DNA of 64,000 nt from Bacteroidetes bacterium HGW-Bacteroidetes-6 (GCA_002842495.1 PHDB01000003.1:1-64000); one strand, 5' to 3'; numbered from the stretch's first letter, positions 1 to 64,000 are shown. Notes: generated by a model not told the origin, from the sequence alone. Program-made: numbers and translations.

Positions 1-279
1 AGCTTTGTTCCACGCAACTACAGGAAACCAATTGGTCACAAACCGGGGTTCTGTCTCATCGGCTCCTTTAATTTTGCTATGTGTTGCAATTTTGAAACGA
101 ATCTTTTTGTTTCCGCTGGCAAAATTATGCACTTCGGGATCGAAGCCCACATATCCACACAATTCCACAACATTTGTTTCGCGCTGAAAATTGCTTTTGT
201 TTTCTTCGTGCATGTTGTCCATGTTTTCCAATTCAACGTTGATTTCATCACTCATCTGGTTTTCGTTGTTCTTTTTCAT
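1..279 (-). CDS. ssb: Single-stranded DNA-binding protein, 3' end outside window
   Basis: Partial gene: 93 codons are read leftwards from ATG at 279 and no stop occurs before the window edge. After an acidic, Asn-rich leader of about 33 residues comes the start of an OB fold typical of SSB: NVVELCGYVGFDPE, then the pattern FASGNKKIRFKIAT, then FVTNWFPVVAWNKA, which matches the TxWxxVVxW segment of bacterial SSBs. The N-terminal leader before the OB fold is longer than in E. coli SSB. A second possible start is Met9 (255). SSB coats single-stranded DNA in replication, repair and recombination. Because only the N-terminal half is visible, I cannot tell the main replicative SSB from an accessory paralogue; the unusual leader would fit either. 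Confidence 0.8.
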   Translation of the reverse strand, partial: MKKNNENQMSDEINVELENMDNMHEENKSNFQRETNVVELCGYVGFDPEVHNFASGNKKIRFKIATHSKIKGADETEPRFVTNWFPVVAWNKA

Positions 280-344
280 AATAGTTGTTTTAAGTTTGAA
301 AAAAGTTTTTTGAGTTAGCCGGCTTGTTTCAGTTCCGACGATGC

Positions 345-352
345 AAAGTAAC
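345..352 (-). promoter_or_regulatory. Probable -7 element for the ssb-like gene
   Basis: Read on the minus strand this is TTACTTTG followed by C, a one-base variant of the Bacteroidota -7 consensus TAnnTTTG. It lies 65 bases upstream of the ATG at 279. No clear -33 TTTG was found at the expected distance. Confidence 0.35.
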
Positions 353-528
353 GGCGACCTTTTTGTGCCAGTCGGTTATTAAATACTTACTTTCGTTTAT
401 AAACGAATATAACCGCCTGCAATCGTTTGTTGTCGATTATATCGCTGATAAACAAATGTTTAAAAACCGAATTTGCAAAATTGATTTTCTGCAAAAAATG
501 AATAATTTTACCGGATACAAATATTTTT

Positions 529-1086
529 ATGGCTGAAACCGATCGCATATTCAACAATCTTTTAGAATTCTGGCAGTTTCTGGCTAAAGAAGAAGGTGGC
601 TCTGTGAGAAAAATCCAAACAGCTCCTGGTATTTTTGGAGGAAATTCATGGCTGGTTTTTGAATTGGATATTCCTTACCGGAATGGGAATATTATTTTTC
701 GGTGGAGTGAGGCTAGTCCACTCAAAGTTCGATACCTGTTTCCATCCACAGCAAAGTTTGAAATTCTCATTTACCCAGCCGATTTTATGGATCAAGTTGC
801 TATTTACTTTGGTTCTAAGGATTTTAAAACTGGGAATGGTGAATTTGATAAGAAAATGATTGTAAAAGGCTTCCCAAGGTCCTTTGTTATGAAAATTCTC
901 GACGACCAATTAATCAATTATCTGTTGAAGTACAAAACACAACTTTCCAATTTCAGAATACTAAAGAAAAAAGAGGTTTATTCATTGGAAATGAATATAC
1001 AGCTAAACGAAAACGACACCGTCAAAACCCGTGAGATGATTGACGTGATTAAGCATGTGGCTGATAATCTTTTTGAGATAGAATAG
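529..1086 (+). CDS. Hypothetical protein, 185 aa
   Basis: Not recognised. It is an intact frame of 185 residues with no signal peptide or membrane segment, so probably cytoplasmic. The composition is mixed alpha/beta, with aromatic-rich strands (residues about 37-95) and a charged, lysine-rich C-terminal half. ATG at 529 follows a weak TAATTTTA element (503-510). The next gene starts about 40 bases downstream on the same strand and is also unknown, so the two may be co-transcribed. Codon usage and the sequence-wide AT content look like the rest of the window. Confidence 0.6.
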   Translation: MAETDRIFNNLLEFWQFLAKEEGGSVRKIQTAPGIFGGNSWLVFELDIPYRNGNIIFRWSEASPLKVRYLFPSTAKFEILIYPADFMDQVAIYFGSKDFKTGNGEFDKKMIVKGFPRSFVMKILDDQLINYLLKYKTQLSNFRILKKKEVYSLEMNIQLNENDTVKTREMIDVIKHVADNLFEIE

Positions 1087-1129
1087 AAACAACTTTCAGA
1101 TTCATTTTGTAATTTCTAAACACAGCTTG

Positions 1130-1780
1130 ATGAAATTCGACTTCCCCAAAGTTTTCCAACAACTCTCAAGTGAGCAAAGAGTGTTTTGGGAATATTACAA
1201 AGAATGTGTTCTCAATATTGAAAAGTTGTATACTGTTTCAACATCAATTTCCCCAAACATAACTGATTTTTTGCTAATAAACACAAAAAACGCATATAGA
1301 GTGCTGAATAGCTGGAACGTAATGGATAAAAATAATTCCTTTAAACTAGTTATGCTTGAGTATAAATCTTACCAAGATTTTGCTAGTGTTACAGGAGGGT
1401 CCCGACATTATTATTACGATCCGTATTTGATTGGAATGCTCAATACATTTGAAGATTTTGGTCACGTTTTAATCAGGCCCGAAACATTTGCCGATAAAAT
1501 AATTGAAATTTTCAATGGAATAGAAACTGATTTTGCCGGACACAGAAAGTTCAACAATATGATCTATGTGATTTCAGATAACAAAGAAAAAACACTCGTC
1601 GATTTGAAAAACTCTTTTCTTGATTTTTTTATACAGTTTCCCAAACTGGAAGTGGAATTTTTAAATAAGAAGTGTGTATTCCGACTTGAAAAAGCGATTG
1701 ATTTTGCTGAAACTGAAATGCTGTGTAAAATTGGAATGAAACTCGACGCAATGTTTAAATTGCATAAAACAACACATTGA
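1130..1780 (+). CDS. Hypothetical protein, 216 aa
   Basis: Not recognised. A TTG three bases upstream (1127) is in frame, but ATG at 1130 is the more likely start. The product lacks a signal peptide and membrane helices. It is rich in Phe, Asn, Lys and Asp, with a run of hydrophobic-aromatic segments (for example ITDFLLINT and NTFEDFGHVLI) that suggests a compact globular fold. It follows the 185-residue unknown at 529-1086 by 43 bases and precedes an Rrf2 regulator that has its own promoter element, so this pair is probably an independent two-gene unit. Confidence 0.6.
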   Translation: MKFDFPKVFQQLSSEQRVFWEYYKECVLNIEKLYTVSTSISPNITDFLLINTKNAYRVLNSWNVMDKNNSFKLVMLEYKSYQDFASVTGGSRHYYYDPYLIGMLNTFEDFGHVLIRPETFADKIIEIFNGIETDFAGHRKFNNMIYVISDNKEKTLVDLKNSFLDFFIQFPKLEVEFLNKKCVFRLEKAIDFAETEMLCKIGMKLDAMFKLHKTTH

Positions 1781-1791
1781 AAACAATTTTA

Positions 1792-1799
1792 TACCTTTG
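1792..1799 (+). promoter_or_regulatory. -7 promoter element of the Rrf2-type gene
   Basis: TACCTTTG matches TAnnTTTG exactly and ends 17 bases before the ATG at 1817. No good -33 TTTG sits at 19-21 bases upstream, so the promoter may be weak or activator-dependent. Confidence 0.45.
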
Positions 1800-1816
1800 A
1801 GCTATAATCCAATACC

Positions 1817-2224
1817 ATGAAACTCTCTAGAAAATGCGAATACGCTTGCTTAGCCATGATTGAGCTCTCGGCACACGATATTGCCGATTATACCAAGATT
1901 GAGGCTATTTCGACCACATGGAGTATTCCGCGCAAGTTTCTGGAGCAAATTCTCATTACACTCAAAAACGCTGGCTACCTAAAAAGCCGCAAGGGAGCCG
2001 AAGGTGGCTACAAGCTTGCGAAAGCTGCCAACGAAATCTCGCTGGCCGAAATCATTCGCCTTATCGATGGCGCATTGGCTCCGGTAGAGAGTGTTTCGAC
2101 GTACTTCTACGACAACACCCCAGCCGAAAAACATCCTGGATTAATGGTCATTATGCGCGATATCCGCGATTACATTTCGAACAAACTCGAGCAAACCACT
2201 TTTGCCGATTTGGTGAAGAAATAG
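1817..2224 (+). CDS. Rrf2-family transcriptional regulator lacking the Fe-S cysteines
   Basis: The 135-residue length is typical for Rrf2. The N-terminal winged helix-turn-helix is clear: MKLSRKCEYACLAMIELS at residues 1-18, then the recognition-helix region IPRKFLEQILITLKNAGYL and the wing SRKGAEGGYKLA. The family (IscR, NsrR, CymR, RsrR) regulates iron-sulfur, nitric-oxide or cysteine metabolism. In Fe-S members three cysteines lie in the loop after the dimerisation helix; here that loop (from about residue 92) has no cysteine. The only Cys are at the N-terminus, so it probably senses something other than an Fe-S cluster, as CymR does through a protein partner. It converges with the T9SS cargo gene, whose stop lies 3 bases away. 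Confidence 0.85.
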   Translation: MKLSRKCEYACLAMIELSAHDIADYTKIEAISTTWSIPRKFLEQILITLKNAGYLKSRKGAEGGYKLAKAANEISLAEIIRLIDGALAPVESVSTYFYDNTPAEKHPGLMVIMRDIRDYISNKLEQTTFADLVKK

Positions 2225-2227
2225 CAA

Positions 2228-3253
2228 TTATCGCACAAACACTTTCCTCAACACCAGCTCATAATCAGACAAGTAACAAAAAACAAGAATTGAATATTGA
2301 CGAAAGACAGGCAAATCAATCTGAACATATGTGGCAGAAGCCTCCACGTTCTTTTTATATATCAAATCTCCCTGCGTAGAATAAACATCCAACACTCCTC
2401 CACTCTGCATTCTGCGGGATAGAGTTAATATTATTATTCCACTATTGTCGGTAACCAACAATGTATATTCTGATTTTGCGATATTCACAACAACAAGAGA
2501 CAAGATGTTTTCGGAGCCGTCAAAATCGTATTGAATCAGACGATAATAAAAAACATTTGCTTGCTGGTCAGATACATCGTTATAATAATAGTTTGTTTGC
2601 GAATTTGAATTCCCCTGCCCGGACAAAACAGCAATCGGTTCAAAGTTTACAGCATCAACCGATCGCTGAACAACAAAGTGACTGCAATTGGTTTCGGTTG
2701 CTGTTGACCATTGAAGCATCACCGATTGGGTTTGTTCGTCGTAAACACCTGTAAACGAAATAAGTTCAACCGGCAAAAATAAAACCGGCTCCGCATTATT
2801 AATAGCAATGTCGCCCGATTTAATCGACCAGAATTCGCTTGGATCGTTCGTGACTAAATCGAGGGTAAATCGCACTGTGTCGTGATATGCAAGAAAAAAC
2901 GAATCGGTAATTTCTCTCACGCTGCTACCACCATTGCCATAAATAACAGTATCTGTAATCCATACACCGCTGTTTATCTGATGTCGTAGAGTAAGAGAAT
3001 CCTCAAACTCAAGATTTCCGCTTTGGTTAATCGTAAATGTGAAAGGAACAACATAATTTCCTGAAATATCCTGCATCACAAGGTCAGGAATAAAAAGAGT
3101 ACAACGTTCGTTTTTTACTGTCCATTGCGACGAAGCAATGGTTCCGCAAGAAATCTGAAAAGTTTGAGAATTGCCAAAGTCAATCACATACTGACATTGA
3201 CCTTTTAGAAAAAGGAACAAAATTAGAGATGTGGTTAGGGCAATAAATTTCAT
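2228..3253 (-). CDS. Secreted protein with C-terminal T9SS sorting domain
   Basis: A signal peptide begins MKFIALTTSLILFLFL. I chose ATG at 3253 over the upstream in-frame ATG at 3271 because the -7 element at 3281-3288 would leave almost no leader for the longer form. The N-terminal 150 residues are an unrecognised beta-rich region. From about residue 160 comes the module LPVELISFTG...WSTATETNCSHFVVQRS, very common in Bacteroidota just ahead of a T9SS C-terminal domain. The last about 80 residues form that domain, ending in RKVFVR. The product should cross the outer membrane by T9SS and be anchored or released there. The substrate is unknown. Confidence 0.75.
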   Translation of the reverse strand: MKFIALTTSLILFLFLKGQCQYVIDFGNSQTFQISCGTIASSQWTVKNERCTLFIPDLVMQDISGNYVVPFTFTINQSGNLEFEDSLTLRHQINSGVWITDTVIYGNGGSSVREITDSFFLAYHDTVRFTLDLVTNDPSEFWSIKSGDIAINNAEPVLFLPVELISFTGVYDEQTQSVMLQWSTATETNCSHFVVQRSVDAVNFEPIAVLSGQGNSNSQTNYYYNDVSDQQANVFYYRLIQYDFDGSENILSLVVVNIAKSEYTLLVTDNSGIIILTLSRRMQSGGVLDVYSTQGDLIYKKNVEASATYVQIDLPVFRQYSILVFCYLSDYELVLRKVFVR

Positions 3254-3280
3254 CACAAAAAGTATTTGCATTTCATAGCT

Positions 3281-3288
3281 GCAAGATA
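3281..3288 (-). promoter_or_regulatory. Probable -7 element of the T9SS cargo gene
   Basis: Minus-strand TATCTTGC resembles TAnnTTTG with one substitution. Its position supports translation from the internal ATG at 3253 rather than 3271. Confidence 0.35.
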
Positions 3289-3342
3289 CAATTTGACTTA
3301 CAAGGTTTTACGAGTAAAAACACTTGAATATTAATAACTTTG

Positions 3343-4647
3343 TCATTGGTTTTTGTGTACTTGCAGCTGCTTCGGTCTTGCCAGCGTCATTCCAACACTT
3401 CGGGCAACAAAAAAAGTCAGAAACGCTATCCAGAGGTTCATATCAGGCAAAATGTATTCCAATCCAAAATACAATGGAAAAAACACCCCGCCAACCGCAA
3501 CCAGCATTACATTGCGCATAGCTGCCGTATGTGTCATTCCTGCATAAATTCCATCCCATACAAAAGCGGCAAACGACACGAGCGGAATAAGCACAACCCA
3601 CAGTCGCCGGCTTTGCGCCATTTCGATTAAACTGCTGTTATCGGTCAGCAGACTAAACATGAGTTTTCCGCAACACAGATAAAGCAAGCTGAATATAACG
3701 CTCAGCACAGCTCCCCAAATCATCAGTGTTCGAACCAGGTAGCGAAGTGCCTTTATTTTTCCGCCTCCCAGGAATTTTCCACTGAGGCTTTCCCCTGCAA
3801 ACGAAAAGCCATCGATAAAGAACGAAAAAACAATAAAAAACTGAAGCAACAATGTATTCAGAGCCAGCATGTCGGTTCCCTGTAAAGACGAAGCATAGGT
3901 AAACCATGAAAAAACAGCAAGTAAACTTAGTGTACGAATAAAAATATTGCCGTTCACCGAAAAAACCTGAATCAATCCCTCGCGTTCGAAGATATTACCC
4001 CATACCGGTTTCACCAGCCATTGCCGATGACGCAATATAACAATTGCAACTCCAAGGAAAAGCGAACTCCAGCGGGCAATCAAGGTTCCCAGCGCAACTC
4101 CGTCGGCAGCCATTCCCTGCCCCAACACAAACCACAGATTGAATCCAACATTGACTACATTTTCGAAAACAACTACAATCATAGCTCCACGCGAGTCTTG
4201 CACTCCAAGAAGCCATCCGACAATAACAAAATTCAGAATTGCTGCAGGAACTGCAAAAATACGAATTCCGAAATACTGCATAGCCACATTCAGCAATCCG
4301 AAATCGGGATTCATCAACCCGAAACCAATATTAGCTATTGCATTACGGGCAACAACAATAACCATTGAGATAATCAAAGCAATCAACAAACTGCGGTAAA
4401 AAACCACAGAAACAGCTTCTTTGTTTTGTTTACCGTAACTCTGCGCCGTGATGCCGGTTGTCGACATCCGTAGAAAATTAAAACTCCAAAGTATAAAGTT
4501 AAAAACAACACCAGCAAGCGAAACTGCAGCCAAATGAATGGTTGATGGCAAATGTCCAAGCACTGCCGAATCGGCAATGCTGAGCAATGGAATGCTCAGA
4601 TTGGCAATAATATTTGGAATAGCAAGTCTGAGTAACGCCTTTCGCAT
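3343..4647 (-). CDS. MATE-family multidrug/Na+ antiporter (DinF-like)
   Basis: The 434-residue protein has about 12 predicted membrane helices, the expected number for MATE transporters. The N-terminus (LLRLAIPNIIANLSIPLLSIADSAV, residues about 6-30) is the characteristic first MATE helix; the conserved G(I)TAQSYG segment follows at about residue 66. MATE proteins export cationic drugs or metabolites in exchange for H+ or Na+ across the inner membrane. It lies directly downstream of yaaA, starting 2 bases after that stop, so the two form an operon. The pairing with a peroxide-stress protein suggests expression under oxidative stress (inference). The substrate cannot be read from sequence. Confidence 0.9.
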   Translation of the reverse strand: MRKALLRLAIPNIIANLSIPLLSIADSAVLGHLPSTIHLAAVSLAGVVFNFILWSFNFLRMSTTGITAQSYGKQNKEAVSVVFYRSLLIALIISMVIVVARNAIANIGFGLMNPDFGLLNVAMQYFGIRIFAVPAAILNFVIVGWLLGVQDSRGAMIVVVFENVVNVGFNLWFVLGQGMAADGVALGTLIARWSSLFLGVAIVILRHRQWLVKPVWGNIFEREGLIQVFSVNGNIFIRTLSLLAVFSWFTYASSLQGTDMLALNTLLLQFFIVFSFFIDGFSFAGESLSGKFLGGGKIKALRYLVRTLMIWGAVLSVIFSLLYLCCGKLMFSLLTDNSSLIEMAQSRRLWVVLIPLVSFAAFVWDGIYAGMTHTAAMRNVMLVAVGGVFFPLYFGLEYILPDMNLWIAFLTFFVARSVGMTLARPKQLQVHKNQ

Positions 4648-4649
4648 TT

Positions 4650-5417
4650 CTATCCGCGGATAAATGTTTTTGTATTTTTGCCCGATGAACGCAAATCGAA
4701 ACGATAACCCTCCATGTCGAAAGCTTCTAAGTCAGAAGAATTGGTAATACGGTTTTCAATAATGAAACGCGCCATCAGTCCGCGGGCAAATTTGGTGTGA
4801 ACAGTCACATTCACAAGTTTTCCGTTGCGGTTTTCTTTGAATATTATATTTATCACATTGATGTCGGCTCTCAAATGGGGAATCACAGCTTTTGAATATT
4901 CTTCCGAAGCCAGATTTACCAAAAAATGATTATTCATACTTTTAAGTTCGATTTCGATAGACTTGGCAATCATGGTATTCCAATAGTTATACAAATTTTT
5001 CACAGGCCCTACCCAAACAGGTGTTTGCATTTCGAGGCGATAAGGCATTATCAAATCCATCGGCCGCAAAACACCATACAAAGCACTTAGAATACGCATA
5101 TGCTTCTGGGCAAATGCCAGATTTGCATCGGTAAGCGTTGCTGCATTTAGCCCTTGGAAAGCAGTTCCATCATATGCCAAAACTGCCTGTAGTGCGACAT
5201 CGGCCTTATGCGGCCAAATCCATTCCTGAAACCGCAAATGATTGAGTTGAGCCATTTTGCTGTTCACTTTAAGCAAAGCTGCCAATTCGTCGGACGAGAA
5301 CATGCGAATTGCCGAGGCTATTTTAGCTGTTTCCTTTCCAAAAACAGACTGCGATTTCACAACTCTGCCCTGTTGTTTAAAATTCATGGTTTTCGCCGAC
5401 GAAAGAATAAAAATCAT
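4650..5417 (-). CDS. yaaA: YaaA-family (UPF0246) peroxide stress protein
   Basis: Full length at 255 residues. Family landmarks are the N-terminal MIFILSSAKTMNF, the central LYGVLRPMDLIMPYRLEM (residues about 112-130) and the C-terminal NSSDLEAFDMEGYRFD. E. coli YaaA is induced by OxyR during H2O2 stress, lowers free intracellular iron and limits DNA damage. It is cytoplasmic, with no signal peptide. It is the first gene of a two-gene operon with the MATE transporter and is divergent from a secreted hydrolase. The 53-bp gap contains a perfect inverted repeat that may control both directions. Confidence 0.92.
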   Translation of the reverse strand: MIFILSSAKTMNFKQQGRVVKSQSVFGKETAKIASAIRMFSSDELAALLKVNSKMAQLNHLRFQEWIWPHKADVALQAVLAYDGTAFQGLNAATLTDANLAFAQKHMRILSALYGVLRPMDLIMPYRLEMQTPVWVGPVKNLYNYWNTMIAKSIEIELKSMNNHFLVNLASEEYSKAVIPHLRADINVINIIFKENRNGKLVNVTVHTKFARGLMARFIIENRITNSSDLEAFDMEGYRFDLRSSGKNTKTFIRG

Positions 5418-5423
5418 AATTTT

Positions 5424-5446
5424 GTTTTATCTTGCGAAGATAAAAC
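5424..5446. promoter_or_regulatory. Perfect inverted repeat between divergent yaaA and hydrolase
   Basis: Two 10-base arms, GTTTTATCTT and AAGATAAAAC, surround a GCG spacer. The repeat lies 6 bases from the yaaA start and 24 bases from the hydrolase start, in the middle of a 53-bp divergent gap. Each arm also contains TATCTT, a partial -7 element. It could therefore be an operator overlapping two promoters, or a symmetric bidirectional promoter. Confidence 0.5.
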
Positions 5447-5470
5447 TTTGTATCTAAGAACAACAATAAT

Positions 5471-6886
5471 ATGAAAAAAGCACTGTGTATTGTCTTCATT
5501 CTTGCAGGCTTTGCTTCGTTGCAAGCTCAAAACAGCTTCACCGGAATTTGGCAGGGAAATTTCATATCCGATTCCAGAGATTTGCTCATGGTTTTACGAA
5601 TCAGCGACAGCGATGGTAAACTGAAGGCGAGTTTAGATATGCCACAACTACTACTGGTTGATTTTAAAAGTGTAAAAATAACCACGGAAAACGACAGCGT
5701 TTGGCTTGATGTTCCGGCTTTTAAAGCAAAATACAGTGCCGCACGCATTGACGACAGTCTCAGAGGTATTTGGCTGCAACAAGGCGAAGAAACTCCGATT
5801 GTACTTGGCTTAACCCCGGAAGACAAAGCATTCAGGATGTTTCGCCCGCAAACACCACAACCACCTTTCCCATACATTTCGAAAGAAGTGACTTTCCGCA
5901 ACAGCAAAGCAAAAATCAATCTTGCTGGAACGCTTACCATTCCCGACACAACCGGAAAATGGCCGGTTGTAGTTCTGGTCTCGGGCAGCGGGGCACAAGA
6001 CCGCAACGAAGAATTGCTTAAACATCAGCCGTTTTTGGTAATAGCTGATTATCTTACTCGCAATGGTATTGCTGTTTTGAGGTACGACGATCGTGGTGTA
6101 GGACAAAGCGAAGGGACATTTGCAACAGCAACCACATTCGATTTCAACAACGATGCAGGAGCAGCCGTAACCTACTTAACCAAACTTGATTTTATCGACG
6201 CCAAAGCCATTGGGATTATTGGGCACAGCGAAGGAGGTATTATTGCCATGATGCAGGCTTCACAAAACAAGAAATTGCGTTTTGCTATTTCGTTGGCTGG
6301 AGTTACTATTCCGTGTTCGCAACTTTTGGTGATGCAGCAGGACAAAATGTTCGAGGGTTCAGGAAAATCGGAAGATATGCGTGAGTTGTGGTGGAATTTC
6401 AGCACTCAATACTACGATTTACTACAGAGCAGTTCTACTGCCGAAGAGCTAAGAGCTCAAACACTCGAATTACTCAAGACCACTACTGCCGACCTCTCCG
6501 AAGAACAATGCAAAGAATACGGTTTTTCCGAAGCCAACATCAATACATTGCTGATGCAGAGTGGTTCGGCATGGTTCAAAACTTTTGTAACTATTATTCC
6601 ATCCAAGTATGTGAGCAAAATTCGCTGCAATTTTCTTGCTTTGAATGGCTCGAGCGATGTTCAGGTTCCAGCCGAAGCCAACATAGAAGGGTTCAATTCA
6701 TATATTGTCCGTAAACAAGGATTAATACTCGATTCTCATATCTTTCCCGGACTCAACCATTTGTTTCAATCTTGCAAAACCGGCATGCCTGGCGAATACG
6801 CCATGATTGAAACAACCATCGACCCGGTTGTGCTTCAGTATATGGTTGATTGGATTAAGAAAGTGCTGGTTACTAATAAGGAATAA
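5471..6886 (+). CDS. Secreted alpha/beta hydrolase
   Basis: The 471-residue precursor has a Sec signal peptide (MKKALCIVFILAGFASLQAQ, residues 1-20). Residues about 21-130 form a beta-rich N-terminal domain common in Bacteroidota periplasmic hydrolases. The alpha/beta hydrolase core begins near residue 150: VVVLVSGSGAQDRNE (oxyanion region), LRYDDRGVGQSEG, and the nucleophile elbow GHSEGG with Ser253. Candidate acid and base are in SSDVQVP and LNHLFQ near the C-terminus, so the triad looks complete. The enzyme should be a periplasmic or lipid-facing esterase or peptidase; the substrate is unknown. It is transcribed divergently from yaaA, sharing the inverted-repeat region. Confidence 0.85.
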   Translation: MKKALCIVFILAGFASLQAQNSFTGIWQGNFISDSRDLLMVLRISDSDGKLKASLDMPQLLLVDFKSVKITTENDSVWLDVPAFKAKYSAARIDDSLRGIWLQQGEETPIVLGLTPEDKAFRMFRPQTPQPPFPYISKEVTFRNSKAKINLAGTLTIPDTTGKWPVVVLVSGSGAQDRNEELLKHQPFLVIADYLTRNGIAVLRYDDRGVGQSEGTFATATTFDFNNDAGAAVTYLTKLDFIDAKAIGIIGHSEGGIIAMMQASQNKKLRFAISLAGVTIPCSQLLVMQQDKMFEGSGKSEDMRELWWNFSTQYYDLLQSSSTAEELRAQTLELLKTTTADLSEEQCKEYGFSEANINTLLMQSGSAWFKTFVTIIPSKYVSKIRCNFLALNGSSDVQVPAEANIEGFNSYIVRKQGLILDSHIFPGLNHLFQSCKTGMPGEYAMIETTIDPVVLQYMVDWIKKVLVTNKE

Positions 6887-6905
6887 CACAACAACTATAC
6901 AACTA

Positions 6906-7553
6906 TCAGCATGCCCTATTTCGCAACACAAAAACATCGTCGTGCCCGGTGGCATCAAACTTCATTTTGCGCAAATAGCGGCTGTGTTTTTTGTGGTAGC
7001 TGCGGGCATAAAGAGCGTCGGTATTGAGTCGTTCAAACACATTTTCGCGTTCAAACAAAAGCTTTCCGGGTTTCAGATTGCGGTGCGTGCGCGCCACATA
7101 GTCGAGTACTACATTGTAGCTACCGTCTTTGTTGGGACTGAAGCCAGTAACACTAATCACTGCGGTTCCTTTTACAATCAGAAACACTACATCTTCGTTA
7201 TCGAAGGAGCGAAACGAAGGAAAATACTTCTGAATGTCGTTGATATAATACACCAAAAAACGATCGAGCATTGGAGCATTGAGGTGTGCAGACAAAACTG
7301 CATAATTGCCCTGAAGTTTATATGCCTGCCAAATAAACCATGCATTTACCGCCAGATTGAAAGCATTAAGTACAATAATGGGGTATGCTCCAATAAAGGA
7401 TCCATAAACTATAAAAGTGATATTGCCAACAAGTATAAACCACCTCATTTTGAGGATAGAAGTCATCAGCATCGAAATGGCAATAATAAGCGAGCCGGCA
7501 TATCCAATCAGTTCAATATATGAAAGTCCGGCAAAAAGAGACTCTGGATCCAT
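6906..7553 (-). CDS. YgjV-like integral membrane protein
   Basis: I start at ATG 7553, giving 215 residues. The frame extends upstream to 7613, but that extension contains the -7 promoter element (7576-7583). The N-terminal half has three or four membrane helices (IELIGYAGSLIIAISMLM, then FILVGNITFIVYGSFIGA, then IVLNAFNLAVNAWFIW). The C-terminal half (residues about 95-215) is soluble and basic, with LYARSYHKKHSRYLRKMKF near the end. The helix pattern resembles the YgjV family of uncharacterised inner-membrane proteins; the soluble domain is an addition. It converges with the hydrolase gene, whose stop lies 19 bases away. Confidence 0.7.
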   Translation of the reverse strand: MDPESLFAGLSYIELIGYAGSLIIAISMLMTSILKMRWFILVGNITFIVYGSFIGAYPIIVLNAFNLAVNAWFIWQAYKLQGNYAVLSAHLNAPMLDRFLVYYINDIQKYFPSFRSFDNEDVVFLIVKGTAVISVTGFSPNKDGSYNVVLDYVARTHRNLKPGKLLFERENVFERLNTDALYARSYHKKHSRYLRKMKFDATGHDDVFVLRNRAC

Positions 7554-7575
7554 GTTTTTGTTTTGAAATCGGGTG

Positions 7576-7583
7576 CAAAGATA
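7576..7583 (-). promoter_or_regulatory. -7 promoter element of the YgjV-like gene
   Basis: Minus-strand TATCTTTG is an exact TAnnTTTG match, 22 bases upstream of ATG 7553. It decides the start codon, since it falls inside the longer reading frame. Confidence 0.5.
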
Positions 7584-7709
7584 CGAAAATGGAAAATGCT
7601 GAATAATGAACACTTCCTCTCATCCCAGATTGAGCCCTGAAAAAGCAAAATAACAATCCAGATAATTGTCTATTTTTGCTAACATCTTAAGATTTGAAAA
7701 TCCGTTCAA

Positions 7710-7775
7710 ATGAAACAAATACTTTTCCTCATCGGTTGTTTTGCCATGTTTTCTTGTGGAAATTTGTTAAATTGA
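7710..7775 (+). pseudogene. Lipoprotein signal peptide remnant or 21-aa lipopeptide
   Basis: ATG at 7710 opens a 21-residue frame, MKQILFLIGCFAMFSCGNLLN, closed by TGA. It is a textbook lipoprotein signal peptide (Lys at position 3, hydrophobic core, lipobox FSCG) with only five residues after the lipid-accepting Cys. A -7-like TATTTTTG lies at 7671-7678. Its end overlaps the promoter of the following gene. The most likely reading is the stub of a lost lipoprotein gene; a genuine micro-lipoprotein cannot be excluded. Confidence 0.35.
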
Positions 7776-7794
7776 GCATATTTGTCTAATTTTG
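7763..7794 (+). promoter_or_regulatory. Bacteroidota-type promoter, both elements present
   Basis: TTTG (7763-7766), 20 bases, then TAATTTTG (7787-7794): both the -33 and -7 elements at ideal spacing. It lies 18 bases ahead of ATG 7813, which argues against the longer frame beginning at 7792. Confidence 0.6.
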
Positions 7795-7812
7795 TTGTTC
7801 ATTAAATTAACA

Positions 7813-8712
7813 ATGCAAAAACTTGTTTTACTTGTATTATTCCTGCTGACAATTTCGTCGGCATTTGCCCAAGAATTCGTGATTGAATTGAATCTAAAAT
7901 CTGGTTCACAATATACGAGGAGCTATTTTTCTTGTGCAACAATTGAAGAAAATATCAACGGAACTCCGTTTGTGATGAATTGGATTACAAATGAGGCGAC
8001 TACATTTTCTGTTGTTGGAATAAACAATGATGGGTATATTATTGATGTCACGTACAACTGTTTTGATTACACTATGTTCATCAATGGTACCGATATTGAG
8101 TTGCAAAATGAATCGTTGGGCAAAAAAAGCAGCAGAAATTATACGCAAAAAATTATTGGAATTCCATGTAGACTTATTATTTCCAAAAAAGGGAGAGTAC
8201 TTGAATTTGATAGTGAATTACTGCTTAATAAAATGATTGAAAATGAGAACGATATTTCACCAGAATATGTTTCTCAAATGAAATCGATTTTTACCAAGGA
8301 TGCATTTAAAGGACAAATGGAGATTGCTTGGGCATTTTTTCCTGAAAATCCGGTTAAATTGAAGAGTAAATGGGAAGTGAGTACTCAAATAAATTCTACA
8401 TTTATTGCTGATATTAATAATATTTATCAGCTTATCGAAATAACGGATAGTAGCTATACAATTGTTGGTAAAGGGAAAATTAAGACAATTCCCAGCGACA
8501 ATTTTACAGTGTTGGGTAATATGGCAATTCAATATGATTTAAAAGGAACTATCGAATCTAAAACTATTGTAGACAAAGAAACTGGATGGGTGGTGCAGGC
8601 AAATTACTATCAAAAAATGGAAGGCACTGCAACCATTATGAAAAACGGGATTCTACCTGCAGGAACAATAATCCCGATTTCACTTACTCAAGAACTAATA
8701 GAAACCAAATAG
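7813..8712 (+). CDS. Secreted DUF6263-like protein
   Basis: The frame opens at 7792, but ATG 7813 begins a clean signal peptide (MQKLVLLVLFLLTISSAFAQ) just after a strong promoter, so the precursor is 299 residues. The mature part is beta-rich. Its layout resembles DUF6263 proteins of Bacteroidota: a FVIELNLKSGSQYTRSY opening, a central NPVKLKSKWEV, and near the end VDKETGWVVQANYYQKMEG. Their function is unknown; location should be periplasm or outer-membrane surface. It is followed 4 bases later by another secreted unknown, so the two form an operon. Confidence 0.65.
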   Translation: MQKLVLLVLFLLTISSAFAQEFVIELNLKSGSQYTRSYFSCATIEENINGTPFVMNWITNEATTFSVVGINNDGYIIDVTYNCFDYTMFINGTDIELQNESLGKKSSRNYTQKIIGIPCRLIISKKGRVLEFDSELLLNKMIENENDISPEYVSQMKSIFTKDAFKGQMEIAWAFFPENPVKLKSKWEVSTQINSTFIADINNIYQLIEITDSSYTIVGKGKIKTIPSDNFTVLGNMAIQYDLKGTIESKTIVDKETGWVVQANYYQKMEGTATIMKNGILPAGTIIPISLTQELIETK

Positions 8713-8716
8713 CCCA

Positions 8717-9355
8717 ATGAAAAATTTACTAATTCTAACTGTATTTATTTTTGTGTATAAAACCACATATTCTCAACCTCAAAAAGAATTTGAAGGGGTT
8801 ATCTGGTACAAAATTGATTATTTTAATCCTGACGGAACTGATTGTACCGATCACACAAAAATGTTTTTAGGCAACTACATCAAAATCTACATCAAAGAAG
8901 GTCGGTTTCTTCAAAATTATCCTCAATCACCGTTGAGCGATTACTACTTTAATACAAAAACCAATAAAACTTACTCTAAATTCATAATGAGTGATTCTAT
9001 TTATGTGAGGAGCTTAGAAATTGAAAAATACCCTGCGCTTTCGTCTCAAAAAGTTGACACATCTATTATTATTCTTGGCTATTTATGTAAGGGATACAGA
9101 CAAATTTCAGCAATTGATAATAGTTTATTTTTTTATGCTGAAGATTTATTTCAAAGTCCAAAATACGTGAACAAAAAATTTCTGGGAGAAACCTACAATA
9201 GGTATGTTGCTGACACGCGTTCAATATATCTGAAACGAGTAACAATAGAAGAGGATTTAATTATTGTAATGACTGCTTTTTCGATACAAAGCAAGAAACT
9301 ATCAAACAAAACTTTCAAATTGCCACATCTACCAAGAGTTTTTCTAGCATACTAA
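8717..9355 (+). CDS. Secreted hypothetical protein, 212 aa
   Basis: A signal peptide (about residues 1-19, ending TTYSQ) is followed by a beta-rich mature domain that opens FEGVIWYKIDYFN. This opening is reminiscent of the DUF4412/GLPGLI group of Bacteroidota secreted proteins, but I cannot assign a family firmly. Two cysteines (in GTDCTD and GYLCKG) could form a disulfide. It begins 4 bases after the DUF6263-like gene and is surely co-transcribed with it. It converges on argS, leaving a 44-bp gap. Confidence 0.6.
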   Translation: MKNLLILTVFIFVYKTTYSQPQKEFEGVIWYKIDYFNPDGTDCTDHTKMFLGNYIKIYIKEGRFLQNYPQSPLSDYYFNTKTNKTYSKFIMSDSIYVRSLEIEKYPALSSQKVDTSIIILGYLCKGYRQISAIDNSLFFYAEDLFQSPKYVNKKFLGETYNRYVADTRSIYLKRVTIEEDLIIVMTAFSIQSKKLSNKTFKLPHLPRVFLAY

Positions 9356-9399
9356 GCTAAGTGAATGAGAGAAGATCTTGTATTTGACAAGCTACATTT

Positions 9400-11178
9400 T
9401 CACATCCTCTCGGGCAGCTCAACACCCAGCAACTCCATGATGAAACGAAGGGTTTCGGCGGTGCGCTTTGCCAATAGCAGGCGGTTGTTGCGTAATATTT
9501 CATCGGGTTCGCGCAAAATGCTTATTTCCTGATACATGCTGTTGAACATCTGCGCCAGTTCGAAACTAAAGTTGGCAACAATGGCTGGGCTTCCTGCCGA
9601 TGCAGCTTTCCCAATCATCTGAGGCAAACTCAGCAACTGAAATATCAATTCTTTTTCCTGCGTTTTCAACGCTGCTTCGCTATTCCATTCCAAAGATTCT
9701 GTATCGATTCCCGATTCTGTTGCTTTTGATAAAACAGAGCGAATCCGGGCATGGGTGTATTGAATAAACGGACCCGTATTGCCGTTGAAATCGATGCTTT
9801 CAGACGGATTGAACAACATGTTCTTTTTCGGATCGACGCGCAGAATAAAATACTTGAGCGCACCTTGACCAATCATTTCGTACAACTTATCGAGCTCTTC
9901 GGCAGGCAAATCTTGTGCTTTTCCAGCTTCTTTCGATATGTCGGCTGCTGTCTGTTTCATTTCGTCGAGCAGGTCGTCAGCATCAACCACGGTTCCTTCG
10001 CGCGATTTCATTTTGCCTTCGGGAAGTTCAACCATTCCATAACTATAGTGCATAATGCTATCGGCCCAACTGTACCCAAGATGTTTCAGCGTTTTCTTCA
10101 AAACATCGAAATGGTATATCTGTTCGTTTCCAACCACATAAACCATGCTATCGGCGCTAAAATCTTTCTGACGTGCAACAGCTGTTCCGATATCCTGAGT
10201 CATATACACAGTTGTTCCATCGCTGCGAAGCAAAATTTTGCGGTCGAGACCTTCGTTGGCAAGGTCAATCCAAACCGATCCGTCGGGGTCTTGCTGCAGC
10301 ACACCGTCGCTGATTCCTTTCATCACAATCTCTTTGCCACTGAGGTATGTTTCCGATTCACGATAAATTTTATCGAAATCGACACCGAGCCGTTTATAGG
10401 TCGCTTCAAATCCTTCAATCACCCACGAATTGAGTTTATTCCACAACTCCAATGTTCTTGCATCGCCGTTTTCCCAGTCACGGAGCATAGCGCGGGCATC
10501 AAGCATAAGTGGCGTATCGGTATCGTCGTCTTTGGCAATTCCCAGCTCAACAGCTTCTTCTTTGCTTGCTTTGTCGAACAGCACATAATATTTCCCAATC
10601 AAATGATCGCCTTTTATTCCGGCTGACCGGGGGGTTTCCCCCTTGCCCCACATATTATAAGCAACCATGGTTTTGCAGATGTGTATTCCCCGGTCGTTGA
10701 TGAGATTTACTTTTACAACTTTGTGTCCGGCAGCCTTGTATATTTCAGCCAGCGACCATCCCAACAGGTTGTTGCGTATATGACCAAGATGCAGGGGCTT
10801 ATTTGTATTAGGTGAACTATATTCAAGTACAATGGTTTTAGATTCTGCGGGCTGAAGCTTTCCGTAATTTGAAGACGATTTAATTTTCGAAATTTCGTTA
10901 AGCCAAAACGCAGGCTTCATAACAATATTAAGAAAGCCCTTAATCACATTAAAACTTGCAACACCTTCAATGGTGTTTATTAATTCGTTGCCAATAGCTG
11001 TAGCGGTATCTTCGGGTTTCAAGCGTGCCATTTTCACGAACGGAAAAACAACAATAGTAATATCGCCTTCGAAATGAGCAGGTGTTTTTTCAATCTGAAT
11101 GGTTTCTGCTGCAATATCTTGTTGCCAAAGTGTTTGGGCGGCTACAACTGTTGCATTGGCTATATCGAGAAAGAACAT
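9400..11178 (-). CDS. argS: Arginyl-tRNA synthetase
   Basis: Class I aminoacyl-tRNA synthetase, full length at 592 residues. It charges tRNA-Arg with arginine using ATP. The N-terminal Arg-tRNA-synthetase additional domain (residues about 1-90) is followed by the HIGH-type motif in PLHLGHIRNN after SSPNTNK. The KMSKS-like site reads GKMKSREGTVV, the variant typical of ArgRS, and the C-terminal DALR anticodon-binding domain occupies about residues 470-592. ATG at 11178 is preceded by a good -7 element. It is a single-gene unit, divergent from the GTPase gene. Confidence 0.97.
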   Translation of the reverse strand: MFFLDIANATVVAAQTLWQQDIAAETIQIEKTPAHFEGDITIVVFPFVKMARLKPEDTATAIGNELINTIEGVASFNVIKGFLNIVMKPAFWLNEISKIKSSSNYGKLQPAESKTIVLEYSSPNTNKPLHLGHIRNNLLGWSLAEIYKAAGHKVVKVNLINDRGIHICKTMVAYNMWGKGETPRSAGIKGDHLIGKYYVLFDKASKEEAVELGIAKDDDTDTPLMLDARAMLRDWENGDARTLELWNKLNSWVIEGFEATYKRLGVDFDKIYRESETYLSGKEIVMKGISDGVLQQDPDGSVWIDLANEGLDRKILLRSDGTTVYMTQDIGTAVARQKDFSADSMVYVVGNEQIYHFDVLKKTLKHLGYSWADSIMHYSYGMVELPEGKMKSREGTVVDADDLLDEMKQTAADISKEAGKAQDLPAEELDKLYEMIGQGALKYFILRVDPKKNMLFNPSESIDFNGNTGPFIQYTHARIRSVLSKATESGIDTESLEWNSEAALKTQEKELIFQLLSLPQMIGKAASAGSPAIVANFSFELAQMFNSMYQEISILREPDEILRNNRLLLAKRTAETLRFIMELLGVELPERM

Positions 11179-11188
11179 CTTTTTTTTG

Positions 11189-11196
11189 CAAAAGTA
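11189..11196 (-). promoter_or_regulatory. -7 promoter element of argS
   Basis: Minus-strand TACTTTTG followed by C, an exact consensus match, 10 bases upstream of the argS ATG. Confidence 0.5.
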
Positions 11197-11276
11197 CTAA
11201 TTTACTGCAATGCAGGTGGAAATGAAAAAACACAACATCGTTTTGGTAACTTCAAAAAAAGCAAAAAAATGAACAT

Positions 11277-11327
11277 CTATAAGCAAGATGCCCACAGGCT
11301 TATAGTTGTTGTTAACAATATAGTTGT
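11277..11327. promoter_or_regulatory. Cluster of symmetric motifs upstream of the GTPase promoter
   Basis: Three overlapping signals occur in about 50 bases. An inverted repeat CTATAAGC (11277-11284) / GCTTATAG (11298-11305) has a 13-base loop. A perfect 10-base palindrome TTGTTAACAA lies at 11309-11318. A direct repeat TATAGTTGT occurs at 11301-11309 and 11319-11327, 18 bases apart. The cluster ends 20 bases before the -33 element of the downstream gene, a plausible activator or repressor site. Confidence 0.4.
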
Positions 11328-11347
11328 CAAGAATTCGTCTGAAAATA

Positions 11348-11377
11348 TTTGATATTGCGTTTAAATATGTAATTTTG
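11348..11377 (+). promoter_or_regulatory. Promoter of the GTPase gene
   Basis: TTTG (11348-11351), 18 bases, TAATTTTG (11370-11377). ATG follows at 11411, leaving a short leader. Confidence 0.55.
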
Positions 11378-11410
11378 CCTCAGAATTTTTAACCATAAAA
11401 ACTTGCAACA

Positions 11411-12751
11411 ATGAAAAGAAATGTTATTATCATTGGAGCTGCAGGCCGCGATTTTCACAATTTTAACACGTTTTTCAGAAAAAACGCTGACTATAATGTT
11501 GTCGCTTTCACAGCAGCACAGATTCCTGACATCGATGGACGTAAATATCCTGCCGAATTGGCCGGAGAATTGTATCCAGCAGGCATTCCTATCTATGCCG
11601 AAGAGGATCTTCCACGTCTGATCAAAGAACTGAATGCTCAGGATTGTGTATTCGCATACAGCGATGTACCTTACAACCGCGTAATGAATGTTAGCTCAAT
11701 CGTTAACGCCGCTGGAGCAAACTTCATGCTTATCGGACCCGGTGAGACCATGGTAAAATCGACTAAACCGGTTATTGCTGTTGGTGCTACCCGTACTGGT
11801 TGCGGAAAAAGCCAGACTTCACGCCGCATCATTGAGATCCTGATGAAAAAAGGTCTCAAAGTTGTTGCCGCTCGTCACCCAATGCCTTACGGCGACTTAG
11901 TGGCTCAGAAAGTTCAGCGCTTCGCTACAGTTGAAGACCTGAAACTTCACAAATGTACTATCGAAGAAATGGAAGAGTACGAACCACATGTAGTTCGCGG
12001 AAACGTGATTTACGCTGGTGTCGACTACGAAGCAATTCTCCGTGCAGCAGAAAACGATCCTTCGGGATGCGACGTTATTCTCTGGGACGGTGGAAACAAC
12101 GACTTCCCATTCTTTAAACCAGATCTTTTTGTAGGTGTAGCCGATCCTCTCCGTCCAGGAGCCGAAGTTAGCTATTACCCTGGTGAAGTAGTTGCCCGTA
12201 TGGCCGATGTTATTGTTATCAATAAAATCGATAGCGCAACTCTCGAAAACACCAATATTGTACGCGATAACCTTCGCAAAATCAACCCCAACGCAATCAT
12301 CGTTGACGGAGCATCACCCCTTACCGTTGACAAACCCGAACTCATCAAAGGCAAACGCGTTCTTGTTGTTGAAGACGGCCCCACACTCACCCATGGTGAA
12401 ATGAAAATTGGTGCTGGTACCGTTGCTGCACTAAAATTTGGTGCCGGCGAATTGGTTGACCCACGCAAATATGCTGTTGGACGTTTGGCCGAAACCTTTC
12501 AAATTTATCCAAATATCGGAACACTTCTTCCGGCGATGGGTTATGGTGAGCAGCAGGTTCGGGATCTCGAAGCTACTATTGCCAACACTCCTTGCGATAC
12601 CGTTGTTATTGCAACTCCTATCGACCTCAACCGTCTTGTGAAAATCGACAAACCAACCGTTAAAGTTGGTTACGATCTTCAGGAAATTGGTTCTCCAAAT
12701 CTCACAGAGGTTCTCGAGGATTTCATTGCCAAACACAATTTGAAAAAATAA
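11411..12751 (+). CDS. P-loop GTPase related to cyclic 2,3-diphosphoglycerate synthetase
   Basis: The protein has 446 residues and is cytoplasmic. The N-terminal about 115 residues form a Rossmann-like domain (MKRNVIIIGAAGRDFHNFN). The P-loop is GATRTGCGKS (residues 125-134), followed by a Switch-like WDGGNNDFPFF and the NKID guanine-specificity motif in VIVINKIDSA. This architecture matches the group annotated as GTPase or cyclic 2,3-diphosphoglycerate synthetase-like, known from thermophilic archaea and found in many anaerobic Bacteroidota. The physiological reaction here is not established. Codons are strongly biased to C-ending forms compared with neighbours, which suggests high expression. 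A strong terminator follows. pyrB begins 76 bases downstream. Confidence 0.75.
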   Translation: MKRNVIIIGAAGRDFHNFNTFFRKNADYNVVAFTAAQIPDIDGRKYPAELAGELYPAGIPIYAEEDLPRLIKELNAQDCVFAYSDVPYNRVMNVSSIVNAAGANFMLIGPGETMVKSTKPVIAVGATRTGCGKSQTSRRIIEILMKKGLKVVAARHPMPYGDLVAQKVQRFATVEDLKLHKCTIEEMEEYEPHVVRGNVIYAGVDYEAILRAAENDPSGCDVILWDGGNNDFPFFKPDLFVGVADPLRPGAEVSYYPGEVVARMADVIVINKIDSATLENTNIVRDNLRKINPNAIIVDGASPLTVDKPELIKGKRVLVVEDGPTLTHGEMKIGAGTVAALKFGAGELVDPRKYAVGRLAETFQIYPNIGTLLPAMGYGEQQVRDLEATIANTPCDTVVIATPIDLNRLVKIDKPTVKVGYDLQEIGSPNLTEVLEDFIAKHNLKK

Positions 12752-12758
12752 TTGTTTT

Positions 12759-12790
12759 AAAAGCGACTTTTTTAAGTCGCTTTTTTTTTG
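12759..12790 (+). terminator. Rho-independent terminator after the GTPase gene
   Basis: An 11-bp perfect stem (AAAAGCGACTT with AAGTCGCTTTT), a 4-base T loop and a run of nine or more T residues, starting 8 bases after the stop codon. Confidence 0.85.
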
Positions 12791-12827
12791 TTTCATTCAA
12801 CCTTAAAGCAACACAAAAATTAAATTC

Positions 12828-13739
12828 ATGAAGCGAAAAAGTTTAGTTTCCATTAACGACTATTCCAAAGAGGAGATTTTAGAAATTCTGGAATTAGCCA
12901 AAAAGTTCGAAGAAAAACCCAACCGTAATTTACTCGACGGTATTGTGGTTGGCGTTTTATTTTTTGAGCCCTCTACCCGTACTCGGTTGAGTTTTGAAGC
13001 AGCCATCCAGCGCATGGGTGGACGAGTGATTGGTTTCAGCGAAGCAGGCAGTACAAGTGTACAAAAAGGCGAATCGTTGAAAGACACCATTCAAACAGTT
13101 AATCAGTATGCCGACCTCATCGTGATGCGTCATCCGGTAGAAGGAAGCGCTCGTTATGCCAGCGAAGTCGCTAGCATTCCTGTTATCAACGCCGGCGACG
13201 GTGCGAATCAACACCCAACTCAATGTCTTCTCGATCTCTACACAATCCAGCAAACACAAAACACTCTGGACAACCTGAACATGACTTTTGTAGGCGACCT
13301 GAAATATGGACGCACAGTACATAGTCTCAGCATTGCCATGACCATGTTTAACACCACTTTTCATTTGGTTTCGCCATTCGAACTTAAGCTCCCCAGTGCT
13401 GTAAAAATGCATATTAAAGAAAAAAACCTCCCTTATCATCAATACACCAAGCTCGACGAAGCTATTCCTCTGAGCGATATTATTTATATGACACGTATTC
13501 AAGCAGAGCGATTTAGCGACCCGATGGAATACGAACGTGTAAAAAACAGCTATGTTCTCAACAGCGAACTGCTGGCCAATTCAAAGCCCGGCATGAAGGT
13601 TCTTCATCCACTGCCCAGGGTTAACGAAATTTCGACCGATGTTGACGACAGCCCGCAGGCATACTATTTCAAACAAGCTCAAAATGGCATGTTTGTACGC
13701 GAAGCTCTGATTGCATATATGTTAGGATTAAAAGTTTAA
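12828..13739 (+). CDS. pyrB: Aspartate carbamoyltransferase catalytic chain
   Basis: PyrB condenses carbamoyl phosphate with aspartate in the second step of UMP synthesis. The 303-residue length is normal. The carbamoyl-phosphate loop STRTR is at residues 49-53, followed by SFEAA. The family motif HPTQCLLDLYTI and the aspartate-site MTRIQAERF and HPLPRVNEI are present, so all active-site elements seem intact. It is the first gene of a pyrBI operon: the regulatory chain begins 12 bases after the stop. No separate promoter of the standard type is obvious in the 38 bases after the upstream terminator. Confidence 0.97.
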   Translation: MKRKSLVSINDYSKEEILEILELAKKFEEKPNRNLLDGIVVGVLFFEPSTRTRLSFEAAIQRMGGRVIGFSEAGSTSVQKGESLKDTIQTVNQYADLIVMRHPVEGSARYASEVASIPVINAGDGANQHPTQCLLDLYTIQQTQNTLDNLNMTFVGDLKYGRTVHSLSIAMTMFNTTFHLVSPFELKLPSAVKMHIKEKNLPYHQYTKLDEAIPLSDIIYMTRIQAERFSDPMEYERVKNSYVLNSELLANSKPGMKVLHPLPRVNEISTDVDDSPQAYYFKQAQNGMFVREALIAYMLGLKV

Positions 13740-13751
13740 GGAGAAAAAAGC

Positions 13752-14216
13752 ATGGAAAACAACGATAAACGACAATTGCAGGTATCTGCTCTCGAAAACG
13801 GAACCGTAATCGATCACATTCCGCAAGGTGTTGTACAGCGTGTGCTGCGCATCCTCGGCCTCGAAGAGTGTGAAGAACATATCTATATGGGAGCCAACCT
13901 CGAAAGTAAAAAAATGGGACGCAAAGGCATTATTAAAGTAGCCAATACTTTTTTCGAAACCAACGACATCAATAAAATCGGGCTTATTGCACCCACAGCT
14001 ACCATTATCGAGATCCGCGACTACGAAATAAAAAACAAAATGCAGGTGCAGATTCCCGACGAGATTTTTGGGATGGTGAAATGCTTCAACCCCAAATGTA
14101 TCACCAACAAAGAAGCAGTGTCAACCCGATTTTATGTGATTGACAAAAGCGATCTGAAACTTCGTTGCCACTATTGCGAAAAAATAACAGGCCAGAAGAA
14201 TATTGAGTATAAATAA
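13752..14216 (+). CDS. pyrI: Aspartate carbamoyltransferase regulatory chain
   Basis: The 154-residue length matches PyrI. The N-terminal allosteric nucleotide-binding domain (LQVSALENGTVIDHIPQG) is followed by the C-terminal zinc domain. Its four ligands are visible as Cys111, Cys116, Cys139 and Cys142 (C-x4-C ... C-x2-C). It therefore should assemble the E. coli-type dodecamer with PyrB, giving CTP/ATP control of pyrimidine synthesis. The start is preceded by AAGGAG about 9 bases upstream, an unusually good Shine-Dalgarno for this phylum. A terminator follows. Confidence 0.97.
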   Translation: MENNDKRQLQVSALENGTVIDHIPQGVVQRVLRILGLEECEEHIYMGANLESKKMGRKGIIKVANTFFETNDINKIGLIAPTATIIEIRDYEIKNKMQVQIPDEIFGMVKCFNPKCITNKEAVSTRFYVIDKSDLKLRCHYCEKITGQKNIEYK

Positions 14217-14244
14217 ATCCTGAATTGATTTTTAACAGACAATT

Positions 14245-14270
14245 GCCCCGATGAAAGTTGGGGCTTTTTT
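14245..14270 (+). terminator. Rho-independent terminator of pyrBI
   Basis: GCCCC (14245-14249) pairs with GGGGC (14260-14264), followed by six T residues; 28 bases after the pyrI stop. Confidence 0.8.
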
Positions 14271-14311
14271 GTTTGTGCAACGTCAGCAGATTAAACGGAA
14301 ATCCGAATAAG

Positions 14312-14350
14312 CAAATTCAGGGATAAATAAATTAGCACTCCTTTCGATTT
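14312..14350. repeat. Degenerate intergenic repeat, copy A
   Basis: This 39-base segment matches 16380-16418 at 30 positions without gaps, sharing the core CTCCTTTCGA. It is preceded at 14281 by CGTCAGCAGATTA, a motif that also precedes the other copy (16349) and recurs at 16308 and, shortened, at 16451. Neither copy lies in a gene. Together they flank a block of four orphan genes. Confidence 0.6.
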
Positions 14351-14425
14351 AAAATACTTTAGGGACTTTACAAACTCAAATTTTCAGTAAAAAGATCATT
14401 TGGCTTTCAACATTGAAAAAAGTTT

Positions 14426-14433
14426 TATCTTTG
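14426..14433 (+). promoter_or_regulatory. -7 promoter element of the GRAM-like gene
   Basis: TATCTTTG is an exact match; a TTTG at 14399-14402 lies 23 bases upstream, slightly long for a -33. The ATG (14495) is about 60 bases downstream. Confidence 0.45.
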
Positions 14434-14494
14434 GGATATGGGTTTTACTCAGCGTAAGATGAAGACAGTGTTTCACTAAGAAAAACAATAAAAA

Positions 14495-14872
14495 ATGGAA
14501 GAAAATGTAATCAAAAACACGGAAGCAGCGTATTTTGAATCTGTCACCAAGATGTTCACTGGCAATCTTGTATTAACTTCGAATCGAGTTTTATTCGTGG
14601 GTGAACATGCTAGGGTACAATTCGATCATGGCGTTATTGGCAATGTTATCCGCGATAAAATGGAAAAAGCCATGGGCTACGACAAACCCGATGAGTACGT
14701 GATCAACATCCCTTTGATTGAATTGCAACACGAGTTAAAAAGATACGGATTTTCTAAAAGGCTTGTTCTCCGCGATAAGGCCGGCAAAACCTACAGCATT
14801 CAGATTAACAAAAAAGCTGAACGCGATTTATGGCCCGAGGCAATCGAAAATGCTAAAAAAGAACTCTCTTAA
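14495..14872 (+). CDS. Small protein with GRAM/PH-like domain
   Basis: 125 residues, with no signal peptide. The central pattern GNLVLTSNRVLFVGE (residues about 24-38) is the typical strand pair of GRAM or bacterial PH domains, where a 'yLTnkRlif' strand leads the fold. The middle holds IPLIELQHELKRYGFSKRLVLRDKAG, again like a GRAM strand-turn-strand. These domains bind lipids or other proteins at membranes; the role here is unknown. It is the first gene of the orphan block and lies 5 bases ahead of a lipoprotein-like gene. Confidence 0.55.
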   Translation: MEENVIKNTEAAYFESVTKMFTGNLVLTSNRVLFVGEHARVQFDHGVIGNVIRDKMEKAMGYDKPDEYVINIPLIELQHELKRYGFSKRLVLRDKAGKTYSIQINKKAERDLWPEAIENAKKELS

Positions 14873-14877
14873 AATAT

Positions 14878-15225
14878 TTGCGACAACCACTTGTGAGAAG
14901 GTTAGCATTCATCATATTGTCAATTATCTCAGTCTCCTGTAAACCAAGCTTCAATTCAGACGAATGGAAAAAGGATGAATCAGTAAGACATGAGCAAGCA
15001 GATGATTTAATTGAAAGTGAAATATTGCTGGGAAAAACTTACAAAGAAATATTTGAAATTCTGGGAGATTGCGATCTTGATTCACGGCTTCATGATACAG
15101 TTAACAATGAGGGATCGTTTTCCATTCAGTACATTCTTGGAGTTTGCAATGTGATAGATTTTGAAAGATTAGTCATTAAATTTGAAAAAGGAAGGGCTAT
15201 TGAAGCATTTAAGAATTGTGACTAA
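14878..15225 (+). CDS. Small lipoprotein, BamE/SmpA-like fold suspected
   Basis: There is no ATG. The frame opens with TTG at 14878 and has GTG at 14893; the GTG gives a better lipoprotein signal (RRLAFIILSIISVSC with lipobox SVSC). The mature part has the order helix (LLGKTYKEIFEILGDCD) then strands (SFSIQYILG, RLVIKFEKGRAI), which recalls SmpA/BamE-type small lipoproteins. The similarity is structural impression only. It begins 5 bases after the GRAM-like gene, so translation may be coupled, compensating for the weak start codon. Confidence 0.5.
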   Translation: MRQPLVRRLAFIILSIISVSCKPSFNSDEWKKDESVRHEQADDLIESEILLGKTYKEIFEILGDCDLDSRLHDTVNNEGSFSIQYILGVCNVIDFERLVIKFEKGRAIEAFKNCD

Positions 15226-15303
15226 TGCTTTTTTGCAAATTCATCTGACTAAGACAGAGGAGTAAAAGTCGATGTTTTCAACAATAATAAATTAAATAAC
15301 AAC

Positions 15304-15783
15304 ATGAAGCTTCTTCTAAAACTGACATTTTCAATAACCTTTCTAACTCTTGCATCTTGTGCTGGTAACAAAAAACAGGCAACCGAAAATTCAAACTTTA
15401 CGTCATCGAGCAACGACGCAAAACAAGACACCGACACCATCAATATCGAAAAAGTATCGGCTGTTTTTATCAGCCCCGACAGTTTGCAAACCGAAAAACG
15501 CAAACAGGAAGTAGGAGAAGAAGACTTTTATGCTGGCGCCGACGATTACCTGTATTACATGAGCATTGCCTCCGGGTATCTCGACAGTCAAAAACTTCCC
15601 ATTGTAGAAATTAGCGGTCATAAATATATTCGATTCGTTGGCAACGACAAACAAACTCAACTTGTTTGTACCGATACATTGTCGGAGCTGTGGACCATTT
15701 ATTTTTTCGACCCTGCTAAAAAAGCTATGCAGGTTAATATGACTGTGATTGAACATGAATATGCGGATTATTTCGAAAAATAG
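15304..15783 (+). CDS. Hypothetical lipoprotein, 159 aa
   Basis: A signal peptide with lipobox LASC (MKLLLKLTFSITFLTLASC) is followed by a Ser/Asn/Thr/Asp-rich linker (residues about 22-50) and a small globular domain to residue 159. No family recognised. The next gene, also a lipoprotein, starts 14 bases downstream, so the pair is probably one transcript. A 78-bp gap separates it from the preceding gene, with no clear promoter element. Confidence 0.6.
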   Translation: MKLLLKLTFSITFLTLASCAGNKKQATENSNFTSSSNDAKQDTDTINIEKVSAVFISPDSLQTEKRKQEVGEEDFYAGADDYLYYMSIASGYLDSQKLPIVEISGHKYIRFVGNDKQTQLVCTDTLSELWTIYFFDPAKKAMQVNMTVIEHEYADYFEK

Positions 15784-15796
15784 AAGACCACATATT

Positions 15797-16273
15797 ATGA
15801 AGTTTTTTGCTGCATGTTCTTTCGTTTTTGGACTTCTGTTCATGCAGTTGGCTTGCAAAAACAGCAACTCCTGCCGTTCCGATCTCGAACAGAATTTTCC
15901 TGAAATAATTGCATACATGGATAGTCTGAATTTGAACAAGCAAAATAATATTGTTTGTAAAACCACAGAGAGCAATCCCAGCGGTATAATGCTGTTTGGC
16001 GAAACAGAAACCAACGAAAACGGCATTTTCTATTCCGACAGTTGCCAATTTTTATCATTGACTATTCATGAATTCACTTTAAAAAGCAACGATAAACCCG
16101 ATGCCGTTAATATTGCGTCGTTTTATGCGTATTGCTTTACAGATACAAGCGAACAAGTACAATTCGAAAACTTTATGAGCAGCATGAGCCGGCAAATGAA
16201 CCGCGACAAAGAAATTCATCAGTTCTTCAATAAGAACGGAAAATGGTTTTTGTATTTCAGGGGAATGGTTTGA
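15797..16273 (+). CDS. Hypothetical lipoprotein, 158 aa
   Basis: The frame is open upstream to 15749, but that part overlaps the preceding gene. ATG 15797 starts an obvious lipoprotein signal (MKFFAACSFVFGLLFMQLAC). The mature domain is not recognised; it carries two nearby cysteines (NSNSC and the lipid Cys) and a C-terminal aromatic stretch (GKWFLYFRGMV). It is the last of the four small genes between the repeat copies. Confidence 0.6.
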   Translation: MKFFAACSFVFGLLFMQLACKNSNSCRSDLEQNFPEIIAYMDSLNLNKQNNIVCKTTESNPSGIMLFGETETNENGIFYSDSCQFLSLTIHEFTLKSNDKPDAVNIASFYAYCFTDTSEQVQFENFMSSMSRQMNRDKEIHQFFNKNGKWFLYFRGMV

Positions 16274-16379
16274 GATGTTGGAGGATTGAGTGGTGTGTTG
16301 GTGAAAACGTCAGCGGATTAAGCTGATTAAGCAGAATTAAAGAAACAACGTCAGCAAATTGAGGAGATTTTTGGATTAA

Positions 16380-16418
16380 CAAATTCGGGAATTAGCGAAT
16401 TAGTGCTCCTTTCGACTT
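16380..16418. repeat. Degenerate intergenic repeat, copy B
   Basis: Partner of 14312-14350: 39 bases, 30 identical, no gaps, same orientation. It is surrounded by further short CGTCAGC-type motifs at 16308-16320, 16349-16360 and 16451-16461 (the last lacking the first C), so the whole 16.30-16.46 kb gap looks like decayed repeat material. It ends 81 bases from the stop of the orphan permease gene. Confidence 0.6.
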
Positions 16419-16499
16419 GAAAAACTTGAAGATCTTTTTAAACCAATATAGTCAGCAGATTGCAATCGAAACCGCGACTGAAAAATCGTTGTAAACATT

Positions 16500-17573
16500 T
16501 CAAAGCTTCACCCGCGGATCGAGGAGCCTGTACGACAAATCAAGAACTATGTTGATGATGATAAACATTACTGCAATAATGAGCAGGCAACCCATGAGAA
16601 CTGGCAAGTCGTACTTTTCGAGGCTTTGAACCACCAGGTAGCCAATGCCTTTCCAGTCGAAAACGTATTCTACAAACACAGCACCGGCCAGCAACGAGGC
16701 AAACCAGCCACTTGCAGCAGTAATCACGGGATTGAGAGAGTTTTTCAGCATATGACGCATAAAAACCAATCGGGTTGGCAGGCCTTTCGATCTGGCTGTT
16801 CGCACATAATCGGTCTGTTGCACCTCGAGAACCGAATTGCGCGACAAGCTGATAAACACTGCCAATGGCCGGATTGACAACGTGAATGCCGGCAGAATCA
16901 GATTTTTCCATGCCATGTATTCGCCACGCCCCAAATCATCCACTTCGTAGAGACTGCCAAACATATTGAGCCCGGTGAAATCGCCCAGAATATAAGCAAA
17001 TAACCATGCTATAAGCACCGAAGCGAAGAACGAAGGAACCGACATACCAAGCACACTGGTGACCATGAGCAATTTATCGGGCCATTTACCTTTCCACTTT
17101 GCCGAAACGGCACCCAGAAACACGCCCAGCACAAAAGCCAGCAATATGGAAACAAGCGCCAATAAAGCCGTAGCCGGAAATGCAATGCCAAGCATGTTGG
17201 TTACCGGCATCTGAGTCTGATACGAACGCCTGAGCCAAGGAGCTTTTAAATAAATACCGGAACCACTAGCAAGCGGTAAAATTTTTACCATTTTCCCATA
17301 ATCAGCCTTGCGAAAAAAAACGCTTGTCGAATCGGATTTCAGAAACCCAACCGGCGACAAATCGTTGATATACAACAGATACTGAACCACAAGAGGCTGA
17401 TCGAGGCCCATTTCTTTCCGGATGGCCTCTTCGGACGAAATATCACTTCGCTGTCCCAGCATCATTCGGGCAGGATCGGATGGCAACGAATGAAAAATAA
17501 AGAACAGGAGTGTAACTACTCCCCACATAATGAGAAGCCCGTTTCCAAGTCGCGAAAAGACAAATCGGAGCAC
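16500..17573 (-). CDS. ABC transporter permease, DppB/OppB type
   Basis: 357 residues. The N-terminal helix is followed by the typical LFFIFHSLPSDPARMMLGQR segment and the DQPLVVQYLLYI motif. The six-helix permease core (residues about 125-350) carries the EAA-like motif in DYVRTARSKGLP (residues about 258-269), which contacts the ATPase. It should import peptides or nickel-like solutes with a DppC partner, two ATPases and a binding protein. None of these is present on either side: upstream is an unrelated BT_3928-type gene with a 2-base gap, downstream is repeat-rich DNA. The protein is full length, so it may work with partners encoded elsewhere. Confidence 0.88.
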   Translation of the reverse strand: MLRFVFSRLGNGLLIMWGVVTLLFFIFHSLPSDPARMMLGQRSDISSEEAIRKEMGLDQPLVVQYLLYINDLSPVGFLKSDSTSVFFRKADYGKMVKILPLASGSGIYLKAPWLRRSYQTQMPVTNMLGIAFPATALLALVSILLAFVLGVFLGAVSAKWKGKWPDKLLMVTSVLGMSVPSFFASVLIAWLFAYILGDFTGLNMFGSLYEVDDLGRGEYMAWKNLILPAFTLSIRPLAVFISLSRNSVLEVQQTDYVRTARSKGLPTRLVFMRHMLKNSLNPVITAASGWFASLLAGAVFVEYVFDWKGIGYLVVQSLEKYDLPVLMGCLLIIAVMFIIINIVLDLSYRLLDPRVKL

Positions 17574-17575
17574 TT

Positions 17576-18697
17576 TTATTTTTTAATATATGTGGCTTCG
17601 AGACCCTTGGTGTCGATATCAGGAAGGTTAGGCACATCGCGCCATGCCCATTTCCCAAGAATAGTTCCGTCTTTTAGCAGAACAAAACCCGGATTGGCTC
17701 TGATTACCATTTTCAGAACAATATCGTCGGCAAAATACGGATCGATTGCAATTTGCTTGTCGTGACGAAACTGTTCGGTTTTCTCTGGCGAAGAAGCGGT
17801 AAGCAAAGCAATATCGAAACTATCGGCAGCACATTGTGCAGCAAACTCATTGATTCGGGCAATCGCTTTATCAGAAACCTCATCAACATTCCAGGCAACC
17901 ACCCAAAACTGAAAATCAGGATTGAGCGAAATTTCTTTAGTTACATCCTGATCCATGGCATCGAAAAGCACCACCATATTGGCTGGTTTTTCACCCGGAA
18001 CAACACGTTGGGTCACAAACTCGTTGTTGGCCATCCATGTGCTGTCGCTCCATGGAAAATTGTCGGCCGGATATTCTTTGGTTTCGCCAGTGCGTTTGTC
18101 TTTGTACGAAACAAAATATTGGTCCTTTTTGGTTGGATCGGGTTTCATGCTCATACCCGGATTGTAGGGTAAAAAGTCGATCATAGGCAAATGACGCAAA
18201 CCCTGAAACGAGACAAACAGAATTCCAGCAGCGAAAATAGCAACAGGAATCCACTCGAGCTTGCAACTCATGTAGTGTTTGAACTTTTTCCGATAAAGAA
18301 ACACCGGAATCAGCATGGCAATGATGATGATGTTTTTGAAAAATGTGTCCCAATTGGAAAGGATAAGTGCATCGCCGAAGCAACCACAATCGCCAACTGC
18401 ATCGGTGAGTGCCAAGTACAATGTGATGGGGGTAAACAAAACCATAAAAGCCGAAGCCGACCAAATACTCAGTTTGGGTTTGATGCCAAAAAGCAAAGCA
18501 GCGCCAATCAGAAATTCGGCACCAGCCAAAAGAATGGAAAAAAACAAAGCTGCAGGGAACAGCCACTCCATCCCAAAAGCAATGAAATAATCCTCAAATT
18601 TAAACTGATATCCCCAGGGATCAACAGCTTTCACAAAGCCTGAATAAACAAATACAATTCCAAGCAAAAAACGCGATATGTGAGCTACTATTTTCAT
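17576..18697 (-). CDS. BT_3928-like membrane protein: DoxX/MauE helices plus thioredoxin-like domain
   Basis: 373 residues. The N-terminal part (residues about 1-150) has four or five membrane helices of DoxX/MauE type (LGIVFVYSGFVKAVDPWGY and the CGCFGDA motif, whose cysteines suggest redox activity). The C-terminal half (residues about 220-373) faces the periplasm and resembles a thioredoxin fold that lacks a CxxC pair (ANMVVLFDAMDQDV; NPGFVLLKDGTILGKW). Similar genes are annotated BT_3928 family in Bacteroides; the function is unknown but redox delivery is a reasonable guess. It is immediately upstream of the DppB-type permease. Confidence 0.8.
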   Translation of the reverse strand: MKIVAHISRFLLGIVFVYSGFVKAVDPWGYQFKFEDYFIAFGMEWLFPAALFFSILLAGAEFLIGAALLFGIKPKLSIWSASAFMVLFTPITLYLALTDAVGDCGCFGDALILSNWDTFFKNIIIIAMLIPVFLYRKKFKHYMSCKLEWIPVAIFAAGILFVSFQGLRHLPMIDFLPYNPGMSMKPDPTKKDQYFVSYKDKRTGETKEYPADNFPWSDSTWMANNEFVTQRVVPGEKPANMVVLFDAMDQDVTKEISLNPDFQFWVVAWNVDEVSDKAIARINEFAAQCAADSFDIALLTASSPEKTEQFRHDKQIAIDPYFADDIVLKMVIRANPGFVLLKDGTILGKWAWRDVPNLPDIDTKGLEATYIKK

Positions 18698-18901
18698 AAC
18701 AATACAGTTTTACGCTTCAAATTTATTCAAAATTTGCTGATGTGTGATAATAATCTGGATTGAAAAATATGCAACAAATCAAAATTGAAACCTACTACAA
18801 AAGCTCTACGATTGTAGACTTATCAGCTAGGAATCCATTAGACATGCTGACACATATTAAGACAAACTAATTCTAACAACAATTCAATCACTCAGCACAA
18901 A

Positions 18902-20212
18902 TCAACGTTTTTTGTCATTTTTATATCGAACAAAATACACATCAACACAATTGCCGCCTCCAACTCCGGGATGTGCCTGCGAAGTAGAAATGAGCAAATA
19001 ATTATTCTTGCGTATTGCCAAGCCAACTGGGAAAGAGTCGGCTTGAACCTCGCTTACTTTTACCATGTCGGAAGCACGAATAACCACTATACTGCTTGCA
19101 TTGTTGCAGGCTGCAAAAATGTATTTTTCGTCGTCGCTCACTTCGATTGTACGTGCACCAGCACCAGCAAAGCATTCTTGCCAATCGGTGTAGTTTTTAT
19201 TTTTATCTTTTGTGTTTACAACATAATCGATGAACTTTGTAATTGACGTTTTCTGCACATAACCACTCTTGTTGCTGCTCAGATAGAGGTAATTTTTAGT
19301 CACTACCAGATGGCGAACATTGGTGCGCATACCCAACGTAGTTCCGAGATAGCTGAAATCTTTCATATCAAAGACAGCTATTCCACCTCCGCCCATACGT
19401 CCAACCAACAGATAACGGCTATCGGCAGTAAATGCAGTTCCACGCAAGCAAAGTCCGCATTGCGAGTCGCGGTTAATACTACCCTGATTTTGCGCCGCGG
19501 TGAATTTCTGCTGATAATCGACTACCAAATGTTGCACATATTTGAATTTGGTTGGATCGCCCGAGGAAATATCGATAATCCCTACCGTGTTGTCGCCCCA
19601 ATGTGTAACTGCAATATACTTATTGTCGGGCGAACAGGCTATCATTTTGGGAAGTGGACCCGTCGGCATCACTCTAACAATCTCATCTTTATCGGTATCG
19701 ATGATTGCAACCGCAGATGGTTCCATGGCATTAGGATCGTAGCTGCGACGATAGTAGGTAACCCATAAATATTTTTTATCGTTCGAAAAGCACTGTTCTA
19801 CCGGCTTCCCCTTAAACACATTGGGATTATCGTATTTTTTCAAAAACTGATAGTTGAGCACCGTTGTTTCCTGAAATAGTTTTGTATCCTTTTCTGAAAA
19901 ATCGTGATGAATCGATTTGATTTTGCGAAAGGTCTTCATATCGAAAACCACTGTCATATAGCCTTCGAGACTGTTTACATAGAATTTTCCTTTTTCTTCG
20001 AGAAAAGAGACCGATTTTGGAGAAATAATATCGGGTTCATACACATCAAGAGCATCGTAGGTTTTTGGTGTATGGCTGTGAATGCGGGCAATAAGTGTAA
20101 GCTTAATTTCAGCATCGTCGGGTGTTGAAGTACGACCAATAGGTGGATGAATAACCTGAGCTGAAATATTGAATATCAGAAGGAAAGCAGCTAAAAACAC
20201 AACAATTCTCAT
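18902..20212 (-). CDS. Secreted YncE-like beta-propeller protein
   Basis: I take ATG 20212, giving 436 residues: the upstream ATG at 20230 overlaps the -7 element (20228-20235), and 20212 begins the signal peptide (MRIVVFLAAFLLIFNISAQ). The mature protein has repeated strand sets of a YVTN/lactonase-type propeller, for example IAVTHWGDNTVGIID, YLLVGRMGGGGIAVFD and YIFAACNNASSIVVI. A QCGLC motif in the third quarter could bind metal or form a disulfide. Such proteins usually act as scaffolds or surface binders in the periplasm or outer membrane. It has no operon partner. Confidence 0.75.
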   Translation of the reverse strand: MRIVVFLAAFLLIFNISAQVIHPPIGRTSTPDDAEIKLTLIARIHSHTPKTYDALDVYEPDIISPKSVSFLEEKGKFYVNSLEGYMTVVFDMKTFRKIKSIHHDFSEKDTKLFQETTVLNYQFLKKYDNPNVFKGKPVEQCFSNDKKYLWVTYYRRSYDPNAMEPSAVAIIDTDKDEIVRVMPTGPLPKMIACSPDNKYIAVTHWGDNTVGIIDISSGDPTKFKYVQHLVVDYQQKFTAAQNQGSINRDSQCGLCLRGTAFTADSRYLLVGRMGGGGIAVFDMKDFSYLGTTLGMRTNVRHLVVTKNYLYLSSNKSGYVQKTSITKFIDYVVNTKDKNKNYTDWQECFAGAGARTIEVSDDEKYIFAACNNASSIVVIRASDMVKVSEVQADSFPVGLAIRKNNYLLISTSQAHPGVGGGNCVDVYFVRYKNDKKR

Positions 20213-20227
20213 AGAAATGATTTTGCG

Positions 20228-20235
20228 CAAAAATA
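20228..20235 (-). promoter_or_regulatory. -7 promoter element of the beta-propeller gene
   Basis: Minus-strand TATTTTTG followed by C, an exact match. It decides the start codon at 20212. Confidence 0.5.
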
Positions 20236-20329
20236 CAATAAAATAGCAGAACTTATATTTTCAAAAACAACAAAATACGTCAAGTACACAGCAATGCAAA
20301 TAGTAAAAAGTCGTTTCCCAAAAAGGCTG

Positions 20330-20337
20330 TATCTTTG
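20330..20337 (+). promoter_or_regulatory. -7 promoter element of the NlpC/P60-rsmG pair
   Basis: TATCTTTG, exact match, 14 bases ahead of ATG 20352. Confidence 0.5.
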
Positions 20338-20351
20338 TAATTCATAATTGC

Positions 20352-20936
20352 ATGACAATGCGAAAACAAGCTTTGCTTTTTATTATAGCAGTCCTCTTTT
20401 CAGCCAGCTTTTTGTTTGCGCAAACCGGCAATAATAATAGACTTACAACAGAAGGCAACACAAAAAGCATAGGTGACAGTATTTTCCTTACCAAACCGAC
20501 AGACAGTATTGGCTTGCTGCGCTACTATCGCGACAGTTTGGTGACAGAATTGCTCGCTTACGCCAAAACTTTCCTGGGTGTTCCCTATCGTTGGGCCGGG
20601 CGAAGCCGAGCCGGATTCGATTGCAGTGGTTTTGTGATGACCATGTTTGCACATATTGGCGTACCGCTATCGCCCAGTGCTGTCGACATGTCGGGTTCCG
20701 GGAGAGTTGTTCCTGATAGTACCATCAGACGTGGCGACATCTTGTTTTTCGTAAACACACAACGCTATCGCACAGGCATTGGCCATGTTGCTCTTGCATA
20801 CGAAGTAAAAAACGGCGATGTAATATTCATTCACTCGGCATGCAACGGAGGTGTTCGCTTCGACTATTTGAGTAGTGCCTATTACTCAAAACATTACTTC
20901 AAGGCTGAACGTATTTCCATTTTCGATGTTCCTTGA
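20352..20936 (+). CDS. NlpC/P60-family cell-wall peptidase
   Basis: The 194-residue precursor has a signal peptide ending near SASFLFAQ (alternative ATG at 20358). The catalytic domain covers residues about 65-190: Cys91 in FDCSGF, His145 in GIGHVAL and His161 in IFIHSA form the usual NlpC/P60 triad. It is expected to cleave the stem peptide of peptidoglycan (D-Glu/meso-DAP or similar bond) in the periplasm. There is no SH3 or LysM anchoring domain. It lies 12 bases upstream of rsmG and is probably co-transcribed with it. Confidence 0.9.
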   Translation: MTMRKQALLFIIAVLFSASFLFAQTGNNNRLTTEGNTKSIGDSIFLTKPTDSIGLLRYYRDSLVTELLAYAKTFLGVPYRWAGRSRAGFDCSGFVMTMFAHIGVPLSPSAVDMSGSGRVVPDSTIRRGDILFFVNTQRYRTGIGHVALAYEVKNGDVIFIHSACNGGVRFDYLSSAYYSKHYFKAERISIFDVP

Positions 20937-20948
20937 CAACCACACATT

Positions 20949-21560
20949 ATGGAGCTGATTTATAAATACTTCCCTAATCTTTCGATTGAACAATACCGTC
21001 AATTTACACTGATGGGACAGCTTTACGAAGAGTGGAATAGTCGCATCAATGTGATTTCGCGCAAAGACATAGAGCATTTTTACGAACGCCATGTTTTGCA
21101 TTCGCTTGCGATAGCCAAGTTTTTCGATTTCCCCGACGGCATCAGAGTTCTGGATGTTGGTACCGGAGGTGGTTTTCCGGGAATTCCGCTGGCAGTAATG
21201 CATCCCGACGTCAATTTCACGCTGGTCGATTCCATCGGAAAAAAAATATCGGTTGTAAAAGAAGTGGCTTATGCTTTAGGTTTGAAAAATATTGAAGCAA
21301 CTCAGAACCGTGTCGAAAACATGAACGGAAAGTTCGATGTGATTGTAAGCAGAGCAGTGACATCTTTTCCCGAGTTCACAGCTTTGGTCAAACAAAAATT
21401 AAAAAAACAATCAACCTTTCCGGACATCCTTTATTTGAAAGGCGGCGAGTTCGAATCAGAACTCAAAAGAATGAGAGGAACATATTCTGTATATAACATA
21501 AACGAAGCCATAAACGAAAGTTTTTTCGACACTAAAAAACTATTAGCGTATTATTTTTAA
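20949..21560 (+). CDS. rsmG: 16S rRNA (guanine-527-N7) methyltransferase
   Basis: RsmG (GidB) methylates N7 of G527 in 16S rRNA. The 203-residue length is normal. The SAM-binding motif VLDVGTGGGFPGIPLA is complete, followed by FTLVDSIGKKISVV and the catalytic-region VSRAVTSFPEF. The N-terminal helical segment (YEEWNSRINVISRKD) is also diagnostic. It is cytoplasmic and downstream of the NlpC/P60 gene. Confidence 0.96.
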   Translation: MELIYKYFPNLSIEQYRQFTLMGQLYEEWNSRINVISRKDIEHFYERHVLHSLAIAKFFDFPDGIRVLDVGTGGGFPGIPLAVMHPDVNFTLVDSIGKKISVVKEVAYALGLKNIEATQNRVENMNGKFDVIVSRAVTSFPEFTALVKQKLKKQSTFPDILYLKGGEFESELKRMRGTYSVYNINEAINESFFDTKKLLAYYF

Positions 21561-21634
21561 TCTCTCTAAATAAATGACTTTACAATTTTGCATTGGTATT
21601 TTATCTAATTTGGCGGCTTAAAATAAAGTTCACA

Positions 21635-23059
21635 ATGGAAAAATTGAAAAAATCTTTACGTGAGTCGAAGGTTGCCCGTTGGACAGCCCTCGCAATTGTT
21701 GCATTCACGATGCTTTGTGGTTACTACCTTGCTGACGTGATGGCGCCGTTAAAAGGCTTACTCGAAGACCAATTGTCGTGGTCCAGCGAGGAATACGGCC
21801 TTTTCACGAGTGCATATGGTTGGTTCAATGTTTTCTTGTTCTTCCTCATATTTGGAGGTATAATCCTCGACAAAATGGGAGTAAGATTCACCGGAATGAT
21901 GGCTGCCATAACCATGTTGATGGGTATTTCTATTAAATACTGGGCCGTTTCGACCCACAGTTTAGATGGTCAGGTCTGGGATCTGTTTATATTTACTGCA
22001 AAGGCTCAGGTAGTAATTGCCGGACTTGGTTTTGCCATTTTTGGCGTAGGTGTAGAAGTGGCGGGGATTACCGTTTCCAAAATCATTGTAAAATGGTTTA
22101 AGGGCAAAGAAATGGCTCTGGCCATGGGACTCGAAATGGCCACAGCACGTATTGGAACTGGCCTTGCCATCGGAACGTCGCTTCCTTTAGGAATGTATTT
22201 CAACGACGTTTCCAAACCACTGTTATTTGGTCTTGTAATGGCTAGCATTGGCTTGATAGCTTTCTTTATTTACACCTTCCAAGACAAAAAGCTTGACGCA
22301 TCGAATGCTGCTGTTGATCTTGAAAACGATTCTCCACAAGAAGAAGAGGAATCTTTCAAAATTAAAGACCTCTTATATATTGTAACCAACAAAGCTTGGT
22401 GGTACATTGCACTTCTTTGTGTATTGTTCTATTCGGCAGTATTTCCATTCTTGAAATATGCAACCGACTTAATGGTCAATAAATTTGGGGTAGATGAATA
22501 TTGGGCAGGTTTAATTCCGGCAATGTTGCCCTTTGGCACAATCATTCTCACTCCATTCTTTGGAAACCTCTACGACCGCAAAGGAAAAGGTGCAAGCATC
22601 ATGATTATTGGATCGATGCTCCTCATTTTTGTTCACACTTTGTTTGCCCTTCCAATTCTAAACCATTTCATTTTTGCTATTGCCTTGATTATCATCCTAG
22701 GTATCGGTTTTTCATTGGTTCCTTCGGCTATGTGGCCTTCGGTTCCGAAAATCATTCCTGAAAAACAATTGGGTTCGGCTTATGCTCTCATCTTCTGGGT
22801 TCAAAACTGGGGTCTTATGGGTGTTCCTTTGCTTATTGGCTGGGTGCTCGACAAATATTGTATTACAGGGACAAAAATTGCCGACGGTGGAGGTGTTGTA
22901 AATACTTACGACTATACTATTCCTATGCTTATTTTTGCTGGTTTTGGCGTACTCGCATTACTTCTTGCTTTCCTTCTCAAAGTAGAAGACAAGAAAAAAG
23001 GTTATGGCCTTCAATTGCCCAATATTGCTGAAAAAGCAGCTGAAATAACAGAAAACTAG
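21635..23059 (+). CDS. MFS transporter, 12 membrane helices
   Basis: ATG 21635 is chosen (474 residues); the longer frame from 21593 adds a non-conserved leader. The protein has 12 hydrophobic helices in two six-helix halves with a charged loop between (residues about 220-250, ENDSPQEEEESFKIK). The inter-helix loop FGGIILDKMGVRF after helix 2 is the MFS motif A, and its C-half counterpart is GNLYDRKGKG. It is a secondary transporter of the inner membrane, in the oxalate/formate-like or MFS group common in Bacteroidota; substrate unknown. A terminator follows, so this is a monocistronic unit. Confidence 0.88.
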   Translation: MEKLKKSLRESKVARWTALAIVAFTMLCGYYLADVMAPLKGLLEDQLSWSSEEYGLFTSAYGWFNVFLFFLIFGGIILDKMGVRFTGMMAAITMLMGISIKYWAVSTHSLDGQVWDLFIFTAKAQVVIAGLGFAIFGVGVEVAGITVSKIIVKWFKGKEMALAMGLEMATARIGTGLAIGTSLPLGMYFNDVSKPLLFGLVMASIGLIAFFIYTFQDKKLDASNAAVDLENDSPQEEEESFKIKDLLYIVTNKAWWYIALLCVLFYSAVFPFLKYATDLMVNKFGVDEYWAGLIPAMLPFGTIILTPFFGNLYDRKGKGASIMIIGSMLLIFVHTLFALPILNHFIFAIALIIILGIGFSLVPSAMWPSVPKIIPEKQLGSAYALIFWVQNWGLMGVPLLIGWVLDKYCITGTKIADGGGVVNTYDYTIPMLIFAGFGVLALLLAFLLKVEDKKKGYGLQLPNIAEKAAEITEN

Positions 23060-23074
23060 TTTCTTAAATATTTC

Positions 23075-23114
23075 AAACGGCTACTCGTTTAAAACGTAGT
23101 AGTCGTTTTTTTTA
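23075..23114 (+). terminator. Rho-independent terminator after the MFS gene
   Basis: AAACGGCTACT pairs with AGTAGTCGTTT (one G-T pair) around a 12-base loop, followed by eight or more T residues. Confidence 0.8.
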
Positions 23115-23120
23115 TATCTG

Positions 23121-23148
23121 TTTGTCATCCGTTTTTTTTGTACTTTTA
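23121..23148 (+). promoter_or_regulatory. Possible promoter of the OmpA-like lipoprotein gene
   Basis: TTTG (23121-23124), 16 bases, TACTTTTA (23141-23148), 18 bases ahead of ATG 23167. Spacing is short and the -7 ends in A instead of G, so this is tentative. Confidence 0.3.
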
Positions 23149-23166
23149 CCTCAAATTTCACCCTTT

Positions 23167-24174
23167 ATGAATACCAAATCAATTGTTCTGATTGTAATTA
23201 TTCTGTCCGGAATCATGTTTTCGTGTGTACCTGCACGGCAGTTTCAGGATGAAAAAGCCCGCCGCGAAAAGGCCGAATCTGAAATGGCAGCCATGAAAGC
23301 TGATTTCGATCAGCTGAGTGCTTCCAATACCGAGTTGAACGAAAAAATCACCGGAATGACCAAACAGCTTACAGCACTCGAAAGAGATACCAGCATCACA
23401 GGCATTTCGTTGCGAAAGATGACCTATCAGTACGATAAACTCAACTCTCTCTACGAAGAACTTAATAGAAAACATGAAGAGCTTTTGCGCCTGAATGCTT
23501 CGGAAACACAGAAAATAAGCACAGAACTTCAACTCACACAAGAACAGCTTGCAGCAAAAGAAGCACAGCTAACAAAACTAGAGAATGAACTTAACCTCAA
23601 AAAACAAAACCTCGATCAGATGCAAGCCGACTTGCTTCTAAAAGAAAAAAGAATCATCGAACTTGAATCGATGCTTACCCGCAAAGACAGCATTGTAAAA
23701 GCACTCAAAGATAAACTTTCGCTTGCCTTGAAAGGATTCGAGAACAATGGTCTCACCATCGTTGAAAAAAATGGAAAAATATATGTTTCGCTCGACGAAT
23801 CGCTTCTTTTTGCTTCGGGAAGCTGGACTGTAAATGCCAAAGGAAAGGACGCTCTGATCAAACTATCAAAAGTTCTGGAAGAAAACCCCGATATTTCAAT
23901 CATGGTTGAAGGTCATACCGACAATATTCCATTCAAAGGCAGTAGCCAGGTAAAAGACAATTGGGATTTGAGCGTTATGCGCGCAACCAGTGTCACCAAA
24001 ATCATCCTAGATAATAGTAAAATTGATCCCGCTCGCATTATTTCGGCCGGTCGCAGCGAATATGTACCTATTGATCCCGCCAACAATAGCGAAGCACGAC
24101 AGAAAAACAGACGTACTGAGATTATTTTGACACCAAAACTAGACGAGTTGCTTAAAATTCTCGAGAGCAATTAA
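23167..24174 (+). CDS. OmpA-family lipoprotein with periplasmic coiled coil
   Basis: ATG 23167 (335 residues) starts a lipoprotein signal with lipobox IMFSC. Residues about 25-200 form a long coiled coil with heptads rich in Glu, Lys, Leu and Gln. The C-terminal OmpA/MotB domain (residues about 215-325) has the peptidoglycan-binding signature: ISIMVEGHTDNIP, DLSVMRATSVTKII and ARIISAGRSEYVP, then RQKNRRTEII. It should span from the outer membrane inner leaflet to the cell wall. The coiled coil sets a spacing or oligomerisation. It lies in its own transcription unit with a strong terminator. Confidence 0.92.
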   Translation: MNTKSIVLIVIILSGIMFSCVPARQFQDEKARREKAESEMAAMKADFDQLSASNTELNEKITGMTKQLTALERDTSITGISLRKMTYQYDKLNSLYEELNRKHEELLRLNASETQKISTELQLTQEQLAAKEAQLTKLENELNLKKQNLDQMQADLLLKEKRIIELESMLTRKDSIVKALKDKLSLALKGFENNGLTIVEKNGKIYVSLDESLLFASGSWTVNAKGKDALIKLSKVLEENPDISIMVEGHTDNIPFKGSSQVKDNWDLSVMRATSVTKIILDNSKIDPARIISAGRSEYVPIDPANNSEARQKNRRTEIILTPKLDELLKILESN

Positions 24175-24192
24175 TCTAAATGGTCTTGTCAC

Positions 24193-24230
24193 AAAGGCAG
24201 CCTGTTTTTTGAAAACAGGCTGCCTTTTAT
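24193..24230 (+). terminator. Strong rho-independent terminator after the OmpA-like gene
   Basis: A 16-bp perfect stem (AAAGGCAGCCTGTTTT with its complement) closes a tiny TTG loop and is followed by a short T-rich stretch. Long enough to work in both directions. Confidence 0.85.
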
Positions 24231-24325
24231 TATTTGAATTTCAGCGTATTAACAAAACAGCACACATAATGAATATGTAATATTTTGTTAATTATAGCGT
24301 ATGTGAGAATTTTTGCATCTCAAAA

Positions 24326-24357
24326 TTTGTTCTTTTTTAAAGAAGAGCATATCTTTA
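24326..24357 (+). promoter_or_regulatory. Promoter of the TPR/MORN-DUF3857 operon
   Basis: TTTG (24326-24329), 20 bases, TATCTTTA (24350-24357), 16 bases ahead of the ATG. Only the last base of the -7 departs from consensus. Confidence 0.55.
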
Positions 24358-24373
24358 CCAAAAACTTTACTCT

Positions 24374-27300
24374 ATGAAGCGTATATTTGTATTAATGGCA
24401 ATGCTTTTTGCATTTCAGAGTTTCGCACAAACCGATTACGAAAAACCCACAAGTATAGTAAATAAAGGCATAAAGCTTTACGACAAAGGAAAATATAGCG
24501 AATCGATAAAATGGTACGATAAAATAAACGAGAACGATTCAATTTACTACACAGCTCTTTATGAAAAAACACTCGCTTTGTATAATTTGGAGAAGCTTGA
24601 CGAAGCCTTGGCGGTTATTAACAAACTTATTGCCGAAACTCCAGAGCAAAATGTACTATACGACATTATGAAAGCCAGCATATTAGACGACTTGGAAAAA
24701 TACGACGAAGCACAGGCTATTTATGAAGAGATTGCCTACAGGCAGCCATTCAATCAAAATGCCTGGTTCAATCTTGGTGTTTCGTATTTCAAATCCAAAG
24801 ACTATGAAAAAGCCGAAGCAGCTTTTATCAAATCAATCATTCTCAAACCCTGGCACTACAGGTCCAATCTTCTACTGGGGCTCACTAACGGGATGATGGG
24901 AAGACCTGTTCATGCTATTGTTTGTATCAATATGGCGGCTTTGATGAATGCCGGCGACGAATTTGGATTATCGGCTATTAAAAATCTGGAGGCTTTTACC
25001 GATGGAGCTCTCGATGATGATATTGTTGCCGGAAAATATCCGACACCTGACAGCATCACATCCGACAAAATAAAAGCGCTTGAGCCCATCATTAGCAGCC
25101 ATGTGATTGGTAAAAATAAAATGAAAATGCCCACAAAAAACACATATAGTATAACAAAATACAATTATGTTGTTTTTTCGGAAATTGAAAACAATATGTC
25201 GGGAAACAATATTTACACAAAATTTTATTTTCCGTTTTTCAAAGCTATTTACGAGAACGGATATTTCGATGTTTACAGCTACTATATTATGCAAGGTGTC
25301 ACATCTGCGGAAGTTCAAAATTACCTCTCCAAGAAAAAGACAAAAATCAACGCTTTCAGCAATTGGGTTACAAACGAATTTGCCAATTACCTCAAAGCCG
25401 GCAAAGGAATGCGTCCGGCAAATATTGAGTACCAGTACTATCAGGGCGATCTATCGGGTGTAGTCACTTATTCCGATTCAACAAAAAAAATCAAAGAAGG
25501 TCCGTATTATGAAATCATGAGCAATGGCGTGGTAGAATATGAGGGAAATTATAAAAACGACATTCCTGTGGGAACATTCTATTATAACTTCCCGGATGGA
25601 ACCAGAAACATGAAAGTGGAATACATCGATGAAGAAGAAACTTCGGTTCTTACCATTTACGAACATAACGGCGACATCGCAAGTCGAATCGAAATGAGAA
25701 AAGGGAAAAAAGAGGGTAAATACGAGGAGTATTTCCCGGACGGAAAGCTTAGTGGTGTTTATATATACAAAAATGATTTATTTACGGGAGAAGCCTTTCA
25801 GCTATTTCATAACGGAGATACAGCTGCCATCGACAGGCCCCTTGCCGACAGTACTCATTTCGAGGTTACTTTATACTATCCGGGTGGAAAAATCTACCGA
25901 ACCTACATCCGCAACAAGACCGAATATGTTTTTGATGGGAAGTACACCCAATACTACGAAAATGGAAAGCCATCGGAAATATCGGAAATGAAAAACAATA
26001 TTTATATTGGCGATTACAAGACTTTTCTGATTAACGGCGACACAGCCGATGTGCGTCATTTCGATCAGAAAGGAAATTCTATTGGCACCGACAAGTCGTA
26101 TGGAACCAACGGGAAACTATTGTCGACACGCGAACATGTAAAGACAAACGAAACATACAACTACAAGGAATTTGATATCAGAGGAAGAGTCGTTTTAGAA
26201 ATGCGTATAACAGCCGACAAATTCAATTCGCTTATTCAATACGACACTACCGGCAAAGAAATCAACCACCTCGAGAATCTGAACAAAGGCGATGCCGAAT
26301 ATCAATTACTGGATATCTACACGGGCAAAGTAACTTTACGCAACACTTTAAAGAACGGCCAGCGCGAAGGCAAAAGCACTATTTACTCTTATACTGGAAC
26401 TCTCTCGGGAGAAGCAAATTATAAAAATGACAAATTCGATGGCAAATACATTGTTTATTATCCCTCCGGAAAAATATACTATTATTTCTACTACAAAGAT
26501 GGCATAAAAGATGGCTACTACGAAGGGTATTATCCCAATGAGAAAATAGAAGCCAATGGTTATTATTATAATGGGGAAAAAGTGGGCTACTGGACCTTCT
26601 TCAATCCCGATGGAACTGTCAACCGCACCGAGTATTACCAACAGAGCGGAAACCAAAATGGCTGGGAAATTCAATATGCAAACGATTCTTTGATTGTTTA
26701 CAAAGAACACTACACCAACAACAATCTTGATGAAGCAATGATTTTTGACCCCGAAGCCGATACTATTGCCCAATACTCGGTAGTGAACGGACAGCATGAT
26801 GGAAAAGTATATTACAAAAACGGTAAATTATGGAAACGTTTTCAGTATATCGACAACCGTCTATCAGACTCATTAATAACATATTACCCCGACGGGAACA
26901 TCCTTACAGCAGGGTTTTTCTCCAGAGACGGTTACAACGGAACTTATACCTATTACTTCCCGGACGGCTCAATTAATCGCAAAATTGATTATATCAATGG
27001 CGAAATGAATGGAAAAGATATCGAATACAACCCCGATGGCACAATTCATTTCGAATCTACTTACAACGACAACGAAGAAAACGCCCCTACTATTTACTAC
27101 CACTACAACAATAAACCTTTTTCCATCATCAGTAATGTCAACGAAGACCGAAATGGCAATGCCGACTATTACACTCCCGATGGCGAATTTATGTTCAGGC
27201 TTATTTATTTCAACGACAATATGATTGCATTTACTTGGATGGACAAAAATCACAACATGCTACCTCCGGTAATGGTTGACAAAGACACTGTTAATATAGT

Positions 27301-27661
27301 GATGTATTACGCCAACGGAGCAAAATCAGGCGAATGGCTCATGCTGGGTGGTGAGCGCGAAGGCGATCGATTTTTCTACTATCCCAACGGAAAAATAATG
27401 GAATCGGAGCACTACGAATGTGGAAGATTAAACGGACCCGACATTTATTACCGTACCGATGGAAGCAAAGTATTGGAATACAATTATTCATATGGACTAA
27501 AACATGGCAAATGCATCTACTATCACCCCAATGGCAAGCCAATGCTTGAAACTGAATATTTTTACGGCGACAAGAACGGAGCTGAAAAACAATACAGTTC
27601 CGATGGTAAATTAATTGCCACACGTATCTATTTTGGAGGAAATCTGATCGAAGTAAAGTGA
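24374..27661 (+). CDS. Secreted TPR plus MORN-repeat protein, 1095 aa
   Basis: A signal peptide (MKRIFVLMAMLFAFQSFAQ) is followed by four or five TPR units (residues about 28-190), for example YDKGKYSESIKWYDK and AWFNLGVSYFKSKDYEKAEAA. A linker reaches about residue 370. Then roughly 25 MORN-like repeats of about 23 residues run to the C-terminus, of the type YYPNGKI...Y..GLKHGKCIYYHPNGKP (YwqK/MORN group). These give an elongated beta sheet, likely a binding scaffold at the cell surface. No T9SS domain or lipobox was found, so it is probably periplasmic. It is first in an operon with two DUF3857 proteins (1-base and 3-base gaps). Confidence 0.85.
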   Translation: MKRIFVLMAMLFAFQSFAQTDYEKPTSIVNKGIKLYDKGKYSESIKWYDKINENDSIYYTALYEKTLALYNLEKLDEALAVINKLIAETPEQNVLYDIMKASILDDLEKYDEAQAIYEEIAYRQPFNQNAWFNLGVSYFKSKDYEKAEAAFIKSIILKPWHYRSNLLLGLTNGMMGRPVHAIVCINMAALMNAGDEFGLSAIKNLEAFTDGALDDDIVAGKYPTPDSITSDKIKALEPIISSHVIGKNKMKMPTKNTYSITKYNYVVFSEIENNMSGNNIYTKFYFPFFKAIYENGYFDVYSYYIMQGVTSAEVQNYLSKKKTKINAFSNWVTNEFANYLKAGKGMRPANIEYQYYQGDLSGVVTYSDSTKKIKEGPYYEIMSNGVVEYEGNYKNDIPVGTFYYNFPDGTRNMKVEYIDEEETSVLTIYEHNGDIASRIEMRKGKKEGKYEEYFPDGKLSGVYIYKNDLFTGEAFQLFHNGDTAAIDRPLADSTHFEVTLYYPGGKIYRTYIRNKTEYVFDGKYTQYYENGKPSEISEMKNNIYIGDYKTFLINGDTADVRHFDQKGNSIGTDKSYGTNGKLLSTREHVKTNETYNYKEFDIRGRVVLEMRITADKFNSLIQYDTTGKEINHLENLNKGDAEYQLLDIYTGKVTLRNTLKNGQREGKSTIYSYTGTLSGEANYKNDKFDGKYIVYYPSGKIYYYFYYKDGIKDGYYEGYYPNEKIEANGYYYNGEKVGYWTFFNPDGTVNRTEYYQQSGNQNGWEIQYANDSLIVYKEHYTNNNLDEAMIFDPEADTIAQYSVVNGQHDGKVYYKNGKLWKRFQYIDNRLSDSLITYYPDGNILTAGFFSRDGYNGTYTYYFPDGSINRKIDYINGEMNGKDIEYNPDGTIHFESTYNDNEENAPTIYYHYNNKPFSIISNVNEDRNGNADYYTPDGEFMFRLIYFNDNMIAFTWMDKNHNMLPPVMVDKDTVNIVMYYANGAKSGEWLMLGGEREGDRFFYYPNGKIMESEHYECGRLNGPDIYYRTDGSKVLEYNYSYGLKHGKCIYYHPNGKPMLETEYFYGDKNGAEKQYSSDGKLIATRIYFGGNLIEVK

Positions 27662-27662
27662 G

Positions 27663-29582
27663 ATGAGATTAATACTGCTTTTTATATGGATGGCTACTAT
27701 TTCGCTTTGGGCAACACCTCAAAGTGTAAAAAGCTATGCTCGTTTTTCCGATAAATACGATGGGCAGCAGGCTGTTGTGCTGAAAAACTATAGAACTATC
27801 AACATTACCGAGACATCTACAGGACTAAAAATTACCGAAAAAGTTTACCTGGAAAAAATGCTTATCGGAAAAAATGAAAACGACATCGAAGATGATTATG
27901 TTTCGTTCAACTCATTCTCATCGATCAGCGACCTGAATGCCTATACCTATTCACCAGCAGGAAACAGTTGGCAGAAATACAGAGCATACAACATCCACGA
28001 CTTTTCGAGCATGGGTGAGTTTTTCTACAACGATAACTTTTTCAGAGTGGTGTCTTTCCCCAACGTAAAGCAGGGCTGCCGAACTATTCTTTCGTATAGC
28101 AAAAACTACACAGAACCCTATTTGTGGGGGACACAACCTCTTACTCAGGGCGAAGTTGTCGACGATGGTCGTATCACAGTTATTTACCCCAAAAATGTGG
28201 CGCTCAATATTTTCACCAACAACATTGACTCATCGGCATTTCAATACAGCCTGAAATCGAAAGGAAAAAACAATGTTGCCACCTGGAACTATCAGCTTAG
28301 TAAGCCCTACGACAAGGGCGATCTTCCATCGTTCTACACACTTCCATTACTCCTCATTCATATAGCCGAAGTGCAGAAAACGGACACCACCTTATATTAC
28401 CTTAAAGACAATGAACACCTGGCCAACTGGTATTTTTCCAACTTCCTGAAAGCCGGGAACAAACCCGACAGTAGCATTGCAAATATAGTTGACAGTCTTA
28501 CCAGAGGAATAGACAACAACCTCGAAAAAACAATGGCATTGTTCAATTGGGTGAGAACAAAAATACGGTACATTGGGGTTGAAGATGGCTATAACGGCTT
28601 TATCCCACGCAGTTCGGACTTTATATTCAGACAACGCTATGGCGATTGCAAAGACAAGTCGAACCTTTTGATTGAAATGCTTAAACAGGCAAACATTAAA
28701 GCATATCCGGCCTTTACAGGTTCTACCGATCTCCCTTTTGACCACGATAGTATTGTTTCGCCCATAGTCGACAATCATGTTATAGTTGCTGTTGACACAG
28801 GTGTCGGCGAATTGCTATTCCTCGACCCGACTCAATCCGAATACATCCCAGGATTGCCCCCCTGGGCTCTTCAAGGCAAATCGGCCTTGGTAGTTACCGA
28901 CACATTCAAATACATTGTTCATCATTTTCCCATTCCTTCTCCCGAAAAAAACACACTTACACAAAATATTACTGTAAATGTAAACGACAGAAACATGACA
29001 CAGTTTACCCGTGTAGAAGGCACCGGGTATTTCTATTATCACCTCAAAAATATGATGTTCGAAAGTGCAATAGACAAACAATCCAGTGCAGCTGAAACCG
29101 TTTCTTATGGCGACACACACGAATTTATCCCCGACAACATTTCAGATGTAACTTTCAACGACAACGACGCAACCATAGAATACAGCCTTTTCTCACATAA
29201 CGCATCACCGCTTACACATTCAAAATCGGGTACATTTATCAACCTCGGACCCGTTTCGTTTTTCAGTCTCGACGACTACAAAACACTTGAATCGAAAAAA
29301 GGTTACTTTTTTAAGTATCCTGCGCACTGGCTGTTCAATTTCGAGCTTATTTTAAACGAAGACCAGACAATTGAAAAGCTACCATCCGATTTTTCGCTGG
29401 TCAAAGAGGGATATGAATTCAAAATCAACTATTTCAGAGAAGAAAACAAGGTGGTGGTTGCATCCGACTTAATCATTTCGGATTTGTATATTCCGATTGA
29501 AAAGATGGACAACTTTCTTGATTTCATGAAACAAATTAATAAACAATTGGGTTCCAGCTTGCTCATCAGTACTAAAAAATAA
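27663..29582 (+). CDS. Secreted DUF3857-transglutaminase protein, active-site triad intact
   Basis: 639 residues with a signal peptide. The N-terminal DUF3857 beta domain covers about residues 40-220. A transglutaminase-like core follows (about 280-395), with Cys329 in RYGDCKDKS, His372 in VDNHVIV and Asp388 in FLDPTQSE, a complete Cys-His-Asp triad. The C-terminal 200 residues are beta-rich (DUF2569-like or unknown). Such proteins are abundant in Bacteroidota; the core may act as a cysteine protease, amidase or cross-linker, and no substrate is known. It starts 1 base after the TPR/MORN gene stop and precedes a paralogue. Confidence 0.85.
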   Translation: MRLILLFIWMATISLWATPQSVKSYARFSDKYDGQQAVVLKNYRTINITETSTGLKITEKVYLEKMLIGKNENDIEDDYVSFNSFSSISDLNAYTYSPAGNSWQKYRAYNIHDFSSMGEFFYNDNFFRVVSFPNVKQGCRTILSYSKNYTEPYLWGTQPLTQGEVVDDGRITVIYPKNVALNIFTNNIDSSAFQYSLKSKGKNNVATWNYQLSKPYDKGDLPSFYTLPLLLIHIAEVQKTDTTLYYLKDNEHLANWYFSNFLKAGNKPDSSIANIVDSLTRGIDNNLEKTMALFNWVRTKIRYIGVEDGYNGFIPRSSDFIFRQRYGDCKDKSNLLIEMLKQANIKAYPAFTGSTDLPFDHDSIVSPIVDNHVIVAVDTGVGELLFLDPTQSEYIPGLPPWALQGKSALVVTDTFKYIVHHFPIPSPEKNTLTQNITVNVNDRNMTQFTRVEGTGYFYYHLKNMMFESAIDKQSSAAETVSYGDTHEFIPDNISDVTFNDNDATIEYSLFSHNASPLTHSKSGTFINLGPVSFFSLDDYKTLESKKGYFFKYPAHWLFNFELILNEDQTIEKLPSDFSLVKEGYEFKINYFREENKVVVASDLIISDLYIPIEKMDNFLDFMKQINKQLGSSLLISTKK

Positions 29583-29585
29583 AAC

Positions 29586-31550
29586 ATGAAAGCGATTATT
29601 CTTTGCTTGTTTGCTTTGGCTTTTTCAGGCCTTATTGCTCAAAATCCGGATAACATCAACTACACTTGGGACAAAGAGCCGGTATTTGCCAATACCGATA
29701 GCCTGAACAGTCAGTTCGAAGCTATTCTGTTGAAAGACAAAATTATTTACAACTATTTTTTCAATCCCCAAACCGGCGATTTGGAAGAACTCATGATTTA
29801 CCACAGAGCCTACAGAGTATGCCGCGATAAAGCCATCGAGCAACTCAACACTGTAGAAATCAATATGGACAATATCGTGGAACTGGTCGATATCAAAGCT
29901 CGTGTTTTTACAGCTGATGGCAAAGTGTTGGAAGTAAACAAAAACGACATTAAAAATGTTGAAGATGAAGCTGAAGGTGGGAATTACAAAGCTTTGGCAT
30001 TACCGGGTGTTGAAAAAGATGCTATTATTGAGTATTACTACATTGCATATGTTCACCCCAATATTTTAAAATCGCTTGCTTTTCAGAGTTCTATTCCACG
30101 ATACAATAACGATTTCTTTCTCGAATGTCCGTCAACTCTTGGGTTTGTCACCAAATCGTACAATGGTTTCCCCAATATTGAAGAAGAATTTGACACCGCA
30201 GCCCACCGAAGGATTTATGCAGCTCATGCCGATTATGTGCCGGCTCTGCCTATTCAAAAATACGGCGAAGATAGTCCACACGAACAAACTTTACTTGTTT
30301 CGATAGGCTACAACTACAATCGCAACAAGGCCCGTATGTTTACCCATGCAGAATTCTGTTCAAACTACTATCCCCGGATGTATGAACTCGACAAAAAAGA
30401 GCAAAAGGCACTTTCCAAAATAGTTAAGGAAGCCAAAAGCAAAAGTAAAGATCGGTTTACTGCAGCAATAGAGACTGAAAATTACCTCAAAACACACTAC
30501 TTCAAACAAAATATTTCTTCCGACCGATTCGAAAATCTCGACTTCATTAAAACTTCAGCAATGGGATCAGAAACTGGAATTTTGAAGCTTTATTTGAATG
30601 TTTTCAAGGCGATGGGCTATGAATGTCAGCTTCTTTACACTTGTGGTCGCGATTTCATGTTTTTCGACAAGGATTTTAACGCATACAATCTCCTCGAAGA
30701 GCCAATTATCTATTTCCCTGAATTAAAAAGCTACATGTCGCCAACCCGCTTTACTTCACGATTAGGGTGGCCATACGACTATACTCTCGAACAGAATGCA
30801 CTTTGGATGAAAGAAATATCGATAGCCGGGGCGGGTTCGTTTATGCCGGCATACACTACAATTAGCTCTGTAGATTACAAAAATTCAGGAGATTCGTTGT
30901 TTCAACAGCTTGTTATTAACGAGGATGCCGATAAAGCTACACTAAAAACAAGGCGTGTACTTACCGGCTACAAAGCCATGCCCATTCATCCTTTCTACCC
31001 ATTTTATGAAGCAGAAAAGCAACAGGAGTTTCTTGAAGCTTACCTCGATTTTGGACACGCCTATTTCGATATGGATTCGGCAAATGTTGAAAACGATGAA
31101 ATCGAAGACATTCTAATCAAACCTTTCGTTATTAATGCTTCACTAATAGCAGGAAACACCATTGAGCCATCCGGCGACCATATTTTAGTGCTTATTGGTG
31201 ATCTCATTGGAGCACAGGCCGAAATGTACGATAGTGTTCCTCGAACTTTGCCAGTCGACCATGGATACCCGAGTCATTACTACCGAAAACTTTCAATCAC
31301 AATTCCTTCCGGCTACATTGTTGACAACGCAGAAGATTTTAAAATCGATGTAAACTTAAACAATTCAGATGGGAATGCTGTGGCGTGGTTCAAGTCGGAT
31401 TTCAGCACAGAAGACAATCAATTTATTGTTGTGATTGAAGAATGCTATACTAAAATTCAATATCCGGTTTCGGAATACGAAGGTTTCCGCAAAGTTGTAA
31501 ACGCTGCCGCAGATTTCAGCAAAATGAAACTTGTTTTAGCAAAGCAATAA
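29586..31550 (+). CDS. DUF3857-transglutaminase paralogue without catalytic residues
   Basis: 654 residues with signal peptide MKAIILCLFALAFSGLIAQ. It is a paralogue of the preceding gene: DUF3857 domain (about residues 45-230) with YRVCRDKAIEQLNT, then a transglutaminase-like region. In my alignment the catalytic GDCKD of the neighbour becomes GSETG (Glu329 where Cys stood). The His position falls in NAYNLLEEPIIYF and the Asp position in YMSPT, so all three residues seem lost. It is probably a non-catalytic partner or regulator of the active protein, or a substrate-binding decoy. It is the last gene of the operon, ending 2 bases from the convergent tsaB stop. Confidence 0.8.
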   Translation: MKAIILCLFALAFSGLIAQNPDNINYTWDKEPVFANTDSLNSQFEAILLKDKIIYNYFFNPQTGDLEELMIYHRAYRVCRDKAIEQLNTVEINMDNIVELVDIKARVFTADGKVLEVNKNDIKNVEDEAEGGNYKALALPGVEKDAIIEYYYIAYVHPNILKSLAFQSSIPRYNNDFFLECPSTLGFVTKSYNGFPNIEEEFDTAAHRRIYAAHADYVPALPIQKYGEDSPHEQTLLVSIGYNYNRNKARMFTHAEFCSNYYPRMYELDKKEQKALSKIVKEAKSKSKDRFTAAIETENYLKTHYFKQNISSDRFENLDFIKTSAMGSETGILKLYLNVFKAMGYECQLLYTCGRDFMFFDKDFNAYNLLEEPIIYFPELKSYMSPTRFTSRLGWPYDYTLEQNALWMKEISIAGAGSFMPAYTTISSVDYKNSGDSLFQQLVINEDADKATLKTRRVLTGYKAMPIHPFYPFYEAEKQQEFLEAYLDFGHAYFDMDSANVENDEIEDILIKPFVINASLIAGNTIEPSGDHILVLIGDLIGAQAEMYDSVPRTLPVDHGYPSHYYRKLSITIPSGYIVDNAEDFKIDVNLNNSDGNAVAWFKSDFSTEDNQFIVVIEECYTKIQYPVSEYEGFRKVVNAAADFSKMKLVLAKQ

Positions 31551-31552
31551 TA

Positions 31553-32248
31553 TCATCTTAAGCCCTTCACTTTGGGAGCTCCGGCAACAAACTCTTTCCC
31601 GTACACGGGTTCGAAATAGGCTGTATTATCGAATTCACCGGCTTCGAATCGGGCAAAAGCTAATTTAGCTGCATATGCCGCATTATGTATATTCCCGTCG
31701 ACAAACACTACATTTGGATTTGCGCCAAACATTGTTTTCAATTTTGCAGCACCCGAACCTCCAAAAATGATACGACCCGGCAACCATTCTTCAAAACTAC
31801 TTTCATCCACAATAAGCGGCGAAGAGGCTTTCAGCTCTTTAAGCTGCCGATTATACACAGCCATAAAAACCTCCATTCGACGTGCATCAATCATGGGAAT
31901 AATCAAATCGTCGTCACTCGGGTTACTCAAATCCAAAATGCCTGCGGCTGCCGATTGCAACGAGCCAACAGCAATCAACGGAATATTAAGTGCATAAGCA
32001 ATTCCTTTCGCGGTGCTTACTCCAATTCGCAAACCAGTGTAAGAACCTGGTCCGGAGCTCACCGAAACTGCATCAAGATCCGAAGGTTGAATACCAATAT
32101 TATCAAGCAACCTATTGATAAGCGGCATCAATTCTGAAGCATGCGACAACTTTTCGGAAGACGATTGTTCTGCTATTACTTTCCCGCCGCTACTTAAGGC
32201 TACCGAGCAAACATCGGTAGCCGTTTCGATATGCAATAATGTTTTCAA
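31553..32248 (-). CDS. tsaB: tRNA threonylcarbamoyladenosine biosynthesis protein TsaB
   Basis: TsaB is the ASKHA-fold partner of TsaD in making t6A37 on ANN-decoding tRNAs. The 231-residue length fits. Landmarks are the N-terminal LLHIETATDVCSVAL, the family-specific SSGPGSYTGLRIGVSTAKGI and IPLIAVGSL. It is cytoplasmic. It begins 2 bases after the stop of an efflux adaptor gene, so it is translated from the TolC-HlyD transcript unless an internal promoter exists. Confidence 0.94.
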   Translation of the reverse strand: MKTLLHIETATDVCSVALSSGGKVIAEQSSSEKLSHASELMPLINRLLDNIGIQPSDLDAVSVSSGPGSYTGLRIGVSTAKGIAYALNIPLIAVGSLQSAAAGILDLSNPSDDDLIIPMIDARRMEVFMAVYNRQLKELKASSPLIVDESSFEEWLPGRIIFGGSGAAKLKTMFGANPNVVFVDGNIHNAAYAAKLAFARFEAGEFDNTAYFEPVYGKEFVAGAPKVKGLR

Positions 32249-32250
32249 AA

Positions 32251-33564
32251 TTAATTGGCTTCGTACAATTCTTTTTTATCAACAACCTTTACCGGTTCAT
32301 CGCCAACCAATCGCTTAGCAATGGCACTATACGGAGCAGTAATAACCTTATCACCTTCTTTCAAACCTTCCAGTATTTCGATGTATTGATTATCCTGAAT
32401 TCCGGTTTTCACTTCGCGACGAATAGCAACACCTGTTTCAACAACAAACACATACTCTTTAACAGTTTGATCAACTGCATTTTTCAAAGAATCATCGATC
32501 TCTTCGCGGGTAGTAACACACTGAACAGGTACCGAAGCCACCTGAGAAACACGGCGGGTCAAAATTTCAACAGTAGCCGACATTCCCGGGCGAAAAGGAG
32601 AAAAATCGGGAACATCTGCAGGAATCATATCGGCATATGAGCTACGCAGAATTTGAATAGTAACATCAAAATTGCTGACCTGATCAGCGCTGAGTCCAGT
32701 AACATTGGCCGAATTGGCAATTTCAGTCACCAGTCCTTTAAACTTTCGGTTAGGGTAGGCATCAACTTCAATAAGCGCAGTATCGCCAAGGTGCAGACGT
32801 ACCACTTCGTTTTCGTTGACACTGGCCGTAACCTCCATTTCTGTCATATCGGCAATACGTAAAATCTCGGTTCCAGGACTAAACTGAGATGCACCAGCAA
32901 CCCTTTCACCAACTTCGATACTTAACTTACTTATTGTTCCATCAACCGGAGCTACAATGGTAGTCCGCGTAAGGTTATTGGAAGCTTCGTTCATACTGGC
33001 CATTGCACTGGCAACATTGTAACGCGAAGCATTTACCGTTTGTTGCGAGGCCTTTACTTCGGCTTTAGCCACTTCGTATTGAGCCACAGCTGCATCGTAT
33101 TCCTGTTGCGAAATAACACCTTGCTCGAACAACGTTTTGTTTCGGTTGTAGCTCGATTCGGCATTAATAAACTGAGCTTCGGTTTGCGTAAAACGCGCTT
33201 CGGCATTAGCCATATTAGCCCGTTGCGAATTCACATTGGCTGCTATTTGCTCATAATTGGCTCTGTAAATATCGGGTTTAATTTTAGCAAGAACATCGCC
33301 GGCCTTAACCCGGTCGCCCTCTTTTACCAAAAGTTCAACCACCTCTCCCGACACATCTGGGCTAAGTTTCACCTCAGCAACAGGTTGTATTTTTCCACTG
33401 GCCGAAACCGACTCTATAATATCGCGTTTGGTCACATCTTCCACAGCAACTTTAAGCTCATTTCCGGATCCAATAACACCAGTTTTTTTCAAAACAACCA
33501 GCAAAACAACCAGGCCTATCAGTCCGAAAATGATGTAACGTCTTCTTTTTTTATTTACACTCAT
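32251..33564 (-). CDS. Efflux periplasmic adaptor (HlyD/MacA family)
   Basis: 437 residues: an N-terminal membrane anchor (residues about 9-30, YIIFGLIGLVVLLVVL), then a beta-barrel/lipoyl half motif PDVSGEVVELLVKEGDRVKAGDVLAKI. A long coiled-coil hairpin covers about residues 100-195 (ARFTQTEAQFINAESSYNR), and the second lipoyl half is IVAPVDGTISKLSIEVGERV. This order is that of MacA-type membrane fusion proteins linking an inner-membrane pump to TolC. It sits between the TolC gene (15-bp gap) and tsaB. The pump itself (MacB or RND) is not in the window. Confidence 0.92.
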   Translation of the reverse strand: MSVNKKRRRYIIFGLIGLVVLLVVLKKTGVIGSGNELKVAVEDVTKRDIIESVSASGKIQPVAEVKLSPDVSGEVVELLVKEGDRVKAGDVLAKIKPDIYRANYEQIAANVNSQRANMANAEARFTQTEAQFINAESSYNRNKTLFEQGVISQQEYDAAVAQYEVAKAEVKASQQTVNASRYNVASAMASMNEASNNLTRTTIVAPVDGTISKLSIEVGERVAGASQFSPGTEILRIADMTEMEVTASVNENEVVRLHLGDTALIEVDAYPNRKFKGLVTEIANSANVTGLSADQVSNFDVTIQILRSSYADMIPADVPDFSPFRPGMSATVEILTRRVSQVASVPVQCVTTREEIDDSLKNAVDQTVKEYVFVVETGVAIRREVKTGIQDNQYIEILEGLKEGDKVITAPYSAIAKRLVGDEPVKVVDKKELYEAN

Positions 33565-33579
33565 TGCAAAAGTTTAGAA

Positions 33580-34998
33580 TTAAAATGTAATTTCTTTCCC
33601 AAGATAATAATCCAGTATTTTCGATCTGAAAATAAACTCGTAACGAGCCTGAAGCATATCGGACTCAGCTGTAATCAGTTTATTTTTCGAATCGCTGTAT
33701 TCAACCGGATTGGCTGCTCCAACATTGAAGCGTTCATCCATATATTTGAAGGCTTCGCGGAGAGCATCGGCCTGTTTTTTTGCCGCCTGATATCTCTTTA
33801 AAGCTCCGGCAGCATCGTTGTAAGCTTGTTGAATGGTTTTTTGCAGATTCCGCTTCTCCTGTTCAAAACCAATTTTGGCCATTTCTACATTTATTTTCGC
33901 CTGCTTAATAGCGGTGCTTGTATTGAAACGGTTGAACAGGGGCACAGAAAGCGTCAATCCAATCGATTTATTCACATTGTCTTTAATTTGGTCAGCAAAT
34001 GGAATTGTTTCGTAGGAATACGACCAGGAAGGCGACAAAACATATTCGTTGATACTCTCGCTTGTAAATCCGGTTGTATCATAACCATCCATATTTATTC
34101 CGGTGACACGCCTGCTTGCTCCCGAATAGCCACTTCCCCACGATCCACTTAATGAGAGCGAAGGATAACGTCCGGCCCGGGCGATATCAAGGCTTTTTTC
34201 GGCACTTTCAATTTTAATTTCGGCAGATTGCACGCCGGGTTGATTGCTCTCGGCAAAACGGTAAATATCGTTGGGATTCTGAAGTAAAAAAGCAGCTGTA
34301 TCGGGCATCATGATTTCAGGAACTACTATCTGAAACGAAGCAACATCATCAAGATCAAGCATTTGAGCCAGGGTCAGATAAGCAATACTTAACTGATTTT
34401 CGGCATTAACCAATTGACTTTCTTCCGACGCTGCCTGAGCCTCAATACTTAGTAAATTGCCACGCGAAACAGCACCCGCTACCTGCAACTTTCTGGTTCT
34501 TTCGAGTTGCAATTGCGTAACATTGAGCTGATTTTGTGCGTTATTCACCAATTCAAGCGAATACAACACTTGTAAATAGGCTGTTGCAATCGATAATGAA
34601 ATATCCTGTGTTGCCTGAACGGCATCAAGACGAGCTGCTTCAGCCTCAAGTTCGCTTTGTTTCCATGAATTAATCAAGCGAAAGCCATTAAAAACTGTCA
34701 CATTACCCGATAAATAGAAATTATTCGACTGTACTCTGTCCGTTGCAAACTGGTTTGTGTACATGTCGACAGTACGTCCATAATTATAGTTGTGCGTAGC
34801 TCCGGCTGAAATTCCAGGGAGCAAAGCAGCTTTGCTTCTAAAAACACTCAATTCAGCCAATTGAACATTGAGTTGCTGCAATTTCAACGAGAGATTATTT
34901 TCTCGGGCATACACAATACATTCCTCAAGCGACCATTGTTTTTGGCCGTATCCCCAAAAAGCACTCAACAAAAATATAGCAATAATCAGTTTTTTCAT
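33580..34998 (-). CDS. TolC-family outer-membrane efflux channel
   Basis: 472 residues with signal peptide MKKLIIAIFLLSAFWGYGQ. Two OEP repeats of paired long helices are visible (residues about 25-220 and 235-450), with the typical LEECIVYARENNLSLKLQQLN at the start and AYNDAAGALKRYQAAKKQADALREA in the second half. TolC trimers form the outer-membrane duct of tripartite pumps. It is the first gene of the TolC-HlyD-tsaB operon and has a good -7 element upstream. Confidence 0.93.
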   Translation of the reverse strand: MKKLIIAIFLLSAFWGYGQKQWSLEECIVYARENNLSLKLQQLNVQLAELSVFRSKAALLPGISAGATHNYNYGRTVDMYTNQFATDRVQSNNFYLSGNVTVFNGFRLINSWKQSELEAEAARLDAVQATQDISLSIATAYLQVLYSLELVNNAQNQLNVTQLQLERTRKLQVAGAVSRGNLLSIEAQAASEESQLVNAENQLSIAYLTLAQMLDLDDVASFQIVVPEIMMPDTAAFLLQNPNDIYRFAESNQPGVQSAEIKIESAEKSLDIARAGRYPSLSLSGSWGSGYSGASRRVTGINMDGYDTTGFTSESINEYVLSPSWSYSYETIPFADQIKDNVNKSIGLTLSVPLFNRFNTSTAIKQAKINVEMAKIGFEQEKRNLQKTIQQAYNDAAGALKRYQAAKKQADALREAFKYMDERFNVGAANPVEYSDSKNKLITAESDMLQARYEFIFRSKILDYYLGKEITF

Positions 34999-35026
34999 CC
35001 GTAAATTCTTCGTGCAGTAAGTTTAA

Positions 35027-35034
35027 CAAAAGTA
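35027..35034 (-). promoter_or_regulatory. -7 promoter element of the TolC-HlyD-tsaB operon
   Basis: Minus-strand TACTTTTG, exact consensus, 28 bases before the TolC ATG. Confidence 0.5.
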
Positions 35035-35136
35035 CAAATTTGCAACGAATAAGCAGAATTATCTAAAAAAATGTATCACATTCTGAATTGAAAACGGTTA
35101 TTTTCTGTTTCCAAACACTTCGTTGTTCGTTTTTCC

Positions 35137-35144
35137 TATATTTG
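35137..35144 (+). promoter_or_regulatory. -7 promoter element of the M1 peptidase gene
   Basis: TATATTTG followed by C, exact match, 18 bases before ATG 35163. Confidence 0.5.
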
Positions 35145-35162
35145 CATTGATAAACGTAAAAT

Positions 35163-37514
35163 ATGAAAAAGATTGCATTGGTATTGGTGCTGGCGGCTTT
35201 ATCGCTGGCTTCAAAAGCCCAGAACAGATCGTTTGGCAGCGATAGCATTGACGTGATAAGCTATACTATTTTTGTTGACACTATCGATATAGGTACAAAA
35301 ACCATTTATGGATGTACCGATGTTTATTTACAACCCAAAATAAACAACTTGCAATATGTTCCTCTCGACTTACTTTCACTTATTGTTGATTCGGTATACA
35401 TTGATGGCACTAAAGTTACCAATCTGAACTACAACGACACCCTGTTGATGATTGAATGTCCAACTCCCCTACCCGACAGCGATACAGCAATTGTAAAAGT
35501 GTACTACCATGGCCAACCTGTTATGGATCCAAGTACCTGGGGTGGATTTTATTTCACAACTCCCTATGCTTACAACTTGGGCGTTGGCTTCGAAGCAGAG
35601 CCACATAATTTTGGACGTGTTTGGTTTCCCTGCATCGACGATTTTGTTGACAAGGCTTATTATGACATGTATATAAGTACCGACACAACTCAAATGGCAG
35701 TCTGTGGTGGAACATTGGTCGATTCCACACATCTTGCAGGTGGGCGCATTGTTTGGCACTGGGCTTTAAACGAGCCCATTCCAACTTATCTGGCTTCGAT
35801 GGCTGTTGGCCCTTATGTTTGCGCTGCTGACACTTTTCTCGGAATCAATGGCAGCATTCCTATCAATATTTATGTCGCACAAACATTGATTCCTAACATT
35901 TCAGGCACCTTCGGCAACCTGAAACCAGTTCTAACCACTTTCGAAAGTCGTTTTGGGCCATATTTATGGGAAAGAGTTGGCTACGTAGGCGTTCCGTTCA
36001 ACGCAGGGGCAATGGAACATGCTACCAATATTGCATATCCCAATGCAACAATCACTGGAAACACAACTTACGAATATCTTTATGCTCACGAACTGTCGCA
36101 CCATTGGTTTGGAGACCTGGTCACCTGCTCAACAGCCGAAGAAATGTGGCTCAACGAGGGCTGGGCTGTTTTCTGTGAATTTATTTACAAAGAAAGCATC
36201 TATGGACAAGACGCAATGCAGGTTTACATAAAAAATAAACTTGCCGATGTCATAAAAAGAGCACATTTCGACGACGGAGGGTTTTATCCGGTTGGGAATG
36301 TTCCCTCAAATATTACATATGGCACAACTGTTTATGACAAAGGTGGACTGGTTGTACACACTCTGCGCAACTACATGGGCGATTCGCTGTTTTTTCCTGC
36401 AGTTAAAGAATATCTCGATAGTTTGAAATACGGGAACAGCAATATAGCTACAATGCGCGATATATTTTCAGCCTCATCGGGAATTGATTTGACCGATTTT
36501 TTCAACGCCTGGGTCTATAGGGAAGGATTTCCTCATTTCGATGTTGATTCCATGACAATTGTACCAAACGGCCCCAATTCGGATATAACAGTGTATTTGC
36601 GACAGAAATTGTTTGGAACATCCCAATATGCAAATAGCAATCGGGTCGAACTCACCTTTGTTGATCCGCTTCGCGAAATGTATTCTGTTACAGCTGAGTT
36701 CTCAGGTCAAACAGGTACCGGTATGTTTACCATTCCTTTTGTTCCTTCAACAGTACTTGTAGACATGAACGAAAAAACAGCCGATGCCGTAATTGGCTAC
36801 AATCAACTTATTGGAACAACAGGAACAAACTCATTTCCACTGGCATACAACTATGTTGAAATAACAAATTTCACCGACACCATTCTGCTAAGAACCGAGT
36901 TTCATAAAGTTGCACCCGACCCTATTGTTTCAAATCCCGACATTTATCGAATTTCGCCCAACCATTACTGGAGAATTGGTGGCATTTTTCCGGAGGGAAC
37001 AACTTTCACTGTTCAGTTCGACTACAACCGAACAGCAAGTGGATCGACAGGTTATCTTGACACCGAGCTGATGTCAACCGCCACAAGTGCCGACTCGTTG
37101 ATACTCGTGTATCGTCAAGGTCCCGGATTCGACTGGGAAATTACACCTTTCACCCGCGCAGGCAACTTCACTGTCGGAAAAATAAAAGCAACAAACGGAC
37201 TTCCAGGCGAGTACGCACTAGCCATTGGCAAACCGTTTCAGAGCGGATTACCGGAAAGCAAAGCCGACGGATTCAAAATCTCCCCCAATCCATCGTCCGA
37301 TTTTTTTCTGATTGAACTTAACAACAATCAAGGAGGCATAATTACTATTATTTCTCAAAGTGGTACTGTTGTATATTCCAATAAAATAAACAAATCAACA
37401 AAATCAATAGAATGGAACCCTAATGGTGTTGCACCTGGGAACTATATTGTGTTACAAACTGCCGATAATGGCTCAAAGGTATCTTCAGCCACGATCACGC
37501 TTTCTACAAAATAA
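35163..37514 (+). CDS. Secreted M1-family metallopeptidase with T9SS sorting domain
   Basis: 783 residues with signal peptide (MKKIALVLVLAALSLASKAQ). The zinc site is HELSH at residues 309-313, with the third ligand Glu332 in WLNEGW, the exact HExxH-x18-E spacing of gluzincin M1 aminopeptidases. The exopeptidase signature GAMEN appears as GAMEH (282-286), so one contact is changed. The N-terminal saddle domain (about 25-250) and catalytic domain (250-480) are complete. Residues about 700-783 are a T9SS type A sorting domain (GFKISPNPSSDFF ... PGNYIVLQT). It probably trims peptides outside the outer membrane. Monocistronic; it converges with the YitT-type gene 5 bases away. Confidence 0.92.
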   Translation: MKKIALVLVLAALSLASKAQNRSFGSDSIDVISYTIFVDTIDIGTKTIYGCTDVYLQPKINNLQYVPLDLLSLIVDSVYIDGTKVTNLNYNDTLLMIECPTPLPDSDTAIVKVYYHGQPVMDPSTWGGFYFTTPYAYNLGVGFEAEPHNFGRVWFPCIDDFVDKAYYDMYISTDTTQMAVCGGTLVDSTHLAGGRIVWHWALNEPIPTYLASMAVGPYVCAADTFLGINGSIPINIYVAQTLIPNISGTFGNLKPVLTTFESRFGPYLWERVGYVGVPFNAGAMEHATNIAYPNATITGNTTYEYLYAHELSHHWFGDLVTCSTAEEMWLNEGWAVFCEFIYKESIYGQDAMQVYIKNKLADVIKRAHFDDGGFYPVGNVPSNITYGTTVYDKGGLVVHTLRNYMGDSLFFPAVKEYLDSLKYGNSNIATMRDIFSASSGIDLTDFFNAWVYREGFPHFDVDSMTIVPNGPNSDITVYLRQKLFGTSQYANSNRVELTFVDPLREMYSVTAEFSGQTGTGMFTIPFVPSTVLVDMNEKTADAVIGYNQLIGTTGTNSFPLAYNYVEITNFTDTILLRTEFHKVAPDPIVSNPDIYRISPNHYWRIGGIFPEGTTFTVQFDYNRTASGSTGYLDTELMSTATSADSLILVYRQGPGFDWEITPFTRAGNFTVGKIKATNGLPGEYALAIGKPFQSGLPESKADGFKISPNPSSDFFLIELNNNQGGIITIISQSGTVVYSNKINKSTKSIEWNPNGVAPGNYIVLQTADNGSKVSSATITLSTK

Positions 37515-37519
37515 AATTC

Positions 37520-38407
37520 TCACGGTTTTTCGGGCAACTGTTTGAATCCATCGCCAAAAATTTCATTGGCATCAATCACTGTCATAAATGCAGCAGGATC
37601 GATTTCACGAATGTAATCCTGCAGCATGGCAACTTCGCGGCGGCTTACAACAGTATAGATCATACGCTTATCATCGCCCGAATACATTCCTTTAGCTGGG
37701 ATAAAAGTGCCACCCCTGTTGAGGTCGTTCAAAATCCGGTCTCTTATCTCATCGGGTCTGTCAGAGATAATAATACAGGTCTTGTCGTAACTAACCCCCT
37801 GAATTACTGCATCTATAACTTTACCTGAAATAAAAATCACAATCCAGCTATACAAAGGGATTTTCCAATCGTCGAATGCGACAAGACTAATCATTACAAT
37901 TGCTGCATCTACAACAATAAGAAGCTGTCCAACCGAAATACCAGTGTATTTATTTAAGATCATTGCAACAATATCGCTTCCCCCTGAACTGGCTTTCGAT
38001 CGAAAAATAAGTCCAAGCCCAAAGCCAATAAGCAGCCCTCCAAAAATAGCTGAAAGCAAGGGGTCTCCTTCAACCAAAGGTTCATAGCCCCAAGTGAATT
38101 CGAGCAACGAAATCCATCCCGAAAGCAATACAAAGCCGGCAATAGTTTTCACTCCAAATTTTGGCCCCAAAATGCGAATTGCAATAATTGTAAGAGGAAT
38201 ATCGATGGCCAATCCTACAAGCCCGATAGGCAAATCAAGGACATAGTGCAATACTATAGCAATTCCATATACACCACCCGGAGCCAATTTATAGGGAGAA
38301 ACAAACAAAACAAAGCCGGCAGCCATAATGAAACTTCCCACAAGAATCATTGAATAGACTTTAAACCAGGCTGCCGAGAACAATTTTTCGCGGGTAAGAT
38401 ATGCCAT
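37520..38407 (-). CDS. YitT-family membrane protein (DUF161 + DUF2179)
   Basis: 295 residues. Five membrane helices occupy about residues 15-190 (the glycine-rich KLAPGGVYGIAIVL and SKASSGGSDIVAMIL segments are YitT signatures). The C-terminal DUF2179 domain (about residues 205-285, IIISDRPDEIRDRILNDLNRG and MIYTVVSRREVAMLQDYI) is a small cytoplasmic ferredoxin-like module. The function is unknown; a sensory or transporter role is usually supposed. Monocistronic with its own promoter element. Confidence 0.9.
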   Translation of the reverse strand: MAYLTREKLFSAAWFKVYSMILVGSFIMAAGFVLFVSPYKLAPGGVYGIAIVLHYVLDLPIGLVGLAIDIPLTIIAIRILGPKFGVKTIAGFVLLSGWISLLEFTWGYEPLVEGDPLLSAIFGGLLIGFGLGLIFRSKASSGGSDIVAMILNKYTGISVGQLLIVVDAAIVMISLVAFDDWKIPLYSWIVIFISGKVIDAVIQGVSYDKTCIIISDRPDEIRDRILNDLNRGGTFIPAKGMYSGDDKRMIYTVVSRREVAMLQDYIREIDPAAFMTVIDANEIFGDGFKQLPEKP

Positions 38408-38420
38408 TCTGATTTTTTTG

Positions 38421-38428
38421 CAAAATTA
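38421..38428 (-). promoter_or_regulatory. -7 promoter element of the YitT-like gene
   Basis: Minus-strand TAATTTTG followed by C, exact consensus, 13 bases before the ATG at 38407. Confidence 0.5.
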
Positions 38429-38523
38429 CTATCATTTTACAAAATAGTTTTTTTAGTATTTTGATCTAAATCAAAGAAATGCTGTATGGCAGATTTTTTC
38501 GCCTATTCATATACGATTTTTTG

Positions 38524-38581
38524 TATTTTTGCGTTTTTTTTTGACTTTCGCTTTTTGGCATCGTATATTTGTACACAAATT
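38524..38581 (+). promoter_or_regulatory. Two candidate -7 elements for queA-ispD
   Basis: TATTTTTG (38524-38531) and TATATTTG (38574-38581) both match TAnnTTTG. The second ends 13 bases before the chosen ATG 38595 and would exclude the longer frame that opens at 38529. Confidence 0.4.
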
Positions 38582-38594
38582 TAGCCGACATAAC

Positions 38595-39644
38595 ATGAAA
38601 CTTTCCGATTTCAAATTTGACCTTCCACAAAACCTGATTGCACATTTTCCCTCAAAAAACAGAGATGAGAGCCGGCTGATGGTTATCTCCAGAAAAACAG
38701 GCCTGATTGAACATAAATCTTTTAGTGCTATTCTCGATTATTTCGACGAAGGCGATCTGATGATTCTCAACAACACCAAAGTTTTCCCTGCACGTCTTTA
38801 TGGTCGCAAGGAAAAAACCGGAGCCATCATCGAAGTATTTTTGCTCAGAGAGCTCAATTCCGACTCAAAGCTTTGGGATGTACTTGTTGATCCTGCCCGT
38901 AAAATACGCATTGGCAACAAGCTTTATTTTGGCGAAAATGATCAGTTGGTTGCTGAAGTTATCGACAATACCACATCTCGAGGTCGCACCCTTCGCTTTC
39001 TGACCGATATGGATCATGAAAAATTCAAATTCATGCTCAAAAGTATGGGCGAACCTCCATTACCCAAATTGATTAATCGTCCAGTCATTGAAGAAGATAA
39101 AGATCGTTATCAAACCATCTATGCCAAACATGAGGGTGCTGTTGCTGCTCCTACTGCAGGATTACACTTTTCGCGCGAACTCCTCAAACGCCTCGAAATC
39201 AAAGGCGTTGAGTTTGCAGAAATCACACTGCATGCTGGCTTGGGTAACTTCAGAGCTATTGAGGTCGAAGATCTTTCGAAACACAAAATGGATTCCGAAG
39301 AATTTATCATTGAGGAAACTACTGCCAATAAAGTTAATCTTGCAAAAGACCGCCGCAGCAAAATTTGTGCTGTTGGAACCACTTCGATGCGTGCAATCGA
39401 GTCGAGTGTAACCATTAATGGTCACCTGAAGCCTTTCCGGGGATGGACAAATAAATTTATTTTCCCACCCTACGATTTCAGCGTTGCTGATTCAATGATA
39501 TCGAATTTTCACTTACCCATGTCTTCGCTTATGATGATGGTTGCAGCGTACACCGGTTACGATTTGCTGATGGAGGCCTACAAAGTAGCTGTCAAGGAAG
39601 AATATAAATTCTTCACATACGGTGATGCAATGCTGATTATTTGA
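38595..39644 (+). CDS. queA: S-adenosylmethionine:tRNA ribosyltransferase-isomerase
   Basis: QueA transfers the ribosyl part of SAM to 7-aminomethyl-7-deazaguanine in tRNA, forming epoxyqueuosine. ATG 38595 gives 349 residues, the normal length, beginning [19 protein letters not shown]. The family signature [15 protein letters not shown] and [10 protein letters not shown] are intact, as is the C-terminal FILPPYDF-like [19 protein letters not shown]. The stop TGA shares its last base with the start of ispD, so translation is probably coupled. Confidence 0.96.
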
Positions 39645-40321
39645 TGAATAGCAACTTGCACTACATTGTTGTTGCGGGCGGGAGCGGAAAACGAATGCAA
39701 ACTTCAGTCCCCAAGCAATATCTGCTATTGGGAAAAATTCCGTTGATTGCTGTCACCATCAATCGTCTTTTCGAAGCTTTTCCCGAAGCAAAGTGTACTG
39801 TAGTGATTGCCGAAAAAGACCAAAACCATTGGAACAATGCGTCCCGGTTTATTAAACCGGAGATTGTTGTAAACGTAGCGTTTGGAGGTCCGGAGCGCTT
39901 TCATTCGGTGAAAAGTGCTCTTGGGTTTGTTGGACCTAACGAAATTGTGGCTATTCATGATGCAGTTCGACCTCTTGTAAGTACTGATGTTTTGAAAAAT
40001 GGGTTTCGGGTTGCTTCCAATTCCGGAACGGCAATACCGGTTGTAGAGCTATGTGAATCGCTCCGGGAAATTGACGGAGCTCTTTCGAAGCATGTGGATC
40101 GTTCACACTACAGACTTTGCCAAACACCTCAGTTTTTCAAAAGCGAATTATTGCTCAATGCATACCGGCAATCGTATCTTCATAATTTCACAGACGATGC
40201 TACGGTTGTTGAAGCGGCCGGACACGTTATCAGATTGATTGAAGGCAACCGGGAAAACATAAAAATAACAACTCCTGCCGACCTTGCATTTGCCGAAGCT
40301 CTTCTAACAAATACTAAATAA
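39644..40321 (+). CDS. ispD: 2-C-methyl-D-erythritol 4-phosphate cytidylyltransferase
   Basis: IspD makes CDP-methylerythritol in the non-mevalonate isoprenoid pathway. 225 residues. The nucleotide-binding loop VAGGSGKRMQTSVPKQYL is typical; the family motifs IHDAVRPLVS, the TPQFF segment and the C-terminal IKITTPADLAFAE are present. The ATG overlaps the queA stop by one base (an in-frame TTG 3 bases earlier is less likely). So quinone/isoprenoid supply and tRNA modification share a transcript. Confidence 0.96.
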   Translation: MNSNLHYIVVAGGSGKRMQTSVPKQYLLLGKIPLIAVTINRLFEAFPEAKCTVVIAEKDQNHWNNASRFIKPEIVVNVAFGGPERFHSVKSALGFVGPNEIVAIHDAVRPLVSTDVLKNGFRVASNSGTAIPVVELCESLREIDGALSKHVDRSHYRLCQTPQFFKSELLLNAYRQSYLHNFTDDATVVEAAGHVIRLIEGNRENIKITTPADLAFAEALLTNTK

Positions 40322-40702
40322 TCCTACTTTTTAGGAATGGGCTACCCAACAAGTGAGAAAGCACTACAGGCTGACAATGAATTCCAAACTCCATTATAAT
40401 CAAAAGCTATTGCACTTGATTTATGAAGTGATATTTACTTTCAGACACTCCATTCTTGGCCGAAAGTATATTAATTGCACCCTCTTTCTAGCGGAATAGA
40501 GCTGTTTCTTAAAATTAATGATTTAGTATAGATAAAACATTTCTGTGATGAAGCTGTATTAAAATCAGCCAAATGTCTCCAATATTCAATATGCAAAAAT
40601 ACCGGATGACTAAGTAAATTTATACTACGTAACCCATGAAAAAAATTTCAACATGTGAAATGAATTACTTATTTTTGCGCGTCATTCAAAAACCAGCACA
40701 TC
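40322..40702. other. 381-bp intergenic region without recognisable gene
   Basis: AT-rich DNA between ispD and a lipoprotein gene. It holds no long frame, no strong hairpin with T-run, no tRNA-like cloverleaf and no copy of the 14/16-kb repeat. Near its right end is the -7 element of the next gene. Several short minus-strand frames are interrupted by stops, so a decayed gene is possible but not supported. Confidence 0.4.
40670..40677 (+). promoter_or_regulatory. -7 promoter element of the 266-aa lipoprotein gene
   Basis: TATTTTTG followed by C, exact match, 25 bases before ATG 40703. Confidence 0.5.
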
Positions 40703-41503
40703 ATGAAAAAAGCAGCTTTTATTATTGCATCTCTGGCTTTTGCCATCATTATTGCCTCATGTGGCGGCAAAAAGGATAAAAACGAGAGCAACCAGGATTC
40801 GATTGACTCCTCAACGGTTCAGACTCCTGAAATTTTCAAATACCCTGTTCCAACTTCGTTTGAGCTAACCGAAATGCTGAACAAAACCGGAGCTGCTTAT
40901 ATTTTCAACATCAATGATTCTAAAAAAGTTGACAAATACAACACCGAGACCGAAAAAGCTGTTAATTTAGGCGTTTTTGGAGCCGATCTTTGCTACTCCT
41001 CAACATACAACATGAAGCAGGAAACAATGCTCTATCTCGAAGCTTCAAAAAAATTATCGGATCAACTCGAAATCAACAGTCCATTTAACGAGACTTTTGC
41101 CGAGCGTCTTGAAGCTAATATTGAGAACACCGATAGCACATATGCTCTTATTAGTCAATCAATTGAAGACACATACGACTACCTGAAATCGAACAACAAA
41201 GACGATCTTTCCTTGCTGGTAATGACCGGAAGTATTGTAGAAGGTCTTTTTATTGCAACTCAGGTGGCTACACTTACTCCAAATAACGCTGATATTGTGA
41301 AGGTTATTCTTGAGCAAAAAGAATCGTTGTCGGAATTGCTGAAATTGATGGAAGCGTCAGAAAATGCTGATGTAAAGACATACAAAGAAAAACTTGTCGC
41401 AGTCGATAAAGTTTTACAGGGAGCCGGAGAAACACTTACTAAAGCGCAGCTGGACGAAATCTCGAAACTTGTTTCTGGAATTCGCACAAGTATTGTTAAA
41501 TAG
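40703..41503 (+). CDS. Alpha-helical lipoprotein of unknown function
   Basis: 266 residues. Lipoprotein signal with lipobox IIASC (residues 15-19) followed by a polar linker (GGKKDKNESNQDS). The mature part is almost entirely helical (about residues 55-265), rich in Glu, Lys and Leu, with no known motif. It should sit on the periplasmic face of the outer membrane. A hairpin terminator lies 19 bases after the stop, just ahead of the ABC gene, so the two are probably separate units or partly attenuated. Confidence 0.7.
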   Translation: MKKAAFIIASLAFAIIIASCGGKKDKNESNQDSIDSSTVQTPEIFKYPVPTSFELTEMLNKTGAAYIFNINDSKKVDKYNTETEKAVNLGVFGADLCYSSTYNMKQETMLYLEASKKLSDQLEINSPFNETFAERLEANIENTDSTYALISQSIEDTYDYLKSNNKDDLSLLVMTGSIVEGLFIATQVATLTPNNADIVKVILEQKESLSELLKLMEASENADVKTYKEKLVAVDKVLQGAGETLTKAQLDEISKLVSGIRTSIVK

Positions 41504-41521
41504 TATCGAGGATTTGATCAC

Positions 41522-41558
41522 GAAGCCTGCTGCACCATTGATGCTGCAGGCTTCTTTA
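41522..41558 (+). terminator. Hairpin terminator or attenuator between lipoprotein and ABC genes
   Basis: GAAGCCTGC (41522-41530) pairs with GCAGGCTTC (41546-41554), followed by a weak T-rich tail (TTTATT). It ends about 10 bases before the ATG of the ABC gene, close enough to allow partial readthrough. AGGAG (41561-41565) lies between it and the start codon. Confidence 0.6.
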
Positions 41559-41568
41559 TTAGGAGCCT

Positions 41569-44500
41569 ATGAGTGAGCCTATTCTGAAAGCACTGATGAA
41601 ATTGTTTGCCTTACTGGCGAGCATCAATGGTGAGAAAATTACTGGCGATGCTTATCGTGTTGTACGCACTTTTTTGCAACGATATCTCAATTCGGAACTC
41701 ACCGAAAAATATTTGCTTGAGTTTGGGAAAAACCTTTCAGAGATTGATAATCCGCTCACTGGATTATCCGAAACAGGGAAGCGTAAAAAAGCTTCGGTTC
41801 TCTCAGTTAAAGTTCTTGGAATATGCAGTCAGATCAACGAAGAGCTGCATCAGAAAGAAAAACTGATTGTATTGGCGCGCATTATTGAATTTGCCAATCA
41901 TAACTACGACATCAACGAACAGGAACTTGATGTGGTGGAAACTCTTTCCAATGTTTTTTCATTCCCCGATACCGAATTCAAAACTCTACTTGCTTTTCTG
42001 ACTCAAGATGCCAATTCGCTCAATCCCGATGAGGCGCTCCTGTTTATTGATGACAAACCCAAACGAGGCAATCATTTCTCATTGCCATTGCTCAATGGAA
42101 ACTTAGTGGTTTTCAGAAGCGCTTCAACCGATACCTTGCTACTGAAATATCATGGCACCGACAGTCTTCAACTTGGAGTTGTGCAAATAGACATTGAGCA
42201 GTTCTATGTGATGGAAAAAGGTGCTATTGTACGAGGAAACAAAATCAAGCCACTGTACTATTCATCGTTGATGGATGCTTTTTTGCAATCGCGCGGACAC
42301 GAAAAACTTGTGTTTTCGGTCAATAATCTCAATTTTCGTTTTCCCAACAGCGATAATGGTATTCAATCGTTCAATCTACTCGAAGAAACCGGACATATGG
42401 TTGGAATCATGGGCGGAAGTGGCGTTGGAAAAAGCACACTGTTTTCGTTGCTCACAGGCTCGCTACAGCCTGCCTCGGGAAATGTCTGTATCAATGGAAA
42501 CAACCTGCACAATACGCGCAATAACATTAAAAAATATATTGGACTTATTCCGCAAGATGATTTGTTGATTGAAGAGCTTACTGTTTTTCAGAATTTATAT
42601 TTCAGTGCCCAGCTTTGTTTTAAGAATCTCAGCAGAGAGGAAATTCATCAAAAAGCTCTTTTGGTTCTTTCTGATCTTGGACTACACGAAATCAGGCATC
42701 TGAAAGTAGGCAATACGTTAAACAAATTTATTAGTGGTGGTCAGCGAAAACGGCTCAATATTGCACTCGAACTCATTCGTGAACCACAGGTTCTGTTTGT
42801 TGACGAACCCACTTCGGGGCTTTCGAGCAACGACTCGGATCAGGTGATGCACTTACTCAAAGAGCTCGCTTTACGCGGAAAACTTGTTATCGTGAATATT
42901 CATCAGCCTTCAAGCGATATTTTCAAGTTGTTCGATCGCCTTGTCGTGCTCGATAAAGGAGGCTATACTGCATACAATGGAAATCCAATCGAGGCTTTAC
43001 CCTACCTGAGGTCAATTATTCGTTATGCCAATACATCCGACAGCGAATGTGCAACATGTGGAAATGTGAATCCTGAAAAAGTTCTTGAAATCATCGAAGC
43101 CCGTATGGTTGATACTGCCGGAAAATACACGCGTGAGCGCAAAGTTCTCCCCGAGGAATGGCATCGACAATACAAAGAGCATTTCACCATTCAAATCGAA
43201 GAACAGCAACAAACGCGTTTGCCTGCATCGTCGTTCAGCAAGCCTGGCCGATGGAAACAATTTCGTGTATTTTTTAAGCGCAATTTCTTGTCAAAACTTT
43301 CGAACCGACAATATGTATGGCTCAATTTGCTCGAAGCTCCGGCCTTGGCTTTTATTCTGGCATTTTTTACACGTTGGTCGCAAAGCGACTCTTACCATTT
43401 TAGCGAGAACAGCAATTTTCCCGCATTTCTGCTTATGTGTATAATTGTTCCTTTATTTATGGGCATGTCGGTGAGTGCCGAAGATATTATACGCGATCGA
43501 AAAATACTTCAACGTGAGCAATTTTTACGACTCAGTCGGTTTAGTTATTTGTCATCGAAAGTTCTATTTCTTGTTTTTCTGTCGGCCTTTCAAACATTGA
43601 GTTTTGTACTTATTGCCAATTCTATTTTTGGAATTCATGACATGTGGATGGCCTATTGGTTCACTTTTTTCGGGATTTCGGTTTTTTCGAACCTGGTAGG
43701 GCTCAATATATCGAGCGGACTCAACAGCGTTGTAACAATTTATATTCTCATCCCATTAATTATTGTTCCTCAGCTCATGCTTTCAGGCGGCATTATCCGA
43801 TTCGACCGACTGAATAAAAACATGACTCACGAAGAATACGTTCCGTTGGCCGGTGATTTAATGGTATCGCGTTGGGCATACGAAGCTTTGTCGGTTTATC
43901 AATTTCGCAACAACGATTATAATGCCGATGTATTCGAATTCGAAATGAAACGCAGCAATACCGGTTATTATTCGGCTTTTGTAATTCCCGAATTGAAAAA
44001 AGCGGCAGCCAATAGCAATGCAGGGAAAAATTCTTCAGCAGAAAACGAGCTGCTTTTTGGCGAGATAAAAAACATGTCGGAGGCTATGTCGTTACCCGCA
44101 TTCAATAGTAGTCAAATATCAGAAAACAAAGCGATTACGAATACTCAATATCAATTAGTATCCGACTATCTGAATCTTTGCGATTCGCTTTTGCGCAACG
44201 AATACAACAAAGCGACAGTCAAGCGCGACAGTGTTTTCAGCGAAAAAGAAAAACTAATGGGGAGCGATGCGCTGATGGCTCTGAAGCAAGCTTCATACAA
44301 CGAAGCGCTGGCCGACATGGTACTCAATCGATCAATCAGCACCAAAGTAGAAAGAGATGGCAATACGTTGATTCGAAAGAAAGATCCGATATATATGGCT
44401 CCGGGGTCATCAATTGGTCGCGCTCATTTTTTAGCACCTTTCAAACGCATTGGCAATATTCAAATCGACACATTTGCATTTAATAACCTTGTGATTTGGC

Positions 44501-44586
44501 TGATGTCGCTCGTACTGTTTGTTTTACTCTATTTCGATGTACTCCGTCGAATAATTACAATCCGTAAATTAAAAAAGAAATCATAA
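41569..44586 (+). CDS. TerB-like/ABCG-type half-transporter fusion, 1005 aa
   Basis: Residues about 1-145 form an all-helical domain resembling TerB (MKLFALLASINGEKITGD... and a second half). Residues about 240-470 are an ATPase: Walker A GGSGVGKS (282-289), signature ISGGQRKRLNIAL (about 390), Walker B VLFVDEPTSGL and the switch His in VNIHQPSSD. The ISGGQRKR signature and IHQP switch are those of ABCG/White transporters. The permease half follows (helices about 590-770, then a large polar loop and a last helix near 975-995). It should be a homodimeric exporter. No substrate is evident; the preceding helical lipoprotein and following membrane protein are possible partners. Confidence 0.85.
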   Translation: MSEPILKALMKLFALLASINGEKITGDAYRVVRTFLQRYLNSELTEKYLLEFGKNLSEIDNPLTGLSETGKRKKASVLSVKVLGICSQINEELHQKEKLIVLARIIEFANHNYDINEQELDVVETLSNVFSFPDTEFKTLLAFLTQDANSLNPDEALLFIDDKPKRGNHFSLPLLNGNLVVFRSASTDTLLLKYHGTDSLQLGVVQIDIEQFYVMEKGAIVRGNKIKPLYYSSLMDAFLQSRGHEKLVFSVNNLNFRFPNSDNGIQSFNLLEETGHMVGIMGGSGVGKSTLFSLLTGSLQPASGNVCINGNNLHNTRNNIKKYIGLIPQDDLLIEELTVFQNLYFSAQLCFKNLSREEIHQKALLVLSDLGLHEIRHLKVGNTLNKFISGGQRKRLNIALELIREPQVLFVDEPTSGLSSNDSDQVMHLLKELALRGKLVIVNIHQPSSDIFKLFDRLVVLDKGGYTAYNGNPIEALPYLRSIIRYANTSDSECATCGNVNPEKVLEIIEARMVDTAGKYTRERKVLPEEWHRQYKEHFTIQIEEQQQTRLPASSFSKPGRWKQFRVFFKRNFLSKLSNRQYVWLNLLEAPALAFILAFFTRWSQSDSYHFSENSNFPAFLLMCIIVPLFMGMSVSAEDIIRDRKILQREQFLRLSRFSYLSSKVLFLVFLSAFQTLSFVLIANSIFGIHDMWMAYWFTFFGISVFSNLVGLNISSGLNSVVTIYILIPLIIVPQLMLSGGIIRFDRLNKNMTHEEYVPLAGDLMVSRWAYEALSVYQFRNNDYNADVFEFEMKRSNTGYYSAFVIPELKKAAANSNAGKNSSAENELLFGEIKNMSEAMSLPAFNSSQISENKAITNTQYQLVSDYLNLCDSLLRNEYNKATVKRDSVFSEKEKLMGSDALMALKQASYNEALADMVLNRSISTKVERDGNTLIRKKDPIYMAPGSSIGRAHFLAPFKRIGNIQIDTFAFNNLVIWLMSLVLFVLLYFDVLRRIITIRKLKKKS

Positions 44587-44623
44587 TTTTGATGTCCCGA
44601 AAAGGGTAATAAATCTGCTTCTG

Positions 44624-45076
44624 ATGAAAAAAAGAAAAAAATCTGTTTTATTCATAGCCTTATGCGTAATGTCGGCTATGGGTGGTACTTTTGGAGTATT
44701 ACTTGGCGTGCTGAGTATTATCGATCTCGATTTAATTACTTTTGCTGCTCGTGTTCCGGGATACACCTCAATCAAGTCGTTGACATACGACGCAAGTACC
44801 CTTTACCCTTACGCTAAAATTGTTTTCTACGGATTGTCGCTTGCCGGAGCAATTATAATGTTTCAATTACAAAAGAGGGGGTTTTATTTTTATGCCTCTG
44901 CTCAATTGGCATTGCTTATTATCCCTTATTTAATGTGGAATCAGCCTGCAGCACTGGTGTTTTTCACAGACTTGCCTGACATGATATTTACGTTTGCTTT
45001 TATTGGAGCTTATGCTATTTATTTGCCTGCAATGCGTCAGGTCTCGTTGCCAGAAGCAAGCGGAACTGAAAAATAG
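44624..45076 (+). CDS. Four-helix membrane protein, 150 aa
   Basis: Not recognised. There are about four hydrophobic segments (residues about 8-32, 62-80, 85-105 and 115-135), with a positive N-terminus (MKKRKKS). It lies 37 bases after the ABC gene and could be co-transcribed with it. Its last 40 bases overlap the 3' end of the sensor kinase gene on the other strand. Confidence 0.6.
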   Translation: MKKRKKSVLFIALCVMSAMGGTFGVLLGVLSIIDLDLITFAARVPGYTSIKSLTYDASTLYPYAKIVFYGLSLAGAIIMFQLQKRGFYFYASAQLALLIIPYLMWNQPAALVFFTDLPDMIFTFAFIGAYAIYLPAMRQVSLPEASGTEK

Positions 45077-47109
45077 AAAGTAGTTCCTTTCTCGGGTATA
45101 CTTTCGAGCCAGATTCGGCCTTTGTTTTTCTCAACAAAGTCCTTACACAATACAAGACCAAGTCCACTGCCTTTTTCGCTGGCAGTACCTGTGCGAATAT
45201 GAGCTTGTCCTAAATCGAACAATTGTTCCTGTTGCTTTTTTTCAATTCCGATACCACTATCTTTTACAAAGAAAATACAATCGTTACCATTGATACGATA
45301 GCCAACTTCGATGGTGCCGCCTAGGGGAGTAAATTTAACAGCATTCGACATCAGGTTACGAATAACAGTGTTAAGCATGTTGATGTCTGCAAAAATTTCG
45401 GCTTGTTTTGATTCTGGCACAAGTTCTATTTTGATTTGCTTTGTTTTGATAGAAGCTTCGTGCAAATCAATATTTTCGTCGATTATAAAGTGCGCGGCAA
45501 AACGACTTGGATTGTAACTCAAACGTCCGGTTTGCGAACGCGACCACATCAACAGGTTTTCAAGTAAATTACCGGTACGGTTTACAATTTTTTCAAATTC
45601 ATCAATCAAGGATTGTCGTTCTTCCATTGAAAGTGTATCGTAATCGCGCTTCATTATGCGTACAAAACTCACCATGCTCGCAAGGGGGTTACGCAAATCG
45701 TGCGAGATAATAGAAAAAAACTGGTCTTTGGCCATGTTCGATTCGGCCAATTTTCCTTCACTGAACTTAAGTTGCTCGTTGATAGCAACAAGCTGATGAT
45801 TGGCTTCGTCGAGTCGACGACTGTTTTTCCGACGTTCGGTCGATTGATAAACAAGCAATCCGATAAGCACAATAGCAAAGGCCAATCCAATAAGCAAGTA
45901 ATACCGGATGAATCGGTTATTTTCAATTTTAAGCCTGTCGATAATTGATTTTTGTCTCAGGATTTTATTCTCCGATTCGAGCTGATTGATAGCGTTTTTC
46001 TTTTCAACATCGGCCAAATATTTCATTTGATCTTGTCCGAAAACCGAATCGTTGAGAGCCATTTGCTGTGTACGGGCTCTGTATGCGTTCGGAAAGTCGT
46101 TCCGCTGTTCGTAAAGAGCTGCAAGCATTTCATATGCATCTATCAACTCGCGCTTGGCGCCTAGTTCAGTTCCAATTTTGATTGCTATATTCAGATTCTT
46201 TAAAGCCAATGTCGATTCGCCTAGTTGGAAATTGGCTCCGGCAATATTGATGTATGAAATCATTATACTATGTTTGTCGCCGATTTTTTCTTTCATATCA
46301 AGCGACAGTTGATAGTATTCCAAAGCCTTGTTGTAGCTTCCATCCTCATTGTAAAGAAGCCCAATGTTTCCGTAGGCAATCGACAACAAGCGGGCATCGT
46401 TGAATTCCTGACCAATGCTCACGCATTTAAAGAGTAAATTTTCGGCATCTTGCTTTCGGCCCGTTTTATTGTAAATAATGGCAATATTCAAGTAAATTTT
46501 GCCCATGCCTACTCTGTCATTTTCAGAGCTGAATATTTCGAGCGACTTCTGATAGTTTGTGAGTGCCGATTTAAAATTACCCATATTGTCGTAAACAATG
46601 CCCATCAGATTGTAAGCCATAGCCATGATCTGAAGGTCCTCTGTTTGTCTCGATAATATCAAAGCATTCGATGCATATTCGAGAGCTTTTGGATAATCGG
46701 CAAGTCGGTTGCTGATCGAAGCCAGATCAAGCAACGCCTGAGCTGTATTGTGAACATCGCCAAGTTCTCTGAATAATGAAATAGATCGTATCAGGTTCGA
46801 ATAGGCCAATTCGTATTCGCCAGTGATGATTTTCAAATTTCCGATCTGCATGTACGACATGGCAAGACCCTCTTTGTAATTCATACTGTCACTCAACGAG
46901 ATAGATCGTTGTAAAATTGATTCAGCTGCATGAGGGTTAGTACGTGCATATTCCTGTCCCAAAATAAGCATGATGTTTACTCTGGCAGTGTCCGATTTTT
47001 CGGCTAATAGTTTTTCCAGACTATCGGTGCTTTGCTGCTGGGCAGTTGCTCCGACAGAAATAGTAAACATTAATACAATGTAAAATATTGAATATTTGAA
47101 TTCTACCAT
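45037..47109 (-). CDS. TPR-containing sensor histidine kinase
   Basis: 690 residues: signal or first helix (about 7-23), then about eight TPR/tetratricopeptide-like repeats (residues about 45-360), a short coiled coil, one membrane helix (YYLLIGLAFAIVLIGLLVY, about 403-421), a second coiled coil and the kinase. His470 in FFSIISHDLRNP is the phospho-acceptor; the N box NAVKFTP and G boxes DSGIGIE and GSGLGLVL complete the HATPase. There is no receiver domain and no response regulator nearby. The TPR region is periplasmic and likely senses a protein or peptide. It is divergent from the PrkA cluster. Confidence 0.92.
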   Translation of the reverse strand: MVEFKYSIFYIVLMFTISVGATAQQQSTDSLEKLLAEKSDTARVNIMLILGQEYARTNPHAAESILQRSISLSDSMNYKEGLAMSYMQIGNLKIITGEYELAYSNLIRSISLFRELGDVHNTAQALLDLASISNRLADYPKALEYASNALILSRQTEDLQIMAMAYNLMGIVYDNMGNFKSALTNYQKSLEIFSSENDRVGMGKIYLNIAIIYNKTGRKQDAENLLFKCVSIGQEFNDARLLSIAYGNIGLLYNEDGSYNKALEYYQLSLDMKEKIGDKHSIMISYINIAGANFQLGESTLALKNLNIAIKIGTELGAKRELIDAYEMLAALYEQRNDFPNAYRARTQQMALNDSVFGQDQMKYLADVEKKNAINQLESENKILRQKSIIDRLKIENNRFIRYYLLIGLAFAIVLIGLLVYQSTERRKNSRRLDEANHQLVAINEQLKFSEGKLAESNMAKDQFFSIISHDLRNPLASMVSFVRIMKRDYDTLSMEERQSLIDEFEKIVNRTGNLLENLLMWSRSQTGRLSYNPSRFAAHFIIDENIDLHEASIKTKQIKIELVPESKQAEIFADINMLNTVIRNLMSNAVKFTPLGGTIEVGYRINGNDCIFFVKDSGIGIEKKQQEQLFDLGQAHIRTGTASEKGSGLGLVLCKDFVEKNKGRIWLESIPEKGTTFYFSVPLASGNET

Positions 47110-47132
47110 GAACTTATACTCATTCGTGGGGG

Positions 47133-47140
47133 CAAATATA
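47133..47140 (-). promoter_or_regulatory. -7 promoter element of the TPR sensor kinase
   Basis: Minus-strand TATATTTG followed by C, exact consensus, 23 bases before the ATG. Confidence 0.5.
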
Positions 47141-47396
47141 ATATTTATATGTATATAAATGCATTTTCAAACAAAAATATATTTTATGATCGATAAAAAT
47201 ACTTTTTTGCAAGTGGAAAACGATTTACATTGATTGAAAATGAGGTATTTAACATAACTTCCATCGATTGTCTGAGAACCAAATGCTAACCTTCTCACTC
47301 TGGAAATACTCAGCCATCACATAGCTAATTGTACGATTTTTGGCTCATATCGGCTCTCGTTTTTCAAAAATTTCATACTGATGGTGTTAACCACAA

Positions 47397-47404
47397 TATA
47401 TTTG
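47397..47404 (+). promoter_or_regulatory. Candidate -7 element of the prkA-yeaH-spoVR-prkA cluster
   Basis: TATATTTG fits consensus but lies 132 bases before the likely ATG 47537, implying a long leader. No matching -33 TTTG at 19-21 bases. No sigma-54 type GG/GC pair was found either. Confidence 0.35.
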
Positions 47405-47536
47405 TACTGAATCCTGAATACGAAACTCAATAACTTGTTTTTATTCAAAATTGCAAGATTTTTTTTAATAATTTTCTTCAACCCAAAAATTCACATTATC
47501 TTGTGGTCGATTTCTGAAACACAAAAAATTGAAAGC

Positions 47537-49621
47537 ATGGCAAAAAAGATTATTGCTCCGGTTATAAAGACTCAGCCTGCATCGCTGGGTGAGCATCTTG
47601 TAAAATTGCAAGCCGGCGACCGCCGATTCGAAAACGTTTTTCAATCAGTATCTCGTATGATTCTCGACGGATCCGGGAAAGTTGAGAAAACCACTATTAA
47701 TGGCAAAACAACTTACGACTTCATGCTTTTTCGCGAAGGCAAGAAGCATATTATTGGAATGTACGACGAAATAAACTCGTTTGTATCGTTTGTGAAAGAT
47801 GCTGCCGAAGGTGGCAGTTCTTCCGAAATGGCTTTTGTACTTATAGGCGAGCCTGGAAACGGAAAAACTTTTTTTGTCGATTTTCTTAGCGCAAAATACC
47901 GCGAGTTTGTTTCACAACCCGAAAACATGCGCTATACATTCCGCTTCAACAATACCGATGCCACCGGGCGCTATGGAAAAATAAACCGTGTTGAAAGTCA
48001 GACCTACGAAGATCCGATGATTTTGGCCATGAATCTTTTCGACAACGTTGACGAAAACAAATTGTTTATTTCGAAATTCGGATTCAGTGATCAGCAGATT
48101 GAAAAAATGTACAGAGCCTACAGACCACTTGGAGCTTGCTCTTATTTTATTTACAATCAAATGAAAGAATATTATGGTTCTGTTGAGAAGCTGCTCGAGA
48201 ATATAGATATCATTCCTGTACCGGTAAGCGAATCGCGTGGTACTCTTACCGGGAAATATGCTGCCAAAGACAAAATCACCAGTAGTTCGGTCGATTTGCT
48301 GGGCGACGAAAGTATAAGTCGTTTGCTTCATCTTGCCGATGCTGACAACCCGTATCGCTTCGATTTGCGCCGTGGCGCATTGGCGCGTGTTGCTTGTGGA
48401 GGTATCCACTTTGCCGACGAAATTTTCAAAAACAAACGCGATCTTGTACAAGTGTATTTAGGTGTTATTCAGAACCGTACAATCGAAATGGAAGGCTTTA
48501 AGTGGCCACTCGACACACTGATTGTTGCTACTTCAAACAATGCTGAGTTTGCCCGATTTCAGGAAGAAAAAGAACAGGCTCCAATTATCGACCGCTGTCG
48601 CCTAACCTATATGTCGCACAACACCAATCTGCATCTTCAGAAACAACTTACAGGATATTCTTTGGGCGGTAAAGAAAAAACCACATTCATGGGCAAAAAG
48701 CTCCATATCGATCCCAATCTCAATCAGGCGTTGTCTACAGCTTTCATTCTCACACGTATGCCACAGAATGAAAAACTGAATCCGGTTGAAATGATGAAGC
48801 TTGCAGCCGGAGAAGTGGCTGGTGAAAAGAGCATCCGCACATTAGCCGAAGTGGTGAACGAACTCAACTCCGATGCCGATATCACCCGCCGTTTTGGGCA
48901 GAAAGGACTTGGACATCGCAATTTGGGTCGTGCTATTCAAATTCTGCTCGAACAAAGCGAAACACAAGAAGGCGAGTGCATGTATGCATACGATGTTTTC
49001 ACCTCTATCGATAAGGTTATTCTCGACTACGTTCAGGACCAGAACGATAGAATTAAATTCCAAAACGACATTAAAATTGCCCGCAAACTGCATCGCGAAA
49101 ACATTATGACCGCTATTTTCAATGCATACATGAACGAAGCCAATGCAATTGAGAAAGATGTGATGAACTATGTGAATATGATTATTGGAATCGACGCTAA
49201 AAATCTTGGGCCCAACCGAATCTGGACTTATCAGGATCCTCAAACCAAAAAGCTGGTAAGTGTTCGCATCGACGAATCGTATATCAATAGTGTGGAAGAA
49301 CGTCTGGGACTTAAGAGCGATGAACAGAAGCAGAGTTTCCGCACCACCATCACCAAGATTTATGGTCAAAAAATGATTACGGAACCCAATTACAACTTCA
49401 TGGACAACAACGACCTGGTAAAAGCTGTAACTGATGTCAGGTTGAAAAGCGACATTGCCGGGGCTGGAAGTCTGGTGGGAGCTTTGTCGAACAGGAACAA
49501 CGAAGACAACAACCGGCTTTATCACCGTATGATTGAAACCATGGTAAAAATGCTTGGTTATTGCCCGACATGCGCCGAAAAAACCATTGAATATTTCTGT
49601 ACGCAGGATGATGCGAATTAA
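47537..49621 (+). CDS. prkA: PrkA-type AAA+ serine protein kinase, first copy
   Basis: 694 residues from ATG 47537. The AAA+ core has Walker A GEPGNGKT (104-111), a Walker-B-like HFADEIFKN, the sensor region IVATSNNAEFARF and an arginine-finger region IIDRCRLTYMSHN, all in the order of E. coli YeaG. The C-terminal PrkA segment (about residues 540-690) is also recognisable: YVNMIIGI, RDPDTG-like YQDPQTKKL, and the final MVKMLGYCPTCAEKTIEYFC. PrkA proteins bind ATP; YeaG autophosphorylates and acts with YeaH in starvation responses, and a Bacillus PrkA has been reported to be a protease. The stop overlaps the yeaH start (TAATG), suggesting coupled translation. Confidence 0.9.
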   Translation: MAKKIIAPVIKTQPASLGEHLVKLQAGDRRFENVFQSVSRMILDGSGKVEKTTINGKTTYDFMLFREGKKHIIGMYDEINSFVSFVKDAAEGGSSSEMAFVLIGEPGNGKTFFVDFLSAKYREFVSQPENMRYTFRFNNTDATGRYGKINRVESQTYEDPMILAMNLFDNVDENKLFISKFGFSDQQIEKMYRAYRPLGACSYFIYNQMKEYYGSVEKLLENIDIIPVPVSESRGTLTGKYAAKDKITSSSVDLLGDESISRLLHLADADNPYRFDLRRGALARVACGGIHFADEIFKNKRDLVQVYLGVIQNRTIEMEGFKWPLDTLIVATSNNAEFARFQEEKEQAPIIDRCRLTYMSHNTNLHLQKQLTGYSLGGKEKTTFMGKKLHIDPNLNQALSTAFILTRMPQNEKLNPVEMMKLAAGEVAGEKSIRTLAEVVNELNSDADITRRFGQKGLGHRNLGRAIQILLEQSETQEGECMYAYDVFTSIDKVILDYVQDQNDRIKFQNDIKIARKLHRENIMTAIFNAYMNEANAIEKDVMNYVNMIIGIDAKNLGPNRIWTYQDPQTKKLVSVRIDESYINSVEERLGLKSDEQKQSFRTTITKIYGQKMITEPNYNFMDNNDLVKAVTDVRLKSDIAGAGSLVGALSNRNNEDNNRLYHRMIETMVKMLGYCPTCAEKTIEYFCTQDDAN

Positions 49622-51015
49622 TGGTAGAGTCGTTACATACAACGTATCTACGAAATAGAGAACACGAAACAATGAACGACAATCAACAAAACAATACACC
49701 TCTTTCTCCTGACGAATACATCAGCCGAGAGAAAGATATCATTGATTCGCTGCGTACAACTGTCGAAGAGAATGTGTCACCTCACTTTTTATCGTTGTAT
49801 AGTATGCACGATTGGATGGTGTTGCCCGGCTATTCTGCTCCGGCTCACGATGCCCGACTGATGCTTCGTTCGCTCGAAGATTTACTTGAACAGGACCGAC
49901 GACGCGAAGAAGATGGTTTTACACGACGTATCCGCCTTGGAAAGCTTGTGAAACCCGGCAAAGGGAAAAAAAATAAAATAGTGATTGTCCCTACAACCAC
50001 CGAACCCAAATTTTACCATGACGATAGTGTAACCGAAGAAGAAACAACGGGAGGTTCGGGCGAAGGCGAAGAAGGCGAAGTTATCGGAAAACAAAAAGCG
50101 CAACCCGAACCAGGCGAAGGCGAAGGACAGGGAGCCGGACAAGGCGAAGGTGGAGGACACGATACCGGTTCGGATGTTTACGATCTGGGGCGAATCCTTA
50201 CGCAGAAATTTCAGCTTCCCAACATCAAGCCCAAAGGGAAAAAACGTAGTCTGTCGAAAATCACATACGATCTCACCGACCGAAATCGCGGATTTGGCCA
50301 GTTGCTTGAAAAAAAATTAACAATTAAACGGATTGTGGAAACCAACATACAACTTGGCAATATCAATCCCGGTGAACCCATTGATACCAATAAGCTTATT
50401 ATTGGGCCACGCGACCAGGTTTTTCGTATTCTTTCAGCTGAAAAAGATTTTGAAAATCAGGCAATTGTATTTTTTGTGCGCGACTACAGCGGATCAATGC
50501 AAGGAAAGCCAACTGAGGTAATTGCAACGCAACATCTGTTTATTTACAGTTGGCTGATGTATCAGTATAGCAACAATGTGGTAAGTCGTTTTATAGTCCA
50601 CGATACCGAAGCTAAAGAGGTAGATGATTTCCAACAATACTATCAATTGCAGGTGGCAGGAGGAACACGTGTGGCACCTGCTTTTACTTTGGTGAACAAA
50701 ATAATTGCTACCGAAAATCTGGCTCGCGACTACAATATATATGTGTTTTACGGCACTGATGGAGACGACTGGGACAGCGATGGAAAAGAGTTGACTGCCG
50801 AACTTAATAAACTTTTGCCTGTGTCAAGCCGTGTGGGATTTACCGTGGCCAAAAACTCATGGACTGGTGAAAATCAAACAACAGTAGAAAAAAACATAAC
50901 CACTGCTGGTTTTGCTGAAAAAAGAAGTAAGGAGTTCCGCATTGATGGATTTTCGTCGGATACTGCCGATGAAAACAGGATTATTGAATCGATTAAAAAA
51001 TTAGTCAGCGACTAA
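49621..51015 (+). CDS. yeaH: YeaH/YhbH-family (DUF444) von Willebrand A protein
   Basis: 464 residues from ATG 49621; a second in-frame ATG at 49672 is possible. After an N-terminal domain a Gly/Glu-rich linker (about residues 140-182) separates a basic segment from the VWA domain. The metal-ion site is visible: DYSGSM at 288-293 (DxSxS), the threonine in GGTRVAP and the aspartate in YGTDGDD. YeaH is the VWA partner of PrkA in Enterobacteria. The combination of AAA+ ATPase with VWA parallels MoxR-VWA chaperone systems (inference). The gene overlaps prkA by one base and is followed 10 bases later by spoVR. Confidence 0.93.
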   Translation: MVESLHTTYLRNREHETMNDNQQNNTPLSPDEYISREKDIIDSLRTTVEENVSPHFLSLYSMHDWMVLPGYSAPAHDARLMLRSLEDLLEQDRRREEDGFTRRIRLGKLVKPGKGKKNKIVIVPTTTEPKFYHDDSVTEEETTGGSGEGEEGEVIGKQKAQPEPGEGEGQGAGQGEGGGHDTGSDVYDLGRILTQKFQLPNIKPKGKKRSLSKITYDLTDRNRGFGQLLEKKLTIKRIVETNIQLGNINPGEPIDTNKLIIGPRDQVFRILSAEKDFENQAIVFFVRDYSGSMQGKPTEVIATQHLFIYSWLMYQYSNNVVSRFIVHDTEAKEVDDFQQYYQLQVAGGTRVAPAFTLVNKIIATENLARDYNIYVFYGTDGDDWDSDGKELTAELNKLLPVSSRVGFTVAKNSWTGENQTTVEKNITTAGFAEKRSKEFRIDGFSSDTADENRIIESIKKLVSD

Positions 51016-51021
51016 AGGAGG
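51014..51021 (+). promoter_or_regulatory. Strong Shine-Dalgarno site of spoVR
   Basis: AAAGGAGG lies 4 bases from ATG 51026 and overlaps the yeaH stop codon. Full-strength Shine-Dalgarno sites are rare in Bacteroidota, so initiation of spoVR appears to be reinforced within the operon. Confidence 0.7.
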
Positions 51022-51025
51022 AATA

Positions 51026-52627
51026 ATGTATCTGATCGATCAACATACAAAAAGCATCATGGAACAATGCAAGGTGCGGGCCCTCGGAGCAGGACTGCAT
51101 TTTGGTCATGAATCGCTTGAATACATTGTCTCCAATAAAGATTTGTTAGAGTTATCACCCAAAGTGATGATTCCGACATTATACGATTTTTGGGTAAACG
51201 ATGTGGATGTATTGAAGGAATATGGAAAATACAAACTCTACCCTTCGAATCCCTACGAAACGGTAATCAATAGCCGACCGGCAATTTCGTTTTACAACGA
51301 CAACAATCCTGACTGGATGAACATCATGATATTTTATCATGTACTTGGCCATATCGACTTTTTTCAAAACAATCGCATGTTTGAGCATACCTGGAGCGAC
51401 GATTTTGTTGGTGTTGCGCTAAGCGACAAGCGATTGATTGCATCGTATCGTAGCAAATACGGTCGTTGGACAGACTATGTGCTGGAGTTTGCCCGAAGTA
51501 TCGATAATATAACAGGCTATTTTCAAACACTGGCACGACTCGATTATCCTGAAGGCATGGAGCCCGAACCCATGGTTTCGTTTTATTTCAACTACTTTCT
51601 CCCCGATGTGCTGAAAGCGGCTGAACTTGCTATCTACAAAGAACAGGAACGCTACAACGATCTTTTCATTTCGCAAGGCGAAGTGGGAGTCACAGCTTTC
51701 TTTGCCGAAGTAAAAAACAAACATCCGGAATTCGAAAGTGCCTTCAAAAGTTTTCGAAAAGTAGATGCCTCAACTGATTTACTCGAATTTATTCGCGACC
51801 ACAGTCCATTTCTGAAAAAGGATTCGAACAGTTGGATGAAAGCGATTCTTACTATTGTTAGAAATACAGCTCAGTATTTTGCTCCGCAAATCAGAACCAA
51901 AATCCTAAACGAAGGCTGGGCCAGCTATTGGCACGATAAACTGTTCCGTACCGATGAACGAATCAAAGGACACGAGGTTGGTTACGCCGGACTTAATGCT
52001 GGTGTTACCTCGCTTAGTCGTGTTGGATTAAATCCATATGCCATCGGGTTGCGTTTGATTCAGTATGTGGAAGAATTGGCCGAAAAGGGCAAAATGTCGA
52101 TGGATTATCAACGATTGATTTTGACCAACGACAAATTGGCTTTCAATGCAAAAACCGGCAAAGGAATCGACAGTATTTTTGAGCTCAGGAAGAATTTTTC
52201 CGACTTCATGCTTATCAACACCTTTGTGAATCAGGAATTTGTTGACATGCATGATCTTTTTGTAGTAGGCAAGCGTCCCAATCCAGAACAGGGAACCATT
52301 GAGTATTATGTAAAAAGTCGCAAGGCGGCCGATTATAAAAAAATGCTTCTCGATAGCTTATATCATCCGCCATTGATTGTAGCCGACCCTGATAAAACAA
52401 CCGATGAATCGCTCTACATGGTGCATCGTTTCGAAGGGAAACAGCTTATTCGCGATTTTATACCCGAGGTGCTTGTTGCACTCAGCTTTTTGTGGGGAGG
52501 AGAAGTTAATCTCGAAACCACCGATATCGTGGTAAATAAAAACGCAGAAACCGAAGCCGACATGTACAGCTTCCAGCGTGTTTTGTTTACCTGTATCGAT
52601 AAAAATGTGACTAAAACCAAATTATAG
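51026..52627 (+). CDS. spoVR: SpoVR-family protein
   Basis: 533 residues, close to E. coli YcgB and Bacillus SpoVR. Conserved signatures are the H-x3-H motif (His105, His109 in YHVLGHIDFFQNN), the central LNEGWASYWHDKLF (residues about 294-307, Glu296 and His303) and VGYAGLNAGVTSLSRVGLNPYAIG. The conserved His and Glu residues look like a metal site, but no activity is established. SpoVR is needed for cortex formation in Bacillus spores; in non-sporulating bacteria it accompanies PrkA and YeaH in stress and envelope contexts. No signal peptide, so cytoplasmic. It is embedded between yeaH and the second PrkA gene with 8-10-bp gaps. Confidence 0.93.
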   Translation: MYLIDQHTKSIMEQCKVRALGAGLHFGHESLEYIVSNKDLLELSPKVMIPTLYDFWVNDVDVLKEYGKYKLYPSNPYETVINSRPAISFYNDNNPDWMNIMIFYHVLGHIDFFQNNRMFEHTWSDDFVGVALSDKRLIASYRSKYGRWTDYVLEFARSIDNITGYFQTLARLDYPEGMEPEPMVSFYFNYFLPDVLKAAELAIYKEQERYNDLFISQGEVGVTAFFAEVKNKHPEFESAFKSFRKVDASTDLLEFIRDHSPFLKKDSNSWMKAILTIVRNTAQYFAPQIRTKILNEGWASYWHDKLFRTDERIKGHEVGYAGLNAGVTSLSRVGLNPYAIGLRLIQYVEELAEKGKMSMDYQRLILTNDKLAFNAKTGKGIDSIFELRKNFSDFMLINTFVNQEFVDMHDLFVVGKRPNPEQGTIEYYVKSRKAADYKKMLLDSLYHPPLIVADPDKTTDESLYMVHRFEGKQLIRDFIPEVLVALSFLWGGEVNLETTDIVVNKNAETEADMYSFQRVLFTCIDKNVTKTKL

Positions 52628-52635
52628 CAAGTACG

Positions 52636-54927
52636 ATGGTCGCCAAAAAAAAGACAACACCCAAAATCTTAGGGATTGATATTGAAGAACACGGCAAAAG
52701 ACTCGAAGCTATTTTGAAATTGTCGCAAGAACTTCGCGAAAAAGACAGGCGCATTCCCATGTCGTACAACGATTTCCTTTTTGCTGCTGCAGGAGAGCCC
52801 GACATTGTGTTTCGTAATATTTTTCAGCTTTTTCACGATATGGTGCACTACTATATCCCTGAAGGCGAAGACGATTATCCGGTAACAGGCGATTCGGTTG
52901 GTTTTATGCAATTCGATACCAACAAATTGCTTGTTGAAGGTGTAGATGAACCATTTTTTTCAGATCGGCTTTTTGCAAATCGCTTTATGAATCTCGCACG
53001 CGATTTTCGCCGTGGAATTCAAAATAATCACATCTATTTTTTCGAGGGCCCTCCGGGAAGCGGAAAATCGACTTTTCTGAACAATTTGCTTGTGAAGCTC
53101 GAAGAATACACCCGATTACCTGAAGGTACACTGTATAAGGTGTATTGGAAAATTGATCTTGCCCGAATAAAACCGGGTCTGCGCGAACAAATTGAAGGCG
53201 AAGACAACGTTCTCGCCGTGAATGAAACCGGAAAAACCCAGCAGGTGATGTTTTCGTGTCCCAATAACGATCATCCCATACTGATGATTCCCAAGGAATT
53301 GCGGCTCAGCTTTCTCAACGAGTTAATCCCCGACAAAGATTTTTTAAAGAAACTAACTAAAAACAAGGAATATGAATGGGTGTTGAAGGATACGCCATGC
53401 TCCATTTGTAGTTCACTATACAATCAACTGATTGATGAGCTCGACGATCCGGCCGAAGTCTTTAATATGATTTATGTTCGCCGGGTTGAATTCAATCGTC
53501 AGTTTGGAAAAGGAATCAGCGTGTGGAATCCGGGCGACGAAGGTATGCGCGGCTACATCACCAACGATAGCTTGCAGCGGTTTTTGAACAATTTTTTCAA
53601 AAGCGACGAATTACGTTTTGTATATTCCGATCTCGCCTACACCAATAATGGAGTGTATGCTTTGATGGATATCAAGGAAAACAATGTAAAACGTTTGCTG
53701 AGTCTGCATGGTGTCATCAGCGACGGTGTCCACAAGGTTGAACACATCGAAGAGAAAGTATCGAGCCTTTTTATGGGCTTACTGAACCCCGAAGACAAAA
53801 AACATTTCGATACCATCCGGTCGTTTCAGGATAGGATTATCTCAGTCAATATTCCTTATGTTCTCGATTACGAAACAGAATCAAGGATTTATCACAACAA
53901 GTTTGGCAAAGACATTGAGCAGCTATTTTTGCCACGGGTATTGCGCAATTTTTCCCGAATAATCGTAAGCTCCCGCCTCAATGTTCAAAGTGAACTCATG
54001 AAAAACTGGCTTAGCGATCCGGAATATTATCGCTCATTGATCGACGACAACCACCTGTTGCTGCGAATGGAGCTGTATCGTGGTCATGTCCCCAATTATC
54101 TGCGCGAAGAAGATGTGAAACGTTTTACTAAAAACATTCGCAAAGAATTGCTCGAACTCAGCGAAACCGAAGGTCGGAGTGGAATTTCAGGTCGTCAGGC
54201 ATTGAGCCTTTTCAACGAATTTGTAACCAAAATTCGTGACAAAGGCCAACTTATTACGATGACTATGGTTGCCGAATTTTTCAGGAATCTGCCCGATAAA
54301 ATAAGTGCTCAAATTCCCAATGGCTTTATTGATGCTTTATTCAGAATTTACGAGATCAATATTCTGCAAGAAGTGAAAGAAGCTATTTTCAACATCAACA
54401 GCAGCCAAATCGATTCCGATATTTGCAATTATCTGAATGCACTTAACTTCGAGCAAGGAGAAACGGTTGTTTCGCAGGAAACCGGTGATGAAATAACCAT
54501 AACACCCGAGTGGCTGGCTGGTATTGAGCGTTATTTATTCGAAGATGGCCTTTCGGAGTCTGAAATCCAAACGCGACGCACAGCTATTCATAAGGAATAC
54601 ATCGCACGAACATTATCGCAGGATATCAAAATCAAAAAAATGAAGATTACTGCAACAGGTCAGTTTCAGCAATTGTTCAGAAAATACTATGATAGTCTGA
54701 AACAACATAGTCTGGAGCCGTATGTGGGTAATGGCAATTTTCGGCGTGCGCTTACCGAGTATCATACCGATAATTTCAATTCGTACGACGAAAAACTGAA
54801 AACCGATATTCGTTTCATGCTGAAAAATTTGCAAAAAAAATTCGACTACACGGCCGAAGGTGCACTTATTGTTGCTTTACATGTGGTTGAAAACAATTTG
54901 GCTGAAGTGTATAAAGATTTGAATTAG
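52636..54927 (+). CDS. PrkA-type AAA+ protein, second divergent copy
   Basis: 763 residues, longer than YeaG (about 640) and than the first copy. An N-terminal extension of about 130 residues precedes Walker A GPPGSGKST (138-146). The NDHPILMIP segment matches the NDHPFCLF region of YeaG, which the first copy lacks. Cys208 next to it and Cys255/Cys258 (CSIC) could form a zinc site not present in YeaG. The arginine-finger region RIISVNIPY and the C-terminal PrkA helices (about 580-760) are present, so the fold is complete. It starts 8 bases after spoVR and is probably the last gene of the cluster. No terminator with T-run was seen downstream. Confidence 0.85.
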   Translation: MVAKKKTTPKILGIDIEEHGKRLEAILKLSQELREKDRRIPMSYNDFLFAAAGEPDIVFRNIFQLFHDMVHYYIPEGEDDYPVTGDSVGFMQFDTNKLLVEGVDEPFFSDRLFANRFMNLARDFRRGIQNNHIYFFEGPPGSGKSTFLNNLLVKLEEYTRLPEGTLYKVYWKIDLARIKPGLREQIEGEDNVLAVNETGKTQQVMFSCPNNDHPILMIPKELRLSFLNELIPDKDFLKKLTKNKEYEWVLKDTPCSICSSLYNQLIDELDDPAEVFNMIYVRRVEFNRQFGKGISVWNPGDEGMRGYITNDSLQRFLNNFFKSDELRFVYSDLAYTNNGVYALMDIKENNVKRLLSLHGVISDGVHKVEHIEEKVSSLFMGLLNPEDKKHFDTIRSFQDRIISVNIPYVLDYETESRIYHNKFGKDIEQLFLPRVLRNFSRIIVSSRLNVQSELMKNWLSDPEYYRSLIDDNHLLLRMELYRGHVPNYLREEDVKRFTKNIRKELLELSETEGRSGISGRQALSLFNEFVTKIRDKGQLITMTMVAEFFRNLPDKISAQIPNGFIDALFRIYEINILQEVKEAIFNINSSQIDSDICNYLNALNFEQGETVVSQETGDEITITPEWLAGIERYLFEDGLSESEIQTRRTAIHKEYIARTLSQDIKIKKMKITATGQFQQLFRKYYDSLKQHSLEPYVGNGNFRRALTEYHTDNFNSYDEKLKTDIRFMLKNLQKKFDYTAEGALIVALHVVENNLAEVYKDLN

Positions 54928-55159
54928 AATCTCAAGACACCTAATTGTTTAATTATGGATTAACAAGCTTTGATGGATATTATCACCACAATGGATTAAG
55001 TAAAATAGTTTACTGTATAAGACTATGATGAGTTAAATTACAGTGATTGCAAAAATCATTTACGTTTACACCAGACAGTAAAGTATAAACGTATATTAGC
55101 TCCCTTTTTGGCTTTCAAAAGAAAAGTAAAGATATAGTCAACATTACTGACATTTATTA

Positions 55160-55167
55160 TATTTTTG
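55160..55167 (+). promoter_or_regulatory. -7 promoter element of the barrel gene
   Basis: TATTTTTG followed by C, exact match, 14 bases before ATG 55182. Confidence 0.5.
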
Positions 55168-55181
55168 CCAAAATATTTCTC

Positions 55182-56045
55182 ATGAAAAAGATTCTATTTC
55201 TGATCGCCTTTTTGCCACTTTTTGTTTATGCACAGAAATTTTCAATATGTCCTTTCTATTCCAGTGCAGGGGGGCTTCAACCCACAACATGGTCAAGGTC
55301 AAGCGACCACACTACCGTAACCATTGACACTTCAATAACAACCTTTAGTTACGAATCGTTTCAGGTTTCTTTAGGAAAAGGAACCCGATTTGGCATTTCC
55401 TCAGAATACAAATGGAAAGATCTGATTTCTATTGGCGCCTCAGTATCCTATTTCAAAAGCAAAGACACTCCTATAAAATATAGCTCGTCCGCAGAATACG
55501 ATCCATATACCATTTACAACATCAAATACAGTTACACCGAAATTTACAGAAACAAATCCATCGATCTGGGATTGTATTGTCATGTTATTTTCAAAGATAA
55601 AAATGTAACACCATATACCAATGCCGGGCTTATCCTTAGTTATTCAAAATTCACGCTGAATCGCGAAATATACATCCAGAATAATCTTCCCGGATACTAC
55701 CCAACTGAACGCTATATATACGATTACAATATCTCTCCATCATTTCATTATGGTATGTCGGGATCGCTGGGCATAGAGTTCAATCGCAATGGCATATTCA
55801 CATTTTTCATCGAAGCCAACTCTCTAATAATGAATGTATCTCCCAGAACAAGAACCTGTACCGGAAAAACATGGAATTCAGAAGATCAATTCAGCACAAT
55901 GACAACCAGCGAAATTGAGCTTGAATATGTGGATAGTTATTCCGACGAAAATTCTCAAAATCCCAACGAGCCATCACAAGCTCTAAAATTCAATCAATCT
56001 TTCAGTAGTGCAGGTATTCTTGGAGGCATTAAATACAATTTCTGA
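55182..56045 (+). CDS. Outer-membrane beta-barrel protein, 287 aa
   Basis: Signal peptide MKKILFLIAFLPLFVYAQ, then a region of alternating aromatic/polar strands ending in GGIKYNF. The terminal Phe and amphipathic strands (LISIGASVSYF, SIDLGLYCHVIF, SGSLGIEF) are those of a small outer-membrane beta barrel, probably 8-10 strands. The role is unknown; many Bacteroidota proteins of this type are annotated PorT-like or outer membrane beta-barrel. It is separated from prkA2 by a 254-bp gap with nothing recognisable, and is 45 bases ahead of the dehydrogenase, which has its own -7 element. Confidence 0.7.
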   Translation: MKKILFLIAFLPLFVYAQKFSICPFYSSAGGLQPTTWSRSSDHTTVTIDTSITTFSYESFQVSLGKGTRFGISSEYKWKDLISIGASVSYFKSKDTPIKYSSSAEYDPYTIYNIKYSYTEIYRNKSIDLGLYCHVIFKDKNVTPYTNAGLILSYSKFTLNREIYIQNNLPGYYPTERYIYDYNISPSFHYGMSGSLGIEFNRNGIFTFFIEANSLIMNVSPRTRTCTGKTWNSEDQFSTMTTSEIELEYVDSYSDENSQNPNEPSQALKFNQSFSSAGILGGIKYNF

Positions 56046-56060
56046 TTGGTCAATTATTCT

Positions 56061-56068
56061 TACTTTTG
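56061..56068 (+). promoter_or_regulatory. -7 promoter element of the FAD/Fe-S dehydrogenase
   Basis: TACTTTTG, exact match, 22 bases before ATG 56091. Confidence 0.45.
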
Positions 56069-56090
56069 ACACAGAAAACGATTCTGTACC

Positions 56091-59027
56091 ATGCCTCAAG
56101 ATATTTGCTCCAAGCTAGAAAGTCTGAAACCCGGCTTTACTGGCCAGATACATACTGACAACATTCACAATCTGCTTTATGCAACCGATGCTTCGGCTTA
56201 TCGCGAAATGCCTATTGGTGTCACTTATCCCGAAAACAACGACGACATCAAAAAGCTGATTGCTTTTGCCAACGACAACAACATCACCCTCATTCCGCGC
56301 GCTGCCGGCACTTCGCTGGCTGGTCAGGTGGTTGGGAATGGACTTGTGGTTGATTTATCGCGTCATTTCACCCGCATTCTCGAAGTGAATAAAGATGAAC
56401 ATTGGGTTCGCGTACAACCAGGTGTGATTCTCGACGAGTTGAACCGCGAAATGGCTCTATATAATTTATTTTTTGGTCCGGAGACCAGCACTTCATCCCG
56501 TTGCAACATAGGCGGAATGGTAGGAAACAACTCGTGTGGCGCCCACAGCCTAATTTATGGATCGACCCGAGACCATGTTCTCGAAACCAAAGCTTTACTC
56601 AGCGATGGCTCCGAAGTGGAATTCAAAGCACTCAGTCATAACGATTTTCGGCAAAAGATGATATCCGAAACGCTGGAAGGAAATCTGTACCGGAATATTC
56701 AAACCTTGCTTGCCGAGGCAAAAAATCAGGAAAATATTCGTCGGGAGTATCCCGATCCTGTTATTAAGCGGCGGAACACAGGCTATGCTATTGACATTCT
56801 GCTTGAAAGCGAACCATTTTCGGGTGGTGAGTCGTTTAACTTCTGCAAACTCATTGCCGGATCGGAAGGAACGTTGGCCATTGTAACCGAAATCAAACTC
56901 AATTTGGTTCCGCTACCTCCGAAAGAAAAAGCATTGGTTTGTGTACACTGCGCCACACTCGAAGACTCTCTCAAAGCCAATCTGATAGCATTGAAACATG
57001 GCCCGGTTTCGGTTGAACTCATGGACAAACCCATACTCGACCTAACCAAGGAAAATATCAACCAAAACAAAAATCGATTCTTTATTGAAGGTGATCCCGA
57101 AGCCATTCTGATTGCAGAATTTGCCGAAACGTCGCAAGACGAAATTCGCAAAAAATCGGAAGCCATGGAAGCCGAAATTCGTGCAGCCGGTCTGGGATAT
57201 CATTTCCCTCTGGTATTTGGTGCTGACATAAAAAAAGTATGGGATTTGCGCAAGGCTGGTTTGGGCGTACTCAGCAACATGCCCGGCGACGCTAAGCCTG
57301 TTCCGGTGATCGAAGACACAGCTATCAACCCCGAGTTACTTCCCGATTATATTGCTGAATTCAAGAAACTGCTCGAACAACATGGACTTTCGTGTGTGTA
57401 TTATGCGCATATTGCCACCGGAGAACTTCATCTGAGACCTATTCTGAATCTGAAAGACCCGAAAGATGTAGAACTATTCCACACCATTGCCTTAGAAACA
57501 GCAAAATTGGTGAAAAAATACCGGGGTTCGCTCAGTGGAGAGCATGGCGACGGACGTCTGCGAGGCGAATTTATCCCGCTCATGATTGGCAACGAAAACT
57601 ACGCATTGCTTGAGTCGATTAAGCGAGCTTGGGATCCAAAAGGCATTTTTAATCGTGGAAAAATAACTGAAACACCTCCCATGAACACTTTCCTGCGCTT
57701 CGAGCCTGGAAAACCTGTTCGCGAAATCGAAACCTATTACGATTTCAGCCACGACCAAGGCATACTGCGTGCCGTAGAGAAATGCAACGGTTCGGGCGAT
57801 TGCCGTAAACCACATTTAGCATCGGGCGGAATGTGTCCGAGCTATCAGGCTTCGCTCGACGAAAAAGCAACCACCCGTGCACGGGCTAACATTTTGCGTG
57901 AGTTTTTAACCAATAGTAAAAAAAACAATCCGTTCGATCATCAAGAAATCTACGAAGTACTCGACTTATGTCTGGGCTGCAAACTTTGCAAATCGGAATG
58001 CCCGTCGTCGGTCGATATGGCCAAATACAAAACCGAATTTTTGCAGCATTGGCACAAAGACCATTCTGTGCGCATTCGTACCAGAGCCATTGCCTATATC
58101 GATAATATCAACCGGGTGGCATTACCCTTCAGTCCGGTGTATAATATTTTTGCACGCAGTAATGTGTTGTCGTGGCCTATCAAAAAAATATTGGGCTTTG
58201 CTCCCAAACGAAGTCTTCCGGAATTACACGGAAAGTCGTTGCGTCGCTGGGCAAAAAAACATTTACCCGAATTGAACAAACTCAGCGGACACAATGGAAC
58301 AGTGAATGTATTTGTAGATGAATTCACCAACCTGAACGACCTTGGCATTGGAATCAAAGCTCTCAGTTTGCTTTGTGCGCTGGGATACAAAGTTGAATTG
58401 CCATCGCACGAATTGAGTGCACGCACATTTATTTCAAAAGGAATGCTAAAAAAGGCCCGCACTCTCATAGATAGCAACATCAAAAGCCTTGCTGACAACG
58501 TTTCGTTTGAAAAGCCATTGATTGGCATTGAGCCATCGGCCATTCTGGGTTTCCGCGACGAATATCCGGAGCTTTGCAGCCCGCATTTGCGCGAAAAAGC
58601 CAAAAAGCTGGCTCTTCAAACCATGCTGCTAGACGAATTCATTGTAAACGAATTTAAAAAAGGACATATTAAAGAACAGCAGTTTACCAGTAAAAAATGC
58701 ACAATTCTATATCACGGACATTGTCAGCAAAAATCGTTGCTCGGAACAGTTGTCACTAAAGAACTGCTAAGTATTCCGGCTAATTACTTGGTGGAAGAAA
58801 TTCCGTCGGGATGTTGCGGCATGGCTGGTTCGTTTGGTTTTGAAAAAGAACATTTCGACCTGAGCATGAAAGTAGGCGAATTGGTTTTGTTTCCGGCAGT
58901 AAGAAATGCTCCTGCAGGAACAGTAATAGCTGCTTCGGGCACCAGCTGCAGGCATCAGATCAAAGACGGTACAAAAAAAGAAGCTTTACATCCTGTGGAA
59001 ATTTTGTTTGATGCGATGGAGATATAA
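56091..59027 (+). CDS. FAD/Fe-S D-lactate or glycolate-type dehydrogenase, fused
   Basis: 978 residues combining three parts. An FAD-binding PCMH domain (about residues 25-270) has the signatures PRAAGTSLAGQVVG and GPETSTSSRCNIGGMVGNNSCG. A C-terminal FAD oxidase domain reaches about 530 (GSLSGEHGDGRLRG). Two ferredoxin-like clusters follow: Cys565-x5-Cys571-x10-Cys582, and C627-x2-C630-x2-C633-x3-C637 (CLGCKLCKSECP). A CCG domain ends the protein (SGCCGMAGSFG; ASGTSCRHQ). This is the layout of fused GlcD-GlcF or Dld-type D-2-hydroxyacid dehydrogenases, feeding electrons to quinones at the inner membrane. It has no signal peptide. Substrate is probably D-lactate or glycolate, unproven. Confidence 0.9.
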   Translation: MPQDICSKLESLKPGFTGQIHTDNIHNLLYATDASAYREMPIGVTYPENNDDIKKLIAFANDNNITLIPRAAGTSLAGQVVGNGLVVDLSRHFTRILEVNKDEHWVRVQPGVILDELNREMALYNLFFGPETSTSSRCNIGGMVGNNSCGAHSLIYGSTRDHVLETKALLSDGSEVEFKALSHNDFRQKMISETLEGNLYRNIQTLLAEAKNQENIRREYPDPVIKRRNTGYAIDILLESEPFSGGESFNFCKLIAGSEGTLAIVTEIKLNLVPLPPKEKALVCVHCATLEDSLKANLIALKHGPVSVELMDKPILDLTKENINQNKNRFFIEGDPEAILIAEFAETSQDEIRKKSEAMEAEIRAAGLGYHFPLVFGADIKKVWDLRKAGLGVLSNMPGDAKPVPVIEDTAINPELLPDYIAEFKKLLEQHGLSCVYYAHIATGELHLRPILNLKDPKDVELFHTIALETAKLVKKYRGSLSGEHGDGRLRGEFIPLMIGNENYALLESIKRAWDPKGIFNRGKITETPPMNTFLRFEPGKPVREIETYYDFSHDQGILRAVEKCNGSGDCRKPHLASGGMCPSYQASLDEKATTRARANILREFLTNSKKNNPFDHQEIYEVLDLCLGCKLCKSECPSSVDMAKYKTEFLQHWHKDHSVRIRTRAIAYIDNINRVALPFSPVYNIFARSNVLSWPIKKILGFAPKRSLPELHGKSLRRWAKKHLPELNKLSGHNGTVNVFVDEFTNLNDLGIGIKALSLLCALGYKVELPSHELSARTFISKGMLKKARTLIDSNIKSLADNVSFEKPLIGIEPSAILGFRDEYPELCSPHLREKAKKLALQTMLLDEFIVNEFKKGHIKEQQFTSKKCTILYHGHCQQKSLLGTVVTKELLSIPANYLVEEIPSGCCGMAGSFGFEKEHFDLSMKVGELVLFPAVRNAPAGTVIAASGTSCRHQIKDGTKKEALHPVEILFDAMEI

Positions 59028-59139
59028 AGTTAGTTGTGTAGTAAGTGTCAGGCAATCCTAATCCTGTCCTTTCAAATTTTCCTCGAACGATACTAAAAAA
59101 TCGGCAAGCTTTTTCTGCCGCCCCGTCCATTATTTTTAC

Positions 59140-59147
59140 TAATTTTG
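59140..59147 (+). promoter_or_regulatory. -7 promoter element of pyrG
   Basis: TAATTTTG, exact match, 29 bases before ATG 59177. Confidence 0.5.
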
Positions 59148-59173
59148 GCCTTTCAACACTGAATCTATTTTGA

Positions 59174-60790
<1,617 letters not shown>

Positions 60791-60805
60791 TTTTTCAGGA
60801 ATCAT

Positions 60806-60813
60806 TACCTTTG
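60806..60813 (+). promoter_or_regulatory. -7 promoter element of yidC
   Basis: TACCTTTG followed by C, exact match, 23 bases before ATG 60837. Confidence 0.5.
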
Positions 60814-60836
60814 CAGCCCAAATTTAAAGAGACAGC

Positions 60837-62774
60837 ATGAAATACAACCAGATAATAGGGTTTTTACTCATTTTCGGAATTTTAATCGGTTTTTCAATTC
60901 TGAATGCCCCATCGAAGGAAGAACGCGAGAAAGAAAAGGCAAAAAAAGACTCGATTGAGAACGTAAAAAAGCAGCAAGACTCGCTTAAGGCTGTTGCAAT
61001 TGTTGATTCTTCCAAAGCCGTATCAAGCGACACTTCGTTGGTTGCAACAACAAACAACAATTCAGTAATAGTTGTTGATTCAGCTCTAGTTGATTCAACT
61101 AAAGCTTTAACCTACAACAAAGATGGTGTTTTTTATGGCGCAATGGAGGGAACCGATACCTCTTACACAATTGCCAACGATGTGATGCGAGTGAAAATAT
61201 CGTCGAAAGGTGCAACAATAAAGCAAGTCAGACTCTCCAGATTTCTTTCGTGGGATCAGAGACCCCTGGAGATGTATTACGACGAAAGCAATCATTTCGA
61301 ACTTTCGTTTTTAACTACCCGTTCTTTGGTAAAAACATCCGATTTGTATTTCGAACCCATCGAAGGTATTGCTCCTGGAGACTCAGTTGCAAAAGTAGCC
61401 GGCGATTCGATGACTGTAGCATTTCGTGCTTATGCCCGCGATGCAGCAGGCAACAACAACGGAGCGATTATTTTCCGATATGTATTTTACAAAGACACCT
61501 ACAGATATTCCTTCTATATTGATTTTGAGAAAAGTGAAAATTTCATTCCGGCAGGCACCAATCTAATGACTTTAAATTGGAATGCCGATTTGGAACGCAA
61601 CGAAAAAAGTATAGACAACGAACGTCTTTCTTCTACAGTATACTATTGCGATTCGGATGAAGAAGTTGACTATTTGTCGGAGCGTAAAGACGATGAAGAA
61701 AACCTTAAATACAGTCTCAAATGGGTGTCGTTTAAACAGCAGTTTTTCTCAACAACACTTATAGCCAATACTAAATTCACGTCAGGCGACATTAAATCGT
61801 ACACACGCGAACTCAACGACACCAATTATCTGAAAACGATGAGTGCGAGCCTGAGCCTTGATTTTGTTCAAGGACAAGACAGCAGTATTTCTTTCAGCTA
61901 TTACACTGGTCCCAACAAATACAAGACTTTGCGAGCCTACGGACTTGGAATGGAGCGTCAGATTCCGCTAGGTTGGAGTTTTGCGCCATTGGCATGGATT
62001 AACCGTTTTGCCGTGATTCCTGTTTTCAACTGGCTCGAAAGCTATAATCTCAATTACGGAATCATTATTCTGCTTCTCACTATTATGTTGAAGCTCGTAT
62101 TGTTCCCAATCGCTATGCGCACATACAAGAGTTCAGCCAAAATGCGCATTTTAAAACCCGAGGTTGACGCCATTGGCAAAAAATTTCCAAAGAAAGAAGA
62201 TTCCATGAAAAAGCAGCAAGCTACCATGGAATTGTACAAAAAAGCCGGCGCCAGCCCCATGTCGGGATGTGTTCCTATGCTTCTTCAGATGCCAATTCTC
62301 ATTGCCTTGTTCCGCTTTTTCCCGGCATCTATCGAATTGCGTCAACAATCGTTTTTATGGGCATCCGATTTATCCACATACGATTCTGTTCTTAATCTTG
62401 GCTTCACCATTCCTTTCTATGGCGACCACGTAAGTCTTTTTGCTCTTCTGATGGCCATTTCAACACTGATTTACACACGGCTTAACGACAAAATGATGGG
62501 TTCTTCCGCCTCCATGCCGGGCATGAAAACAATGATGTATCTCATGCCGATCATGTTCCTTGGTTTCTTCAACAGTTATGCATCCGGATTGAGTTACTAC
62601 TATCTGCTTGCCAACCTTATGACTTTCGCACAGATTTTTGCCATTCGCTATTTCACCGACGAGGATGCACTGAGAGCAAAAATTGAAGCCAATAAGAAAA
62701 AACCAGTAAAAAAATCGAACTGGGCAAAACGCCTCGAAGAAGCCAATAAAGCCCGTAGTGCTCAGAGAAAATAG
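60837..62774 (+). CDS. yidC: Membrane protein insertase YidC/Oxa1
   Basis: 645 residues, Gram-negative type. Helix 1 (residues about 5-21, IIGFLLIFGILIGFSIL) is followed by a charged linker and the large periplasmic P1 domain (about 90-370). The conserved five-helix core starts near 395: NYGIIILLLTIMLKLVLFP, the hydrophilic-groove Arg in PIAMRTYKSSAKM, then SGCVPMLLQMPILIALF and the C-terminal helices. It inserts membrane proteins with or without SecYEG. The C-terminus is basic (KKPVKKSNWAKRLEEA), consistent with ribosome binding. Confidence 0.97.
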   Translation: MKYNQIIGFLLIFGILIGFSILNAPSKEEREKEKAKKDSIENVKKQQDSLKAVAIVDSSKAVSSDTSLVATTNNNSVIVVDSALVDSTKALTYNKDGVFYGAMEGTDTSYTIANDVMRVKISSKGATIKQVRLSRFLSWDQRPLEMYYDESNHFELSFLTTRSLVKTSDLYFEPIEGIAPGDSVAKVAGDSMTVAFRAYARDAAGNNNGAIIFRYVFYKDTYRYSFYIDFEKSENFIPAGTNLMTLNWNADLERNEKSIDNERLSSTVYYCDSDEEVDYLSERKDDEENLKYSLKWVSFKQQFFSTTLIANTKFTSGDIKSYTRELNDTNYLKTMSASLSLDFVQGQDSSISFSYYTGPNKYKTLRAYGLGMERQIPLGWSFAPLAWINRFAVIPVFNWLESYNLNYGIIILLLTIMLKLVLFPIAMRTYKSSAKMRILKPEVDAIGKKFPKKEDSMKKQQATMELYKKAGASPMSGCVPMLLQMPILIALFRFFPASIELRQQSFLWASDLSTYDSVLNLGFTIPFYGDHVSLFALLMAISTLIYTRLNDKMMGSSASMPGMKTMMYLMPIMFLGFFNSYASGLSYYYLLANLMTFAQIFAIRYFTDEDALRAKIEANKKKPVKKSNWAKRLEEANKARSAQRK

Positions 62775-62819
62775 TTTTTTGCATCTATTTTTCTTTGTTG
62801 ATTGGATTGTGTTTGAATG

Positions 62820-62840
62820 GGCCCGGAGTTAATTCGGGCC
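62820..62840 (+). terminator. GC-rich hairpin between yidC and guaB, no T-run
   Basis: GGCCCGGA (62820-62827) pairs with TTCGGGCC (62833-62840), one G-T pair, five-base loop. It is not followed by T residues, so it may be a weak terminator, an RNA-stabilising hairpin or a protein-binding site rather than a classical terminator. Confidence 0.35.
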
Positions 62841-62872
62841 GATAAAATTGAACAGAATCCGTCAGATATTAT

Positions 62873-62880
62873 TACTTTTG
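62873..62880 (+). promoter_or_regulatory. -7 promoter element of guaB
   Basis: TACTTTTG followed by C, exact match, 16 bases before ATG 62897. Confidence 0.5.
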
Positions 62881-62896
62881 CAAAAAGAAAGCATTC

Positions 62897-64000
62897 ATGA
62901 ACGGTAAGGACATTAAATTTCTTCCGGAAGGCCTCACATACGATGATGTATTGTTGGTCCCGGCTTATAGCGAAGTATTACCACGCGAAACCAATTTGAT
63001 TTCTAAATTCACTCGCAACATTCAGATGAATGTGCCATTGGTATCGGCTGCAATGGACACGGTTACCGAATCTGCCATGGCCATTGCGATGGCTCAGGAG
63101 GGCGGAATCGGAGTCATTCATAAAAATATGACTATCGAACAGCAGGCCACTGAAGTAAAAAAAGTAAAACGGGCAGAAAATGGGATGATTATCGATCCTG
63201 TAACCATCTTTGCCAACGAAACTGTTGCCGATGCTCTTCATTTGATGAAAGACAGAAAAATTGGCGGAATTCCAGTGGTTGACAAAAACCATAAACTCAT
63301 CGGCATCGTTACCAATCGCGATTTGCGCTTTGAAAAACAACACACCCGAATCATTTCTGATGTAATGACCAAAGACCATTTGGTTACCGTTACCGAGTTC
63401 ACCAATTTCGAAAAGGCTGAAGAAATTCTACAGGAATATAAAATTGAGAAACTCCCGGTAGTAGACAAAGATTACAGACTAATCGGGCTTATCACGTACA
63501 GAGATATTATAAAAATAAAAGAGCGCCCGAATGCCTGTAAGGATAAACTGGGTCGATTGCGTGTTGCTGCCGCTGTTGGCATTTCATCGAACACCGAAGA
63601 ACGCGTATCTGCTCTTGTTGACGCCGGAGTTGATGCCATTGTGATTGACACAGCTCATGGGCACTCACGAGGTGTTCTGGATATGGTAAAAACCATTCGC
63701 AAAAAATTCAACGACATTCAATTGGTTGTTGGCAATATTGCCACAGCTGAAGCCGCGCTTGCACTAGCTAATATTGGCGTTGATGCCGTTAAAGTTGGAA
63801 TTGGTCCTGGTTCAATTTGCACCACACGTGTTATTGCAGGTGTGGGTGTACCACAACTTTCGGCTGTTTACGAAGTATCGCAAGCCTTGAAAGGATCAGG
63901 AGTTCCAATTATTGCAGATGGTGGAATACGCTACACCGGCGATATTGCCAAAGCGATTGCAGCGGGGGCCTGTTCGGTAATGGCCGGATCGTTGTTTGCT
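62897..64000 (+). CDS. guaB: IMP dehydrogenase, 3' end outside window
   Basis: 368 codons from ATG 62897 with no stop before the edge (family length is about 490). GuaB oxidises IMP to XMP with NAD, the committed step of GMP synthesis. It starts with [20 protein letters not shown]. Two CBS modules lie at about residues 95-210 ([21 protein letters not shown] and [21 protein letters not shown]). The catalytic loop GPGSICTTR contains Cys308, and [18 protein letters not shown] follows. So the catalytic Cys and the phosphate site are inside the window; the mobile flap and the C-terminus are not. Confidence 0.96.

Follow-up and report, generated by a model that had tools for sequence, protein, structure and literature searches.

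Two deeply diverged PrkA-type AAA+ proteins share a conserved gene cluster with YeaH and SpoVR in several bacterial phyla

In Bacteroidetes bacterium HGW-Bacteroidetes-6 a four-gene cluster encodes two different PrkA-type AAA+ proteins, here called PrkA1 and PrkA2, together with the VWA protein YeaH (DUF444) and SpoVR. The two PrkAs belong to separate, ancient clades, and the same four genes recur in the same order in several phyla. The PrkA, YeaH and SpoVR proteins occur widely and act in stress and sporulation, and it is disputed whether they work as kinase, protease or remodeller. The division of the ATPase between two fixed, non-equivalent subunits speaks for a ring machine rather than a kinase, and the two-PrkA version names residues that can be tested and puts forward SpoVR as the likely client.

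Table 1. Genes of the cluster (positions counted from the first base of the window)
Feature	Position	Strand	Description
PrkA1	47537..49621	+	694 aa; AAA+ ATPase and PrkA C-terminal domain
YeaH/DUF444 VWA protein	49621..51015	+	464 aa; MIDAS intact
SpoVR	51026..52627	+	533 aa; candidate metal-site motifs
PrkA2	52636..54927	+	763 aa; deeply diverged PrkA-type AAA+

The window, i.e., the whole stretch of DNA that was analysed, comprises 64,000 nucleotides, and an earlier note on it had described a tandem PrkA-DUF444/VWA-SpoVR-PrkA arrangement at 47537-54927. Positions, strand and gene families were confirmed, but not the 1-base overlap of the first two genes. In the two closest relatives YeaH starts at an ATG equivalent to window position 49672, and the overlap is therefore probably an annotation artefact; the true YeaH start is probably 49672 (447 aa), leaving a 50-base gap after PrkA1. 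In the Pfam search both PrkA domains score above the curated cut-off of 25 bits in PrkA1 (PF06798, 117 bits; PF08298, 51 bits) as well as in PrkA2 (100 and 34 bits, respectively). YeaH matches PF04285 with 113 bits and SpoVR matches PF04293 with 205 bits, both over the cut-off, and YeaH also matches NCBIfam NF003712 with 596 bits (cut-off 421).

In the whole 4.04-Mb assembly two PrkA matches and one SpoVR match were obtained, all from this cluster. Contamination of the MAG as the source of the cluster is excluded by two genomes of the same genus, in which PrkA2 is present with 91% and 72% identity; PrkA2 is therefore resident in the lineage and not an assembly accident. Divergent from the cluster lies a gene for a TPR-histidine kinase (45037-47109, minus strand), which could regulate it. 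No recurrent fifth gene was found beside the related loci, where the commonest flanking cluster resembles signalling kinases.

The PrkA1 alignment was scanned against 84,980 species genomes, which gave 336 relatives, of which the best 80 were kept. The titles among these best 80 of 336 include Bacteroidales, Cytophagales, Kapaibacterium and Ignavibacteria and also Desulfobacterales, KSB1, Fibrobacter and Krumholzibacteriia. Where all four genes are complete (52 non-redundant loci), they invariably lie on a single strand in the order PrkA1-YeaH-SpoVR-PrkA2, and the median intergenic gaps are 31, 29 and 15 bases. Because these loci come from several phyla and agree in both order and strand, the arrangement is far beyond chance, and the objection that the pair might not be conserved outside this genome falls away. 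Locus L122 differs in that PrkA2 is located immediately upstream of PrkA1. Of 395 genomes sampled evenly from the phylum of the window's genome, nine carry a PrkA above the cut-off; eight of them, the window's genome included, have two copies and the ninth has just one PrkA, of the canonical type.

In a PrkA tree of 63 sequences PrkA1 and PrkA2 form separate clades, with a support of 100/100 for PrkA2 and of 100/100 for everything outside PrkA1. Both lie outside the canonical clade, sit on very long stems (each about 1.9 substitutions per site) and span Bacteroidota, Desulfobacterota and other phyla. The claim that the two PrkAs are different proteins is thus borne out, and PrkA2 is firmly not a recent duplicate of PrkA1, as this origin is ruled out by the separate, supported clades on long stems. 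The two proteins share about 20% identity, and PrkA1 is the slower-evolving one (mean distance 0.82 vs 1.91 for PrkA2). In the AU test the grouping of PrkA1 and PrkA2 as sisters was not rejected (p = 0.11), nor were several placements of the copy from a third, diverged form described below, so that either PrkA1 or PrkA2 may be the closer one to canonical PrkA. The pairwise distances of the four proteins correlate with each other (r 0.86-0.93), as is expected of a co-inherited unit, and both this correlation and the co-occurrence of the genes owe something to shared ancestry.

The pairing extends to genomes in which the genes are dispersed. Exactly two PrkAs were found in 17/17 genomes reached via the PrkA1 locus, 13 of which had been picked because PrkA2 was absent beside PrkA1 in the stretch examined, and each fully readable second copy matches the profile of PrkA2. 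SpoVR was present in 14/15 genomes with dispersed genes, the exception being a draft MAG. Taken over phyla, the two PrkAs co-occur with DUF444 and SpoVR, in line with the expectation of the earlier note (52/52 loci, 17/17 genomes with two PrkAs). Among the Desulfobacterota genomes with PrkA1, 20/21 have a full-length PrkA2 (>1,000 bits); the remaining one is a 1.9-Mb draft in which PrkA1 lies near a contig end. Of the other genomes in the Desulfobacterota sample, 18 carry canonical PrkA only and four carry the third form.

Assigned from scores and frame lengths, the PrkA types in the phylum to which the Krumholzibacteriia genome belongs are distributed over 24 genomes with at least two hits of the two-PrkA type, five with one such hit, some of which look like contig-end fragments, and eight with canonical PrkA; by the same assignment the KSB1 phylum has the pair in two genomes and canonical PrkA in 28. 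None of the genomes sampled in four phyla has both the two-PrkA system and a canonical PrkA. This suggests that the two versions are alternatives for one role, although the relatedness of the genomes weakens the argument.

The active-site motifs set the two PrkAs apart. PrkA1 has the Walker A motif GEPGNGKT and the arginine-finger motif DRC in 91/91 sequences; its Walker B reads HFADEI in the window, and the DE is present in 85/91 by a strict pattern. PrkA2 retains Walker A and the sensor-1 motif NPxD (75/75 each) and, in the protein studied here, the arginine finger. At the position of the catalytic Glu, PrkA2 has Asp in 74/75 by pattern (MD) and Glu in none. Asp345 of PrkA2 lies six residues past a conserved Gly, which is where PrkA1 and canonical PrkA have their Glu. 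An exchange of Glu for Asp does not invariably abolish hydrolysis. PrkA2 further carries a cysteine insertion of the pattern CP..HP...C..C, present in 75/75 PrkA2 vs 0/91 PrkA1.

A third form of the cluster, PrkA-DUF444-SpoVR-PrkA', is very diverged and was found at L172-L175 (e.g., L172:4031-11645) in the four genomes drawn with the Desulfobacterota. Its first PrkA has Glu at the catalytic position and its last one Asp, which suggests that the combination of an active and a weakened ATPase may be very old or may have evolved twice. A plasmid search for relatives of PrkA2 and of the third-form copy gave no matches. Thermus phage TMA (L131, AP011617.1 45199-54998) carries DUF444, SpoVR, a 616-aa protein and PrkA in tandem, and the 616-aa protein did not match any Pfam family; further Thermus phages and metagenomic phages about 600 kb in size also carry PrkA. 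Two genomes contain two canonical PrkA-YeaH-SpoVR operons each (L176/L177 and L178/L179).

YeaH has its MIDAS at D288-x-S290-x-S292, T349 and D380; the site is kept in 75/75 YeaH, and all positions are also found across canonical YeaHs. In SpoVR the motifs H105-x3-H109, N116 and E296-G-x-A (HxxxH, NEGxA) are near-invariant, and H105, H109, E296, N336 and D393 are invariant over 26 diverse aligned members. These residues may form a putative metal site, although the spacing of the histidines varies: E. coli YcgB has H-x4-H vs H-x3-H here, the YcgB-type SpoVRs having one residue more between the histidines. H-x4-H is seen in the YcgB-type SpoVRs at L126:3713-5242 and L129:7724-9268, and most other aligned SpoVRs have H-x3-H. 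A plain zinc peptidase is not supported. The gluzincin motif HExxH with its catalytic Glu was not found; this SpoVR group has H-V-x-[AG]-H instead. A literature search on SpoVR and metal returned nothing relevant.

The predicted structure of PrkA2 (pLDDT 87) is that of an AAA+ protein, with BchI as the top Foldseek row (E 2e-3) and with NorQ, CbbQ and ChlI matching at VIA Z 9.1-9.6. However, Clp, MCM and RuvB ATPases match equally well (Z 9-10), so that the likeness to MoxR/BchI is not specific and only the AAA+ fold is secure. By sequence, the sole solved PrkA relatives of both PrkAs are 9xip, 9xiq and 9xir ('serine protein kinase'), a protein which carries the canonical-type insertion and Walker B. 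The SpoVR model (pLDDT 77, poor at residues 32-89) gave no confident fold match, its only long match near the top being a weak one with the peptidase domain of a collagenase (Z 5.2, 179 residues, 5.0 A), and no solved structural relative of SpoVR was found.

We propose that the cluster encodes a PrkA-YeaH-SpoVR machine with two AAA+ subunits, a reading to which we give about even chances. PrkA1 would be the principal ATP-hydrolysing ring motor and PrkA2 its obligate, non-equivalent AAA+ partner, which would bind ATP and supply arginine fingers while carrying an altered catalytic residue; it could be placed in a mixed ring or in a second ring. YeaH would couple the ATPase to the client SpoVR via its VWA MIDAS, and SpoVR may be remodelled, activated or loaded with metal by the machine, after the manner of NorQ/NorD or of magnesium chelatase I/D/H. 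Magnesium chelatase likewise pairs two non-equivalent AAA+ subunits. In E. coli, yeaG and yeaH are tied to adaptation to nitrogen starvation (PMC4664914). Gene content and order, co-occurrence, the separate clades and the conserved motifs are observed, and the physical complex, its stoichiometry, SpoVR as its client, the metal and a role in stress are inferred. The earlier suggestion of a hetero-oligomer, or of sequential action of both AAA+ proteins on SpoVR with YeaH as a putative adaptor, is plausible, whereas the envelope-control role suggested along with it found no support. A wider reading, in which an ancient and widespread two-PrkA remodeller with one active and one weakened ATPase would be linked by the VWA protein to SpoVR as an unrecognised metal-dependent enzyme, is more tentative and we hold it to be somewhat doubtful.

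PrkA1 and PrkA2 could also act as separate homo-oligomers, with different clients or in successive steps, which share YeaH and SpoVR and never form one machine. The low identity of about 20%, the slower evolution of PrkA1 (0.82 vs 1.91) and the cysteine insertion confined to PrkA2 (75/75 vs 0/91) would fit such a division of labour, but the near-obligate co-occurrence of unlinked genes and the altered Walker B of PrkA2 better suit a partnered ATPase, which leaves the separate oligomers rather unlikely. Degradation of regulatory proteins by the PrkAs as ATP-dependent unfoldases or proteases, for which YeaH would be the adaptor and SpoVR one substrate or a partner, seems less probable still. A Lon-like protease activity reported for B. 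subtilis PrkA, as cited in PMC13001217, and the Lon-type proteins among the structural matches of PrkA2 speak for it; against it, Pfam finds no protease domain and B. anthracis PrkA showed negligible protease activity (PMC13001217).

Least probable, and in our view very unlikely, is a kinase cascade in which both PrkAs would phosphorylate YeaH, SpoVR or other proteins as serine/threonine kinases. It is favoured by the name of the family and by publications that treat YeaG as a kinase (PMC4664914). However, the HRD motif of the kinase catalytic loop occurs in 0/91 PrkA1, 0/75 PrkA2 and 0/15 canonical PrkA, and it therefore does not define the PrkA family by sequence. In addition, the kinase activity of purified B. 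anthracis PrkA was negligible in vitro, like its protease activity (PMC13001217), and no kinase fold is among the best structural matches of PrkA2, a comparison that barely covers its C-terminal domain.

The canonical system (prkA-yhbH-spoVR, or yeaGH and ycgB, in E. coli, Bacillus, Thermomicrobium and Mesorhizobium) consists of the same three families, with the first three genes ordered as here (PrkA-YeaH-SpoVR). It differs in having one PrkA instead of two, its proteins show roughly 20-27% identity to those studied here, and its PrkA has the Glu but lacks the Walker B Asp, while most members keep the C..C insertion. The two-PrkA system, which the earlier note had put forward as a candidate for an undescribed one, is not undescribed, because in all haloarchaeal genomes available in 2011 two adjacent PrkA genes were always found with DUF444 and SpoVR (PMC3102087). 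Compared by description, that cluster unites the same four gene families with two PrkAs, but its PrkAs are adjacent, whereas here YeaH and SpoVR lie between them (in L122 PrkA2 is beside PrkA1); a Haloferax control gave family hits only. What appears new in the searched literature is the spread over several bacterial phyla, the existence of two clades, the unlinked pairing, the fact that the pair and canonical PrkA exclude each other, and the Asp-for-Glu exchange. NorQ/NorD and other MoxR AAA+/VWA machines as well as magnesium chelatase combine, as here, an AAA+ ring with a MIDAS-bearing VWA protein, and in NorQD this pair drives metal insertion (PMC13036017). The present system differs from the MoxR/VWA machines and magnesium chelatase in that YeaH itself lacks an AAA+ domain and PrkA brings a distinct C-terminal domain, and the place of the metal-bearing client of the MoxR AAA+/VWA metal-insertion machines would here be taken by SpoVR, a putative client with candidate metal-site motifs.
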